A DNA stretch of 64,000 nt from Candidatus Kapaibacterium sp. (GTDB lineage Bacteria; Bacteroidota; Ignavibacteria; Kapaibacteriales; NICIL-2): the NCBI GenBank assembly GCA_026003475.1, contig BPHJ01000001.1, positions 1,946,501-2,010,500 on the forward strand. The letters run 5' to 3'. Position numbers and translations under genes: made by a program. Positions 1 to 64,000 of this stretch are shown here, piece after piece (positions within the stretch are counted from its first letter, which is position 1; every line of letters begins with the position of its first letter). The notes under the pieces were generated by a model. That model had not been told where the DNA came from. It ran no database searches and saw nothing but the letters and a program-made list of their open reading frames with translations.

Positions 1-1381
1 CAACAATCCCTTCTGCGCTGGCACTGGTCACCGCATCTGCAACGACTGCATGAAAGGCTGCATCTTCCAAAAACAAGAGCCGGTCAACATTCCTCAAATC
101 GAAACCAGCGTGCTGACCGACGTACTGGGACTGCCATGGGGCGTTGAACTCTATGACCTGCTCACGCGGTGGAATCCACTCCGATTGGAGCGCCCTGTTC
201 CGCTGCCGTACAACGGACGCAAAGTGCTCGTCGTCGGGATGGGTCCGGCTGGTTATACGCTGTCGCTCTACTTGCTCAACGATGGGTTTGGCGTCGTTGG
301 GATTGATGGGCTGAAAATCGAACCTTTGCCCGTCGAGTGGATCGGCAGCGACCAGGTCCCCCCTCAACCGATTCGCGATTGGCAAGCGATAACCGAACCA
401 CTCGATCGCCGCATTCCACGCGGCTTCGGCGGCGTTAGCGAATACGGCATCACCGTCCGCTGGGACAAAAACTTTCTGACCCTGCTGCAGCTCATTCTCC
501 AGCGACGGGGCACGTTCCTGCTGCTCGACGGTGTTCGCTTCGGTGGCACCATCACACTCGAGGATGCCTGGGAGCAGGGATTCGACCATGTCGCCCTCTG
601 CACCGGTGCCGGACGGCCGCGGATTATCAGCGTCGAGAACAACCTCGCCCGCGGGGTGCGCAAAGCATCAGATTTTCTGATGTCGCTCCAGCTAACCGGC
701 GCTGCCCAGCACGATAGCTTTGCCAACCTTCAACTCCGCTTGCCAACCATCGTCATCGGTGGCGGCTTGACGGGCATTGACACTGCCACCGAAGCACTGG
801 CATACTACGCCATTCAAGTGGAACGCTTCTACCAGCGCGCCTGCACCTTGATCGCTGCCGCAGGCGAGGAGGCATTCTGGTCGCGCTTCCGTGGCGACGA
901 TCGCAGCATCGCCGAGGAGTTCTTCGCCCATGGGCAAGCAATTGCAGCCGAGCGCACGCGAGCAGCCGCCTCCGGTGAGCAGCCGCAGTTGCTATCGTTG
1001 CTGCAGCAGTGGGGTGGCGTCCAGCTTGTGTACCGCAAACGCTGGCAGGACTCACCCGCCTACCGACTCAACCACGAGGAAATCGAAAAGGCACTCGAAG
1101 AAGGTATCGAGATGATCGAGTGTCTCGACCCACGCCGCTTTGTGCTCGATGAGCACCGACATATCCGTGCCGTGGTCTTCGAGCGTATCGCGTGGGATGG
1201 CACGCGCTATGTCCCTACCGGTGAACTCATCGAGCTGCCTGCACGGAGCGTGATCATCGCTGCCGGTACCCAACCGAACATCACCTACGAGCGGGAATAT
1301 CCCGGCACCTTCGAACTCGACGACAGCGGTCGCTACTACCGAGCTTACACCCGCGCAGTACCGGAGCTGGTCACCGAGTAG
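1..1381 (+). CDS. GltD-like FAD/NAD(P) oxidoreductase, 5'-partial
   Basis: The frame is open from base 2, so the first ATG (base 50) is probably not the start and the gene begins outside the window. The first residues carry a cysteine cluster (CAGTGHRICNDCMKGC), of the kind that binds an iron-sulfur centre in the N-terminal part of GltD-like flavoproteins. A Rossmann glycine motif (VVGMGPAG, about base 235) and a second one (IVIGGGLTGID, about base 750) fit binding of FAD and NAD(P)H. The likely role is electron transfer between a pyridine nucleotide and a partner; the substrate is not visible. The protein stops soon after AAGTQPN and lacks the terminal Gly-Asp FAD motif that normally ends this fold, so the 3' end may also be cut short. 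Bases 1382-1501 contain no recognisable continuation or other gene. Confidence 0.75.
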   Translation, partial: NNPFCAGTGHRICNDCMKGCIFQKQEPVNIPQIETSVLTDVLGLPWGVELYDLLTRWNPLRLERPVPLPYNGRKVLVVGMGPAGYTLSLYLLNDGFGVVGIDGLKIEPLPVEWIGSDQVPPQPIRDWQAITEPLDRRIPRGFGGVSEYGITVRWDKNFLTLLQLILQRRGTFLLLDGVRFGGTITLEDAWEQGFDHVALCTGAGRPRIISVENNLARGVRKASDFLMSLQLTGAAQHDSFANLQLRLPTIVIGGGLTGIDTATEALAYYAIQVERFYQRACTLIAAAGEEAFWSRFRGDDRSIAEEFFAHGQAIAAERTRAAASGEQPQLLSLLQQWGGVQLVYRKRWQDSPAYRLNHEEIEKALEEGIEMIECLDPRRFVLDEHRHIRAVVFERIAWDGTRYVPTGELIELPARSVIIAAGTQPNITYEREYPGTFELDDSGRYYRAYTRAVPELVTE

Positions 1382-1501
1382 TGCTGCTGCGCACCGCTTA
1401 TGCGCTGCGCTGGCGTGCGATGGCCTCTTCCGATAGCCGCCTCGAGATCATGCCCCGCTTCCTAACGCCTTCGCAAGCTGGCATGCGCGCACTGCTCCCG
1501 C

Positions 1502-1544
1502 AAAAAAAATCGGCGCAGGAGCTGTGGTGTTGGCTCCAGCGCCG
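1502..1544 (-). terminator. Rho-independent terminator of dnaK
   Basis: Read on the minus strand, an 11-bp stem with one central T/T mismatch (CGGCGC-T-GGAGC pairing with GCTCC-T-GCGCCG) closes a 10-base loop and is followed by A and eight T. It starts about 30 bases after the dnaK stop codon, in the right orientation. Confidence 0.9.
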
Positions 1545-1573
1545 CACGCTCTGATTGCACCCTACTCGAGTGC

Positions 1574-3481
1574 TTACTTATCGTCCACGACGGTGAACTC
1601 GGCATCCTCGACGCCCGGCGTTGCTGCCGATCCATCGCCAGAGCCAGTAGTCGTGCCGCTGGTGCTCCCTCCTCCGGTGCTACTTGCCTGATACATGGCA
1701 GCGCTAGCGTCGTTCCAGGCTTTCGTGAGCGCATCCATCGCCGGACGTATATCGACTGGATTGTTCTTGATGGCATCCTGGAGCCGCTCTTTGGCTTGTT
1801 CGATGCCAGAGCGATGCTCTGCCGAGAGCTTGTCGCCCAGTTCCTGGAGCTGCTTGTCGGTTTGGTACACGAGCTGATCGGCTTGATTGCGCAGCTCGAT
1901 TTCTTCGCGGCGTTTTTTATCCTCGGCAGCGTGCTCTTGGGCATCGCGCTTCATGCGCTCGATTTCTTCCTTGCTCAAGCCCGACGATGCCGTAATGCGG
2001 ATGTCCTGTTGCTTACCGGTTGCTTTATCGCGCGCGGTGACGGTCAAAATGCCATTGGCGTCAATGTCGAAGGTAACTTCGATTTGCGGCACACCACGCG
2101 GCGCCGGTGGAATGCCATCGAGGTGGAAGCGCCCCAGCGAACGGTTGTCACGCGCCATCGGACGTTCGCCCTGGAGAACGTGGATCTCCACCGAGGTTTG
2201 GTTATCGGTTGCAGTCGAAAAGATTTCGGTTTTCCGCGTCGGGATAGTAGTATTGGCCGGGATCATCGGCGTCATCACGCCACCGAGCGTTTCGATGCCG
2301 AGCGTTAGCGGCGTGACGTCCAGCAGGAGCACGTCGGTCACTTCGCCCGAGAGCACCGCACCTTGGATAGCAGCACCGACGGCAACCACCTCATCGGGAT
2401 TGACGCTCTTGGATGGTTCTTTGCCGAAGAAGTTGCGCACCAACTCTTGGATGCGCGGAATTCGGGTCGAACCACCGACGAGAATGACTTCGTCAATTTT
2501 ATCAGGCGTCAACTTTGCTGCCTGGAGTGCCTGCTCACAGGGCTTGAGTGTTCGCTCGAACAGATCGTTGCAGAGCTGTTCGAACTTAGCCCGCGTGATG
2601 GTCATTTGCAGATGCTTGGGACCATCAGCAGTGGCGGTAATAAAGGGCAGATTGATTTCGGTTTGGAGCATTTGCGACAGCTCGCACTTTGCTTTTTCTG
2701 CGGCTTCGCGCAAGCGCTGCAGCGCCATGGGGTCGTTCCGCAGGTCAATGCCCTCTTGCCGTTTGAATTCATCGGCGATGTAGTCAATGAGGCGTTGGTC
2801 GAAGTTATCCCCGCCCAGGTGCGTATCGCCACTGGTGGACTTGACCTCGAAGACACCTTCGCCGATTTCGAGGATGGAAATGTCGAAGGTGCCACCGCCA
2901 AGGTCATAGACGGCAACGGTCATTGTCTTACCGCGTTTGTCGAGCCCATAGGCAAGGGCGGCAGCAGTTGGCTCGTTGATAATCCGGCGGACGTTGAGCC
3001 CTGCAATTTCACCGGCTTCCTTGGTTGCTTGGCGCTGCGCATCGTTGAAGTATGCCGGCACCGTGATGACCGCATCGGTGACTTTTTGCCCCAGGTACTC
3101 TTCGGCGGTCTGCTTCATCTTCTGCAGAATCATTGCCGAGATTTCCGGCGGCGCATAGAGGCGCCCGTCAATGTCCACGCGAACGGTCCCACCATCGGGT
3201 CCCGGCACAACTTTGTAGGGGACCATCTTTGCTTCTTCGGTGACCTCGTCCCAACGGCGACCCATGAAGCGCTTGATGGAGTAGATCGTGTTGCGCGGAT
3301 TAGTGATCGCCTGCCGTTTAGCTGCTTGACCCACCAGTCGTTCGCCCGTTTTGGTAAACGCAACGACCGAAGGCGTGGTGCGGCTGCCCTCGCTGTTGGC
3401 AATGACGACCGGCTGGGTGCCTTCCATGACGGCAACAACCGAGTTCGTGGTCCCAAGGTCAATACCAATGATTTTGCCCAT
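1574..3481 (-). CDS. dnaK: Molecular chaperone DnaK (Hsp70)
   Basis: A 635-residue, full-length Hsp70. It is the cytosolic ATP-dependent chaperone that binds exposed hydrophobic peptide segments with DnaJ and GrpE. The N-terminal phosphate-binding loop GIDLGTTNS is at residues 5-13. The nucleotide-binding domain continues with [15 protein letters not shown]. The interdomain linker region [14 protein letters not shown] is near residue 390, followed by the beta-sandwich substrate domain and a helical lid. The C-terminus is Gly/Ser/Thr-rich and ends in [11 protein letters not shown], close to the usual EEVD-like acidic end. No dnaJ, grpE or hrcA lies next to it; the gene is transcribed alone, divergently from flhA, and ends in a strong terminator. 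No complete CIRCE operator was found in the upstream 230 bases. Confidence 0.98.
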
Positions 3482-3709
3482 CGGGATTGCTGTCGAAATT
3501 GTTGAACATGCGCAGTGTTTCCTACAGGAATCATGCCAAGCCAGTCTCAGCCGTCAGCATGGCAGAGGAAGCTGGCAATGTTGCGACAGGCGTGTTCCAA
3601 TGTGGCAGCAGACACAGCGCTCACGACAAATGCACACCCTACGCGCCTCCTGCTGTTGGCACACAGCTTGCGGGTTGGGCTGACACAGTTTCTACATGGA
3701 TTACCACGG

Positions 3710-5863
3710 ATGGCACAGCAGCCACGCGCACTGCTCGGCGGATCGAGCACTCTTCCCCCAAACGTCGAAGCATTCTTGAGCAGCTTCGACCGCTACCGCG
3801 ACTTAGCACTCGTGGTGGGCATTCTCGGCGTTCTCGGCTTGCTCATCATCCCCCTGCCAGCATTCCTGCTGGATTTGCTCTTGGGACTCAACATTGCCCT
3901 TTCGGTGCTGATCCTGATGGTTGTGGTCTATATCCAATCGCCGCTGGACATCAGCACCTTCCCGACGATTCTGCTGGTAGCAACGCTCTTCCGATTGGGC
4001 ATGAACATTGCCTCGACACGGCTCATCCTGAGCGAAGCATCTGCGGGCAAGATTATCCATGCGTTCGGAACCTTCGTCGTCAGCGGCAATTTCGTCGTTG
4101 GCGTCGTCGTGTTCTTGATTCTGCTCGTGATCAACTTCGTTGTGATCATCAAGGGTTCGACGCGCATTGCCGAAGTGGCTGCGCGCTTTACCCTCGATGC
4201 TCTGCCGGGCAAACAAATGAGCATTGATGCTGATCTCAACGCTGGATTCATTGACGAGAAAGAAGCACGCCGCCGACGCGAACAGCTCCAACGCGAAGCG
4301 GAATTCTACGGTGCAATGGACGGCGCTTCCAAGTTCGTCAAAGGTGATGCGATCGCTGGGCTGGTGATTACGGGCATCAACATATTGGGTGGCTTTGCCA
4401 TCGGTGTGCTCCAGCGCGGGCTCGACATCGGCACATCGCTCAAAACCTACACCATCTTGACCATCGGTGATGGATTGGTCTCGCAGGTGCCGGCACTGCT
4501 GGTGTCGGTTGCCGCTGGGTTGATCATCTCGCGCACCAGTTCGTCAACGTCCCTCGACAAGGACCTGAGCCGGCAGTTGACCGGTCGGGCGCGTCCCCTA
4601 TTCGTGGTTGCTGGCGTTGCTGTCGGGATGGGATTGCTCCCGGGATTTCCCTTGCTCCCGTTTACGCTTCTGGGACTCTCGATCGGTACGGTTGCCTGGG
4701 TTCGCCGCCGCCAGGCTCAAGCTGCCGAACGGGAGCAGCTCCGGCAAGAACTTGCGCAGACAGAAACCGCGCAGAAGCAACCCGAACAACCTATCGAGGA
4801 GCTGATCAAGGTTGATCCAGTCGAAGTCGAAATCGGGCTCAACCTCCTTCCTCTGGCCGATGAACAGCACGGCGGAGACTTGTTCCGACGCATTGCGAAC
4901 ATTCGGCGCCAGCTCGCCACCGAACTGGGGATCATCCTGCCGCCGGTGCGTGTGCGTGATAACTTGGCGCTCGAACCCGATGAGTATGTGGTCAAGCTTC
5001 GTGGCAACATTATCGCACGTAACCGCCTCTACGTTGGGATGCTGCTTGCAATGAATCCCGGCAACGCCGAGGGCGAACTCCACGGTATCGAAGTTCAAGA
5101 ACCGGTCTTCGGTCTGCCAGCAACCTGGATTCCGCTCCACGAGCGAGAGAATGCCGAACTATCGGGCTTTACCGTCGTCGAACCAGCCACCGTGTTAGCA
5201 ACCCATCTTTCGGAGCTGCTCCGCAGGAACGCCGACAAGCTCCTCACGCGCCAAGATGTGCGTCAACTGATCGAGTCGCTCAAGAAAGACTACCCCGCAC
5301 TGGTCGAGGAAATCACGCCTGATACACTCCCGTTGGGTACGATCCAGAAAGTGCTCCAGAACCTGCTCAAAGAGCAAATCCCCATCCGCGACCTCCCGAC
5401 AATTCTCGAAGCATTGCTCGAATACGTCAAGGTCACCAAGAACACCGATGTTCTGACCGAATACGTTCGCCATCACCTGGGCGAAACCATCAAGCGACTC
5501 TTCCAGGATGCCAACGGCACGCTGCATGTAGCCAGCTTGGATCCCGCTGTCGAGAACGTTATCGCCACAACACTCCAGAACAACGCCTCGGCGCAGTCGA
5601 GTCCTACACTGGGTCTTTCCCCCGACCTGGTACGAACGCTGTTGCAAAGTGCCGGTGCTGCTTTCGATCAGTTGACAACCATGGGTTACCAACCAGTGGT
5701 GATCTGCTCAGCACCGGTGCGACCGTACTTGTACCGTCTGCTGCGGACGCACTACCCCATCGCCAGCGTCATCAGCTACTCCGAGTTGCCGCCCGAAACC
5801 GACGTGGACATCGTTGCACGCATTGGTCTTCAGGAGCAGTCATCCTCCGCGATTGCCGCATAG
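3710..5863 (+). CDS. flhA: Flagellar biosynthesis protein FlhA
   Basis: Inner-membrane component of the flagellar type III export gate. About eight membrane helices fill the first 300 residues and are followed by a long cytoplasmic domain that docks export substrates and chaperones. The diagnostic segment between helices is present (DALPGKQMSIDADLNAGFID, then EAEFYGAMDGASKFVKGDAI). The C-terminus VISYSELPPETDVDIV is typical of FlhA rather than of virulence SctV. The open frame extends upstream to 3515 (782 residues), but the ATG at 3710 gives 717 residues, closer to the family's usual 690-700; the extra upstream residues look unlike coding sequence and overlap the dnaK promoter region. No other flagellar gene is in the window, so the flagellar genes appear to be dispersed. 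Confidence 0.93.
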   Translation: MAQQPRALLGGSSTLPPNVEAFLSSFDRYRDLALVVGILGVLGLLIIPLPAFLLDLLLGLNIALSVLILMVVVYIQSPLDISTFPTILLVATLFRLGMNIASTRLILSEASAGKIIHAFGTFVVSGNFVVGVVVFLILLVINFVVIIKGSTRIAEVAARFTLDALPGKQMSIDADLNAGFIDEKEARRRREQLQREAEFYGAMDGASKFVKGDAIAGLVITGINILGGFAIGVLQRGLDIGTSLKTYTILTIGDGLVSQVPALLVSVAAGLIISRTSSSTSLDKDLSRQLTGRARPLFVVAGVAVGMGLLPGFPLLPFTLLGLSIGTVAWVRRRQAQAAEREQLRQELAQTETAQKQPEQPIEELIKVDPVEVEIGLNLLPLADEQHGGDLFRRIANIRRQLATELGIILPPVRVRDNLALEPDEYVVKLRGNIIARNRLYVGMLLAMNPGNAEGELHGIEVQEPVFGLPATWIPLHERENAELSGFTVVEPATVLATHLSELLRRNADKLLTRQDVRQLIESLKKDYPALVEEITPDTLPLGTIQKVLQNLLKEQIPIRDLPTILEALLEYVKVTKNTDVLTEYVRHHLGETIKRLFQDANGTLHVASLDPAVENVIATTLQNNASAQSSPTLGLSPDLVRTLLQSAGAAFDQLTTMGYQPVVICSAPVRPYLYRLLRTHYPIASVISYSELPPETDVDIVARIGLQEQSSSAIAA

Positions 5864-5959
5864 CGCAGAAGGGGCTTTTCCTGTGCTTGGGGCAATAGCG
5901 CCCTATTTTTGCAACCAATCGAAGCGAGGACATGTTTCACCGACTGCCTGTAGAAACTG

Positions 5960-6112
5960 ATGAAGCGCACCTATCAGCCCAGCCGTCGCCGTCGCCGAGC
6001 CACCCACGGTTTTCGCGCTCGGATGGCGACAAAGAACGGACGGAAAGTGCTTGCCGCGCGCCGCGCAAAAGGACGGTACAAGCTGACCGTCAGCGATGAA
6101 CGGCACTGGTGA
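5960..6112 (+). CDS. rpmH: 50S ribosomal protein L34
   Basis: A 50-residue, strongly basic protein starting [12 protein letters not shown] and continuing [20 protein letters not shown], which is the near-invariant L34 sequence. The usual length is 44-50 residues. The C-terminal extension ([10 protein letters not shown]) is slightly longer than in many homologues. Its stop codon overlaps the GTG start of rnpA by four bases (GTGA), so the two are translationally coupled, as is usual for this pair. Confidence 0.97.
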
Positions 6113-6489
6113 GCACCCGCCGAATCTACTCTCTTCGTGGTCAGATTCGCTTTCGCTCGGTGTTGCGGCACAGTATGCGTGCCCACGACCCCAGCGGAAT
6201 GGTGATGGTGCACGTGTTGCCCGCAGCTGAGCCGTGTCCACTGCAGCTTGGCGTCATCGTACCGCGCTCGGTTTGCCCAACAGCGGTCGGGCGAAACCGT
6301 CTGCGTCGCCTCCTGCGTGAGAGCATTCGCACGCTCCTCGTCGAAGAGCCGGCGCTCCTTGCAGGAGCAGAAGCAGTTGTGCTCCGCTGGCGCGTCAAAC
6401 CCTCGTCTGATTGCAAGCGGCTTCGGTTACGGCAGGTGCTGCCGCTGGTTCGTGCGGCTCTCGAAGTCGCCACCGACTCGCAGCAATGA
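6109..6489 (+). CDS. rnpA: Ribonuclease P protein component
   Basis: A 126-residue basic protein directly after rpmH, the conserved position of rnpA. It is the protein subunit of RNase P, which binds the catalytic RNA and the 5' leader of pre-tRNA. The family signature is the arginine-rich helix, here [14 protein letters not shown] (about residues 58-71), preceded by the LGVIVPRSV strand. The N-terminus ([16 protein letters not shown]) corresponds to the usual 'L....F..v...g' segment. The start is GTG inside the rpmH stop codon. Its own stop overlaps the ATG of the next small ORF (ATGA), so the three genes form one tightly packed operon. Sequence outside the signature is divergent, as is normal for RnpA. 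Confidence 0.9.
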
Positions 6490-6773
6490 TTGTTTTTTGC
6501 CCGCATGCGATGGACAACGACCCCTACATTTTCAGCCCAGACAATCTGCTGCGCCAACTCGACGAAGCTCCCTTCGAGGTGGGCTACTACACTGTGCGTT
6601 TCTACGTGGACGAGCACGGACGGCTCGCCCGCCATCGCACCGACCGACTGGCAACGTTCTACTACTCGCCTTCCGGCGGAACACTGCGCGACGAACAGCT
6701 CAACATTGTCCTCTACAGCGCACGATTGGACCGCTACAAGGGGTATGGACGGCTTAGCGAAAGCGAAGACTAA
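6486..6773 (+). CDS. Small uncharacterised protein downstream of rnpA
   Basis: A 95-residue acidic/aromatic protein. The ATG at 6486 overlaps the rnpA stop by four bases, which supports this start over the longer frame from 6411. It contains FEVGYYTVRFYVDEHGRLAR and ends RLDRYKGYGRLSESED. In many bacteria this position is held by yidD (membrane insertion factor), but none of the YidD cysteine or arginine pattern is seen here. I do not recognise the family. The overlap and good codon use argue that it is translated. A position in the rpmH-rnpA operon does not by itself give a function. Confidence 0.6.
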   Translation: MIVFCPHAMDNDPYIFSPDNLLRQLDEAPFEVGYYTVRFYVDEHGRLARHRTDRLATFYYSPSGGTLRDEQLNIVLYSARLDRYKGYGRLSESED

Positions 6774-6973
6774 ACCGCCGTCCCTCGGTTCGCCCTCCAC
6801 GCTGCTCTGACCGCAACGACCACTGCAACGAGGATACTCTCGCGCTGCACTGGCTGCAGCATGTAGGGTGTGGAAAAATTTTTCTTGCATGAATGGGGAT
6901 GGAAAGTGTAATTTGCAATCGCGTGCGGAAGGCAGCATACCGTGCGCTCTAATAGCCCACTCCAACCGTTCTC

Positions 6974-9145
6974 GTGTGCGATATGTCACCAGAGAGCCGA
7001 ACACGGCTTGGGATGGTGAGTCCTGAGCGCGTTGCTACCGTGTGTTTCGATGTCCACGCCTGTTTTGCCGAGGGCGAGCCGAGCAACAGTCTTGCGCCAG
7101 TGCTCCATACCGTTGCCCTGTTGACGCTGCACCGATTCGACCGTCTGCCACCGCATCGCCAGTCGCTCTCGGTCATCGGCAGTAACATTGCCGGAGCGCT
7201 CGTCCGACTGGGCACGCTCGACCGACGGCTCGAGGGCGTGATGGAGGCATGGAAGTTTGGACTCAACGCTGCCGGCCAGCCCTACGATCCCCATCGCATC
7301 CGCACCGCTGTTCAATTGGTCACCGCCCTTCGCCCGATCGAGCCACGCGCGTTTGCACAAGGCGTCGCGCAGTACGTCGTCAGCATCGAACTTGCCAAGC
7401 GGGGACTTCCGCAGACCTTGCCAATGCTGGCATACCGGATTCTCCAGCCACCGCCCTGGGCCGCACTGCTCGAATGCGGGAGCATGCAGAGCGGACTGTT
7501 GTGGACCATGACGGCACTTCTCGGAGCATTTTCACCACCGGCAGCACCAGCTGTCCGTTTCACCGTTGCCGACTGTGATCGGCGGCAGGAGGCATTGGTC
7601 CGCATGCTTGCAACCTTCGCCCCGTGGGAGATTCCTGTCGGCCTTGTCGAGTCGCTCCCAGCCTGCGCGAAGTCCCCGCTTCGCTTCGATCGAATTATCG
7701 CCATTGCCGACAGCGTCGTCGAGGGTTATCTCGATACCTGCTGGCATTTGCTCCATCCTGGCGGCAAGGCATTGGTTGCACTGCCTGCGGTCCATCGGGA
7801 ACAGTGGTGGGAACACCAGATTCGCCAAGCGCGCGCTGCCGATCGCATCGAGGCACTCATCGAATGGTCGCCCGATGATTCTCCCCAGCATGGATGGATA
7901 CTGATCCTGCTGCGAACAACAGCACCCGTGCATGTACGCCGGCGCACGCTCGTCGGCAGACTCGTCGGCGACTTCTCGGTGGAACGCATCGAGGAGCTCT
8001 GCGACGGGCTTGCACGCGGCAGCATCGAAAGCTCATGGCTGGAGTGGACCGCCCACCAACGGATCACACCCAGAACAGGAACAGCAACCCCCTCATTGGC
8101 AACGCTGCTGGAGCACTCCAGCGAGCGTGGCGTGGACATCAGCCCGCTGGTTATCGGCACGAATGGCTCACTCCGGTTTGACGACCGCATCACCTCTGGC
8201 GAAGCGCTCCGCATCGCTATTCGTTCCACGCAGGGACTGCGCATGCACGAAATGCGCTACTACTACTCGCTCGACCAGTGGTGGCACCGCATCCGTCCGC
8301 TCTTGGGGCAGTATGGTCGGATGGTCTGGCAAACGGTGGAGCAATCCCTCATTGAGCAGCTTCTTTGTGTGCCGAGCGTTCCGTTGTTTGCTGCGCGTGC
8401 TCTTGCGGTGCGCTGGTGGCAGGTGGTGGAACCAGATCTGTGGGGTATCGAGCAGTTCGGTGCCCGCAGCATTGTGGAAAGCATCCTTGGCAGCATCGAG
8501 CGGAAGCTGCGTACGCACGGTGTCAAGCTCTGGAAGCAGCTCGACGAGCGGGAACGGTTCGTGCTGGAACGCTGTGTGCCTACTCTTGCTCAGCGGGTGC
8601 AGCAGGAACTCCGTCGCCAGGCACACCAGCGGCAGAGCGAGCTTCAGCAGATGGACGCACGCATCCAGACGCTCACGGCAGAGCTGGCCGCCTACCGCCA
8701 CCGCATGAGCCAGCTCCACGCACGCGCCAAAGCACACGATGTGCCCCACGATGCACCCGAACTCATTGATAGCACCTTGCCGCTCCAGAACGAACTCAGC
8801 CAGCTTCTCAAGGAAATGGTTGTCGTGCAGAGCGAGCTGAAGATGCTCCAGAATAGCCGCGCCTTGATCGAGCAGCCGAGCCAGAGCGATTGGTTCTCGC
8901 CTGTTGTTGCGCGCTGCACAGCGCAGCTTTTACCTGCATTGCAAGCGGTGCGTCGGTCCCTCGATGCACGATCAGCCTGGGCGCTACTCGAAGGGCTGTG
9001 GGAAGAAGAGCTTCGCGCGGAAGCGGAGCACGTCTGGGAATCACTCGTCGAGGAGGTCTGCCGCCAATTGGAGCGCATCTGGGAACGCATGGCAACAGAG
9101 CCCGCGACGAACGCAGCACTTCGGGCAGCAGTTCGGGCGCAGTAA
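6974..9145 (+). CDS. Degenerate N6-adenine-methylase-like protein with C-terminal coiled coil
   Basis: A 723-residue protein of uncertain function. Residues about 160-320 have the strand order of a Rossmann methyltransferase: an ECGS-type turn (about residue 169), then VRFTVADCD, then FDRIIAIAD, then LLHPGGKALVALP, the last being very like the strand after the catalytic loop of HsdM. The catalytic NPPY/F tetrapeptide and the DPACGTG loop are both absent, so methylation is unlikely. Residues about 540-640 are rich in Gln, Glu, Leu and Arg and look coiled-coil. It lies about 160 bases before a broken hsdM head, at the left edge of the defence island. The start codon is uncertain (ATG at 6974, 6983 or 7013). 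It could be a specificity-like or structural partner. That it descends from a methylase is an inference from fold pattern only. Confidence 0.5.
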   Translation: MCDMSPESRTRLGMVSPERVATVCFDVHACFAEGEPSNSLAPVLHTVALLTLHRFDRLPPHRQSLSVIGSNIAGALVRLGTLDRRLEGVMEAWKFGLNAAGQPYDPHRIRTAVQLVTALRPIEPRAFAQGVAQYVVSIELAKRGLPQTLPMLAYRILQPPPWAALLECGSMQSGLLWTMTALLGAFSPPAAPAVRFTVADCDRRQEALVRMLATFAPWEIPVGLVESLPACAKSPLRFDRIIAIADSVVEGYLDTCWHLLHPGGKALVALPAVHREQWWEHQIRQARAADRIEALIEWSPDDSPQHGWILILLRTTAPVHVRRRTLVGRLVGDFSVERIEELCDGLARGSIESSWLEWTAHQRITPRTGTATPSLATLLEHSSERGVDISPLVIGTNGSLRFDDRITSGEALRIAIRSTQGLRMHEMRYYYSLDQWWHRIRPLLGQYGRMVWQTVEQSLIEQLLCVPSVPLFAARALAVRWWQVVEPDLWGIEQFGARSIVESILGSIERKLRTHGVKLWKQLDERERFVLERCVPTLAQRVQQELRRQAHQRQSELQQMDARIQTLTAELAAYRHRMSQLHARAKAHDVPHDAPELIDSTLPLQNELSQLLKEMVVVQSELKMLQNSRALIEQPSQSDWFSPVVARCTAQLLPALQAVRRSLDARSAWALLEGLWEEELRAEAEHVWESLVEEVCRQLERIWERMATEPATNAALRAAVRAQ

Positions 9146-9302
9146 GCGGGAAAGGGAAGTCGTCGCTGCCGCAATCACACCACGCACCCCGGGTACGCAG
9201 AGCACCCCCAGCTTTCAAGAGCGCGTCGGTCGTGCATATTTTGGCAGCAGTTAGTGTATGCGTTCCGCTATGATCCCATCGCAACATCCGAAAACACCAG
9301 CA

Positions 9303-9440
9303 ATGCCACAACGCAGAAGCTTGGCAGCACGCTCTGCCGCCACGCTCGGCTTCGAATCCAAGCTCTGGGCAGTGGCCGACGCGCTGCATCGCAGGTTCGT
9401 CACATCCATCAGCCACCGGACACAAGGGGAAGTGCAATGA
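9303..9440 (+). pseudogene. Broken head of a type I methylase gene (hsdM)
   Basis: A short frame from the ATG at 9303 encodes AATLGFESKLWAVADALH, which matches the conserved opening of HsdM proteins (LGFEAKLWxAADxLR). The similarity stops abruptly after ADALH, and the frame ends at 9440, overlapping the start of the next gene. It is the left-hand scar of a type I restriction-modification operon whose right-hand scar appears to be the HsdR tail at 25171. Confidence 0.6.
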
Positions 9441-12367
9441 ATCCTGGCTCAATCGTTCGCTGCCGCAATCGTGAATGGGTCCTTTTGCCCTCCGAGACAG
9501 ATGATGTTTGGGTGCTTCGGCCCCTTGCCGGGACGACCGAAGACATCGTCAAGGTGCACCGGGGCTTGGCGAATCTCGTCGGCTACGACCTCCCGTTCGA
9601 GCGCGTCACGTCGGCTTCGTTTCCGCTGCCCACACCCGACGACGTCGCCGATGCCGCCAGTGCGCATCTGCTCTGGCAAGCCGCGCGCCTGACGCTGCGC
9701 GAGGGCGCCACCCCGTTCCGCTCGCTCGGCCGCATCTCGATTCGCCCGCGCACCTATCAGTTTGTGCCGCTGCTCATGGCGCTCAGGCTCGACCCGGTGC
9801 GCCTTTTCATCGCGGATGATGTGGGCGTGGGCAAGACGATCGAGGCACTGCTCATCGCCCGGGAACTGCTCGATCGCGGCGAGATCCGACGCTTCTGCGT
9901 CCTCTGCCCGCCGTACTTGTGCGAGCAGTGGGCCAAGGAGCTGGCCGAGAAGTTCAACCTGGAGCCGGTAGTCATTCGCTCCGGCACCGTGAGCCAACTG
10001 GAGCGTCAGGTGCCGCCCGGCAAAAGCATCTACGAGCACTTCCCGATCCAGGTCGCCAGCATTGACTTCGTCAAAACTGACCGCAACCGTCACCAGTTTC
10101 TCCAGTTCTGCCCTGAACTCGTGATCGTGGACGAGGCACACGGCGCGGCGGCCGCGCAAGGACGCGCTCAACAGGAACGCCACGCGCTCTTGCGCGAGGT
10201 GGCAAAACGGCCGGAACGGCACTTGATTCTGCTGACCGCCACACCGCACTCGGGCATCGAAGAGGCGTTCCGCTCGCTGCTCGGCTTGCTGCGGCCCGAG
10301 TTCGAGAACTGGAATATCGCGGATCTCGACGAAGAGCAGCGCAGCGAACTTGCCCGCCACTTCGTCCAGCGCACGCGGCGGGACATCGAGCACGGCTGGG
10401 AAGCGGGCAGCGTCTTTCCGCAGCGCGAATCACTTGACGTGACGTACGACCTCTCGGACCACTACCGTCAGCTCTTCGAGCACACCTACGCGTTCTGCTC
10501 CGAGATCGTGCGCACCGGCGAACGGCTCGAAGAACGCAAGCGGCGCGTGCGTTACTGGGGAGCGTTGGCCCTTTTGCGCTGCGTGATGTCGAGCCCTGCG
10601 GCGGCCATCGCAGCGCTCGCCAACCGGCAGGGCACAGTCGCGTTCGAGGACGAAGACGAACCCGAGTTTCGCCCCTTCGTGTTCGAGTTGGCGGACGAGC
10701 GCACCGACGATGAATCCCCCACGCCGCCGGTGGAAGCCGCCGAGGCCACCCTCGCCGAGACCGAGCGCCGTCGGCTGCGCGATCTCGCACAGCTCGCCAC
10801 TGAGCTTTGTGGGCCGACGCACGACACCAAACTCGCCCGCGCCATAGAACTCGTGCAACAACTCCTCGAGGAAGGCTTCCACCCGATCCTCTGGTGCCGC
10901 TATGTGGCTACGGCTGAATACCTCGCTGAGCATTTGCGCACAGCACTACCTGCCGATGCCCAGGTGGTCTGCGTGACCGGCCGCCTCGGCGACGACGAGC
11001 GCCAAGCCAAGATCGAGGAGATCGACCCCGACCGCCCCCGCGTGCTCGTGGCAACCGACTGCCTCTCGGAAGGGGTCAATCTGCAGGAGAAATTCACGGC
11101 GGTCGTGCACTACGACCTCCCCTGGAACCCGAACCGGCTCGAGCAGCGCGAAGGGCGCGTGGACCGCTACGGGCAGCCCGCCAAGCGGGTCAAGGCGGTG
11201 CGGTTCTTCGGGCGGGACAACCCCGTCGACGGCGTGGTCATCGAGGTGCTTCTCGACAAGGCGCGGGAGATCCACCGCACGCTGGGTACGCATGTGCCCG
11301 TTCCCGAAGAAAGCGAAAGCGTCACCCAGGCTGTGCTCGAGGCGCTTTTCCTGCGCGGCGGGCGGCGGGCGGCCACCCAGCAGCTCGTGCTCGACCTTGG
11401 TGTTCCGCAGGTGACCGAACTCCACCGCCGTTGGGAGCGCGATGCCGAACGCGAGCGCATCAACCGCACCCGCTTTGCCCAGCGGACGCTCAAGCCCGAA
11501 GAAGTCCAGCGTGAACTCGAAGCCACCGACGCCGTGCTCGGGGATCCGGGTGCGGTGCGCGAATTTGTGCTCACAGCAGCCCAGCGCGTGGGCTTGTCCA
11601 TCACGATAGATCGCCGTCCCGGCGTCTATCGCGTGGCCGTATCGCCTGAGGCACTGGCGACTGTACCCGAACCGATCCGCCTTGCCCTCTCTCACCATTC
11701 GCTATTCGCTATTCGCCATTCGCCCTCCCACTGGCTCATCAGCTTCGACTCGCCCACGCCCGAAGGCGCCGAGTACCTCGGCCGCAATCACCGCGTTGTG
11801 GCCGCGCTCGCGCGTATCCTCTTCGAGGAGGCGCTGCGGGGAGCGAGTAGCGAGTGGCGAGCGGCGAGTAGTGACAAGAGAGTCAGCCGGTGTGGCGTTA
11901 TCCGCACACGTGCAGTGGCAACTCTCACAACGATCCTTTTGCTTCGCGTGCGTTACCTGATTGAGCAACCGCAGACAAGGCCGCTGCTTTCCGAAGAGGT
12001 ACTCGTGGTGGGGTATCGCGATCGTGGGAAGAACCAGGTGGAGTGGCTCGAGGATAGCATGGCGCTGCAGCTGCTCGCTGAGGCAAAGCCTGATGCCAAC
12101 ATTCCGATGACGGAGAAGCGGGAGTTGGTGGAGCGAGCGCTCCGCGCACTAAGTGAATGGCGAATCGCGAATGGCGAATGGGGTAAAGAACATCCGATCC
12201 AGCGAGCGATCCGGGATCGGGTGGCCCAACGCGCCAGCGAGTTGGCCGATGCTCACAAGCGCATTCGTCAAGCCGTGTCGCTGCGCGTGCGAGGGCTCGA
12301 GGTCAAGCCGCAGTTCCCGCCAGATCTTATAGGAATTCTCGTGTTGCAACCCATGGTGCAGCCATGA
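9437..12367 (+). CDS. SNF2/RapA-type DEAH helicase of the defence island (DrmD-like)
   Basis: A 976-residue superfamily 2 ATPase. The ATG at 9437 (MNPGSIVRCRNREWVLLP) is preferred; the frame is open from 9254 but the extra residues have no domain character. Walker A is DDVGVGKTIEA (about residue 127), the DEAH box is VIVDEAHG (about 230), and the C-terminal helicase motifs are LVATDCLSEGVNLQ (about 536) and NRLEQREGRVDRYGQ (about 565). SNF2 proteins of this layout are remodelling or translocating ATPases; relatives are the DrmD subunit of class 1 DISARM. The C-terminal third is interrupted in frame by three heptamer arrays, giving ANGEW/HSPSH-like inserts, yet the flanking domain reads through intact. 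It overlaps the methylase by four bases (ATGA), so the two are coupled. Confidence 0.85.
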   Translation: MNPGSIVRCRNREWVLLPSETDDVWVLRPLAGTTEDIVKVHRGLANLVGYDLPFERVTSASFPLPTPDDVADAASAHLLWQAARLTLREGATPFRSLGRISIRPRTYQFVPLLMALRLDPVRLFIADDVGVGKTIEALLIARELLDRGEIRRFCVLCPPYLCEQWAKELAEKFNLEPVVIRSGTVSQLERQVPPGKSIYEHFPIQVASIDFVKTDRNRHQFLQFCPELVIVDEAHGAAAAQGRAQQERHALLREVAKRPERHLILLTATPHSGIEEAFRSLLGLLRPEFENWNIADLDEEQRSELARHFVQRTRRDIEHGWEAGSVFPQRESLDVTYDLSDHYRQLFEHTYAFCSEIVRTGERLEERKRRVRYWGALALLRCVMSSPAAAIAALANRQGTVAFEDEDEPEFRPFVFELADERTDDESPTPPVEAAEATLAETERRRLRDLAQLATELCGPTHDTKLARAIELVQQLLEEGFHPILWCRYVATAEYLAEHLRTALPADAQVVCVTGRLGDDERQAKIEEIDPDRPRVLVATDCLSEGVNLQEKFTAVVHYDLPWNPNRLEQREGRVDRYGQPAKRVKAVRFFGRDNPVDGVVIEVLLDKAREIHRTLGTHVPVPEESESVTQAVLEALFLRGGRRAATQQLVLDLGVPQVTELHRRWERDAERERINRTRFAQRTLKPEEVQRELEATDAVLGDPGAVREFVLTAAQRVGLSITIDRRPGVYRVAVSPEALATVPEPIRLALSHHSLFAIRHSPSHWLISFDSPTPEGAEYLGRNHRVVAALARILFEEALRGASSEWRAASSDKRVSRCGVIRTRAVATLTTILLLRVRYLIEQPQTRPLLSEEVLVVGYRDRGKNQVEWLEDSMALQLLAEAKPDANIPMTEKRELVERALRALSEWRIANGEWGKEHPIQRAIRDRVAQRASELADAHKRIRQAVSLRVRGLEVKPQFPPDLIGILVLQPMVQP
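11696..11723 (-). repeat. Heptamer array, 4 units, inside helicase gene
   Basis: Four YATTCGC units (C, T, T, C at the first position). The coding frame reads across as Ser/Phe/Ala/Ile/Arg/His residues without a stop. It forms an inverted pair with the array at 11843; the 119 bases between them encode recognisable helicase domain sequence, so that stretch is host and not cargo. Confidence 0.9.
11843..11870 (+). repeat. Heptamer array, 4 units (GCGAGYR variant)
   Basis: Four units GCGAGTA, GCGAGTG, GCGAGCG, GCGAGTA. This is a diverged form of the GCGAATR unit. It is inverted relative to the array at 11696 and lies in the open frame of the helicase. Confidence 0.85.
12153..12180 (+). repeat. 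Heptamer array, 4 units, inside helicase gene
   Basis: Units GTGAATG, GCGAATC, GCGAATG, GCGAATG. They are read in frame as SEWRIANGEW near the C-terminus of the helicase. Confidence 0.88.
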
Positions 12368-15300
12368 GCCTGTTTCCCGGAATCCGTATCGAAGGCGGCC
12401 TGCTCGGGCCGGACACCCTGGACCAGATTCTCACCGGCGAGCTTCCCGGGCAGAGGCTGTCCGACTTTGGCCTCGATGGGCGACGAACGCTCACTGACGA
12501 AATCGCCAGCGCCTTTGCCGATGCGCGCGCCCAGTGGGAGGTGCTCAAGCGCCGGCTGGAGCGTCTGCCGGAGTCAGACGTGGCCACCTCGGTCACGCGC
12601 GATACGTGGGTGGTCCCGTTCCTGAGCCTCTTAGGCTACGAGCTCCGCTACAACCCGCGCGCCTACGAGCTGGACGGCGCGACCTTCGCCATCTCCCACC
12701 GAGCGGGGGAGGCTGAAGACGCCCCGCCGGTTCACATCGTCGGTGCCCGGCAAGAGCTGGGGCGCGTTGCCCCTACCGGTCGCCCGAGGCTGGCCCCGCA
12801 CTCCCTGGTCCAGGAGTTCTTGAACCGCAGCGAGCACCTCTGGGGCATCGCCACCAACGGGCTCACCCTGCGCCTGCTACGCGACTCGACCTACGTCCGC
12901 CGCCAAGCTTACGTGGAGTTCGACCTCCAGCAGATTTTCGAGGAGCAGCGCTTCAACGACTTTGCCGTTCTCTACCGCCTCCTGCACCGCAGCCGCCTGC
13001 CCCGCTCGGCCGCGGAGGCGCGGGATTGCTTGCTCGAGCAGTACCACCAGCACGCCGTCGAGCAGGGCGGGCGGGTACGCGATCGCCTCCGCGACGGCGT
13101 CGAGGAGTGCATCAAGCGCCTGGCCAACGGCTTTCTGGCACACCCGGACAATGGCGAGCTGAGAGCGCGAATAGCGAATAGCGAATGGCGAATAGAAGGT
13201 CAGACTGAAGCACCATTCGCTATTCGCCATTCGCCATTCGCTCAAGACTTCTACCGGCAGCTCCTGCGCCTGGTCTATCGCTTCTTGTTCCTCCTCGTTT
13301 CCGAAGATCGCGGGCTCATCAGCGCCGAGCCGCTCTACCGCGAGCACTATGGCGTGGCCCGGCTGCGACGCCTCTGCGAACGACGAAGCAACTACACCGA
13401 GCACGACGACCTCTGGTGCAGCCTGAGAGTGCTGTGGAAGGTGCTCTCCGACGAGCGACTGGCCGGCCTCCTGGGGGCTGCGCCCTTGAACGGAGAACTC
13501 TTTGCGCCTCTTGCACTGGACCACTGCACCATCACCAACCGCGACTTCCTCGAGGCATTCTGGCACCTGGCGTACTACCGCGAAACGCCTTCTGCGCCGC
13601 CCCGCCGAGTCAACTACGCCGCCCTGGATGTCGAAGAACTCGGCTCGGTCTATGAGAGCCTGCTAGATTACCACCCAGTGATCGAAGCGAATGGCGAATG
13701 GCGAATAGCGAATGGCCTCAGGTTCGATTTGGTGTTCGGTTCGGAGCGCAAGAGCACGGGTTCGTACTACACGCCGCCGGAACTGGTCACCGAACTCATC
13801 CGCTCAGCGCTGGAGCCGGTGATCGAAGAGCGACTGGCGGAAGCTAAGCGAATGGCGAATAGCGAATGGCGAATGGTGTCAAAAAACATCCGAGAGAAGT
13901 TCATCCATGAAGTCTTTCCAAGATTATCGCGACCTGGAGGTCTGGCAAAAGGCGATGCAGGTGGTCAAAAAGGTTTACCTGCTGACCAAGGACTTTCCCC
14001 CGTCGGAACTGTACGGCCTGACCAGCCAGATGCGACGAGCAGCCATCTCGATCCCGGCGAACATCGCCGAGGGCTGGGGACGCCGTTACACAGCGGAGTT
14101 CATCCAGTTTCTGCGTCAAGCGAACGGGAGCCGGACAGAGCTGGAGACACTTCTTCTCCTGAGCATGGAAGTCGGGCTGTGCCCTCAGGAGGAAGTAGCG
14201 TGTCCGATTCTGGAAGACCTTCAGCTCATCGGGAGGCAACTGAACAACTTGGAACGCAGCCTCCAACGGAGAAAGAACTCACCATAGCCTGGGAATCCAC
14301 TCCATTCGCTATTCGCTATTCGCTATTCGCCCAGCACGCTCTGTTGAGCGTGCGTGTCCTCGATCCCGCCTGCGGCTCCGGCCACTTCCTGCTCGCTGCC
14401 GCCCGCCGGTTGGGGAAAGAGCTTGCACGCATCCGCACCGGCGAAGACGAACCCGCCCCGGAGCGGGTGCGCGAAGCGATCCGTGACGTTGTGGCGCACT
14501 GCATCTACGGCGTGGACAAGAACCCGCTCGCCGTCGAGCTCTGCAAAGTCGCTCTGTGGCTTGAAGCCCACTGCTCGGGCAAGCCGCTGACGTTCCTCGA
14601 CCACCGCATCCGCTGCGGCGATTCCCTCGTGGGGGTCTTCGACCTCGGCGTGCTTGAACGCGGCATCCCCGACGAGGCATTCACTCCCGCCGGCACCGAC
14701 GCGAAAGAGACTGCGGGCCTCCTCAAAAAGCGCAACCGCACCGAGCGTCGCGATCTCGAGAGCGGGCAACTGCGCCTGCCGCTTGTGCCTGCGCACGTCG
14801 TGGACGCTTTGGGCAGGAAGCACCACGACATCGAAGCGATCGCCGACGACTCCCCCGCCGCCGTGCGCGAGAAAAAGAGTCGCTACGACCGCCTGCTGGC
14901 CGATCCTGAGCGGCTCCGCGTCGCCGAAGCCTGCGACCTCTGGACCGCCGCGTTCTTCCAGCGCTTTACGCCCGGGCTGGCCACATCGCCAGCCGCGATC
15001 ACCACGGACGGTGTGACCGATCGCCTCGCTGACCGAGCGCATCCCCAGGCGCTCGCCGCCGCACGGGCGCTTGCTGAGCACCACCGCTTCTTCCACTGGC
15101 CACTGGAGTTCCCCGAAGTTTTTCAGCGAATAGCGAATAGGGGGGAAAAAGAGCGAATAGCGAATAGCGAAGTGGCGAATAGCGGAGAAAGAGAGCGAAT
15201 AGCGAATAGCGAAGTGGCGAATGGTGAAACCGATGACCCATTCGCTATTCGCCATTCGCCATTCGCCGAACCGCGCCATTCGCCATTCGCCGCTCCTATT

Positions 15301-16779
15301 CGCCATTCCCCATTCGCCAACTCCGGCTTCGATGTGGTGCTCGGCAATCCCCCCTTCATGGGCGGGCTCAAAATCAGCGGTGCCCTTGGGGACAAGTACC
15401 GCCACTGGCTGGAGGTGGCTTATGAGCCCTACGGCGGCACGGCGGACCTGTGCGCCGCTTTCTACCGCCGCGCCTACAGCCTGCTCAAGCCCGGCGGGCG
15501 CCTGGGCATGGTCGCCACCAACACCATCGGCCAGGGCGACACCCGCGAGAGCGGGCTCGCCGTGATCCTCCAAGAGGATGGCACCATCACCTTTGCCCGC
15601 CGCTTCATCAAGTGGCCCGGCGCCGCCAATGTGGAAGTGAATCTCGTCGCCCTCCACAAACCCCACCATTCGCCACTCGCCACTCACCATTCGCCATTCG
15701 CCATTCGCCATTCGCCGATCCTCGATGGCCAACCTGTGGACTTCATCTCCTCCCGCCTCGATGCCGACCCCGAAGCTGAACCCAAACGCCTCCCGCAAAA
15801 CGAAGGCAAGGCGTTCCAGGGCGACATCGTGCGCGGTATGGGCTTTGTGCTGGAGCCGGAGGAGGCGGAAGCGCTGCTGGCCAAAGACCCGCGCAACGCC
15901 GACTGCCTTTTCCCCTATCTGAACGGCGAGGACCTGAACAGCCACCCGGAGCAAAAGCCCAGCCGCTACGTGATTTGCTTCCACGACTGGGACCTGAAGC
16001 GCGCATGTCAATACCCCGACCTGCTGCGCATTGTGGAAGAGAGGGTAAAGCCTGAGCGAGAGCGGCTCCGGGGACCGGGCGACAAGCGCAACCGCGAATA
16101 CTGGTGGCAGTTCGGCGCTTACCGCGCTGGCATGCGCCGCGCCATCATCCCCCTCAAGCGGGTGCTGGTGCGAAGCCGCGTGAGTGAGTTGCATGCGATC
16201 GCATTTGTCCCAAAAGGGTACGTTTACGGCGATGCAACGGTCGCCTTCGCCTTCGACGACGACTACCACTTCGCCCTGCTGCAATCCAGCGTGCATGAGG
16301 TGTGGGTATGGCGGCAAGCATCCAGCCTTGAGTCGCGAAATCGCTATACGCCCACGGACTGTTTTGACACCTTTCCGTTTCCGCCGGGGGAGTATGAGCG
16401 AATAGCGAATAGCGAATGGCGAATAGCGAATAGCGAATGGCGAGTGGAGGAGATGCCGGAGGCGTTTCAGCGGGCGGCGCGGGTGGGAGCAGGGTACCAC
16501 GAGCACCGGCGGCAAATCATGCTTTCCCGCCAACTCGGGCTCACGAAAATCTACAACCTCTTTCACGACCCGGCCTGCCAGGATGCGGACATCCAGCGCC
16601 TGCGCGAGCTGCACGCCGAGATGGACCGCGCCATCCTGGCTTGCTACGGCTGGGAAGATGTAGATTTGCGTTATGATTTCTACCCCAACGATCGCGGGCA
16701 GATGCGCTACACCGTTGCGCCCGAGGCGCGGCGGGAGCTTCTGCGGCGGTTGATAGAGCTGAATTTGAGGCTTGCGTGA
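12364..16779 (+). CDS. Very large Eco57I-type adenine DNA methylase (DrmMI/PglX-like) carrying in-frame inserts
   Basis: A 1471-residue class I DNA methyltransferase, probably N6-adenine, that either marks self DNA or acts as a combined restriction-methylation enzyme. The SAM-binding motif DPACGSGHF is near residue 668 and the catalytic NPPF motif (VVLGNPPFMGG) near 994. A target-recognition and helical C-terminus follows (ILACYGWEDVDLRYDFYPND). The N-terminal 400 residues are helical, without an obvious nuclease motif. The frame contains at least seven heptamer-derived segments, including a 161-codon element that carries another gene in the +1 frame between ERLAEAK and the SAM-binding motif. 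Even so there is no internal stop. It overlaps the helicase before it and the DUF3644 gene after it, so the three are one operon. Whether the protein folds with these inserts is not known. Confidence 0.85.
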   Translation: MSLFPGIRIEGGLLGPDTLDQILTGELPGQRLSDFGLDGRRTLTDEIASAFADARAQWEVLKRRLERLPESDVATSVTRDTWVVPFLSLLGYELRYNPRAYELDGATFAISHRAGEAEDAPPVHIVGARQELGRVAPTGRPRLAPHSLVQEFLNRSEHLWGIATNGLTLRLLRDSTYVRRQAYVEFDLQQIFEEQRFNDFAVLYRLLHRSRLPRSAAEARDCLLEQYHQHAVEQGGRVRDRLRDGVEECIKRLANGFLAHPDNGELRARIANSEWRIEGQTEAPFAIRHSPFAQDFYRQLLRLVYRFLFLLVSEDRGLISAEPLYREHYGVARLRRLCERRSNYTEHDDLWCSLRVLWKVLSDERLAGLLGAAPLNGELFAPLALDHCTITNRDFLEAFWHLAYYRETPSAPPRRVNYAALDVEELGSVYESLLDYHPVIEANGEWRIANGLRFDLVFGSERKSTGSYYTPPELVTELIRSALEPVIEERLAEAKRMANSEWRMVSKNIREKFIHEVFPRLSRPGGLAKGDAGGQKGLPADQGLSPVGTVRPDQPDATSSHLDPGEHRRGLGTPLHSGVHPVSASSEREPDRAGDTSSPEHGSRAVPSGGSSVSDSGRPSAHREATEQLGTQPPTEKELTIAWESTPFAIRYSLFAQHALLSVRVLDPACGSGHFLLAAARRLGKELARIRTGEDEPAPERVREAIRDVVAHCIYGVDKNPLAVELCKVALWLEAHCSGKPLTFLDHRIRCGDSLVGVFDLGVLERGIPDEAFTPAGTDAKETAGLLKKRNRTERRDLESGQLRLPLVPAHVVDALGRKHHDIEAIADDSPAAVREKKSRYDRLLADPERLRVAEACDLWTAAFFQRFTPGLATSPAAITTDGVTDRLADRAHPQALAAARALAEHHRFFHWPLEFPEVFQRIANRGEKERIANSEVANSGERERIANSEVANGETDDPFAIRHSPFAEPRHSPFAAPIRHSPFANSGFDVVLGNPPFMGGLKISGALGDKYRHWLEVAYEPYGGTADLCAAFYRRAYSLLKPGGRLGMVATNTIGQGDTRESGLAVILQEDGTITFARRFIKWPGAANVEVNLVALHKPHHSPLATHHSPFAIRHSPILDGQPVDFISSRLDADPEAEPKRLPQNEGKAFQGDIVRGMGFVLEPEEAEALLAKDPRNADCLFPYLNGEDLNSHPEQKPSRYVICFHDWDLKRACQYPDLLRIVEERVKPERERLRGPGDKRNREYWWQFGAYRAGMRRAIIPLKRVLVRSRVSELHAIAFVPKGYVYGDATVAFAFDDDYHFALLQSSVHEVWVWRQASSLESRNRYTPTDCFDTFPFPPGEYERIANSEWRIANSEWRVEEMPEAFQRAARVGAGYHEHRRQIMLSRQLGLTKIYNLFHDPACQDADIQRLRELHAEMDRAILACYGWEDVDLRYDFYPNDRGQMRYTVAPEARRELLRRLIELNLRLA
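13167..13241. repeat. Empty inverted heptamer pair (4+4 units)
   Basis: Four GCGAATR units (13167-13194) and four YATTCGC units (13214-13241) separated by a 19-base loop form a 28-bp stem whose only mismatches are at the R/Y position. The whole structure is 75 bases, exactly 25 codons, inside the methylase frame. Confidence 0.92.
13687..13714 (+). repeat. Heptamer array, 4 units, inside methylase gene
   Basis: Units GCGAATG, GCGAATG, GCGAATA, GCGAATG, read in frame as ANGEWRIANG. The array sits between the helical N-terminal domain and the SGSYYTPPELV-type segment that precedes the methylase core. Confidence 0.9.
13848..14330. mobile_element. Inverted heptamer arms (4+4) enclosing a four-helix-bundle gene
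   Basis: Left arm 13848-13875 has four GCGAATR units. Right arm 14303-14330 has four YATTCGC units. Between them lie 427 bases containing one complete gene (13907-14287). The total is 483 bases, exactly 161 codons. The host methylase reading frame passes through the whole element without a stop, producing a Gly/Ser/Pro-rich linker of about 140 residues, while the cargo gene is read in the +1 frame. In RNA, the arms could pair to put the cargo in a loop, as in intervening sequences of 23S rRNA. Calling it mobile is an inference from the arms, the cargo and the insertion inside a gene; no transposase is encoded. Confidence 0.6.
13907..14287 (+). CDS. Four-helix-bundle protein of the 23S rRNA intervening-sequence (IVP/S23) family
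   Basis: A 126-residue protein with the full family signature: an opening FQDYRDLEVWQKAM, then FPPSELYGLTSQMRRAA, then SIPANIAEGWGRR, then GSRTELETLLLL. These proteins are known from intervening sequences in 23S rRNA genes of Leptospira, Coxiella and others, and the same fold occurs in the Avd protein of diversity-generating retroelements. They are small basic RNA/DNA-binding bundles of unclear role. The start is preceded by a purine-rich GAGAGAAG. The gene lies wholly within the methylase gene in the +1 frame and is flanked by inverted heptamer arms, so its nested location is the oddity. Its translation would depend on the methylase transcript or on a promoter not seen here. Confidence 0.85.
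   Translation: MKSFQDYRDLEVWQKAMQVVKKVYLLTKDFPPSELYGLTSQMRRAAISIPANIAEGWGRRYTAEFIQFLRQANGSRTELETLLLLSMEVGLCPQEEVACPILEDLQLIGRQLNNLERSLQRRKNSP
15126..15319. repeat. Compound heptamer array with 42-base internal duplication
   Basis: Forward GCGAATR units with interruptions (15126-15224) are followed by YATTCGC units (15241-15319), an inverted arrangement. A block of about 30 bases at 15151 is repeated at 15193, giving a 42-base (14-codon) period. The methylase frame stays open just before its NPPF motif. Confidence 0.85.
15667..15715 (-). repeat. Heptamer array, 7 units, inside methylase gene
   Basis: Seven units of the YATTCGC type, two of them variant (CACTCGC, CACTCAC). Length is 49 bases. 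It is read in frame as alternating HSPFAIR-type residues after the NPPF domain. Confidence 0.9.
16398..16446 (+). repeat. Heptamer array, 7 units, inside methylase gene
   Basis: Seven GCGAATR units, the last one GCGAGTG. It is read in frame as ERIANSEWRIANSEWRVEE, in the C-terminal target-recognition part of the methylase. Confidence 0.9.
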
Positions 16780-17768
16780 TGAAGGCCCGTAGTCGAGAGT
16801 TACTGGACCGTGCTATCGCGGCGATGGTCGCGGCCATCGAAATCTATAACAAGCCCGATTTCTCCTACCGGGCGGAATCGTTCGCGATCCTGGCGACGAA
16901 TGCCTGGGAATTGCTCCTGAAGGCCAAATGGCTCGCAGAGCACAACAACCGCATCTCCTGCCTGTACGTCCGTCAGGGAGGCGGCACGAAACGGAAGCGG
17001 ATCAAGAAGACGGCGGCCGGGAACCCGATGACCCACAGCCTCGATTATCTGGCGAGCAAGCTTCGCGAGCAGGGAGCGCTGAACGAGCAGGCGTACCGTA
17101 ACCTGAGGATTCTGAGCGAGTTCCGCGATTCGGCGGTGCATTTCTATCACCAGAATCCGCAGTTCGCGGAGCGACTGCAGGAAATCGGTGCGGCGGCAGT
17201 CAAGAACTTCAGCTCTGCGGCTCGGGAATGGTTCAAGGCCGAGCTCTCGCGGTACAACTTCTACCTCCTGCCCCTCGCCTTCGTATCGCCACTACAGTCA
17301 GCGGAGGGAGTCATACTCAGCGGTGAGGAGAAGCGGTTTCTGAAGTTCGTGAACGGGCTGAGTCAGGATGATCACGACCCCGCTTCGCCATATTCGGTTG
17401 CCGTGAATGTGGAGGTGCGGTTCGTTAAATCAAAGTCAGCCACCGCCGCCCCGGTAAGGATCACCACCGACCCAACGGCGCCCGCGGTCCGCCTGACGGA
17501 GGAGCAGATAAGAGAAAAATACCCATGGGACTACGCGGAGCTAACGAAAAAGTGTCAGAAGCGCTATTCGAACTTCAAGGTTGACCGAGATTATCATCGG
17601 TTGAGAAAGTCGCTGGAGTCGGACTTGCGATATGCGCACGTTCGCTTGCTCGATCCAGCGAAGCCGAACAGTCAGAAGAAGCTCTTTTTCAACCCCAACA
17701 TCCTGCAAGAATTCGACAAGCACTATGCCCCTAAAACAGACGGTGGCCGGGCGCAGACGCCTAATTAG
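16779..17768 (+). CDS. DUF3644 family protein with HEPN-like motif
   Basis: About 329 residues. The start ATG at 16779 overlaps the methylase stop (TGATG). The N-terminal segment AIEIYNKPDFSYRAESFAIL and NAWELLLKAKWLAEHN is characteristic of DUF3644 proteins, which recur in restriction and defence operons. A sequence RDSAVHF near residue 112 fits the R-x(4)-H pattern of HEPN ribonucleases, so it may be an RNase-type effector or a partner of one; that assignment is inferred from the motif alone. The C-terminal half contains basic segments and ends in a disordered tail. Its coupling to the methylase suggests it is part of the same defence system. It has no heptamer array inside. Confidence 0.7.
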   Translation: MKARSRELLDRAIAAMVAAIEIYNKPDFSYRAESFAILATNAWELLLKAKWLAEHNNRISCLYVRQGGGTKRKRIKKTAAGNPMTHSLDYLASKLREQGALNEQAYRNLRILSEFRDSAVHFYHQNPQFAERLQEIGAAAVKNFSSAAREWFKAELSRYNFYLLPLAFVSPLQSAEGVILSGEEKRFLKFVNGLSQDDHDPASPYSVAVNVEVRFVKSKSATAAPVRITTDPTAPAVRLTEEQIREKYPWDYAELTKKCQKRYSNFKVDRDYHRLRKSLESDLRYAHVRLLDPAKPNSQKKLFFNPNILQEFDKHYAPKTDGGRAQTPN

Positions 17769-17829
17769 GCGACAGGGCGCGAGTGAGCATGAACGTGCTC
17801 AATTTCCATCCGTTGGTTTTTGACGTCTC

Positions 17830-17961
17830 CGCGACGCCGTGGCCTACATCCTGGACCAATTCCCCATCGTCCGGCGCAAGGATGAGGAGCGCTATGGCAC
17901 GTATCGCACGAAGGAGATGATCCTGCAGCTCTACGATGCGATGCAGCATAGGCGGAGCTGA
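17830..17961 (+). pseudogene. C-terminal remnant of a methylase gene, copy 1
   Basis: Forty-three codons and a stop encode [14 protein letters not shown] and [12 protein letters not shown], ending YDAMQHRRS. This is the typical last helix-turn segment of Eco57I-like restriction-methylase proteins. The rest of the gene is missing. It is nearly identical to the remnant at 19455, and both are followed by AAACTCCCC and a heptamer array. Confidence 0.7.
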
Positions 17962-17970
17962 GAAACTCCC

Positions 17971-17998
17971 CGCTCACCACTCACCACTCGCCGCTCGC
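17971..17998 (-). repeat. Intergenic heptamer array, 4 units
   Basis: Units CGCTCAC, CACTCAC, CACTCGC, CGCTCGC. It starts ten bases after a stop codon, is preceded by AAACTCCCC and is followed by a TTTTTGCC run. Confidence 0.8.
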
Positions 17999-18024
17999 CA
18001 TTTTTGCCAGGCGGATGTCCTTCG

Positions 18025-18042
18025 GAAAAGAACGTTATTTTC
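18025..18042. promoter_or_regulatory. Palindrome upstream of the DUF4143 ATPase
   Basis: An 18-base near-perfect palindrome, GAAAAnAACGTTnTTTTC, lies 48 bases before the preferred start of the ATPase gene. A second, wider inverted pair (TGTCCTTC and GAAGGACA) brackets it. It could be an operator; no regulator can be named. Confidence 0.4.
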
Positions 18043-18089
18043 GCCATGTGACCTTTACAGAAGGACACACGATTGCTAACCTGTCCGCC

Positions 18090-19412
18090 ATGGCATTGCA
18101 CCCGATTCTGCAAGAAAAACTTGTCGCTGGCTTCGAGCCGGTCAGGCTCGAAGAGCTGACCCGAAGGGACGCACGGCTGCCTGCCATCAAGAACAAGGTC
18201 CATACAGTGCTCGGCATGCGGCGGGTCGGCAAAACCACCTTCTTGCGCCAGGTGCAGCAGGAACAGCAGCAGGCGCTTGCCCCAGAACGGGCGGTGTACG
18301 TAAGCTTCGATGACGATCGTCTGGCGGACCTGCCGCTTTCGCAGCTCGATGCGCTCGTGGAGGAGTACTACCGCACGTTTCCCCATCTCCGTGGTCGCGA
18401 GCTCGTGTGGTGGTTTTTCGATGAGATACAGGTGGTTGCAGGCTGGGAGCGGTTCGTCCGGCGATTGATGGACACGGAAAAGGTGGCGGTGGTCGTTTCC
18501 GGTTCCTCAGCTCGTCTTCTCTCCCGCGAGGTCCATACTTCCTTGCGGGGCCGCGGATTTGAAACGGTTCTACGCCCCTTTAGCTTCCGCGAATTCCTTC
18601 GTCACCGGAACGAAGAGCCGACCAAACCCCTCGCGCGCCTGAGTGCGGCCGAGCGCTCGCTCATCGAGAAGCGCGTGCTCGAATATCTGCAGGTGGGTGG
18701 GTTCCCCGAGGCTCAGGGGTTGGATCTGCGCCTGCGCATTCAACTGCTGCAGAGTTATGTGGACACGCTGCTTCTGCGCGATGTGGTCGAGCGCTACCAG
18801 GTGAGCCAGATCGCTGCGCTTCGCTCGATTACTCGGACTTGTCTGCGCAACCCGGCCGCGCTCCAGAGTGCGCACGCTCTCTACCGCGACCTCAAATCCC
18901 AGGGGTATGCTGTTTCCAAAGACACGGTACACGCCCTTCTCGGATACCTGGTGGATGCCTTTTTGCTGACGCTTGTGCCGCTGGCGACGGACTCTGAACG
19001 GCAGCGTAATGCCAATCCGCGCAAAATCTATCCTGCTGACCCAGGGCTGATTCATGCGTTCGATACGAGCGGTCGCGCTAATCTGGGGCGTGCCTTGGAA
19101 ACAGCGGTGCTAAACGCCTTGGTCTCACAAGGGGCGGAGGTGGGCTATGTGAAGACTGATGAAGGATTCGAGGTAGATTTTCTCGCGCGCATCCCCGGCA
19201 AGAGGGAACTACTCATCCAGGTATGTGCGGACCCGACCCAGCCAGAGGTTCTCGAACGCGAAGTGCGTGCACTCGACGCAGCAGCTCGCACCCATCCTCG
19301 CGCCGAGCGGATTCTGATTGTGCTGACGCGAGACCAAGCAATTCAGGTGTCGCCCGGCACCATTCGGGTGTGTGCAGCATACGAATGGTTTCTGGAGGAA
19401 GATCTGTTCTAG
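18090..19412 (+). CDS. AAA ATPase with DUF4143 C-terminal domain
   Basis: About 440 residues from the ATG at 18090 (MALHPILQEKL); the frame is open from 18015 but the palindromic region precedes the chosen start. Walker A is GMRRVGKTT near residue 42 and Walker B is VWWFFDEIQ near residue 110. The sensor segment VVVSGSSARLL and the LRPFSFREFL and YLQVGGFPEAQ segments are typical of the DUF4143 ATPase family. A PD-(D/E)XK-like pattern near the C-terminus (EVGYVKTDEGFEVDFLA) is also usual for it. Family members are widespread and poorly understood; some occur in genomic islands. The gene is bracketed by direct repeats, the methylase tails at 17830 and 19455, each followed by a heptamer array, which suggests it arrived or was duplicated as a unit. 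Confidence 0.88.
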   Translation: MALHPILQEKLVAGFEPVRLEELTRRDARLPAIKNKVHTVLGMRRVGKTTFLRQVQQEQQQALAPERAVYVSFDDDRLADLPLSQLDALVEEYYRTFPHLRGRELVWWFFDEIQVVAGWERFVRRLMDTEKVAVVVSGSSARLLSREVHTSLRGRGFETVLRPFSFREFLRHRNEEPTKPLARLSAAERSLIEKRVLEYLQVGGFPEAQGLDLRLRIQLLQSYVDTLLLRDVVERYQVSQIAALRSITRTCLRNPAALQSAHALYRDLKSQGYAVSKDTVHALLGYLVDAFLLTLVPLATDSERQRNANPRKIYPADPGLIHAFDTSGRANLGRALETAVLNALVSQGAEVGYVKTDEGFEVDFLARIPGKRELLIQVCADPTQPEVLEREVRALDAAARTHPRAERILIVLTRDQAIQVSPGTIRVCAAYEWFLEEDLF

Positions 19413-19454
19413 CCTTCGCTACCCTGTGACGTTGTTCGGTCGTAGTTCTTCATT

Positions 19455-19637
19455 GCCGATGAGCGGGCTCGGGTGCTCGTGGATCGCATGCCGCTGGAGT
19501 GGCCGCGCGATGCAGTGGCGTACATCCTGGACCAATTCCCCATCGTCTGCCGCAGGGACGAGGAGCGGTATGGCACCTACCGCACCAAGGAGACAATCCA
19601 TGCGCTCTACGATGCGATGCAGCATAGACGGAGCTGA
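19455..19637 (+). pseudogene. C-terminal remnant of a methylase gene, copy 2
   Basis: Sixty codons with a stop encode [20 protein letters not shown] and [12 protein letters not shown], ending YDAMQHRRS. It matches copy 1 at 17830 at all but about five of 43 shared residues and extends further upstream. No start is present. Confidence 0.7.
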
Positions 19638-19646
19638 GAAACTCCC

Positions 19647-19702
19647 CATTCGCCATTCGCCACTCGCCATTCGCTACTCGCCACTCCCCACTCGCCACTC
19701 GC
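19647..19702 (-). repeat. Intergenic heptamer array, 8 units
   Basis: Eight units of YATTCGC type with CACTCGC, TACTCGC and CACTCCC variants, nine bases after a stop codon and 13 bases before the next start. The number of units is outside the 4/7 pattern seen inside genes. Confidence 0.85.
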
Positions 19703-19715
19703 TAATTTTGCCCCA

Positions 19716-22700
19716 ATGCCAAGCATTCTCGACTTTCACGACAGCGTCCTCGGCGAGTACAGCGATTTTGTCCGCTCGTTTCTGCACATTGCCGACGAGC
19801 GCGTGCGGGAGTTTGTCGATCATGAGCTGCAGCACGGGCGGCATCTTTGGCCGGAGCCGATGGTGCAGATCAGTCCAGCCTACGCACGTGCGGCAGATGT
19901 TGATCAGCTCGCCCAGCGCGGGGTACTCCATCCCGACACACAAGCGACGTTCCGGACTTCGAGTGGAGAACCGTTTGTGCTCTACCAGCACCAGGTCGAG
20001 GCATTCGAGCGAGTTTCGCAGCGCAGGAGCATCGTGGTCACGACTGGGACGGGTTCGGGGAAGAGTTTGTGCTACTTTTTGCCGATCCTCGACGAGATCA
20101 TGCGCAATCCAGTGCGGGACAAAACAGTAGCGCTGCTGGTGTACCCGATGAACGCGCTGGTCAATTCGCAGGTGGAGGCGCTCCAGCGTTGGAAGCGCGT
20201 CTTCGAGGAGTACACCGGGCGGACGTTTCCGGTGACGTTTGCCAAGTACACGGGAGAAACGACCGAGCAAGAGCGGAACGCGATGCGGGAGCAGCCGCCG
20301 CACCTCATCTTGACCAACTACATGATGGTGGAGCTGATGCTCGTGCGGCCGGAGGATCGGCGATTCCTCGATGCAGCAGGCGGTGGTTTGCGCTATGTGG
20401 TCTTCGACGAACTGCATACCTACCGCGGACGGCAAGGAGCAGACGTAGCGATGCTCATCCGACGGTTGAAGGCGCGTGCGGCAACGCCCGACGTTGTGCA
20501 CATAGGCACTAGTGCGACGATGGTCTCGCAGCCGGGGGCGAGTGCTGCCGAGCGTCGGCAGGTCGTTGCGGAGTTCGCACGGCGTTTCTTCGGGCATCCG
20601 TTTACGCCGGATGACGTCATCGAGGAAACGCTCCAGCTGCCATCGAACAGCAGAACGCCAGCGCCGGAGGAACTCCGCACTGCGATTGAGGCTGGAAGCC
20701 AGGAAGGGATGGAGACCTTGCTCGGATGGGTTGAGCAGTACTTAGGGGTCGTGGTCGCCGGTGATGGTCGGATCGAACGTCGGCCGCCGACGACGATCGC
20801 CGAGGCTGCCGCTGCGCTTGCGCAGCTGACGGGCCAGTCCCTCGAACGCTGCGCCGATGCACTCAGCAAGACACTGGCCTGGGCGAGCAGCACGCGGCGT
20901 GTCGCGCTCAAGCTCCACCAGTTCATTGCCCAGAGTGGCGCAGTTCACGCAACGCTCGAAGCCGCCGATCGCCGCATGCTCACGCTCGACGAACAGATAC
21001 GCACAGCGGACAATCGGCTGTTGGCACCGCTCAAGTTCTGTCGCGTCTGCGGGCAGGAGTACTACTGCGTCGTCCTTGCGGATCGGTCCGTGCTCCCGCG
21101 GCATGACGGCCAGCAGGATTTGCCGCCTGAGGGGATGCCTGGCTACGCGATGCTCGCCGGCAATCCGCCCGTGGAGGATCCAGAGTTGCCCGAGGAGTGG
21201 CTCGATGCGCGAGGTTCGGTGAAGAAAGATTATCGCGACGCCGTGCCGCGCCTGCTCTGGGTTCGCCCCGACGGTCGCCTTGCCGAGAGCGGCAGCGATC
21301 CGGAAGCAACGGCGATGTGGTTTCAGCCGGAGCCGTTTCTGCTCTGCATGCGCTGCGGCGAGTACTACAGTCGCCGCGAGAGCGAATTCCGCAAGCTTGT
21401 TTCGCTCTCGAGCGAGGCGCGGTCGAGTGCGACGACGGTCTTGGCAGTCTCAGTGTTGCGCCACGCAGCGCGCACGGGGGCAGTGCGCCAGAAGCTGCTG
21501 ACGTTCACCGACAATCGCCAGGATGCATCGCTCCAGGCGGGGCACTTCAACGATTTCGTCCACGTGGCAGTTCTCCGCTCGGCGCTCATCAGTGCGCTTG
21601 AAGGGGCAGGCCCTGATGGGCTGACCCATGATGAAGTGGCAATGAAGACCGTCCGTGCTCTGCGAGGATCTGCGCAGGGGCTCCGGCTCTCCGACATCGC
21701 CCAGAACGCGCAGCTTGACGAGAATTCACCGGCGGCAGAGCGCGTCTGGGAGACGTTCACGGAGTTGACCGAATATCGGCTTATCCAGGATTTGCGGCGT
21801 GGCTGGCGGATCGTGCAGCCGAATTTGGAAGACGTCGGGCTGCTGCGCATCGAGTACGACGGATTAGATCGGCTCTGCGCTCGCGACGAGATTTGGCAGG
21901 GGACGGTCCTTGCCGGAACTTCTGTGGAGGAGCGGCAGGCAATCCTCTGGCCGCTGCTGGAGTACTTGCGCACGCAGCTTGCGATCGCGGTGCGTGTTCT
22001 CGAACCGGACTACCAGCGGCAGCTTCGCCGCCGCGCTGAGCAATTGCTCGGTGAATTCTGGGGACTTGATCCCGACAGCGATGAGTTGCATCCGGCTAAG
22101 TACGCAGTGCTCCCGGGGACATCGGAACGCCAGCGGCCGAGCGGCATCAGTCTCAGTGAGCGGAGCAAGGTTTGGCGTTTCCTGCGCCGACGGCTCGGAT
22201 TGGACAGTGCACAGCATCGGCCCGCACTGCAGGGACTGCTCGATGTGCTCACGCAACAGGGCTACCTCCGAAAGCTCGATCCGATCGGTGATCACCAACG
22301 GTACCAGCTCGATGTAACGTGCATCCGGTGGGTACGCGGTGACGGTACGCCGCCACCACTGGATCCGCTCGGTGGCCGTCACACCACTACGCGTACAGAG
22401 GCGATGCGGCCGATCAACGAGTTTTTCCGGCGCTTTTACTGCGAATCTGCTGCTGAACTTGCTACGTTCGAAGCGCGAGAGCACACTGCTCAGGTTGTCG
22501 CCAGTGGTGAGCGCCAGCGGCGTGAACGTCGGTTCCGCTGGGAAGACAGCGACTCCACCAAGGAACGCGAGCTTGGGCGGCGACTGCCCTACTTGGTCTG
22601 CTCGCCGACGATGGAATTGGGCATAGACATTGCTGATCTCGACGTGGTACATCTGCGGAATGTGCCACCATCACCAGCTAACTACGCGCAGCGGAGCGGG

Positions 22701-24770
22701 CGCGCTGGGCGCAACGGGCAAGCAGGGGTAATCTACACGTACTGCGGTGCACGCAATCCGCACGACCGATACTTTTTCCGCAATCGCGCGCAGATGGTCG
22801 CCGGGAGCGTCCGTGCGCCGATGCTGGATTTGGCAAACGAGAATTTGTTGCGTGTGCACCTCCACGCTCTCTGGCTGGCGCGGGTAAACGTGCCGCTGGG
22901 GAATTCGATCGAGAACGTCCTCGACCTTGAGCGTGCGGACTTGCCGTTGCGGGAGGACGTCCGTTTAGCGATGGAGCTCTCCGAACGTGATCGCCGGTCG
23001 CTGCGGGAGGAAATGCACCGCGTGCTCAGCAGCGACCGCGACGACCTCGAGAGTGTGCCGTGGTTTGGGGACGATTGGATCGATCGCATCCTCAAGGAAG
23101 CGCCGGCCACCTTCGATCGCGCATTCGATCGGTGGCGGGAGCTGTACCGCGCTGCTAACGAGCAACTCAGACGCGCTCGCATTGAGGAGGACCGCTCCCG
23201 CAACGACCGCGAGGGGCAGCAGCGTGCCAAACGCCGGCAGGACGAAGCGCGCCGCCAACTCAATCTACTGCTGCAAGTCAACGTCGCGCGGGAGGAAGGC
23301 GAGTTCTACCCCTATCGCTACCTTGCCAGCGAAGGCTTCTTGCCCGGGTACAACTTCCCGGCGCTACCGGTGCGTGCCTGGATCCCGCGTGGCGACGGTG
23401 AGTTCATCGCTCGTCCGCGCGCTGTGGCGTTGCGTGAACTGGCGCCAGGGAATTTTCTCTACCACGAAGGCGCCAAGTGGGAAGTGGTCGGCTTTCAACT
23501 TCCGCCCGGTGGGTTAGCCGAGCGGAAATTCACCGTGCGGCTCTGCCACCGATGCGGCGGATTTTCGCCATTCGATGCCGACCTCTGCGTGGTGTGTACT
23601 GAGCGGTTGACGTTGGAGCAGAGCGAGATGGTGTCGCTGTTGGATATGCCGAACGTCCGCACACGTCGCCGCGAGCGCATTACCTCGAACGAAGAAGATC
23701 GGCAGCGCTCGGGCTACAGCATCGAGACGTACTTCCAATTCAGCGTACTTCCAGGCAGCACGGAGGAAGCCACCGTCGAGCACGATGGCACCGCACTATT
23801 CCACCTGACGTATGCCCCGGCAGCACGACTGTTGCGGATCAACCATGGCTGGCGCGCCGCAAGTAGCAAAGGATTCCGCATTGACCTCGACACCGGTGAG
23901 ATCACCACAACCGATGCCTACGTGGATTCTCCCGCTGAGGATCGGCGCACAGTGGAGACGCTCCGCCTTGCGGTGCAGGATACGCAGAACATCCTCCTGG
24001 TACGCCCTGCCGATCCGGAACTCTTTTCGGACCGTGCCCTGGAAGTAAGCTTTCGCGCAGCACTGCTGCGTGGGCTGCAGCAAGCCTTCCAAGTGGATGA
24101 AAGTGAACTCGCAGCCGAATGTATCGGGTGCAAGGAGCGTCGAGCGATTCTGCTCTACGAGAACAGCGAAGGTGGTTGCGGTGTGCTTCGGCGGTTAGTT
24201 GGTCAAGCCGATGCACTCGCGCTCGTTGCAAAAGAAGCACTCGCAGCGGCGCACTTCGATGAATCCGGCAACGATTGCATGCCGTCGTGCACGACGGCAT
24301 GCTATGAGTGCCTGCTCAGCTACTCGAACCAACTCGATGCTCTCGTGCTCGATCGGCATCGGGTGCGGGAGTTGTTGGTCCGGCTTGCGCGTTCTTCGAC
24401 GCTACGGGAATCAGCAGGTGGGCGCTCCTACCAGGAACAGTTCGCATGGCTGGCATCGCAGCTTGACCGGCGGTCGGAGTTAGAGCGGCGGTTCCTTCGG
24501 GAGCTTGCCAACGGTCGGTACCGCTTGCCGGACGATGCGCAGCGAAGCATTGCTCAGCCGCGCTGTGTAGCGGACTTTTTCTACGAACCGAATGTTCTGA
24601 TTTTTTGCGACGGCACACCACACGACGAACCCCGACAGCACCAGCGGGATAACTTGCTGCGGGACCAGCTCATTGCATCAGGCTACCGTGTCATCACGAT
24701 CCGCTGGGATCAGTCGATCAGCGATCAAATTCGGCACTACCCCGACGTCTTCGGTCACAGAGCACAGTAA
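19716..24770 (+). CDS. 1684-residue DEAD/DEAH helicase with DUF1998 and nuclease-like tail (DruE / DrmA-DrmB-like)
   Basis: A giant superfamily 2 helicase. Walker A is TTGTGSGKSLCYF (about residue 108), the DEAH-equivalent box is VFDELHTYRG (about 230), and the arginine-finger motif is QRSGRAGRNG (about 991). Cysteine pairs at about 441 (CRVCGQEYYC), 545 and 1277 suggest zinc binding. The DUF1998 region has CIGCKERRAILL (about 1470) and CMPSCTTACYECLLSY (about 1521). The last 70 residues (FYEPNVLIFCDGTPHDE, then GYRVITIRW) look like a Vsr/PD-(D/E)XK nuclease core. Helicases with DUF1998 are the signature of Druantia (DruE), and the split equivalents DrmA and DrmB are the core of DISARM. It probably unwinds or translocates on invading DNA. 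It sits downstream of the methylase set, separated by remnants and an array. Confidence 0.85.
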   Translation: MPSILDFHDSVLGEYSDFVRSFLHIADERVREFVDHELQHGRHLWPEPMVQISPAYARAADVDQLAQRGVLHPDTQATFRTSSGEPFVLYQHQVEAFERVSQRRSIVVTTGTGSGKSLCYFLPILDEIMRNPVRDKTVALLVYPMNALVNSQVEALQRWKRVFEEYTGRTFPVTFAKYTGETTEQERNAMREQPPHLILTNYMMVELMLVRPEDRRFLDAAGGGLRYVVFDELHTYRGRQGADVAMLIRRLKARAATPDVVHIGTSATMVSQPGASAAERRQVVAEFARRFFGHPFTPDDVIEETLQLPSNSRTPAPEELRTAIEAGSQEGMETLLGWVEQYLGVVVAGDGRIERRPPTTIAEAAAALAQLTGQSLERCADALSKTLAWASSTRRVALKLHQFIAQSGAVHATLEAADRRMLTLDEQIRTADNRLLAPLKFCRVCGQEYYCVVLADRSVLPRHDGQQDLPPEGMPGYAMLAGNPPVEDPELPEEWLDARGSVKKDYRDAVPRLLWVRPDGRLAESGSDPEATAMWFQPEPFLLCMRCGEYYSRRESEFRKLVSLSSEARSSATTVLAVSVLRHAARTGAVRQKLLTFTDNRQDASLQAGHFNDFVHVAVLRSALISALEGAGPDGLTHDEVAMKTVRALRGSAQGLRLSDIAQNAQLDENSPAAERVWETFTELTEYRLIQDLRRGWRIVQPNLEDVGLLRIEYDGLDRLCARDEIWQGTVLAGTSVEERQAILWPLLEYLRTQLAIAVRVLEPDYQRQLRRRAEQLLGEFWGLDPDSDELHPAKYAVLPGTSERQRPSGISLSERSKVWRFLRRRLGLDSAQHRPALQGLLDVLTQQGYLRKLDPIGDHQRYQLDVTCIRWVRGDGTPPPLDPLGGRHTTTRTEAMRPINEFFRRFYCESAAELATFEAREHTAQVVASGERQRRERRFRWEDSDSTKERELGRRLPYLVCSPTMELGIDIADLDVVHLRNVPPSPANYAQRSGRAGRNGQAGVIYTYCGARNPHDRYFFRNRAQMVAGSVRAPMLDLANENLLRVHLHALWLARVNVPLGNSIENVLDLERADLPLREDVRLAMELSERDRRSLREEMHRVLSSDRDDLESVPWFGDDWIDRILKEAPATFDRAFDRWRELYRAANEQLRRARIEEDRSRNDREGQQRAKRRQDEARRQLNLLLQVNVAREEGEFYPYRYLASEGFLPGYNFPALPVRAWIPRGDGEFIARPRAVALRELAPGNFLYHEGAKWEVVGFQLPPGGLAERKFTVRLCHRCGGFSPFDADLCVVCTERLTLEQSEMVSLLDMPNVRTRRRERITSNEEDRQRSGYSIETYFQFSVLPGSTEEATVEHDGTALFHLTYAPAARLLRINHGWRAASSKGFRIDLDTGEITTTDAYVDSPAEDRRTVETLRLAVQDTQNILLVRPADPELFSDRALEVSFRAALLRGLQQAFQVDESELAAECIGCKERRAILLYENSEGGCGVLRRLVGQADALALVAKEALAAAHFDESGNDCMPSCTTACYECLLSYSNQLDALVLDRHRVRELLVRLARSSTLRESAGGRSYQEQFAWLASQLDRRSELERRFLRELANGRYRLPDDAQRSIAQPRCVADFFYEPNVLIFCDGTPHDEPRQHQRDNLLRDQLIASGYRVITIRWDQSISDQIRHYPDVFGHRAQ

Positions 24771-24777
24771 AACTCCC

Positions 24778-24798
24778 CACTCCCCACTTGCCACTCTC
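24778..24798 (-). repeat. Degenerate intergenic heptamer array, 3 units
   Basis: CACTCCC, CACTTGC, CACTCTC, preceded by AAACTCCCC just after the helicase stop, the same leader as at 17964 and 19639. It is the right-most member of the family. Confidence 0.6.
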
Positions 24799-24803
24799 CC
24801 CTG

Positions 24804-25124
24804 GCGTGGCTGCGCTCGCTGACCGACGCTCGTTCGGAGCTGGAACGACGCTTCCTCGACCTGCTGGATATGCACGGCGGGCGTCTCCCCGACGACGCAC
24901 AGAAAAAAATCCCAGAGGTGCGCTGCATCGCCGATTTCTTCTATGAGCCCAACGTGTGCATCTTCTGCGACGGCTCTGTCCATGATGAGCCGGCGCAGGC
25001 GGCTCGGGATCGCGACGTGCGGGCAGAACTCGTGCGGCGGGGCTACCGCGTGATCGTCATCCGTTACGACCGCGATCTGTTGGAGCAGATCAGGAAGTAC
25101 CCTGAGGTATTCGGCATTCGCTAG
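24804..25124 (+). pseudogene. Second, truncated copy of the giant helicase's nuclease-like tail
   Basis: About 106 codons in one frame encode [48 protein letters not shown] and [10 protein letters not shown]. This is closely parallel to the end of the preceding 1684-residue protein but clearly diverged, so it comes from a related gene and is not a recent duplicate. The upstream 1500 residues are missing. An ATG at 24870 would allow an 84-residue protein carrying the nuclease-like core alone. Confidence 0.75.
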
Positions 25125-25170
25125 CAGGGTCAGCACGCGTGGTTCAGGCAAATGGGGTGGGCTAACCCCA

Positions 25171-25374
25171 ATGTATATTGCTCAGGAACTTGAGCAGACT
25201 GTCCGAGCGAATGTTTCGATTGACTGGGCGGTACGCGAAAACGTTCGCGCCAACCTGCGGCGGCTTGAGGTAGGCTACAGCAGGGGCACAAAGCAACGAG
25301 CGTTGGCAGTGTTCATTACACCGACAACAACCCTGCGAGCGTTGAAGGTTACAGAATTCGGCGATCTGCGATGA
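25171..25374 (+). pseudogene. C-terminal remnant of a type I restriction subunit (hsdR)
   Basis: The frame begins with [20 protein letters not shown], a close match to the conserved C-terminal helix of HsdR proteins with DUF3387 (VRNNVTIDWTLRENVRAKLR). After LRRL the expected KRILRKYGYPP segment is replaced by unrelated sequence. Together with the hsdM head at 9303 it suggests a destroyed type I operon. Confidence 0.6.
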
Positions 25375-25502
25375 TGTCGCAAGCGGAACTACGCTCCTTC
25401 TGGAGCCTTTCGACCGAGGAGGTGCTGGCTGCATTGCAGTCGTCGCCCAACGGTCTGGCAGCGTCCGCTGCCACCGAACGCCTGTGCCCGCATCGGACAT
25501 AG
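25371..25502 (+). pseudogene. N-terminal remnant of a P-type cation ATPase
   Basis: A 43-codon frame encodes ELRSFWSLSTEEVLAALQ followed by SSPNGLAASAATERL, the standard opening of magnesium/calcium-type P-type ATPases (FWSLSxEEVLxxLxSSPxGLS). It ends at TAG with no trace of the rest. Bases 25503-25668 hold nothing recognisable. Confidence 0.6.
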
Positions 25503-25668
25503 CGTGGCGGAGGCTGTCAAGCGATTGTTCTACAGGCACGAGCGCCAGTAAGTTGGTCGCTAAGATACATCGGACAGGTGCAGGAAGAGGAGTTTAGAAG
25601 TCGCGCACATATGGAAAACAGTATCTTTGCGCAATACGAGACCAGGGCTCGGAGTTCAGTTGTCATAG

Positions 25669-26553
25669 ATGCATGCCGCCGCCAAAAAGCAGCAGTCGGC
25701 GCTCCAGCGATACACCCACTGGCGTGCACTACAAGCTCAGAGACCGACGCCACTGATGCTTGTCGTCGTTATCAGCGCTTGCGTGATCCGCTGGGCGGAC
25801 GTTCATTTTGGTTATGCGTGGGTCCGCGCGTTATTTCCCCAGAATTCGGGGGCTCTCCCCGCGGTGATTGCCGAGCTGGTATCCCTTCTCTGGTACGTTC
25901 TGCCGGTCGCTGGTGTGGTGTGCATTCTCCATGGACGGCAGAAAGTATGGAGCGAGCTTGGATTAGCTGGGACGGTTTGGAAAGCTGTTGGCTATGCGTT
26001 TGCTTTTAGCTTTCCTATGTTGCTTTGGTACGCATGGGCCGGTCGGGCGGTGGAGATCTCGGCAGTGCCTCTTCTGGTTTTGGCGCAGCTACGTGCTGCA
26101 TTTCGCGAGGAAGTCTTCTACCGCGCGTTTCTTTTTGGCCAGCTATTTCGCCACGGACGGTGGGGGTTCATTCCTGCTGCAGGGTTGAATGCAATGGTCT
26201 TTGCTTCCAGCCATCTCTACCAGGCGACAAGTCTGCTTGAGGGCGCGGCGATCTTCGCGGTGACATTTGTCGGTGCAGCTTGGTTTGCTTGGCTCTATGT
26301 GGCGTGGGGATATTCGGTGTGGCTGCCGGTGGGGCTGCACTTTTTCATGAATGTGTGGTGGGAGTTGTTTCGCATAGGGGAAACGGCATTCTCCGGGTCT
26401 TTGGGTGTCGAGGTGGCGCGCGTGCTCACAGTAGGAGCGAGCGTTGCTTGGACTGTGTGGAGCGTGCGGCGACGCGGCGCACAGCTTCTGCCACCTGGCA
26501 GCCTCTGGTGGCGCAACAGAGACGGAGGAAACAATACCAACGCACCTGCATAA
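25669..26553 (+). CDS. CPBP-family intramembrane glutamic protease
   Basis: A 294-residue membrane protein with about seven hydrophobic segments. The three catalytic motifs of the CPBP/Rce1 family are present: EEVFYR (about residue 147, EExxxR), VFASSH (FxxxH-type) and HFFMNVWWE. Enzymes of this family cleave within the membrane, process prenylated proteins in eukaryotes, and in bacteria act in bacteriocin immunity, scaffolding or unknown processing. It stands between the two halves of the defence island with no overlap to either neighbour. No direct sequence link to the defence genes is visible. Its start at the ATG 25669 is the first one in frame. Confidence 0.85.
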   Translation: MHAAAKKQQSALQRYTHWRALQAQRPTPLMLVVVISACVIRWADVHFGYAWVRALFPQNSGALPAVIAELVSLLWYVLPVAGVVCILHGRQKVWSELGLAGTVWKAVGYAFAFSFPMLLWYAWAGRAVEISAVPLLVLAQLRAAFREEVFYRAFLFGQLFRHGRWGFIPAAGLNAMVFASSHLYQATSLLEGAAIFAVTFVGAAWFAWLYVAWGYSVWLPVGLHFFMNVWWELFRIGETAFSGSLGVEVARVLTVGASVAWTVWSVRRRGAQLLPPGSLWWRNRDGGNNTNAPA

Positions 26554-26628
26554 TTTTGGCATCGAAGCATGCGCAGAGAGCAGTAGCCACTTAGCACATT
26601 GCCAGATGCATGGCGCAGTCGAACCTCT

Positions 26629-29970
<3,342 letters not shown>

Positions 29971-29974
29971 AACG

Positions 29975-31628
29975 ATGTCCGAATGGGAATGGCTCGCCCA
30001 TGGGCCCGAAGGGCAGTTTCTGGAGCGCAAGAGCTGCTATGAGCGACGCTCGGGCGCTCCGCAACCGCGCCCCATCAAAGATGTGGTGAGGGATATCGCC
30101 GAAACCTTGGCGGCGATGGCGAATGCCGAAGGAGGTACGCTTGCGCTCGGCATCGAAAACGATGGCGCCGTCTCCGGCATTCCGGAGCGATACGACCTTG
30201 AACGAATCAGCCAGCAGATTAAAGGCGCAACTCGCCCGCCCCTGAGCGTTCAGGTTCGCGAAATCACCCTGGAAGGGAAGCGCGTGTGGGTCTTCGAGAC
30301 CGACTGGAGCCCGCAGGTGCATCAGCTCAGCGATGGACGCTACCTTTACCGTCACAATGACCAGAACCTGCCCTTTCCCGGCCACGGACATTGAGGCGCA
30401 TCAAGAAGCGCCCGCCGTAGGCTGATCTGGGAAGATCGGACTCCCTGTCCCCGAGGCCACCCTGGCGGATCTCGACACCGATCTGGTGCGCAGAAGTCGT
30501 CGGAGCGCGTAGGACTGGACCTGTCGGTCGAGGAAGCGCTCCTGCATTACCGTCTGGCCGAGAAGCGCAATGGGCGTCTGCTTCTTGCGCCGGGCTCGGC
30601 CCTGCTGCTCTTCGGCCGCGATCCTTCTCCGCTGGCACCAACGCTGCGGCATTGACTTCGCCATATGGGAAGGAACAGAACGGCGCACGGGAACAGCATT
30701 CAACATCCGCAAACGCATTCGGATAGAGGATCTCCCCCTGGTGCGGCTGGTAGAGGAAGCCTGCAGGACCATCCAGCCGTATCTGCCCGAGCGGCAGACG
30801 CTGGTGGATCTCTTCTTTGAAGAGCGCCTGGTCTATCCCACCTTTGCTTGGCAGGAAGCCATCGTCAACGCCATCGCGCACCGGGATTACGCTCTGGAAG
30901 GGATCGGCATCGAAGTGGACCTCTTCGATGATCGTCTGGAGGTGCGTAGTCCCGGAGAGCTGGTGCCACCGGTGACCCTGGAGCGGCTGCGGAATCGGGA
31001 GAAAGTGCACGCTTCGCGCAACCCGCGCATCGTCCGCGTCTTGACCGATTTGGGTTACATGCGGGAGCGCGGCGAGGGCATTCCGCGCATGTTCGAGGTC
31101 ATGGAGCGCGAGGGTCTCCATCCACCCGCGCTGGCAATTGAAGGCGGCTGCTTCGTCGTCACACTTGGCCGCACGCCAATCTACCGACCGCAAACGATGC
31201 ACTGGCTTCAGCGCTACGACGGGCAAGGCCTCAGTCGGAACCAGTTGCGCCTGCTTGCCTATGCCTATGAGCACGGAGGACGCTTCACCAGCCGGGCCTA
31301 TCAGAAGCTGGTTGGGGTGGATATCTACACGGCCAGTCGTGACATTAAGGACCTCATGCGCCGGAACCTTGTGCGGCTTCCCCGTCCCCGTGGGCGGGTT
31401 TATGAGATCATCACGGAACCTGAGAAGGTGCCTCGGCAAAAGCCACCAGAACTCCTCGCCCTGGAGCCGATCCTGCGGGAGAAGGGTTTTATCAAGAACG
31501 AGGATGTCCGACAGGTTTTAGGCGTCAACGATATAAAAGCAAGGAAGGTCGTCCAAAAGCTGGTTGCCCTGGGATGGCTCATGCCCAAAGGAGAGAAGCG
31601 AGGGAGACATTATGTCCTGGCCGGCTGA
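29975..31628 (+). pseudogene. AlbA_2/Schlafen-type ATP-binding protein, frameshifted
   Basis: A good ribosome-binding site (GGGAGG) precedes the ATG at 29975, only four bases after the helicase stop. The first frame (to 30394) is an AlbA_2 domain (FLERKSCYE, then AMANAEGGTLALGIENDG). The second (30570-31628) holds the HATPase_c_4-type half (WQEAIVNAIAHRDYALEG, then RERGEGIPRMFEVME) and a winged-helix C-terminus. Between about 30380 and 30660 the expected protein can be followed only by switching frame several times (for example EATLADLDTDLVRR, then GLDLSVEEALLHYRLAEKRN). So one gene of about 550 codons is broken by a cluster of small indels. Such proteins act as DNA-binding regulators or nucleases in defence loci. 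Confidence 0.8.
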
Positions 31629-31726
31629 CCTATCAACCGTTCTTACGGCATTATCGACCCGTCTCCGTAAATTTGCTTCAATGCGAGAGTGGTTGATATT
31701 GCCAGCCAGTAGAAAGGATCTCAGCA

Positions 31727-31777
31727 ATGTCTCGGCGCTTTCTGATTGATTCCACCGTCCCTAACACGATGCCGTGA
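31727..31777 (+). other. 16-codon ORF repeating the DUF1156 gene's start
   Basis: MSRRFLIDSTVPNTMP, preceded by AGAAAGGA, ends in a GTGA overlap with the GTG start of the methylase, whose own start is SSTRFLIESTFP. The two share about 20 of 24 bases over the FLI-ST region. It is either a relic head of another DUF1156 gene or a leader peptide that couples translation. Confidence 0.55.
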
Positions 31778-34513
31778 GCTCGACACGCTTCCTGATTGAA
31801 TCCACCTTCCCCCTCCAGGAACTCTCCGCCGAAGCCCGGCGCGAAAAAGCCATCCGCCACGGGCATATCTCCACGCTCCACGTGTGGTGGGCGCGCCGAC
31901 CGCTCGTGACCGCTCGCGCCGCCGTGCTCGGCGCCTTGCTCACCGACGAAGCGGAAGTGGACGACAGGTTCATCGCTAACATCTGCCAGTGGGAGATCCA
32001 CGACGGCGACGTCGCCGGACGCTACCTGCTCGAGCAAGCGCGGGCGCTCATCCGCCAACGCTTCGGCCAGTCGCCCCCGAAGGTGCTCGATTCCTTCGGT
32101 GGTGGCGGCTCGATCCCGCTGGAAGCCCTGCGCCTGGGCGCTCAAAGCTACGCCGTGGACTACAACCCCGTGGCGTACCTCATCCTCAAGGCAACCATCG
32201 AGTATCCCCAGCGCTACGGGCAAAAGCTCGTGAGCGAGGTGAAACGCTGGGGCGAATGGGTGCTGGAACAAGCCCGCCGGGAGCTGGCCGCGTTCTACCC
32301 CGCCGTGGGCGGCGAAACGCCCATCGCCTACATCTGGAGCCGCACGATTCGCTGTCCGAATCCTGCCTGCGGCGCCGAAATCCCGCTCTTCCGCCAGTTC
32401 TGGCTCGCCCGCAAGGACAACAAGAAGGTGGCGCTCCGGCCCATCCCCAACCGCGCGCAAAAACGGGTGGATTTCCAGATCGTAGGGGCGCACGGCGGTG
32501 CGCCCTTCCCGCCGGGTTTCGACCCCGCCCAGGGCACGGTCTCCCGCGGCAACGCCGTGTGCCTGGTCTGCAACACCAGCGTGAAGGACGACTACGTGAA
32601 AGCCGAAGCCCAGGCCGGGCGCATGGGGCATCGTTTGGTGGCGGTGGTCACCACCCGCGGGCGCGGGCAGGGGCGCAACTACCGCCTGGCGACCGAAGCA
32701 GACCTCGCCGCCTTCCGCCAGGCCGAATCTGCCCTGCAACATCTGGTAGGGGCGAACGGCCGTTCGCCCCTACAACCTTCCCCCTGGCCCTTCAACCTCC
32801 CCTGGGTGCCGGAGGAACCATCGCCAGGCACAATCGGGTCCGGTCCCGGTAAGCGTCCCAGCTACGGAATGACCACGTGGGGGAAGTTCTTCAACCCCCG
32901 CCAGCTCTTGGCGCTTTGCACCTTTGGCAAGTGGGTGCGGGCGGCGCACCGCGAAATCCTCCGCCAGACCCACGACCCCGACTTCGCTAAAGCCGTGGCG
33001 ACGTATCTGGGATTGGCGATCGGCAATCTGCAAAACTACACTTGTGTCTCTCTGGTTGGGACAACGTGGAGAAAGATGTGGAACAGCTTTCTCGGGACAT
33101 CACCTGCATATGCGTGGGATCTATGCGGAAGCGAACTCTTAGCGTGCCACTGGTAGCTGGAAGTCATCCTTGGAGCGAATTGTTGCTGTTTGCCTCAGCC
33201 GCGAATCCCGGATTCCGCAGGTCGGCGCTGCCCATCACGGCTCGGCGGCGGCGCTGCCCTTCCCCGACAAGCATTTCGACGCCGTGGTGATTGACCCGCC
33301 CTATGCCGATAATGTGCCCTACGCCGACCTTTCGGACTTCTTCTATGTGTGGCTGCGGCGCACCGTGGGCGACCTCTACCCCGAAGCCTTCGGCACGCCG
33401 CTCGTGCCCAAGGACGAAGAAGCCGTCGTCAACCCGGCGCGCTTCGGCGGCAGAAAAGAGGGCGAGCGAATCGCCCAGGCCCACTACCAGCGGCTGATGC
33501 AGCAGTCCTTTGAGGAGATTTACCGCGTGCTCAAGCCCGAAGGCATGGCGGTGGTGATGTTCACCCATCGCTCCACCGCAGCGTGGGAAAGCCTCATCCG
33601 GAGCCTGCTGGACGCCGGGCTGTACCCCACCGCCTCCTGGCCGGTGCACACGGAGATGGAAGCCTCCACGCACCAGCGGGGCAAGGGCGCCATCCAGAGC
33701 ACCATCCTGATGGCTTGCCGGCGGCGTCCGGAGAACGCCGGCGTCGGCTGGTACGCCCAGGTGCGGGCGGAGCTGGAGCGGGTCGTCCCCGAACGCTTGC
33801 GGGAGTTCTGGCAGGCGGGCATCCGCGGGGCGGATTTTTTTATCTCCGCCATCGGACCGGCGGTGGGCGTCTTCGGGCGCTATCGCAAGGTGATGCGCCC
33901 GGATGGGGTGGAGGTCACGGTGGGCGATCTGCTGGAGGAGACGCGGGCGATTGTCACGGCGTTTGCGCTGGAGCAGTTGGGGCTGGCGCGGTTGGACAAG
34001 CCGACGCGGTTCTACGTACTCTACCGTTGGGCTTACGGTGGGGAGGAGCTCTCCTTCGACGAGGCGAACAAGCTCGCCAAGAGCGTCGGCGCGGATTTGG
34101 ACGAGCTGGCGGCGGAGCACCGGCTTATCGAGCGGAAAGGCGAACGGGTGCGAGTTCCGATTTTTGCCAAGCGTCTCGGTAGCGAGGCATTTCTAAAAGC
34201 GCTCCAAACTGCGTTCGACGAGGGACGCTTGGGGCAGATGGCGGAAATTGATCACGTGCATTTGCTCTTGCATCTGTGGAGCAAGAGCGATGTCGAGGCA
34301 CTTGCTGCAGTGCTGGGTCGGGCGGGTGTTCTGGCGGAGGAGCATCCGCTCTGGCGGACGGCGCAGGCGCTGTTGGAGGTCGAGCAAAGCGCTGGCGGCG
34401 AGGTAGCCGAGGAAGCAACGGCGTTGGCACAGCTTCTGGGCAGCAAGCGGAGTCTGCTCCGTGGAGTTGCGGCAGTGCAGGACAGCGGCCGGCAGTTTCG
34501 GCTGTTCGGATGA
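31774..34513 (+). pseudogene. DUF1156 DNA methylase (Hma-like), split by a cluster of frameshifts
   Basis: The first frame (31774-33156) starts at GTG and contains the DUF1156 opening (EARREKAIRHGHISTLHVWW) and a zinc-type CPNPACGAEIPLF. The second (33170-34513) contains VVIDPPYADNVPYADLSDFF, the DPPY catalytic motif of a beta-class amino-methylase, and a C-terminal helical region. Together they would form one protein of about 910 residues. Between about 33050 and 33135 the conserved sequence jumps among all three frames (CVSLW, WDNVEK, MWNSF, YAEAN) and a TAG falls in the last. The enzyme is therefore either inactivated or misread here. In intact loci it would modify host DNA alongside the helicase and the DUF499 ATPase. 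Confidence 0.82.
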
Positions 34514-34595
34514 TTCGAGCAGGTGCTCCCAGCGCTCGTGGAGCGGCAGGTAGCGCGCAGTGGTAACGTTCACATCATCGTGGAGGTAGAAGCTG

Positions 34596-37223
34596 ATGGG
34601 ATTGCGAGGAGTCAAGTCGGTCTGGGAGATCTGCGAACCGCATCGGGATGTGTTTTCGCGGGACCTGGACCCATCGCTGTTCGCGATAAGTCTGCACCAT
34701 GTGGCTTGTGGCGACGGCGATCGTGACTACACGGACGCAGAGCGATTCTTTTCGCGCACGTTCATGACGCGAGCGCTGGAGAATTTGCTCGAGCGTGTCA
34801 TTGGGCGGCTTGCGGGGCGGGGAAGTGGTGCGCCGATTTTGCGGCTGGAGACTGCATTCGGCGGTGGCAAGACCCACACGATGACGGCGCTCTTGCACAT
34901 TGCGCGTTCGCCGGAGGTGCTTGGTTCGCACGAAGCGATCCAGCCGATTCTGGAGCGGTTAGGGCTACGTGCGTTGCCGGGCGATATCCGGGTTGCTGTC
35001 CTCGATGGGCGTGGTCTGAACGTCCGCGGGCGCAGCATCGAGGGTGGGCTGACGGTCAAGACGCTCTGGGGCGAGCTGGCCTACCAGGTGGGCGGGCGCG
35101 ACGGGTACGCGATGCTTGCAGATGCCGACCAGACGTGCACATCGCCCGGGGCGGGACGCTTGACGGAGTTTCTCAAGCGTTACCAGCCGGTTCTTGTGCT
35201 GATGGACGAAGTGCTCGAGTACCTCATCAAGGCGCGGGCGGTGAAGGTGGGCGATAGCAGCCTGATGGAGCAGACCGGGACGTTCTTGGGAGATCTGACC
35301 GCTGCGGTGAGTGCAGTGCCACAGGGTGTACTGACAGTTTCGCTGCCAGCTTCTTCATTGGAAGTCCCAACGGAAAGCAAGGATGATGCAGAACGGTTCT
35401 TTCAGTTTGCCAAGAAGATATTCGGGCGAGTGGAGCTGGTGGAAACGCCGGTGGCAGAGGATGAAGTTTTCGGTGTGTTGCGGCGGCGGCTCTTTCAGAG
35501 CGTTGGCACTGAGCGTGATGCCAAAAAAGCAGTGGACCTTCTGCGCAACTACTACGACAGGTACGCCCACGCATTTCCGGATCGTGTGCTTTCGCCGGAT
35601 TACAAGGAGCGGATGCTCCGGGCGTATCCATTCCATCCCGAAGTTGTGGACTTGCTCTACGAGCGTTGGGGGCCGCACCCGCAGTTTCAGCGCACGCGTG
35701 GCGCGTTGCGGCTGTTGGCGCTTGTGATACGGAATCTCTGGACGCGGCGACCAGGCTCAGCGTTCATGATTCAGCCGCACCACATTGCGCTCAGTGATCG
35801 CTACATCCGTGGGGAGATCGTGCGGTTGCTCGATAGTAGCTGGGAGTCAATCGTCACCGGCGATGTGCTCGATCGCGCAGCGAAGCTCGAGCAGGAGTTG
35901 GGCGGCGATTACATGAAGGAGCAATTGGGCGTGGGAGCGGCGACGTGCGCGTTTCTCTACAGCATTTCGGCTGGGATGCAGCATTCTGGAGCGACGGAGG
36001 AGGAAATTCGGATGGCGCTCCTGCGGCCGGATATCAATCCTGCGATGGCGACGGAGGTGTTGGGACGCATGCGGGAGCAGCTGTGGTATTTGCGCTATCG
36101 GGATCGCCGCTATCTGTTCAGCGCGCGGCCGAATTTGAACAAGGTCATCCTCGATTTCGAAGGCCAGATTTCCGACGACTCGGTGACCGAGGCGTTGGAG
36201 CGTCGGCTGGGTACGGTTGCTGGGCGTGGCATGGACATATTCCAGATGGTGATAGCGCCCGAGTCGCCGGAGAATGTGCCGGATCGAGCGCAACCAACGC
36301 TGGTGTTGCTTCCGCTTGAGGTGGAAGATCCGCTCCAGTGGATGAAGCGAGCGATGCAATCGGCAGCCGACCGCATTCGGGCAAATCGGAACATGCTGAT
36401 TTTCGTTGTGCCGGAGAGCGCGAAAGTAGAAGCGCTTCGTTCGGTGGTGCGGCGCTTAGTGGCACTCGAGCAGGTTGCTGCGTCGCCGTCGTTCCGTGAG
36501 ATGGATCGGGAAGATCAGTTGCAAGTGAAGGAGCAGCTCAAGGACAAGGAAGCCGAGCTCGAAGGGCAGCTGCGCCAGGTGTATCGGCGGGTATTCAGGC
36601 CTGGGGATCCTGAACCTGTGGAGATTCGGGGGAGCAATCCCGATGCAATCAAGGCAACGGCGCTCGATGAATTCGTCAAGGGAACGCTCGACCAAGCAGG
36701 GGTACTCTTCGAGCGTTTGGCGCCCGAGTATCTGGCCGAGACGCTGCGGCTGGATGAAGAGCGTCCAGTACCGCTGTCGCAGGTAAGCAACTTGCTCACG
36801 GGTGTTGTCGGTCAGCCGGTGGTGGCCAATCCTGCAGGCGCGGTGCAGGATGCGATACGGAAGGGTGTGCAGGAGGGCCTTTTCGCGGTACGCGTCGCTG
36901 ATCGCCTCTATCACCGCGAGGAAGTTCCGCCAGATGTGCTCAATCGGAATGATGTTGTGTTGGTTCGTGCGACAGAGCAGGTGGCGACGCCGCCGCCAGT
37001 GGAACGTCGGCAGCTCCAGCTGCGGGTGAGGACAAGTGCAACGCAGCTCTATCCACTCCTGTTGGCGGCAAAGGAGAACTTCTCCAAGCTGACGGAGGCC
37101 TCGCTGACAGTAGAGGTGGACGATCCGACGGGGGAGCTATCGGACGCGCGTGAGCAGCTCGATCGGCTCTTGCGGCAGTATGGTTGCACGGTGGAGTGGA
37201 TTGAGAATGGTCCCTCAAGCTGA
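34596..37223 (+). CDS. DUF499 ATPase (Hma-like)
   Basis: An 875-residue protein with Walker A TAFGGGKTHTMTALLHI (about residue 88), Walker B VLVLMDEVLEYL (about 205) and the long helical C-terminus of DUF499 proteins. This family is named for its recurrent pairing with DUF1156 methylases in anti-phage loci. It probably supplies ATP-driven action on foreign DNA or on partner subunits. The gene starts 82 bases after the methylase, and its frame is intact in contrast to that of the methylase. The last residues, CTVEWIENGPSS, reappear almost exactly as a relic at 37987, which shows that a second gene of this family once lay downstream. Confidence 0.85.
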   Translation: MGLRGVKSVWEICEPHRDVFSRDLDPSLFAISLHHVACGDGDRDYTDAERFFSRTFMTRALENLLERVIGRLAGRGSGAPILRLETAFGGGKTHTMTALLHIARSPEVLGSHEAIQPILERLGLRALPGDIRVAVLDGRGLNVRGRSIEGGLTVKTLWGELAYQVGGRDGYAMLADADQTCTSPGAGRLTEFLKRYQPVLVLMDEVLEYLIKARAVKVGDSSLMEQTGTFLGDLTAAVSAVPQGVLTVSLPASSLEVPTESKDDAERFFQFAKKIFGRVELVETPVAEDEVFGVLRRRLFQSVGTERDAKKAVDLLRNYYDRYAHAFPDRVLSPDYKERMLRAYPFHPEVVDLLYERWGPHPQFQRTRGALRLLALVIRNLWTRRPGSAFMIQPHHIALSDRYIRGEIVRLLDSSWESIVTGDVLDRAAKLEQELGGDYMKEQLGVGAATCAFLYSISAGMQHSGATEEEIRMALLRPDINPAMATEVLGRMREQLWYLRYRDRRYLFSARPNLNKVILDFEGQISDDSVTEALERRLGTVAGRGMDIFQMVIAPESPENVPDRAQPTLVLLPLEVEDPLQWMKRAMQSAADRIRANRNMLIFVVPESAKVEALRSVVRRLVALEQVAASPSFREMDREDQLQVKEQLKDKEAELEGQLRQVYRRVFRPGDPEPVEIRGSNPDAIKATALDEFVKGTLDQAGVLFERLAPEYLAETLRLDEERPVPLSQVSNLLTGVVGQPVVANPAGAVQDAIRKGVQEGLFAVRVADRLYHREEVPPDVLNRNDVVLVRATEQVATPPPVERRQLQLRVRTSATQLYPLLLAAKENFSKLTEASLTVEVDDPTGELSDAREQLDRLLRQYGCTVEWIENGPSS

Positions 37224-37532
37224 GCTAATCTCGGGAAATTGCGCCTGTGAACGCGACGTGTGGTCTATCAGTACAATGGGCGGATATGGTCTCGTTGGCT
37301 CAACGGATGCGCCTTTGCTCGCTGTCGTTGCCAAACAGTGCTCACAGACGGGGGCATTGTTTTTTCACATGTGATGATTATCTTTGCTCAGAGTGGCGTG
37401 CGCACCAATCGTAGGGCATGATGTTCAAAGCAAGCAGCCATGATGGCTGCAACGTGGTAGCTTCTCTTCGCCGAAGGAACGACGTGTGGGTGATGGTGAT
37501 CTCCACCAGGCAGCCACGTGAAGTATGGCGCC
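37224..37532. other. Non-coding stretch after the DUF499 gene
   Basis: About 310 bases without a credible gene on either strand. Short frames exist but have no conserved features. The right end leads directly into an attC-like palindrome. Confidence 0.6.
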
Positions 37533-37663
37533 GTCTAACAACCGGTTGCAGCGGACGGCGCTGCGCTGCTCGTGGAAGCGGGCGCGATTTGCAAAGGAAG
37601 TAGCGGGTTGGCCGTGGTGGTGTCTTGCAGTCGCCGCCGCTGCCGCTGAGCCACACGTTAGGC
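37533..37663 (+). repeat. Candidate attC-like integron recombination site
   Basis: The left end is GTCTAAC (fits RYYYAAC) and the right end GTTAGGC (fits GTTRRRY). The inner arms are imperfectly complementary: GGTTGCAGCGG on the left pairs with CCGCTGAGCC on the right, with one extra base on one strand as attC sites need. Length is 131 bases, within the known range. No integrase gene is in the window. It lies just before the truncated DUF262 gene. Confidence 0.5.
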
Positions 37664-37718
37664 CTCCTCAGGCAACCATGCGTAATACGACGACACTTGT
37701 GAGGACGAGAGACTAAGC

Positions 37719-38000
37719 ATGGCTACACAGCGTTATTCGGTAACGCCGCATCCTATCGAAACCATCTTGACGTGGGTCAAGTCGGGCGAGATCGCCATCC
37801 CGGAGATTCAGCGCCCGTTTGTATGGGAGGCAACCAAGGTTCGTAACCTACTCGACTCGCTCTACCATGGTTATCCGGTCGGCTACCTCATTGCCTGGCG
37901 AAACCCCACTGTCAAGCTAAAGGACGGCACCCCGTCGGCCGGCAAGCGGATCCTGATCGACGGCCAGCAGCGTGTCACCGCGCTCGGTCGAGTGGATTGA
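37719..38000 (+). pseudogene. Truncated DUF262 gene (ParB/Srx-like nuclease head)
   Basis: Ninety-three codons encode [20 protein letters not shown], then [20 protein letters not shown] and [16 protein letters not shown]. The IPxIQRxFVW and DGQQR motifs are the hallmark of DUF262 (GmrSD/ParB-type) proteins, which normally run to several hundred residues and cut modified DNA or act in defence loci. The gene stops immediately after the DGQQR motif, where the sequence switches to the relic DUF499 tail, so it has been fused to something else by a deletion. Confidence 0.75.
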
Positions 38001-38019
38001 GAATGGCGCTTCTGAGTAG
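37987..38019 (+). pseudogene. Relic C-terminus of a second DUF499 gene
   Basis: Ten codons and a stop encode [10 protein letters not shown], matching the end of the DUF499 protein at 37190-37223 (VEWIENGPSS). GAGTGGATTGAGAATGG is identical in both. Bases 38020-38185 hold no gene. Confidence 0.6.
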
Positions 38020-38185
38020 GCGGGGGTGTGGAGCGCAAGGTGCGTGTGCATCGGCAGCCAGGCCCAGCTCGATACTTCATTCGATTGATGAGGTAAGGCT
38101 TGAGTAGATGAACAATTGATGTGGGGTATCTTTGAGCAGGTACTAACTTTGTACAGGAGTTGATGTCCCACGTTGAGGGCTAACA

Positions 38186-38710
38186 ATGGTTGCAGACAAG
38201 GAACTCTTCACAGAAAGAGTAAGTGCAGGCGATCGAGCGTTCTTTTTTGACGTAAGGGAAAGCATCAAAGGAAGTAAGTACTTGGTCATTAGTGAGTCGA
38301 GAAAAGAACGTGGTACGTATGTACATAGTCGGGTGATGATTTTCCCAGTGAATTTGGAAGCATTCGTCGAAGGCTTCCATAAGGCACTTCGATTCCTGGA
38401 CGTAGCGAAAACGAGGGCAGCATCCCACAGCATCGAGAACATCCGACAGAAATACCCCAAAGCGTACACGCGCTGGTCACCTGAGGAAGATCAGAAGTTG
38501 ATACTCAATCATCAGTCAGGCATGAGCGTAGTGGCATTAGCTCAGCTTTTCCAGCGACAACCGAGCGCGATTCGATCCCGCCTGGTGAAACTCGGATTGC
38601 TGCCAAGAAGGACTCGCCCCCCACACACACACAAGCAAAAAGTAACCCACTGCGTCATGGCGGAGCAGTGGGTAATCCTTCCACCTGCGGTCGATGAGCG
38701 CCCGCTTTAG
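38186..38710 (+). CDS. DUF3276/PUR-domain protein fused to a helix-turn-helix domain
   Basis: A 174-residue protein. The first about 75 residues (KELFTERVSAGDRAFFFDVR, then VMIFPVNLEAFVEGFHKAL) match the DUF3276 family, bacterial PUR-alpha-like single-strand nucleic-acid-binding proteins typical of Bacteroidota and spirochaetes (BpuR). Unlike the usual short form, it continues with RWSPEEDQKLI and GMSVVALAQLFQRQPSAIRS, a Myb/SANT-like helix-turn-helix. The pairing suggests a sequence-recognising regulator, but no target is evident. The last 20 residues run into a stem-loop that may be a terminator, so the real C-terminus may be shorter in function than in frame. It converges on the T9SS gene at 38707 with a four-base overlap. 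Confidence 0.8.
   Translation: MVADKELFTERVSAGDRAFFFDVRESIKGSKYLVISESRKERGTYVHSRVMIFPVNLEAFVEGFHKALRFLDVAKTRAASHSIENIRQKYPKAYTRWSPEEDQKLILNHQSGMSVVALAQLFQRQPSAIRSRLVKLGLLPRRTRPPHTHKQKVTHCVMAEQWVILPPAVDERPL
38645..38673. terminator. Bidirectional stem-loop between convergent genes
   Basis: ACCCACTGC at 38645-38653 pairs perfectly with GCAGTGGGT at 38665-38673 (9 bp, 11-base loop). It sits where the PUR-HTH gene and the T9SS gene converge and overlaps the end of the former. There is no long T run. Confidence 0.55.
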
Positions 38711-40095
38711 CGCAGCACCTGCAGCATCCGCCGTTCGAGCCGGTTCTTACTCCGTACTTCAACGATGTAGGTGCCGCTCGAAAGCGTCTGCAGGTCTAAC
38801 CACCCAACAGTCCCCCTTACCAACATGGGAATAGGCTGCACCCGACCGTAGAGGTCGTAGAGTCTGATAGCCTCAATCGGGTAGTCATCCCCTGTATGAA
38901 CCGATACCGCATCCTGCGCTGGGTTGGGTGCAAGAGTAAGAGGAACGCTCTCTGCAGTAGGTGGCACACTAAGCGTAATTAAACGGCAATCGACAAAGGG
39001 TGTAGAAGTAGGCTCGAGATTGCACCAACAGGTAACACGATAGGCATATAATGAGTCGGGAGTATATGACTCCGATACCATTAGCCAAATTGCGGTTCCT
39101 GTCGGCGTGCTTATCGTCGAAGATAAGTTTGGATTTGCACGGCCGCCAAAAAGCAGGACACGCTCAATATTATTCCTACGAATGAACCAACGAATGAAGT
39201 CAAATGCAGGTTGCTGGCGGAAACGTTCCATCGCCTCGGTACTGTTGACCCATCCACTGGCAAATGGTGCAGCGCGGAAGTAAAGCCCGATGTTGTCAGT
39301 GGTATCACCAAGTGGGAAAGTTGTACCATTGTAGCCTTGATCAAGTCCTTGAACCAATACTGCCACGTTACCAGTATCCACTGGAAAAACATATACCCAC
39401 GCAGTGGCCACACCATTGGTATCTACCCCGTTATCTTGGGGGGCGACAAGGCAGGGCTCCAGGGTTGTTCCTGCCGTTGATTTGGCAAATTCAAGACCGT
39501 CTCGTGCTGCGAAGGGATAGGTTCCTCGTTGGATTATCTCAGTGCCGCAGCCATAGGCGGTCCCATCGCTCGTACAGTAACAGTTCAGCGCACTGGTGTT
39601 CGCACTATCAACTGCTCGATAGATCCACACGGGAGTATAAGGCGGGAATGGGAGCTGCGCTCCATCGCGTACATGACCGGCTAAGAGCACTTGTGTCCCC
39701 ACTGTGTGCTGCGCATGCCAGGTTTGGAACGTCGGATTTGCGGAAAAGATTCGCAGTGCGCTGTCGCTATCAAGAATGCTGTCCGGAAGCGGTGATGCGT
39801 TGATGTAGATAGGTAAATCTGTTGTGTCAATGGGCTGAGTTAGTTCCGAAGCACTGTAATCATTAGGAGCTTGCTGGAGGACTTGAACTGCGATGAGCCG
39901 ATCGGGAGCACGGAATGCGTAGAGCCACAGCGGGGACGTACCGTTTTCCGAGAGTATTGTTGTTCCCATCGCGGAGGGCATAGAAGTTCCACCAATCCGC
40001 TGTGCTGCTGGAAGACCGTCGAGCGCTGTGAATGGAATCTGCGCACCAGCGGATACTGCACACAGAGCGCATGCAACAAAACGCACAATGTTCAT
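38707..40095 (-). CDS. Secreted protein with T9SS sorting domain
   Basis: A 462-residue protein starting at the ATG 40095, which has a strong ribosome-binding site (GGGAGG) seven bases before it; the upstream open frame is noise. Residues 1-18 are a signal peptide (RFVACALCAVSAGA). The middle is a repeated beta-rich domain with several cysteines, of unknown role. The last 80 residues (LAPNPAQDAVSVHTG, then LQTLSSGTYIVEVRSKN) are a type A sorting domain of the type IX secretion system, so the protein is exported across the outer membrane and probably attached to the surface. It is the last gene of the minus-strand secreted-protein run 47456-38707. Confidence 0.85.
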   Translation of the reverse strand: MNIVRFVACALCAVSAGAQIPFTALDGLPAAQRIGGTSMPSAMGTTILSENGTSPLWLYAFRAPDRLIAVQVLQQAPNDYSASELTQPIDTTDLPIYINASPLPDSILDSDSALRIFSANPTFQTWHAQHTVGTQVLLAGHVRDGAQLPFPPYTPVWIYRAVDSANTSALNCYCTSDGTAYGCGTEIIQRGTYPFAARDGLEFAKSTAGTTLEPCLVAPQDNGVDTNGVATAWVYVFPVDTGNVAVLVQGLDQGYNGTTFPLGDTTDNIGLYFRAAPFASGWVNSTEAMERFRQQPAFDFIRWFIRRNNIERVLLFGGRANPNLSSTISTPTGTAIWLMVSESYTPDSLYAYRVTCWCNLEPTSTPFVDCRLITLSVPPTAESVPLTLAPNPAQDAVSVHTGDDYPIEAIRLYDLYGRVQPIPMLVRGTVGWLDLQTLSSGTYIVEVRSKNRLERRMLQVLR

Positions 40096-40181
40096 GGCAT
40101 ACCTCCCAGAGAGTGGAACATCGAGTTTTATCAATAGCAAATTTAGCACGAGAGCGGGAATATTCACCGCCCAACACTTAC

Positions 40182-42209
40182 TCATCGTCGTAATGGCTGT
40201 CGCCGACTTGCAGCACTGGCGCGTGCGACCGATGGCTTCCCATAGACGCCACTTGCTGCACGCAACACCACCCGGTAATAGTAGGCTTCGGTGATCTCGG
40301 TGCTCCCATCGGTAAATCGCGTCACGCTGGCTGGCAGCAACGGACTGATCGGCACAAAGGTTTCGCCATCGCGACTGCGCTCGACAATAACAACGGTGCC
40401 CTCGGCAACATAGCCGACGTAGTGCCACGTGATGGTCACACCATCGGCGGTGACAACCAGGGTATCAACTTCTGGCACAGGCGGAACGCGGGTGTCATAG
40501 CATTGAACCGAAATCCGGCGGGATACCCGCGACCGATTGCCTGCACTATCGTAGGCCACAACACCGTAGCTGTAGAACACACCAGCCCGGACTGTTGAAT
40601 CGGTAAAGCTTCGCACATGGGCAGGCACACCTGCTGGTGTCAGAAGCTGATCGGACCCATCCTCCTCGCGCCGAACGATGAAGAATCCAGCCACATCCGG
40701 TTCCGCTTGCGGCTGGCTCCAGCGAAGCGTAATCACGCCATCGCCGGGAACTACTTCTTCCAACTGCGGCCGCTGGGGCGGAACGATGTCCGGCAGAACA
40801 ACTCGAACAGGTGCGCTCCAGCGGCTACGGTTGCCGTGCCGATCGACAACTCGAACGCGGTACCAGTACGTTGTCCGCCCGCTGGCAATCGGAAGCGTTT
40901 CGATGAACGTCGTGTCGGTGATGATGTCGAGCGAAACGAGTGTAATTGTCGAATCGGGGTGGAAAAGCGAGCGCCCCACCTCATACCCCCACACATCGCG
41001 GGATGGACTTTTCGACCAGCGCAGGCGCGCTTGACCAACTTCTCCGACCCCATCGAGCAGCAGCGGCAGCGCCGGCGGGATAACATCAGGCACAGGCACC
41101 GAATGCGGAAGCGAGAGCTGGCTTTCTCGGCCGTAACGATCGACAGCAGTGACAGCGTAGGAAACATCACCTTCGAGTTCTCGCGGGCGATCAACCCAGA
41201 TGGTATCCCGCAGAATTTCAAGCGTCAATCGCTGTCGCGTCGTCGTGTCGCCGGTTTGCCAGCGATAGACGTGGTAGCCGATTGCGCGGCGATCTTCGAA
41301 CGGAGGATGCCACCGGATAATGACACTATCGCCTTCGGCTCGGGCCACAAGGCCATAGGGAGCTTGGAGCGGACGGCTGTCGAACGGCAGAACAGTGACG
41401 GTATCGCTTCGTTCGCCTTCGCGACCGAGGAGGTCCACTGCACTGATGGCGTAGGCGTAGAGCGAGTCGTTCCGCAGATTGCTGTCGGCGAAGAGGTATG
41501 CAATTGGTAATGATTCATTGAGGAAGATCGTCGCGACTGGTTCTGCAGTAATACGGCGGAGCTGAGTGCTTCCGGGCTCGCGGCGCCAGACGTGAAAGCC
41601 CCAGATTCCAGCCTTTTGCGTTCCACGAACATCCCACACAAGGTGTGCCCCGCTATCGGTCGGCATAGCACGGAGTCCGGTGGGCTTAGGAGGAAGGACG
41701 GCGCTGCCGGCAAGAACACCCTCGACCGCAGCAATGCGCTTACCGCCAGATTCGATGGCGTAGTCGTAACGCTCGCCCGCCCGGGCTGTCGAGTCGAGCA
41801 GATATGTCCCGAACCAGCGGGCAACGGGCAGTACTGTGCTGCTCTGTGCGAGAATCATGCCGCGCAGTTCACGAGCAATGACTCGCCGGACGCTATCGGA
41901 GGTTTGCGGATGTTCGTGTGCATCGTACCACAGCAAGAGCGTATCACAAAAGCTCCCAGCGCCGATCTGCAGGCAAAGTTGCCTGAATTCTTCGCGAGTG
42001 CCGCGGCGGGTTTCGGCGATGCGTTCGTAGTTGCCACGTCCTGCGCTTCGACGCAGAACGGTGTACGTTGCTGGAAGAGTGTCATTGGAAGGCGGTAACC
42101 ATACGATCGCTACACCGCGCTGCACGCCAAATGCCCAAGCGGACGGCGGCGACTGCGCATGGCTGGAAAGCGCAGAGAGGAACACGAGGACGGCGACAAG
42201 TAGCATCAT
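40182..42209 (-). CDS. Secreted protein of fibronectin type III domains
   Basis: A 675-residue protein with a signal peptide (LLVAVLVFLSALSSHAQ) and about five fibronectin type III-like repeats. Each repeat carries the pattern V-x-W-x-PP or I-x-W-x-P followed by Y-x-Y-x-V-x-A-x-D (for example YAISAVDLLGREG, YAVTAVDRYGRES, YRVRVVDRHGNRS, YGVVAYDSAGNRS). No catalytic motif and no T9SS sorting domain are visible, so it may be periplasmic or an outer-surface component of a complex with its neighbours. The start ATG overlaps the stop of the upstream frameshifted gene by four bases, which implies translational coupling in the operon. Confidence 0.8.
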   Translation of the reverse strand: MMLLVAVLVFLSALSSHAQSPPSAWAFGVQRGVAIVWLPPSNDTLPATYTVLRRSAGRGNYERIAETRRGTREEFRQLCLQIGAGSFCDTLLLWYDAHEHPQTSDSVRRVIARELRGMILAQSSTVLPVARWFGTYLLDSTARAGERYDYAIESGGKRIAAVEGVLAGSAVLPPKPTGLRAMPTDSGAHLVWDVRGTQKAGIWGFHVWRREPGSTQLRRITAEPVATIFLNESLPIAYLFADSNLRNDSLYAYAISAVDLLGREGERSDTVTVLPFDSRPLQAPYGLVARAEGDSVIIRWHPPFEDRRAIGYHVYRWQTGDTTTRQRLTLEILRDTIWVDRPRELEGDVSYAVTAVDRYGRESQLSLPHSVPVPDVIPPALPLLLDGVGEVGQARLRWSKSPSRDVWGYEVGRSLFHPDSTITLVSLDIITDTTFIETLPIASGRTTYWYRVRVVDRHGNRSRWSAPVRVVLPDIVPPQRPQLEEVVPGDGVITLRWSQPQAEPDVAGFFIVRREEDGSDQLLTPAGVPAHVRSFTDSTVRAGVFYSYGVVAYDSAGNRSRVSRRISVQCYDTRVPPVPEVDTLVVTADGVTITWHYVGYVAEGTVVIVERSRDGETFVPISPLLPASVTRFTDGSTEITEAYYYRVVLRAASGVYGKPSVARASAASRRQPLRR

Positions 42210-44069
42210 CGCTCATCCTCCCCAAGTGGTGGCAACTCTCCGTGCGAGATGCTATTGTTGGCTGTGCCGTCACGTTCGCTAAATGGAGGCCGTGGCAGAA
42301 TTCGTGCCCGTACACCCAACACGCGCGAGCCAGTCGGCAAGAGGAACGTATGCCTGATCGGGTACTCCGCTCCTGGCGCTACAAACGACTGAATGTTGAG
42401 CAAGCTACGCTCGACGATGTACTGCCGGGAGCGATCTGGCAGTTCGACGTATGCGCCGATAGTTCAGCTCGAACGGTGTTCCGGCGTAGATGCCGCTGGT
42501 CCCGCGATTTTCGATGCCGAGTTGAATCGTGACCGGTGCACTGGGTTCGGTAGTTTCACCTGCAATTCCAGCATTTGCTGGGAGCGTCGGGCCTCTCCAA
42601 CGAATCGCGGTTGCAAGTTCGGTTGAGACATTGCTCGGTAGGTAGCTCGTATGGAATTCGGCGACTACTCTCGGCAGAGCGCCCAGGAATGCTGCAGCCT
42701 CGGGCGGACGGGGTGCTGCGGGCGCTTCAGCCTGGGCGTTGAGCACACGAATGGTGATGGGAAGAGAAAGTGGCAGAAGCCGTGCACCAGAGCCTCCAAG
42801 CTGCACAATGGCAATCTGCGGCTGGAGCAATCCAGTATCGAGTGTAAAAATCGTCCCCACATATGCACCGAAAAGATTTGCATCTTCACTGGTGCGTACG
42901 AGGGCGTTGGAGGTGCCGGTCCAGCGCCAGCGGCGCTCTCCAGCCTCGACTTCGAGCCAAAGATCGCGCCCAAGTTGGAGTGGCGCAACCATTCGCGGGA
43001 CTGAGCGGATAGGTGACGACAAGCGTATCGAGTGCCGATTGGAGAGTTGCTCCAAGCGGTGCGGTCCAGGAAGTGCCCGCCTGCAGCCAGAGCCGATCGA
43101 GCTGGGAGGTAGTACGGAATTCGATCGTATCGTACGCAGAGACGGTTTGCCTGTCGTTCGATTCCAGCGTTCCTTCGAGTAACAGCCGGTAGCGGGTTCC
43201 AGGGAGCAAGACATGCCAGGGATAGCTCGGCGCCGCTGCAGCGACGCAGTAACGAATGCTGTCACTCCCAGCGACAGGTGGAGTTGCTGGTTCCTGGCTC
43301 AACGGTACCGTGCGGACAGGATTGCCTCCACTGTCGAGCTGCTCGAGCGTTGCACGAATCGCGCTGCATTTCCACCGGCGGGTGTTGTTATCCCCTCCGG
43401 GGAATGCCCACAGCCGAGCACCGGTGCGAATCGAAATGCACGCTGTTACCGGCACGCCAGTATCACCACGAGCAGGAGTGCTCGATAACACCAGCGAAGG
43501 AGGGGGAATCTGATTCCGATTGTCATTTCCTGCAGCGCTCCCCCATGAATCGAAATTGGCACAGGAAAGACGTTCTGCCTCTTCGCCGAGCGAGCCACCA
43601 CGCTTAGCTCCCTCCTTATCACCGCTTTTCGCCCTGCCGTAGTAGCCGAAGTCGAAGTTTACACGGGTATTCGAGAGTAAGGGGAGCCGGACCTCTCGAT
43701 TGCCAACACGCAGCGGCACCGTCCCGATGCTCGCATCTGCCTCGAAGAGACCTCGGAGATTCAGCTCTACGCTGGTGCTTTTGCAGTCATGACCATCGCA
43801 CGCGCTCCAGTGCCGGTCGAGGCGAACAAAATCCCCGCCACTATAGGACCACCCTCGAACGTGGTCGTAGGCTTGGGTGTAGTGTCCCCAGGGATAGCCG
43901 GAGTAGTCGAAATTTGCTGTAAGATCGAGAGCACCACCGGCACGCGCGGTGAGGCGATAGCTGCTTCCGTTGTACGCCAAAGCGGTAGAAAATATCGCCC
44001 GCAGAACTCGGTCCCGAAGCCAAGTCCTACGTGATGGGGGAGTTGGATGCCTCCGACGCTCACGTGCAT
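42206..44069 (-). pseudogene. Secreted beta-rich protein, interrupted by three frameshifts
   Basis: The protein can be followed from about 44069 to 42206 only by changing frame near 43999, 42998 and 42455. Each change falls in a short G or C run, which suggests one-base indels. The fragments read LPHHVGLGFGTEF, then LTARAGGALDLTANFDYSG, then VAPLQLGRDLWLEVEAGERR, then LLNIQSFVAPGAEYPIRHTF. The final frame ends in a stop that overlaps the start of the next gene, supporting one original gene of about 600 codons. No family is recognised. Sequencing error is as likely as genuine decay. Confidence 0.6.
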
Positions 44070-44150
44070 GCCGACGACACCTGCGCCACGGAGGCTGCCA
44101 TAGAGTTCCCCTTGCGTGGGGCAGAAGCCGCGCAGAGAGATTGTTGATGC

Positions 44151-47100
44151 TTAGGAATCCTTTTGCTGAAACCTAATTCCAAGAAGGTCGGAGCCGTAGG
44201 TTTCATCCATGTCTGCCACGATCCATTCTCCCGAGTAAGGGCCGAGGCTCAGGCATGAAGATGCACCAAACGTTGCGCTTACCGATGTGCTGAAGATCGG
44301 CGTATTGACAAAGTTGACGCTTACGTTCCCACCAAGCGAAACGGTGCGAGAGCTGCTTGTGTGGAGAAATTGTGCCCAGAACGACCCCGTGGCAAGCCGA
44401 ATTTGCGGCAAGATCGCAATCGAACCATCAAGCGCAACTTGCGTCGAAGTGCCGAATGCCAGCGACGTTGTTGCCGTAAGGCGGTAGAGCTGAAGCGCGG
44501 GATCAGCAAAAACAAGCCCACCTTGGAGCAGTAATCCAACAGTGTTATCGGGACGAAGGGAGGGAGGGGGTGCCAGTCCATTGGCGTCGGTAAAGAGCGC
44601 GCCCCCATAGCCATCGAGCCGGACATGCCAACCCGCACCGAAGAGACCGCCGACCAAATGGAAGGCGCCAGGCACAATCGGAACGCCCCCGGGTACGGCC
44701 GCCCCTCCGCGGAGGAACCAGTAGCGGAATGGCGATGCCCCAGCTGTACTTCCAAGGGCAAAATCTACTTGGGCTTGCAAATTGCCGAGGCAGTCGAACT
44801 GCCCTGCTAGCTGCCCGAGCATCCCTCGAACGGGGATGGAACCGAGCGTGTCATTACCCCATTGGAGAACACCGGCGAGCCGAAATGCTCCAGCGATGCT
44901 TGCACTGACGTATGCTCCCTCACTAGTGATCACTTCATCGTCCCAGATACGGAGCCGCCGAACCCGAAAACCGTTACTCCCCCCGGTGGGAAGTGCTGAT
45001 CCAGCATCTAAGTCAAATCCTCCACTGAAGCCAACCCACCAATGCGAGCTGCTGCCGCTGCGCGGACCGTAGCCGAACCCGATTTCTTGTGCTTGAATCG
45101 TCAGATTTGCGACACTTAGCCGTGCCCACCGGGAAATATCGAGCCATCCCTCAGCAGATTCGAGTTCGATTTGGCCAGTGTTCCAAATTCGGAGTCCGTA
45201 GAAGTCAGCGGTCCCGGTCGGGTTGTCTGCGGGTGCTTCCAGCTGCAGATGGCTAAACTCGATGTAGCCACGTCGCCCACCCTGCGGTGGATCGAGAATC
45301 TCGATAGTCCCATCGCGGAGGATAAGTTTGGCGAGCGAACCAAAGCGGAGCGAAAGACCACCGCGGAGGTCGAGCGTGGCATTCCACTGCCAGCGACTTC
45401 CATCGTCGTAGCCACTGAGCCGGACGCGAATGCTATCGAGCGCCGTCCACGACGACGGACGTCGAAATGCATCTGGAAGAATCACAGTCCCTCGAGCACT
45501 GATGCTCTGGAGTGTTCCCTGGCAGAGGCGCACGGTTACCGAATCAACCCGAACCGCAAATCCTCCGACGGTCAGCGTATCATGACTGCGTAGGACCGAT
45601 GCAAGGCTCACACGGAATTTTTGTCCATTCCCTTGATCGAACAGGGCCGAAGTCGTGATCGCAAGCGTATCGTCCCCCACTCGCAGTCGAGCGCGAAGAT
45701 TGGGCACATACACCCCGCGCCAACGAGCATCGTGCCAGGCTGGATTGGTACAGAGTCCTGCAGGTGGAACGTTGGCTGGATTGACCTCATCCGATAGATC
45801 GAGCACGAGTGTATCAGCATCGGTGCGGAGCATGGGCATTCCAAGCACTGATGCATCCCGAATGCGGGCTTGGAGAAGGGCGATCAAATCTGCCTTTCCG
45901 CTACTTAGACGAAGACGCAATGCCGCTCGCAGGGGCGCACCGCCACTGATCAGGCAGGGAAGTGTCACCTCACCAACCCCGAACAGGTACGGCGTCACCC
46001 GAGGCGGATGCTGAGCGGTATCAACTTCGATGCGCACATCGAGTGTATCCAGTTGCAATTCGACACAGGGACCGATCAGCAACCCGCTGCCGTCACACCT
46101 CCACGGCATCGAGAGTGGTACCAGCCGTTGCTCGATACCCGTTACAGCGAACGGTAGCCGGAAAGCCACGCTATCAGCAGTACGACAACCCCATCCCCAT
46201 TGGCTCCACTGCGCAATCCACGCTCCATCGAGCAGAGCAGCAGTACTGCTGAAACTCAACTGTCCCAAGCGCAACGTCAACAGTCCATACTGCCTCACCG
46301 CACTGAGCGGAATCAGGATTGTCCCACTCACCAAGCGTGCAATGCCTGCAGCTGTTGGCCGGCTTACCACGATACCATCAAATGAGACTGCAACCGAATC
46401 GCCTAAGAGCGGAATCCACAACGACCCACCGCCACTGATGGTACAGGGCGAGCTCGTACACGAGATTGCGCCGCGGACTACCAGCACGAATCCGCCGGGC
46501 AACTCGATGCGACGGACAACACTGCCGGTATCGATCGCTTGTGTTCCTCCGCTGAGGATGAGGCTATCGTCGCGTGGCTGCTTGGTTGTGGTATCGCTGG
46601 GCACACCTGTCCCGGTCAAAGCGGGAGCAAAGCGGAAGCGGAAGATTTCGCTTTTCCCATTGTTGCGCGCTGCCGGTCGGCCATTAGCATCGAGCGCCGA
46701 TACCTGCCAGACAAAACCCACCGCCTGCGGGAATGCAGCAAACGGAATATCGGTCGGCACGTACTGATAGAGCGGTGCTTGCAGTCCGCTCACGTTCAGC
46801 ACTGGGGTATTCCGATCGAGGGCATCTTGCAGCGCTTGGCCAGGAAAGAGCGGCACCACATGAAGGGTGTAGGTCACCGGAACAGGCGAACCCGTCACCG
46901 GTGCCCAGATGAACATTGGCAAAGTGCCGGCAGCCAGCGTGCTATCTTGCCGCGGGTGAATCAGCATCGGCGGATCGGGAAGCATCACCACCGTCCGTGG
47001 ACAGAACGCACCTGTGTTCCCAATCTCTCTGCCCTGAGCATCGAGCACGCGGACACAGAATTCGTATTCGCCTTCCGGCAATTGGCCCGTGGCTTGCGCT

Positions 47101-47456
47101 TGCTGGCGAAGAGATTCCTCCTCGATTCGCACCGCGCTTTCGTGAATAATCTGCGGACCATTCAACACCAGCGTACCGTTCGGCGGGATGTTCACACGCG
47201 GTTGCAGGGGATGGAAATCCTTGCTCCGGGCAACGACCGTTCCGGCTGGCAATCGGCGTATCGCGAACGAAACAACGGCGCCGTCGTAGAGTGTGGAGCT
47301 GGTATTCCGAAGGATAAGCTGGACGATGGTGGGATCGCTTGCCCACACCGGGAGTGCTCCCGGTGCCGGTGAACGGAGAATCACCTGGACTTGCACGGGT
47401 TGCGCCGAAAGGACAGCACTCAACACCAGAAGGAGAACACCAACTGCCTTCCTCAT
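44151..47456 (-). CDS. Large secreted protein of unknown family
   Basis: An 1101-residue protein with a signal peptide (AVGVLLLVLSAVLSAQ). The N-terminal 250 residues contain two Ig/fibronectin-like units (VQLILRNTSSTLYDGAVVSF and FCVRVLDAQGREIGNTG). The rest is a long stretch of beta-strand-like sequence with many aromatic and glycine residues, ending in repeats resembling outer-membrane or beta-helical surface proteins. There is no T9SS sorting domain and no enzyme motif. It heads a minus-strand run with the three genes after it, all with signal peptides or beta-rich sequence, so it may be one component of a cell-surface structure. Confidence 0.7.
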   Translation of the reverse strand: MRKAVGVLLLVLSAVLSAQPVQVQVILRSPAPGALPVWASDPTIVQLILRNTSSTLYDGAVVSFAIRRLPAGTVVARSKDFHPLQPRVNIPPNGTLVLNGPQIIHESAVRIEEESLRQQAQATGQLPEGEYEFCVRVLDAQGREIGNTGAFCPRTVVMLPDPPMLIHPRQDSTLAAGTLPMFIWAPVTGSPVPVTYTLHVVPLFPGQALQDALDRNTPVLNVSGLQAPLYQYVPTDIPFAAFPQAVGFVWQVSALDANGRPAARNNGKSEIFRFRFAPALTGTGVPSDTTTKQPRDDSLILSGGTQAIDTGSVVRRIELPGGFVLVVRGAISCTSSPCTISGGGSLWIPLLGDSVAVSFDGIVVSRPTAAGIARLVSGTILIPLSAVRQYGLLTLRLGQLSFSSTAALLDGAWIAQWSQWGWGCRTADSVAFRLPFAVTGIEQRLVPLSMPWRCDGSGLLIGPCVELQLDTLDVRIEVDTAQHPPRVTPYLFGVGEVTLPCLISGGAPLRAALRLRLSSGKADLIALLQARIRDASVLGMPMLRTDADTLVLDLSDEVNPANVPPAGLCTNPAWHDARWRGVYVPNLRARLRVGDDTLAITTSALFDQGNGQKFRVSLASVLRSHDTLTVGGFAVRVDSVTVRLCQGTLQSISARGTVILPDAFRRPSSWTALDSIRVRLSGYDDGSRWQWNATLDLRGGLSLRFGSLAKLILRDGTIEILDPPQGGRRGYIEFSHLQLEAPADNPTGTADFYGLRIWNTGQIELESAEGWLDISRWARLSVANLTIQAQEIGFGYGPRSGSSSHWWVGFSGGFDLDAGSALPTGGSNGFRVRRLRIWDDEVITSEGAYVSASIAGAFRLAGVLQWGNDTLGSIPVRGMLGQLAGQFDCLGNLQAQVDFALGSTAGASPFRYWFLRGGAAVPGGVPIVPGAFHLVGGLFGAGWHVRLDGYGGALFTDANGLAPPPSLRPDNTVGLLLQGGLVFADPALQLYRLTATTSLAFGTSTQVALDGSIAILPQIRLATGSFWAQFLHTSSSRTVSLGGNVSVNFVNTPIFSTSVSATFGASSCLSLGPYSGEWIVADMDETYGSDLLGIRFQQKDS

Positions 47457-47535
47457 CGCTACCTACTGCAAGAGGTGAAACAGTGAAAGCGGCGCCATTT
47501 ACTCAATAATGCTCGTGAAGGTTTCCTCTGCGAAA

Positions 47536-48837
47536 TTATTCTCTCCACTTCCGGATGAACGATGCTGCATCTGGAATGCTCCGTCCGAGATCCAGCACCC
47601 GAAGCTGCACGATACCGCGCCGCACTACCGCCCTCCAATCGCCTATGCCAAGCACGGCGTAATAGGCAACCACACCGAATGGGAAGAGCTGGACATTCCC
47701 TGCCACGCCACTGCCGACAAAACATGCGAGCGCAGCAAGAGCGGCAAGAGCAGTAATCCGAGCATGCACTGCACTATAGCCCGCAGCAACCAGAATAATC
47801 CCAACAACCGCCAGCGGCATTGCAAGGCTGGCAAGGCTCATGAGCTGTAACTGTCCGATCGCTGCTCCGTACCGCTGTCCCAGCACCACATCGAGCATGC
47901 TGCCACCTCCCAACAGCATGAGGTATCCGGCAACATACGCCACGAAGAGAACCGACATTGCTTTGCTTGCGACCGTGTGGAGCGCAGCGCGATCGCCCGC
48001 ATGCTGAAGGCCGATCGCTGCTGGATACACAACGCTCCCAGCAGCATCAATCCCCAACTCGAAGAAGCGGAAGATAGTCTTTGCTGCTTGGTAGGTGCCA
48101 ACGGCTGCGGTACCAAAAAACGATTGTGCAAGCACAATATCGAGCTGCCGCACACTGGTATGGATTACGCTGGTGCTGGTTTGGCTGATGCCAAAGCCGA
48201 GTAAGGTACCAAGCCAAGAACGGTCGGGAAGGCGGAAGCGGAGGAGCCCTCGGCAAATGAGCACCGCAGCAACAGAACTGCACACCATCCCGCCAATTGC
48301 AATCCCTGCTAAACTCTCGAAATGATTGAGCCACCCAACCCCAATACCATGCACTGTTGCGATACTCATCGAGCCAAGCCACGCAAGATCAATCCAAAAG
48401 ATGGGGCGGGTTTGGATGTCGCGCTGGAGTAGGCGCAAACAGTACGTGCGTGGGATGGTCACAAGGCAGAAGAGCACTTCCAACTTGGCAACGGTAGCAA
48501 AGCGGGGTTCACCGAATACCACACTGAGCAGTGGCTCAGCAAGGACCAACCCTCCTACGCTTGCAGCAATGATCGAGACGTACAGCGCCGCAGCGGTGCC
48601 ATCGAGCAGCGGCCGTTTGTCCCGATCGGCACCGAATTGAATGATTCCCTGCAGAACCAGTCCATCGGCCAACACGAATATCCAGGTTTGGATGCTCACC
48701 AACAGCGCATAGAGTCCGTACTCTGCCGGCGGCAGCGCACGAATCTGGAACAGCGCCACACCACCATAGAGGACAAAAAGCGCCTTGTCTGCCGCAACCC
48801 AGGAGAGCTTCCGCAGGTGATCTTGTATCCGCGGCAT
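47536..48837 (-). CDS. Polysaccharide flippase-like membrane protein (Wzx type)
   Basis: A 433-residue polytopic membrane protein with about 12 hydrophobic segments. Motifs typical of the MATE/Wzx exporters are the opening LSWVAADKALFVLYGG, then LPPAEYGLYALL and the central VRQLDIVLAQSFFGTAAVGTY. Such proteins move lipid-linked oligosaccharide units across the inner membrane during O-antigen, capsule or exopolysaccharide assembly. No glycosyltransferase lies next to it. It is separated from the secreted-protein operon downstream by 79 bases and on the other side meets the CusA fragment, where the sequence may be discontinuous. Confidence 0.85.
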   Translation of the reverse strand: MPRIQDHLRKLSWVAADKALFVLYGGVALFQIRALPPAEYGLYALLVSIQTWIFVLADGLVLQGIIQFGADRDKRPLLDGTAAALYVSIIAASVGGLVLAEPLLSVVFGEPRFATVAKLEVLFCLVTIPRTYCLRLLQRDIQTRPIFWIDLAWLGSMSIATVHGIGVGWLNHFESLAGIAIGGMVCSSVAAVLICRGLLRFRLPDRSWLGTLLGFGISQTSTSVIHTSVRQLDIVLAQSFFGTAAVGTYQAAKTIFRFFELGIDAAGSVVYPAAIGLQHAGDRAALHTVASKAMSVLFVAYVAGYLMLLGGGSMLDVVLGQRYGAAIGQLQLMSLASLAMPLAVVGIILVAAGYSAVHARITALAALAALACFVGSGVAGNVQLFPFGVVAYYAVLGIGDWRAVVRRGIVQLRVLDLGRSIPDAASFIRKWRE

Positions 48838-48927
48838 GTGTCAGCAACTCATGGAAAATGCCGCAAAGTTAGTGCGCCATCTACCAGCACCGATCCCGGT
48901 CATGCGGATCGTCATGCAGAGCAGACC

Positions 48928-49310
48928 GTACTACCGGGACCAGTGTAATGGAGAGCAGCGCGGCTCCTGCCATTGCAAACGTCTTGGTGTACGCCAATGG
49001 TTTGAATAGCCGCCCCTCCTGTTGCTCCAGGGCGAAAATGTGAAGAAAACTGAACGTGATTATCAGCAAGGAGAAAAACAACGACGGTCCGACCTGTTTG
49101 GTACTTTCCAGCACCACATCCCATCGCGACACATTGGTCTGTGCCCGCTCCAGATGCTTATGCATGTTCTCGATCATCACGATTGCAGCATCCACCATCG
49201 CCCCGATGGCGATCGCAATTCCACCCAAGCTCATGATATTCGCATTTACCCCGATCCAGCGCATGATAATAAACGAGATCAGAATACCTAATGGCAGCGT
49301 TACAATTGCC
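48928..49310 (-). pseudogene. Internal fragment of a heavy-metal RND pump gene (cusA-like)
   Basis: About 128 codons encode [48 protein letters not shown]-like sequence and [20 protein letters not shown]. This is the central membrane segment (about residues 380-510) of CusA/CzcA efflux pumps. Both ends are missing. The frame continues into antisense of prfB on one side and ends at an unrelated stop on the other. It is not functional. Confidence 0.85.
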
Positions 49311-50162
49311 AGCGAGGCAGGCGATGAATCGCTCCAGGCAGAACTCGACCGCGAACTCAGTGCGCTCGAAGAGCAGCTCGACCGCGCCGAACTGGAAAAG
49401 TTGCTCTCGGGAGAAAATGACCGGCTCGGCGCGATGCTCGACATCAACGCTGGTGCAGGCGGCACCGAAGCCCAGGATTGGGCAGCGATGCTGCTTCGGA
49501 TGTACACGCGCTGGGCAGAGCGCAAGGGCTACCGCGTCAGCCTTGCCGATATGGTCGAAGGCGAAGTTGCGGGCATAAAATCTGCCACACTCGAAATCGA
49601 AGGTCCCTACGCCTATGGCTACCTCAAGGGTGAAAGTGGCGTCCATCGCTTAGTCCGCATTTCGCCCTTCGATAGCAACGCACGTCGGCATACGTCGTTT
49701 GCCTCGGTGTTCGTGTATCCCCTCGTGGACGACACCATCACTGTGGATATCAACCCCGCCGACATCGAGATGGAAACGTTCCGCTCTGGCGGCAAAGGCG
49801 GGCAGAACGTCAACAAAGTCGAGACGGCGGTTCGACTGCGCCACATCCCGACGGGCATTGTCGTCAGTTGCCAGCAGGAGCGTTCGCAGCACCAGAACCG
49901 CCAGCGAGCGCTGCGCATGCTCAAAGCGAAGCTCTACCAACGCGAACTCGAACAACGCATGCAGGAGCAAGCAGCGCTCGAAAGCCAGAAGAAGAAAATC
50001 GAGTGGGGAAGCCAGATCCGCTCATATGTGTTCCAACCGTACACGATGGTCAACGACCACCGCACCGAACTGAAAAAAACCGACGTGCACGCCGTCATGG
50101 ACGGCGACCTGGACGACTTTATCAAGGCGTACTTGCTGCAGAACATGGAGCAGGGCCAATAG
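49263..50162 (+). CDS. prfB: Peptide chain release factor 2, N-terminus missing
   Basis: From about 49311 the protein follows RF2 closely: [46 protein letters not shown], the catalytic GGQ loop in [20 protein letters not shown] and the end [15 protein letters not shown]2 recognises UGA and UAA and triggers peptide release. The usual 85 or so N-terminal residues, including any programmed-frameshift site, are absent; upstream in the same frame is only antisense CusA sequence, with the nearest ATG at 49263. As RF2 is essential, this is either a chimeric join of sequence or the genome holds another intact copy. Confidence 0.85.
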
Positions 50163-50231
50163 TTTACGTTCCTCAAGGAGCGTCACCGCAGGTTTCTCGA
50201 ACGCACCAAAGAGGCGGATGCTTCATAGCAA

Positions 50232-50262
50232 GCGGGGGCAAGCCTTTGCAGCTTGCCCCCGC
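50232..50262. terminator. Bidirectional terminator between prfB and the T9SS gene
   Basis: A perfect 12-bp stem, GCGGGGGCAAGC pairing with GCTTGCCCCCGC, with a 7-base loop, lies between two convergent genes. There is no clear T run on either side. Confidence 0.75.
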
Positions 50263-50286
50263 AATCGTTGCTTCCTGCGCGGTTGG

Positions 50287-53200
50287 TTACCGCACAACGG
50301 TAACGGTCTGCCGGACGATCTGCTCACCCTGGCGCACCACCACCGTGTACACGCCCGACGGCAAGCCACTCACATCCGCTCGGTACACTCCCTCACTCCC
50401 ACTGATCGGTACCTCCACTCGACGACCAACCATGTCCACTAACTCAACACGGTAGTCGCCTCCACCACTGACCTCCACCACCAACTCAGTCGATACCGGC
50501 TGCGGATGAACGCTCACACCAAATCCTTCTCCCTCTCCGCTCAACACCACCGACCGACTCCACGTCACGCTCCCATCCCGACTGACCATCCCGACACGGT
50601 ACTCGTAGCTGCTCGTCCGTCCAACGCGATCCTCAAAACTGTACCCACGCGGCTCGGTGCTCTCTCCTGCTGCAACCACCGTCGGCGTCAGCGCCCGATA
50701 CTCCTCTTGACCCGCTGCTCGACGCTCCACCACAAAATGGCTCACCCCTCGCTCGCTGACCGTCTCCCACCACAAGCGCGCTTGCGTCCCATCCCCATAC
50801 CGCACCACGCCAATGTCCCCAAACCCAGCGCTCAACACCACATCCCCGTTCCGATCCAAGTACTCCGTCACCGAACGAATCATACGCTCCGTCCCCGTGT
50901 TCGTCGCCAACCGACCGTAGTGACGCCAATCAACTCCCAACGCCACCACGTTGTACCCCAACGCCGACGTCGCTACACCCATCACGTTGTCGGTCAGACC
51001 CGCATCCACCGTCACGTACCGATAGGCTACCTGCGCCTGACCTACCGTCTGCGCATCGCTGTACACCCGCACCAACGACGGCATCGGCGCTACCTGATCC
51101 ATCGCGTGCTGCGTCATCAACACACGCTCCCGGATACCTTGCGCCAACGCAACACCCTCGACCTCGTAGTTGTGGTACCCCCCTGTCCGCGGCGTCCAGC
51201 CTTGAGGCGATCGCGTCAAGCGCAACACGTACTTGACAAAATTGTCGTACAACACGTCACCGGCTCCAAAAACGCCGCTCTTGACGATCTCCTGACTCGA
51301 CACCACAAGGTTCCGCTTGTCCGTCCGACTGCCGGCTGCCACGAACGCCGCAAGGTCATCTCGCTCGGTCCGCGTCAGCTTCGTCTGATCCTCGACCCAC
51401 CACACTTGCTTGTACATCGTGTAGTTCACCGCTCGCGGCTCCCATGCCTGCCGATCAAACACATCCAGCGTCCCTTGCGGCAAGTTCAACCGACCAAAAC
51501 CGGCCATCAACGAATCGTAGTTCAATCGCCCTACCCGGTCGCTGGCACTTGCGGCCGGATTATTCGCATCCACGCTGGCGCCGCTGGCACTGACCAACAT
51601 CCGTACCGGCGAACGCAGCAGGTAAAAACGATACTCCTTCTGCACCATGTTATTGCCTACGTTCTCATCGATCGGCATCTGCACACGCACTCGATACCGC
51701 GGCGTCACGTTCCGGCTCATCGCTCCAAACGGCGACGGCGCTACCTGTCCCATGTCTCCGTACGTCTGCGGCTGCAAGTTGAAGTCAAACACCATGTCTG
51801 ATACTCCGCCCGGCGGCAGGTTCTGCACGACCTTCATCACGCTCCCGACCGGAACCCACACATTCGGCGCTTGCTCCATCTCCGCTACTCCCTGCACCTG
51901 CACCCCGCTCTGCGTGGCCGAACCGTTGTTCCGCACCCGAACCACCACGTTGATCGGCGCCTGCGTCATCACGTACTCGGCATCGCTGAACGTCCCAACT
52001 GATGCGCGGTACACCGATGGACTCAAAATCTCCAATGCCTCCAGGTCGTTGACGTACAAGTTCCCCACAAACTCATCCCCACCAATGCTGTACTTGGCTC
52101 CGTTGACCCCGCGACCATCCCCGTCAAGGTCCACCTCGCCACTGCCCAATCGCTCACCCCGACGATCCAAAATCGAACCCGTCGGCGGCGGATTGGTCCG
52201 CACCCGCAGCTTCGGCGGCGTCGTGTTCAACTGCACGTAGTCCCCAACAAAGTTCCCTACAACACTGCTCAAATCCTGCTTCATCCACGACTTCCACTGC
52301 GCCAGTGTCTGATAGTCCAGCTCACTGCCAACATCAATAGTCATCAATGCGCCCGTCTCCGGATCCCGTATATCCTCGACAAACCGAGCCATCACCACAC
52401 CACCAGGATACCAGTACGCGTTCGTGTTCGACTGCAATCCACTGCTCCCGCTTGGCTTGACTCCTTGGTAGAACAAACACGCAAGCGTGTACCCAGCCGC
52501 TCGATTGACACTCGAACTGCTGGCTGTCACCGCTATCGCGTTGTTGACGTGCTGCGGCGATTGGCTCCCCTGAATCCCTATCCCGACAATGCTCCCACCG
52601 TTGCTCACATTATCCCCACTCAAAATCACCGTGTTGTTGAGCACCCGATCGCCTCGCGTCAAGTAGTTCGGCGAGGCTGCCACCACAAACTGCTGCACGC
52701 CACTCACCGTCGGCGACCGCCGCGTGGTCAGGTGAATACCCGCCGCCGTCGCCGTGCTACTGGTCCGGCTGATCCCCCACACGATGTTCCCCTTCACCAC
52801 TGTCCGCTCCATCACGTCCGGAAACGTCACCGTCCCACCTGCAGGATTGACAAACGTGTTCTGCGTCTGCTCGACCAACACCCCCCACGCCTGAACATCC
52901 GAACTAATGTGCGAAACCTCGTTGTTGACTATCTGCACACCAACGTTGTTGTACACCTGCTCGCCCGGACGGGCCTTCCCTCCAACCATGATACCGGCCG
53001 CATCGCCACCCCCAACTCCCGTCGAACCAACTCCAACGTTGAGGATCCGGTTCCCCTCAATCATCGTGTTCTCGGTGTACCCACAGTACACACCCGCACG
53101 ACCAACACTCATGATCACGTTCTTCCGTATCACGTTCCCCTTGCTGTAGTACCGCTGGTACCGAGGATTCGGGTTGTTCTGCGCTATGTCGTTGTAGAAC

Positions 53201-55830
53201 AACGGCCCCACGCCCAACGCCACAACGCCATACCCAAAACCACTGATCTCGCACCCCTCCACCGTGTTGTTGTCGTTGGTCAACGTGTCCAAGCCAAAGG
53301 CATTCACCCCCCCTTGCGACGGAACCACCGAACGAAGAACCACACCCGCCGCATAACTCGACGGCCCCGCCTGCAACTGACGCACGTCCGACTCAAACGT
53401 AAAGTTCGGCGCTATGTACCGAACCGTCGGCAAATCCGACGCATACGACGCCGACGACTGCGGCCAGTTCTCGATCAAACAGTTCTTGATCGTGATGCTC
53501 GATGCTCCCGTCCCAAGGTAAAACACCGCCCGCTGCGGCAACTGCTGCGGCGTCGCCGACCCAACGTCTAACAAAAACCGCAACGACTTCTGATCCCCTC
53601 CGTCAAACCGTATGTACGGCGTCGGATTGGCAAACTGTTGGGAGTTCTTGAAGGTATTCTGCACTGCGTTGGGGTTGCTGGGGGTGAGGTTCTGCGCAAT
53701 GTAGATGCCAATGCCCATTTGCGACTGCAGGCGAATCATCACCGATCCACGCGTCAAGCTCCGCATGAGCGATGGCTTGAACGTAATCGTGTTCGTCGCA
53801 CTAACGCCCAAAATCTTCGAACTCAAATCCAGCGCCGGTCCCGGCGGACCACTCAAACTCCCTACCGTGTAGCTACCGTCGGTCAACTCAAATGTGACCG
53901 GACCGCTCACACCACGAGCATAGAGCGCATCCACAGCATCCTGGATCGTCGTAAAGTTCCGCGGGCTGCCTGCATTGGCGGTGCCAATGGTGTACGTGCC
54001 CGATAGACCGTCTCCAACGGTAAACGTCTGGCACAGCGTATTGTTCTGCGTCACCGGATCCCCAGGCGCACTGATGGTCACACACACACGGTGCAAGCCT
54101 GTCTGCTGCGGCGTCCACGGAGCATACACTAAATCGGTGGTATTGGGTGGCGTGGCTGAAATATCGGGTACAATTGCACTTGTTTGGAACACCAGGTCCC
54201 AACTACTCCCATTCCACCGCTCAATGGTCATCGTGGTCGGCACGTCGGATTGATCGGCTGCACCGTTGTTGCGGAAACGCGCCACAGCGTTGTAGGGACG
54301 ATTGACATAGACGTCGTTGCTTGACGAGGTCGGCTTGAGGATGGCAAAGGTTTCGACTTCCGTATCGTACTGAACGTCGAAGGTCCATTCGGTGACGCCT
54401 GGCGGTAGCACCGATGCAATCACGTTGTTTGCGGTGTTTTGATCATTGCCATTGAGCAACTCGACCCACGTTTCAAACGTGAATGTTCCCGCTGTCAGTG
54501 AATTGAAGTAGGGGAAGTTTGCCGTGTAGGTCTGTCCGGTCGCCAAACCCGGCGTCTGGTTATAGACCACTGTGTCCGGCCCTTTGACGATTGTGCCACC
54601 TTGCTTGATGAGCGCTATCACACGGAAATTGGTCGCGGGGTTCAAGCCTACGTTCTGCACACGCACAGCAATCGGCACGTTGACCCCACGCAAATACTTG
54701 AACGGTGGTCGTCTCGGCGCAATGATGTCAGCCAAGGCAATGTCGTTACTGTAGGCAATGATGAACTGCTTATTCCACACCTGCGTATAGTTGATCGAAG
54801 GCAGGCGATACTCCGCTTCTACGCGATAGGAACCGCCAATTGCCTGCGTGGTATAGAGCGTTCCATTCCCGATCGTCTGTCCCGTTGGTGCACCCAGTGC
54901 ACCGGTCGAAAAGTTGAACGTGCGCGTTACCAATCCTGATGCACCCGACACAGTGATGATGGTATCGTTGACATTGGCGGAGTTGAGCGCGCGATAGACA
55001 ACGTTGGTCGAGGGCAGCGGACCAACTATCTTGTACTTGAGCTGGACGGTTTGCCCACTCGGCACGCGGAACGTCAGCGATGGCTTCGGGAAGCTGCTGC
55101 TGGAGCCATCGTAATCACTGTCGGTGCGCAGGATTCGCCGTGGATCCACATCGTCCGGGAACGACGCTTCAATTCCGCTCAAAACTGAAAAGCGCATGTT
55201 CGGACGAAGCGCATAGTATCCGTAGCCAGTTGCTCGGTTGCAGGTGTTACAATTACCGTCGGTGTAGTAGTAGAGGGTTGCACTGTAGCTGAGCGATGTC
55301 ATGTACACCCCACAATTGAGCGTATAGCCGCAGCACGTACCACACGAGCCGCTTGGGATCTGCGAACAAACTTCGACCAGCAAGTTCGAGGTTCCATCCC
55401 ACAAGAATGGCGTGGAAAACTGGTGTTTATTCCATCCCATAGTCGGGATGCCAATATCCTGCGGACCGAACACCGTTGTTGTGCCGGTATAGTATGCTGT
55501 TGAGGTAAAGCTGCTGAAGTTGACGTTCGCCATCTTGATCGTAAACGCCGGTATCGCGTCTCCCTGGACGCTACAGACATTGAACGAGAGCGCAACAATC
55601 TGCCCTGGGGGCATTCCCGCAGCGGTCAGTTCCGAAGCTGGGATGATGTACTGTGTGCGCCAGCCACTATACCAACGCGAGTAGGGCGTCAGTCCGGTGT
55701 ATGCCGTTCCTCCTCCAAGACACGATGTTCCCGTACCCACATCAATATCCAGTTGGGCAAGAGCAGTTGTTGGCAGCAGCATTGCAAGCAGTGCAAGGCT
55801 CGCTCGAACGAAAGAAACAAACTGTTTCAT
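50287..55830 (-). CDS. 1847-residue secreted beta-helix protein with T9SS sorting domain
   Basis: The start at the ATG 55830 (MKQFVSFVRASLALLAMLLP) gives a clear signal peptide; the open frame upstream to 55869 is not needed. The N-terminal part has Ig/CARDB-like domains (AVRVQNVGLNPATNFRVIAL, then NTLCQTFTVGDGL). The centre is a parallel beta-helix with NosD/pectate-lyase-like repeats rich in Asn, Gly and Val (VRYIAPNFTFES, ENTMIEGNRILNVG, IVNNEVSHISSD). A CARDB-like domain precedes the C-terminal sorting domain (VYRADVSGLPSGVYTVVVRQ) of the type IX system. It is probably a surface adhesin or polysaccharide-binding protein; no active site is seen. Codon use changes abruptly near 53640. Confidence 0.88.
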   Translation of the reverse strand: MKQFVSFVRASLALLAMLLPTTALAQLDIDVGTGTSCLGGGTAYTGLTPYSRWYSGWRTQYIIPASELTAAGMPPGQIVALSFNVCSVQGDAIPAFTIKMANVNFSSFTSTAYYTGTTTVFGPQDIGIPTMGWNKHQFSTPFLWDGTSNLLVEVCSQIPSGSCGTCCGYTLNCGVYMTSLSYSATLYYYTDGNCNTCNRATGYGYYALRPNMRFSVLSGIEASFPDDVDPRRILRTDSDYDGSSSSFPKPSLTFRVPSGQTVQLKYKIVGPLPSTNVVYRALNSANVNDTIITVSGASGLVTRTFNFSTGALGAPTGQTIGNGTLYTTQAIGGSYRVEAEYRLPSINYTQVWNKQFIIAYSNDIALADIIAPRRPPFKYLRGVNVPIAVRVQNVGLNPATNFRVIALIKQGGTIVKGPDTVVYNQTPGLATGQTYTANFPYFNSLTAGTFTFETWVELLNGNDQNTANNVIASVLPPGVTEWTFDVQYDTEVETFAILKPTSSSNDVYVNRPYNAVARFRNNGAADQSDVPTTMTIERWNGSSWDLVFQTSAIVPDISATPPNTTDLVYAPWTPQQTGLHRVCVTISAPGDPVTQNNTLCQTFTVGDGLSGTYTIGTANAGSPRNFTTIQDAVDALYARGVSGPVTFELTDGSYTVGSLSGPPGPALDLSSKILGVSATNTITFKPSLMRSLTRGSVMIRLQSQMGIGIYIAQNLTPSNPNAVQNTFKNSQQFANPTPYIRFDGGDQKSLRFLLDVGSATPQQLPQRAVFYLGTGASSITIKNCLIENWPQSSASYASDLPTVRYIAPNFTFESDVRQLQAGPSSYAAGVVLRSVVPSQGGVNAFGLDTLTNDNNTVEGCEISGFGYGVVALGVGPLFYNDIAQNNPNPRYQRYYSKGNVIRKNVIMSVGRAGVYCGYTENTMIEGNRILNVGVGSTGVGGGDAAGIMVGGKARPGEQVYNNVGVQIVNNEVSHISSDVQAWGVLVEQTQNTFVNPAGGTVTFPDVMERTVVKGNIVWGISRTSSTATAAGIHLTTRRSPTVSGVQQFVVAASPNYLTRGDRVLNNTVILSGDNVSNGGSIVGIGIQGSQSPQHVNNAIAVTASSSSVNRAAGYTLACLFYQGVKPSGSSGLQSNTNAYWYPGGVVMARFVEDIRDPETGALMTIDVGSELDYQTLAQWKSWMKQDLSSVVGNFVGDYVQLNTTPPKLRVRTNPPPTGSILDRRGERLGSGEVDLDGDGRGVNGAKYSIGGDEFVGNLYVNDLEALEILSPSVYRASVGTFSDAEYVMTQAPINVVVRVRNNGSATQSGVQVQGVAEMEQAPNVWVPVGSVMKVVQNLPPGGVSDMVFDFNLQPQTYGDMGQVAPSPFGAMSRNVTPRYRVRVQMPIDENVGNNMVQKEYRFYLLRSPVRMLVSASGASVDANNPAASASDRVGRLNYDSLMAGFGRLNLPQGTLDVFDRQAWEPRAVNYTMYKQVWWVEDQTKLTRTERDDLAAFVAAGSRTDKRNLVVSSQEIVKSGVFGAGDVLYDNFVKYVLRLTRSPQGWTPRTGGYHNYEVEGVALAQGIRERVLMTQHAMDQVAPMPSLVRVYSDAQTVGQAQVAYRYVTVDAGLTDNVMGVATSALGYNVVALGVDWRHYGRLATNTGTERMIRSVTEYLDRNGDVVLSAGFGDIGVVRYGDGTQARLWWETVSERGVSHFVVERRAAGQEEYRALTPTVVAAGESTEPRGYSFEDRVGRTSSYEYRVGMVSRDGSVTWSRSVVLSGEGEGFGVSVHPQPVSTELVVEVSGGGDYRVELVDMVGRRVEVPISGSEGVYRADVSGLPSGVYTVVVRQGEQIVRQTVTVVR

Positions 55831-55969
55831 GGTAGAACCCTCAAGGGTAGTGAGACAAAAACAACACACATGATTGTCACAGGAAAGCGATGTGGCAACA
55901 ATAATGCACCACTGCGTATCGTTGTTTCACTTCGGACCCAACGCCGCAACCGCAAACTTACAACGCCGC

Positions 55970-56683
55970 ATGGAATTACTGCACGAGGTCGCTGCAAATA
56001 TTACTTCTCTCCGGGCTGAGATTGAACGTGTTGCACAGCATGCTGGCCGAGACCCTTCGGCGGTAACTATTGTTGCTGTCGGGAAAGGGCATGGACCAGA
56101 TCGCATCGCTGCTGCTGTCGAGGCGGGGCTTGCAGACATTGGTGAAAACTACGCGCAGGAACTCCGCACCAAGCATGCAGCACTTGGGCATCTGCCGATC
56201 CGCTGGCATTTCATCGGACGTTTGCAAACCAACAAGGCAAAGTATATTGCGCCGATTGTACATGTGGTCCATTCTCTCGATCGGGAAAGTTTGGCTATCG
56301 AGCTGGACCGCCAAGCTGCACGTGCCGGACGCAGGCTCGACGTTCTGCTCCAGGTGAATACCTCTGGTGAACCAACCAAAGCGGGTATCGCACCGGATGC
56401 TGCCCATGGGCTGCTTGGCGTGGTCCTGGGCTTACAGCATCTCCGCCCACGGGGACTGATGACGCTGGCGGGACTCGAACACAGCGCCGATCAGGTTCGC
56501 GCAGAATTCCGATTGCTGCGCACCCTCCGCGATCAGCTTGCCCACGATTTCAGCTTGGAGGACTTCACTGAACTTTCGATGGGTATGTCCGGCGACTACG
56601 CCATCGCAATCGAGGAGGGAGCAACCATCATCCGTATCGGCACCCGGATCTTCGGTGCACGCCAACCAAGGCATTCAGCATAA
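55970..56683 (+). CDS. Pyridoxal-phosphate homeostasis protein (YggS/YlmE family)
   Basis: A 237-residue PLP-binding barrel protein; the ATG at 55970 (MELLHEVAANITSLRAEI) gives the usual length, and the open frame from 55874 is an upstream extension without character. The PLP lysine is in TIVAVGKGHG, where most homologues have AVSK. Further signatures are DIGENYAQEL, WHFIGRLQTNKAKYI, LDVLLQVNTSGEPTKAGI, GLMTLA and SMGMSGDYAIAIEEGATIIR with the terminal IRIGTRIFGAR. The cytosolic protein controls vitamin B6 and amino-acid balance and has no known catalytic activity. It diverges from the T9SS gene at 55830 and is followed 47 bases later by the sugar dehydrogenase gene. Confidence 0.95.
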   Translation: MELLHEVAANITSLRAEIERVAQHAGRDPSAVTIVAVGKGHGPDRIAAAVEAGLADIGENYAQELRTKHAALGHLPIRWHFIGRLQTNKAKYIAPIVHVVHSLDRESLAIELDRQAARAGRRLDVLLQVNTSGEPTKAGIAPDAAHGLLGVVLGLQHLRPRGLMTLAGLEHSADQVRAEFRLLRTLRDQLAHDFSLEDFTELSMGMSGDYAIAIEEGATIIRIGTRIFGARQPRHSA

Positions 56684-56730
56684 CACGCGGTATTTTTACC
56701 CCGCTTGTTTTCCTTTCTTCGAAGCACGTC

Positions 56731-58092
56731 ATGCTTGCACGCAGCGCCCTTGTCATTGCGGTGGTGGTCGGTGTTGCCACTGCTTCCTGCAACGCGCAGA
56801 TACTTTCGGTGCGAACCGTTGCGACTGGGCTGGACACACCGTGGGAAGTGCTCTGGGGTCCGGACGGCTGGTTGTGGGTCACCGAACGAGCCGGACGCAT
56901 TAGCCGTATTCATCCGGAAACTGGTCAGCAGCAGGTTATCGCAACACTTGGAGACGTCTACGAACAAGGCGAAAGCGGGCTATTGGGTATGGCACTGCAC
57001 CCGAACTTCGCAGACTCACCGTATGTCTTCGTTGCCTATACCTGGCGCGATGGCTCGCAAATTCTCGAACGCATCGTCCGCTTTACCTACGATGGCGCCA
57101 CCCTCGGCGATATGCGCATACTGCTCGATCGCATTCCTGGCGCAACAATCCACGATGGCTGCCGACTCCTGATTCTGCCCGACCGCACTCTGCTGGTAAC
57201 CACCGGCGATGCCAACGTTCCTTCGCGCGCTCAAGATCGGCAAAGTGCGGCTGGCAAAGTTCTTCGGCTCAACCTCGACGGCACTATTCCTGCCGACAAT
57301 CCCATCCCCGGCAGTCCGGTTTGGTCGCTGGGGCACCGGAACGCGCAAGGGCTTACCGTCTTTGGCGGCATTGTGTATAGCTCGGAGCACGGACCCAACA
57401 GCGACGATGAGGTCAACATCATCGAACGCGGACGCAACTACGGCTGGCCAACCGTGATGGGATACTGCGACTCTCCAACAGAGCGCACGTTCTGCGATCA
57501 GGAGCAAGTCGTTGAACCAATTGCTGCCTGGACACCCACCATTGCTCCCTGCGGACTGGAGTACTACGCTTCCGATCGCATTCCCCAGTGGCAACACTCT
57601 CTGCTGCTTGTCACACTCAAAGCAGCGCGACTGGTTGTGCTTCGGCTCGATTCGACCCGCCGTCGCGTTGTGAGCGAGCAGCATTTTCTGGTTGGCGAAC
57701 TTGGCCGATTGCGGGATGTGTGCGTCTCACCCGATGGTCGCGTCTTCGTGGCAACCAGTAATCGCGATGGGCGTGGCACACCGCGCTCCGGCGACGATCG
57801 CATCGTCGAGCTGACCGTGGCAACCTCCGAGGTTCCACCGTTGCGTCAGATCAGTTGGCAATTCAGCACCGACGGTAGCGGGCTGCTGCAGCTCTTTCTT
57901 CCGCATGCTGCTGCAGTTGGGTTGGAGCTTGCCGACCTGCGCGGTGGGCATGCAGCATTCTGGCACTTCGGCACCTGTGCAGAAGGGAGCCACGCCTTCC
58001 AGCTCGAAACTTCCCACCTAGCTCGTGGAGCCTATTGCGCTATGCTGACCATCGGAGCGGAGCGGTATCACCAATTGGTGCTCGTGCATTAG
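56731..58092 (+). CDS. Glucose/sorbosone dehydrogenase-like beta-propeller protein
   Basis: A 453-residue secreted protein with signal peptide (ALVIAVVVGVATASCNAQ). The six-bladed propeller of soluble aldose/sorbosone dehydrogenases is recognised by TGLDTPWEVLWGPDGWLWV, ERAGRISRI, GESGLLGMALHPNFADSPYV, AAGKVLRLNLDGTIPADNPI, LGHRNAQGL and YSSEHGPNSDDEVNII. Homologues oxidise sugars with pyrroloquinoline quinone in the periplasm, although some lack activity. A C-terminal extension of about 80 residues (WQFSTDGSGLLQLFLPHA onward) resembles a beta-sandwich sorting domain but has no clear T9SS end. It is convergent with plsY, overlapping by four bases. Confidence 0.9.
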   Translation: MLARSALVIAVVVGVATASCNAQILSVRTVATGLDTPWEVLWGPDGWLWVTERAGRISRIHPETGQQQVIATLGDVYEQGESGLLGMALHPNFADSPYVFVAYTWRDGSQILERIVRFTYDGATLGDMRILLDRIPGATIHDGCRLLILPDRTLLVTTGDANVPSRAQDRQSAAGKVLRLNLDGTIPADNPIPGSPVWSLGHRNAQGLTVFGGIVYSSEHGPNSDDEVNIIERGRNYGWPTVMGYCDSPTERTFCDQEQVVEPIAAWTPTIAPCGLEYYASDRIPQWQHSLLLVTLKAARLVVLRLDSTRRRVVSEQHFLVGELGRLRDVCVSPDGRVFVATSNRDGRGTPRSGDDRIVELTVATSEVPPLRQISWQFSTDGSGLLQLFLPHAAAVGLELADLRGGHAAFWHFGTCAEGSHAFQLETSHLARGAYCAMLTIGAERYHQLVLVH

Positions 58093-58721
58093 TCCTGCCG
58101 ATGCTGCCGCAGCAGTTGGCTGATTGGCTCCAGGTGGCGCACCAGTATTGCCACGCACATCCCCACAACCGCAAGCTTGAACTGCACGACATCGAGCGGA
58201 TCGAACATTGCAAACCGATGGATAAGTCCGCCCGGGGTGTTGACTATCAAAATTGCTGTGCCAAGTGTGCCGGCAACGTTCCCCACGTGCACATGGCGCA
58301 TAACCGCATAGTACCCGGTCGCGTACATGAGCAGCCACAACCCAAGCGGTAACGGATTGACCGCCAGTGCAACGCCTGCAGCGGGTGCCAGGCCACGTCC
58401 ACCGCGCCCACGCAGGAAGATGCTCCAGTTGTGACCGATGACCACGCTCACCGCCGCCGAAGCAACGGCCAGGAACTCTCCACCGATCCACCGCGCGAGC
58501 ACCACCGCTACCACACCCTTTGCTGCATCAATGAGTGCAACCGTCATTCCTATCCACGCCTTGCCGGTGACCTCGTAACTATTGCGCGCACCAATATTGG
58601 TGCTGCCTTCGTGGCGAAGATCTTTGCCGCTGACCAAGCGTACCAGTAGCCACCCCGTCGGGATCGATCCCAGAAGGTACCCAATCGCTGCGGCAACGAA
58701 TACTCCAACGTCAAGGTGCAT
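58089..58721 (-). CDS. plsY: Glycerol-3-phosphate acyltransferase PlsY
   Basis: A 210-residue inner-membrane protein with five or more hydrophobic segments. It carries the three PlsY motifs: GYLLGSIPTGWLL, then GKDLRHEGSTNIGARNS-type sequence, then VIGHNWSIFLRGRGGRGLA. It transfers acyl groups from acyl phosphate to glycerol-3-phosphate, the first step of phospholipid synthesis. Usual length is about 200 residues. It is 15 bases downstream of guaA on the same strand and likely co-transcribed with it. Confidence 0.97.
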   Translation of the reverse strand: MHLDVGVFVAAAIGYLLGSIPTGWLLVRLVSGKDLRHEGSTNIGARNSYEVTGKAWIGMTVALIDAAKGVVAVVLARWIGGEFLAVASAAVSVVIGHNWSIFLRGRGGRGLAPAAGVALAVNPLPLGLWLLMYATGYYAVMRHVHVGNVAGTLGTAILIVNTPGGLIHRFAMFDPLDVVQFKLAVVGMCVAILVRHLEPISQLLRQHRQD

Positions 58722-58736
58722 TCGGATACGCTCCGG

Positions 58737-60305
58737 TTACTCCCACTCAATCGTTGCTGGCGGTTTCGAGGTGATGTCGTAGCAGACGCGGTTGATGCCG
58801 CGCACCTCGTTGGTGATCCGACTGGCGATTCGTCCCATCACCTCGTATGGCAAGGGATACCAATCGGCGGTCATACCATCGGTGCTGGTGACTGCTCGCA
58901 GCACACACACGTTTTCGTAGGTGCGGCTATCGCCCATGACACCTACAGTCTGCACGGGCACAAGCACCGCGAATGCTTGCCAAATGGCCGTGTACAGTCC
59001 GGCGCGATGAAGTTCCTCGATGAAAATCTCGTCGGCGTTGCGGAGGATTTCCAACCGTTGGGGCGTTACCTCGCCAATAATGCGAATTGCCAAGCCCGGC
59101 CCAGGGAACGGATGTCGTTCGATGAACCACTCGGGCACACCCAGCGCGCGACCGACCGCACGGACTTCATCCTTGAACAACTCACGGAACGGCTCGACCA
59201 AATCCAACTGCATGTGCTCGGGCAAACCGCCGACGTTGTGGTGAGACTTGATCGTCGCCGAAGGACCCTTGACGCTCTGCGACTCGATGACGTCCGGATA
59301 GAGTGTCCCTTGCACTAAGAACCCAACATCGGGGAAACTGGCCGCCTGGCGCTCGAAAACTTCGATGAACGTGTGTCCGATGATTTTGCGTTTCTGCTCG
59401 GGATCGGTCACACCACGCAACCGCTCCAGAAACAGCTCCCCAGCCTGAACCACGGTCAATGGAATATCGAAGTGCTCGCGGAAGAGTCGTTCGATCGTCT
59501 CGCTTTCGCGGGCGCGCATCAACCCAGTGTCCACATGAATGCAGTGCAACTGCTGGCCAAGAGCACGATGGACAAGCACCGCAGCAACAGTCGAATCAAC
59601 GCCACCGCTCAACGCGCAGACCACACCGCGCGATCCCACGCGACGGCGGACACTCTCGATCGCCGATGCGATGAAGTGCTCGGGCGTCCACTGCGCTGAA
59701 CACTGACAGATGCGCCGCACGAAATTTTCGAGTATGCGTGCGCCATGGTCGGTGTGGTGGACTTCGGGATGAAACTGCACGCCACGGATGGGCATGTGCC
59801 GATGTCGGATCGCAGCGTAGGGAGCGCTTTCGGTGTGTGCGATGGGTTCGTAGTCGGGCGGCAACTCAGCGACGGCATCGCCATGGCTCATCCAGACAAC
59901 CGTCGGGGAGGGAACGCCCTCCAGAAGCGGATCGTGCGGTTGGTCCAACCACAGTTCTGCTCTGCCATACTCGCGGCGCTGGGCGGGAACGACTCGTCCG
60001 TTACCCTGGTGCGCGATCACCTGCAGACCGTAGCAGATCCCCAGCACCGGAATTCCGTGCTGGCCTGCAAGTGTTTCGACATCGAAGGCAAGGAGCGGCG
60101 CATCGGCATCATAAACGCTCGACGGTCCACCCGAGAGCACCACACCACGGGGCGCAGCAGCCAACAGCGCATCGAGCGAAATACTGCAGGGAACAATTTC
60201 GGCATACACGCCGCATTCGCGTATGCGCCGTGCGATGAGTTGCGTGACTTGCGAACCAAAATCGAGCACGAGGATGTGTTCGGTGGTGGCGGCGGTGCCA
60301 GGCAT
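58737..60305 (-). CDS. guaA: GMP synthase (glutamine-hydrolysing)
   Basis: A 522-residue enzyme from the ATG at 60305 ([20 protein letters not shown]); the frame is open to 60353 but the family starts here. The glutaminase domain has [11 protein letters not shown] with the catalytic cysteine and [12 protein letters not shown] with the His-Glu pair. The ATP-pyrophosphatase domain has [14 protein letters not shown], and the C-terminal dimerisation domain follows with [15 protein letters not shown]. It converts XMP to GMP with glutamine and ATP. The final residues [20 protein letters not shown] are the nearly universal GuaA ending. It is divergent from the membrane protein at 60415. Confidence 0.98.
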
Positions 60306-60414
60306 TGTCAACTGGGGAACAGTTCGGGTCGCGAAGTTACGGCACTGCGGCAAGCGGTACTGCTCCGCGGCTTTGTATGTTGCGTCGTTGCAGTATCCAC
60401 GTCAGGAGCATTCG

Positions 60415-61680
60415 ATGCCACTGGAGACTTGGCAGCTTGTCAACTTTGCCCTTGCGGTTGCGCTCGGCTTGCTCATCGGCACCGAGCGCGAGGTGTCCAA
60501 ACGGCTTCGGCATACTGCAATCGGCGGGATTCGCACCTTTCCGCTCAGCAGCATCGTCGGCTACGTGGTGGGCATTCTCAGTCGCGACGATGGCGGCATC
60601 ATCGCTGCTGCTGGCATTGTCGGCATCGCAGGGATTGCCATTGCTGCTGGGATTCGGGGACAAGCACGCGGCATCACGACGGAACTGGCGCTCCTGCTCA
60701 CGTGCGTTGTGGGTGTGGCACTGGGCAGTGGCCATACTATCCCCGCGCTGCTGGCAGCCGTGGTGGGAACGGTGCTGCTGTCGCGCAAGACACAGTTGCA
60801 CCAGTGGGTCGGGACTCTCACGCCCGATGACATTCGGGCAATTGTGACATTTGCCATTGTTGCCGCCGTGGTGCTGCCGCTGCTGCCGGATGTTCCGCTC
60901 GGTCCTGAAGGCGTGCTCAATCCACGCCGGGTGTGGATGGTTGTCGTGTTGGTCACCGGTATCAATGTTGCCGGTTACGTGGCAAGCAAATACTTACATG
61001 CGCGGCATAGCATCGTCCTCAGCGCGGTCGTGGGGAGCCTGGTTTCCTCGACAGCGGTCACGTGGGCGTTTGCATCGCAGAGTCGGGAGCAGCAGCAGTA
61101 TGCAGCGCTGTACGGGGTCGGTATCGCCCTCGGGTCGGGGGTAATGTTGGCACGTGTTGGTTTCTATGCCGGCGTCGTGTCGCGTCCGCTGCTGGTGGCA
61201 CTGCTGCCCCTGCTGATCGCTTGTGCCGTGGTTGGTCTGGGCGTGCTCTGGCTGTGTGTCCGACGGATACCGCCCCAAGTCCCCGAACAGGAACTGCACA
61301 CTCCATTCCCACCGGCAAACCCTGCGCGGTTGCAGTCGGCACTGCTGTTTGGGGTCCTCTATGCTTCCATCGCGACGGCTGCTGTCCTGCTCCAGCGGGC
61401 TATCGGCCAATCAGCGCTCATCGCTCTCGGTGCGGCCAGTGGCATTGCGGACGTGGATGCTATCACACTGGCAATGGCCCACCGCACAACCAACGAAAGC
61501 ATCAGCACCGACCTGGCCGTTGGGGTGGTTGCCGCTGCAATGCTGGTCAATACGCTGGTCAAGATGGGGATTAGCCTGCTCCGCGCAGAGCGCCAGACAC
61601 GCCGTATCGTGGCGTTCTCGCTCGGCGCAACGGCAGTAGTGCTCGCACTGGTCGTGCTCCGTAGCTTTGTGGCGATGTAG
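60415..61680 (+). CDS. MgtC/SapB and DUF4010 membrane protein
   Basis: A 421-residue integral membrane protein. The ATG at 60415 has an AGGAG ribosome-binding site; the open frame from 60223 overlaps guaA and is not used. The first about 140 residues match the MgtC/SapB family (LGLLIGTEREVSKR, then GGIRTFPLSSIVGYVVG). The rest is DUF4010 (VLPLLPDVPLGPEGVLNPRR, then VVGSLVSSTAVTWAFASQSR and GIADVDAITLAMA), giving about 12 membrane segments. The function of this fusion is not established; MgtC proteins are linked to magnesium and low-pH survival. It is followed 20 bases later by the MlaE gene. Confidence 0.9.
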   Translation: MPLETWQLVNFALAVALGLLIGTEREVSKRLRHTAIGGIRTFPLSSIVGYVVGILSRDDGGIIAAAGIVGIAGIAIAAGIRGQARGITTELALLLTCVVGVALGSGHTIPALLAAVVGTVLLSRKTQLHQWVGTLTPDDIRAIVTFAIVAAVVLPLLPDVPLGPEGVLNPRRVWMVVVLVTGINVAGYVASKYLHARHSIVLSAVVGSLVSSTAVTWAFASQSREQQQYAALYGVGIALGSGVMLARVGFYAGVVSRPLLVALLPLLIACAVVGLGVLWLCVRRIPPQVPEQELHTPFPPANPARLQSALLFGVLYASIATAAVLLQRAIGQSALIALGAASGIADVDAITLAMAHRTTNESISTDLAVGVVAAAMLVNTLVKMGISLLRAERQTRRIVAFSLGATAVVLALVVLRSFVAM

Positions 61681-61699
61681 CTCGACACCTTCCCTTGCT

Positions 61700-62479
61700 A
61701 TGCTTGCAATCATCGCGTGGATTGGCCGCACGATCATGGGTTTTGTCACCGAATTTGGTGCGGTACTGACCTTGCTGGGGCGCATTCTGCGCTACCTTCC
61801 GCGCGCCGTCCGTGATCGGCATTTGGTGCTCCAGCAGATGGCAATCGTCGGCGCGGATTCCTTGCCCTTGGTTATGCTCATTGGCTCCTTCACCGGTGCG
61901 ATTGCCGCACTGCAAGCAACAAACCTGTTTGCGAAGTTCAACTTGATCAGCATTGCACGTCCCTACATCGGCGGCTCCATCGCAACCGTTGTGTTCACCG
62001 AACTGACGCCAGTCCTCACGGCGCTGGTCATTGCCGGACGTGTCGGCGGCGCAATTGCAGCGCAGATCGGAACAATGGCAGTCTCCGAGCAGCTCGATGC
62101 GCTCGAGATGATGGCCATTGACCGCGATCGGTACCTTGGCATGCCGCGCCTGCTGGCAGCGCTCACGATGATGCCCGTGCTGGCGGTGTTCTCGAATGTG
62201 GTCGCGCTGGCTGGAGCCTTCGTTCTGACCGCTCTCAAGTTCGAGTTCTCGGCTGCGATGTTTTTCGATTCCATCGTGCGCTTCTTTCGCGCCAGCGAGG
62301 TCACGATTGGGTTAGTCAAGTCGCTGGTATTCGGGGGAACCACCGCGCTCATCGGTTGCTACGTGGGTGTGCAAACCAGTGGTGGCGCCGAAGGGGTTGG
62401 CAATAGCACCGTGCGCGCTTTCACGCTCTCGGCTGCGGCAATCTTGGTGCTCGATGCCCTCTTCGGCTACATCCTCTAA
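61700..62479 (+). CDS. MlaE-family ABC transporter permease
   Basis: A 259-residue permease; the ATG at 61700 gives the usual MlaE length, and the open frame from 61667 overlaps the previous gene. Five hydrophobic segments carry the family signatures LVMLIGSFTGAIAALQ, RPYIGGSIATVVFTELTPVL, VIAGRVGGAIAAQIGTMAVS, EQLDALEMMAIDRDRYLGMP, GLVKSLVFGGTTALIGCYVG and GNSTVRAFTLSAAAILVLDA. It is the inner-membrane permease of phospholipid or lipid transport between the membranes of Gram-negative cells (Mla). The ATPase (MlaF) and MlaD partners are not next to it; the gene is followed by a convergent receptor gene. Confidence 0.95.
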   Translation: MLAIIAWIGRTIMGFVTEFGAVLTLLGRILRYLPRAVRDRHLVLQQMAIVGADSLPLVMLIGSFTGAIAALQATNLFAKFNLISIARPYIGGSIATVVFTELTPVLTALVIAGRVGGAIAAQIGTMAVSEQLDALEMMAIDRDRYLGMPRLLAALTMMPVLAVFSNVVALAGAFVLTALKFEFSAAMFFDSIVRFFRASEVTIGLVKSLVFGGTTALIGCYVGVQTSGGAEGVGNSTVRAFTLSAAAILVLDALFGYIL

Positions 62480-62490
62480 CCGCACTGCGC

Positions 62491-64000
62491 TTACATCTCG
62501 TCCGACGGCGGGCGAATTTGGCCATCTTTGAGCGGTGGCTCTCCCGTACCAAACAAGTATGACAGAGTCAGAAAGGCAATGCGCGACTCACGCTTGAACC
62601 GCAAGTCTTGATCAAAGGTCGCCGTGCGCATCGCGATGGTGAATACCCGTTCGTCGAGAGGATCGGTCACACGCAGGGCAACGGCTGCTTTGCCGTCGAG
62701 GAATTCGTACCGCACGGCAAGTTCCCCAGCGCCAATGGTGCCAATGCTTCCTTGGGCAATCGGACCGATGCGACGGAGATTGTAGCCAAGCTGCGCACTC
62801 CAGCCGCCGCCGAATGAAAAGGCGTTTTGCCAATTGAGCGTTGCTGTCCATCCGCGGTTGGATAAACCCGGCTGCACCGAACCAGCTTCGATCTGCTGAT
62901 ACGCAATGCTGCCGCCAATTGTCGAGCGCCACCGTGCGCTTATCGGTGCCTGGAGCAGCAGCTCGATGCCGCCTGTTTCCATGCGATCCCAGTTGGCGAA
63001 CACTAACTGCGTTACCGAGTGGATCGAATCGAAGGTTCGATACCGTGCTTGAACGTTGCTTTGCCAGCGCCAATAGAGCGTCGGCGATACGGTCACCCAG
63101 GGGAGTACTGCCGTCGCACCCAATTCGAGCGAATGCACCAGCTCTGGTTGAAGCGTGGGAGTACCGCTGCGGAGGTTGTAGGGATCATCAAGGCTCACCA
63201 GTGGCAGGAGCGCATTGGTCGAGGGACGGCTGATACGGCGGCTATAGCGCAGCGCCATGCGGTAGAGCGGGCTGAAGGTATAGGCGATGCTCAGCGAAGG
63301 GAAGAGATTCCAATATTCCTGCCGAAACGCGGCTGTATCGTACCCGACCCGGAAGGTGGTTGCCTCGGCACGCAATCCCCCGCTGAGTTGGAGCGCACCC
63401 AGCGGTAAGGATGCTTGAATGTACGCAGCCCAAATGTCCTCAGTCACGGTTGCCGCAACAGTTCCAGTCAAAACCGCCGCAAGTGGATCGGTGGTGTCGG
63501 CACGCACGGTTTGATCAGCACGGAGCTGGCGCCAGGAACCTTTGAGCCCCATATCGAGCTGCCCACCGGAGGGAATCCGCCAGGTTGCATCTGCCTGCAC
63601 CGATGCTTGGTCCAACTGCTGCGAAGATGTCGTGCTATTGCTTGCCATCACACCATCACTGGGAACGCGCATTGTTCCGACCAAGCCGCTCACGGTTCGA
63701 TTCGACAGGTAGCGCGCATCGGTGCTGATGGTCCACTCATCACCAATGCGGCGACGGTAGCCAATGCTCGCATCAATGCCGCTGGTGGAGTCCTGCTGGA
63801 GTGTTTCTCGATTTTCCCTCTGTCCGGTCGGTACCGGTTCCGACCCACTTCCCTGCCGGGCGAAGTAATCATAGGACAAGTCCCCCAGCGTGCGTTGCTG
63901 CTGTAGCATGCCACCCAACGTTGCGGTCATGCTCCCACCGAGCACGTCGGCTTCAAGGGTAAGACGCGGCGCGTGGGTTTCCGTCCGAACCGGACGCACC
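62491..64000 (-). CDS. Outer-membrane beta-barrel (TonB-receptor-like) protein, 5'-partial
   Basis: The frame is open to the right window edge, so the N-terminus (signal peptide and probable plug) lies outside. The visible 503 codons are the C-terminal barrel of the OMP_b-brl_3 type, related to TonB-dependent receptors: amphipathic strands (for example LSGGLRAEATTFRVGYDTAA, YRMALRYSRRISRPSTNAL) and the conserved LRSGTPTLQPELVHSLELG. It ends in LSYLFGTGEPPLKDG. Such proteins import or export substrates across the outer membrane. No neighbouring gene indicates the substrate. The gene is convergent with the MlaE permease, 11 bases apart. Confidence 0.85.
   Translation of the reverse strand, partial: VRPVRTETHAPRLTLEADVLGGSMTATLGGMLQQQRTLGDLSYDYFARQGSGSEPVPTGQRENRETLQQDSTSGIDASIGYRRRIGDEWTISTDARYLSNRTVSGLVGTMRVPSDGVMASNSTTSSQQLDQASVQADATWRIPSGGQLDMGLKGSWRQLRADQTVRADTTDPLAAVLTGTVAATVTEDIWAAYIQASLPLGALQLSGGLRAEATTFRVGYDTAAFRQEYWNLFPSLSIAYTFSPLYRMALRYSRRISRPSTNALLPLVSLDDPYNLRSGTPTLQPELVHSLELGATAVLPWVTVSPTLYWRWQSNVQARYRTFDSIHSVTQLVFANWDRMETGGIELLLQAPISARWRSTIGGSIAYQQIEAGSVQPGLSNRGWTATLNWQNAFSFGGGWSAQLGYNLRRIGPIAQGSIGTIGAGELAVRYEFLDGKAAVALRVTDPLDERVFTIAMRTATFDQDLRFKRESRIAFLTLSYLFGTGEPPLKDGQIRPPSDEM

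Follow-up and report, generated by a model that had tools for sequence, protein, structure and literature searches.

A lone attC site beside a defence island in Candidatus Kapaibacterium and its relationship to a chromosomal integron of the genus

An attC-like inverted repeat adjoins a defence island in the chromosome of Candidatus Kapaibacterium sp. (contig BPHJ01000001.1), which raises the question of whether it is a true cassette recombination site, and, if so, where it came from and whether it brought in the defence genes around it. The locus was analyzed within a stretch of 64,000 nucleotides, hereafter the window, in whose coordinates all features are given (forward strand except where noted). 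The initial annotation of this DNA had proposed an integron relic resembling a CALIN, through which single defence genes such as the adjacent DUF262 gene arrived as cassettes.

Sequence and structure of the attC site

The site occupies positions 37533-37663 (131 bp), has a long central part, and is delimited by a covariance match with exact ends and by both arms. Its end boxes, namely R'' (GTCTAAC, 37533-37539) and R' (GTTAGGC, 37657-37663), satisfy the consensus RYYYAAC and GTTRRRY, while in the model alignment the L'' box (CAGCGG, 37549-37554) is complementary to the L' box (CCGCTG, 37643-37648); as in other attC sites, the base at 37548 is extrahelical. The consensus heptamers and the paired inner arms with an extra unpaired base, both described in the initial annotation, are therefore real features of the site. 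The left-arm pattern CTAACAANNNGTTGCAGCGGAC is matched without mismatch over the 22 nt at 37535-37556, against 0.02 matches expected in shuffled sequences when up to 3 mismatches are allowed, and the right-arm pattern CCGCTGAN6CGTTRRRY is likewise matched without mismatch at 37643-37663. The right spacer is 1 base shorter than that of other sites and two outer spacer pairs are broken in the alignment, suggesting that the site is slightly worn, at an early stage. A second copy of the L' motif lies directly upstream of 37643-37648 and permits a competing register.

Two covariance models were built, each without the window site and those of G043, the genome of a sister species in the same genus that is described below. 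The model R1, derived from 30 short sites trimmed to 60 nt, contains real covariation and scores the aadA and G043 sites at about 69 bits; it misread the long window site in a 51-nt parse that scored just 20.2 bits and was rejected, and the model R2, trained on 11 other long attC sites, was added as a complement. R2 recovers exactly 37533-37663 with 45.3 bits (E 4.6e-10), of which the left-arm share is not independent, given that part of the training set was fetched with a pattern from the window left arm, so that the right arm and the pairing constitute the independent part of the score. By the same model the G043 sites score 46.9 and 45.6 bits, and aadA and aadB, which lie outside the training set, 49.5 and 37.0 bits, while dfrA7 (51.7 bits) is, like dfrA1 and the L205 site, a training member that matches by construction. 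The window site thus falls within the range of known attC sites (37-69 bits).

Folding is less distinctive: the whole-strand free energy is ordinary relative to shuffles (z -0.69), and the unconstrained fold, being no more stable than that of shuffles, is uninformative. Owing to the repeated L' motif, the attC arms and ends of the bottom strand can pair in either of two registers, canonical (p 0.05 with the ends included) and shifted (p 0.16, likewise with the ends), and the same p values for other long attC sites show a wide spread. The covariance model, one of the checks named in the initial annotation, agrees with its identification. A search of the window against Rfam gave no match. Taken together, 37533-37663 is a genuine attC, a gene-cassette recombination site, with recombination by IntI predicted from its sequence. 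Among the matches listed from GTDB genomes, the left arm occurs in at least 117 stretches from many phyla, at least 39 of them with a fitting right half behind it. Given this wide distribution of similar arms, the cassette could be of any origin, even on a native platform.

The same chromosomal interval in related genomes

The genome containing the window is a single contig of 2.16 Mb. No IntI scored over the cut-off near the attC or anywhere else in this genome, extending the earlier observation that none is adjacent; its three tyrosine recombinases are XerD (over its cut-off), a XerC-like protein and one divergent member. The search for further sites proposed in the initial annotation came up empty, as scans of the genome with R1 and R2 found no second credible attC; the sole other model match, at genome position 254247 (20 bits), was rejected as lying inside an ABC-transporter (ABC-ATPase) gene. 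The attI region of G043 has no match in the window; of the parts of a complete integron, intI is absent from the genome and attI from the window.

An intact integron is present at the same spot in G043. Behind its intI (497 bits, above the NCBIfam curated cut-off) come, in this order, a presumed attI region containing two GTTAGRCGGAAACC motifs, two identical DUF4236 cassettes, each with a terminal 60-bp attC, and a RibD_C-like ORF. The tandem arrangement of these identical cassettes (L147:1160-3565) indicates a recent cassette duplication. The arms of the G043 sites are like those of the window attC, which differs from them in length (131 versus 60 bp) and in its central part. The gene for a T9SS-sorted protein beyond the G043 integron is the same gene as that behind the window site (38658-40428, reverse strand, with a Por_Secre_tail domain, which indicates a T9SS-bearing phylum), and from 38658 onwards synteny is conserved, the segment 38658-46239 being 82% identical at the nucleotide level. 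The left boundary of the occupied interval is the gene termed geneA (6974-9145), as indicated by G299, in which the interval is empty and 74 bp separate geneA from the T9SS gene. In G298 the same gene order is found at the interval without intI, leaving G043 as the only sister genome with an integron there. Elsewhere than this interval, G298 has a single worn attC (R1 41.5 bits) behind an ORF fragment identified as RibD_C-like by eye rather than by family search (L216:1897-2373), so that the genus has two orphan sites.

The window retains a remnant of the region directly upstream of intI at 37254-37500. Within it, 37257-37386 is 77% identical to G043 152804-152936, just upstream of intI, and family-wide this segment matches nothing besides that region. 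The alignment runs on to about the intI start codon, and for its outer part none of 1000 shuffles was as good. The platform sequence common to both genomes is only about 240 bp, and neither intI nor attI remains were found in the window. By comparison with the anatomy of the G043 integron, 37501-37532 is presumed to be the 3' tail of a lost cassette, whose body would have been deleted along with intI and attI. The intact integron at the same spot makes the window attC a documented relic of a known kind rather than a new system, and to this extent the earlier proposal holds; a cluster, as implied by its likening to a CALIN, is contradicted by the presence of one credible site, one below the threshold of two attC sites without an integrase that is the default of IntegronFinder 2.0 (PMC9024848). 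Default detection of CALINs requires two sites, and single-site cases can be real (PMC9024848).

The DUF262 fragment and the defence island

The DUF262 (GmrSD_N) coding sequence begins 55 bp behind the attC (37719-38000; PF03235, 1.9e-19). The initial annotation took it for a gene, and it proves to be a truncated 5' fragment with 89 codons of a gene for about 598 amino acids. Its counterparts include stand-alone genes in G043 (598 aa, 86% nucleotide identity) and G298 (81%), and a 600-aa protein of a Meiothermus plasmid (90% amino acid identity), encoded there within an hsdM-DUF262-hsdS operon. Homology to the full-length genes stops at about 37985, at the start of a second hmaC-like 3' tail fused to the fragment; a 25-bp direct repeat is found at the 3' end of hmaC (37186-37210) and in this second tail (37982-38006), and a motif similar to the tail is present at the end of hmaC in G073. 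Judging from its length, the truncated product cannot function as a restriction enzyme. In an integron cassette, one gene would sit immediately 5' of an attC belonging to it, and here the gene is cut at about 37985 with no attC behind it. A cassette origin is no more than possible, the sole hint in the sequences being a degenerate attC-like left arm behind the full-length G043 gene, itself weak (expected 0.011 by chance); the likeness to an attC right half upstream of that gene is not significant (103/1000 shuffles).

The full-length G043 gene is itself bracketed by two 166-nt sequences (L249:4692-4857 and 7164-7329, 73% alike), each a copy of the 3' end of the T9SS gene that precedes it, a situation paralleling that of the window fragment between two hmaC tails. 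The segment 37985-38657 of the window is AT-richer, has a DUF3276 (PUR-alpha-like) ORF at 38186, and gave no convincing DNA match when compared with 395 genomes from the phylum.

The defence island adjoining the site (9254-37223, about 28 kb) encodes a DpdE/DrmD-type helicase, an MmeI-like enzyme, DUF3644 and AAA_14/DUF4143 proteins, helicases, and HmaA, HmaB and HmaC. No attC was detected by R1 or R2 at any other island gene, which implies that the island was not assembled as cassettes that still keep their sites; the attC hence does not account for the assembly of the island. A frameshift or a sequencing error divides hmaB into two ORFs, 31774-33156 and 33170-34513. G043 has its own diverged helicase/DUF1156/DUF499 (Hma-like) system (L146:6435-13717; G043:C1:136817-138928), a few kb from its integron and on the opposite strand.

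Origin of the site and comparison with known integrons

The G043 integron at this locus, the intI-upstream remnant of about 240 bp, and the congeners lacking intI together point to the genus's own integron, and we consider it very probable that a small chromosomal integron decayed in place between geneA and the T9SS gene and that the window attC is its last site. The first cassette would have lost its body to a deletion that also took intI and attI but spared the intI-upstream sequence and the attC of the lost cassette. A second break, placed after this deletion only tentatively, truncated the DUF262 gene behind the site at about codon 89 and fused it to the duplicated tail of hmaC. Were the integron functional, IntI would attach to the folded bottom strand and swap cassettes at the crossover point in GTTAGGC, which in integrons lies between G and TT. 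Since the genome has no IntI, the site is now inert unless an integrase arrives, and might still be able to recombine in that event.

The two hmaC 3' tails that bracket the segment would also make sense if the attC and DUF262 fragment were a chance fragment, unrelated to the genus's integron, acquired by recombination at the hmaC tail during growth of the island; DUF262 genes also stand alone elsewhere in the genus, and one lies within an operon on the Meiothermus plasmid. This origin is unlikely, given that the segment also holds the sister's intI-upstream sequence, in the same order and in the same chromosomal interval. Far less plausible is that the inverted repeat is a terminator or a chance likeness to attC, as might be supposed from its unremarkable overall fold and the GC-rich region; against this, both arms fit the consensus perfectly and the covariance match is highly significant. 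It is just as improbable that an integrase working in trans is mobilizing DUF262 or other island genes as cassettes: the site still folds into the attC form in both registers (p ~0.05-0.16), but the genome is devoid of IntI, DUF262 is truncated, and there is no second attC and hence no excision between two attC sites. Somewhat speculatively, the integron platform and the island might share an insertion hot spot, with stand-alone DUF262 genes circulating in the genus as cassettes that were later fixed, and the integron having seeded the island; we regard this too as doubtful.

Integron decay is seen here before and after, with the empty, complete and relic states of one interval observed within one genus. 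CALINs have been proposed to be degraded integrons (PMC9024848); the present case agrees with this picture and adds to it a same-locus series of states. It also cautions against taking a gene in a defence island for a functional cassette because it lies beside an orphan attC.

Complete integrons are already known from the Bacteroidetes/Chlorobi group (PMC9024848), and the sedentary chromosomal type of this group is represented at the locus by G043, with its intI, attI-like repeats and attC cassettes, whereas the window has lost intI and attI and keeps one attC. With CALINs and lone attC sites the window shares the occurrence of attC without an integrase, but it has a single site, under the default of two. 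The attC sites of class-1 plasmid integrons (aadA, dfrA1, dfrA7) have the same layout of R and L boxes, the extrahelical base and the range of covariance scores in common with the window attC, whose arm TTGCAGCGGAC is, in contrast, of the environmental attC type found in many phyla.
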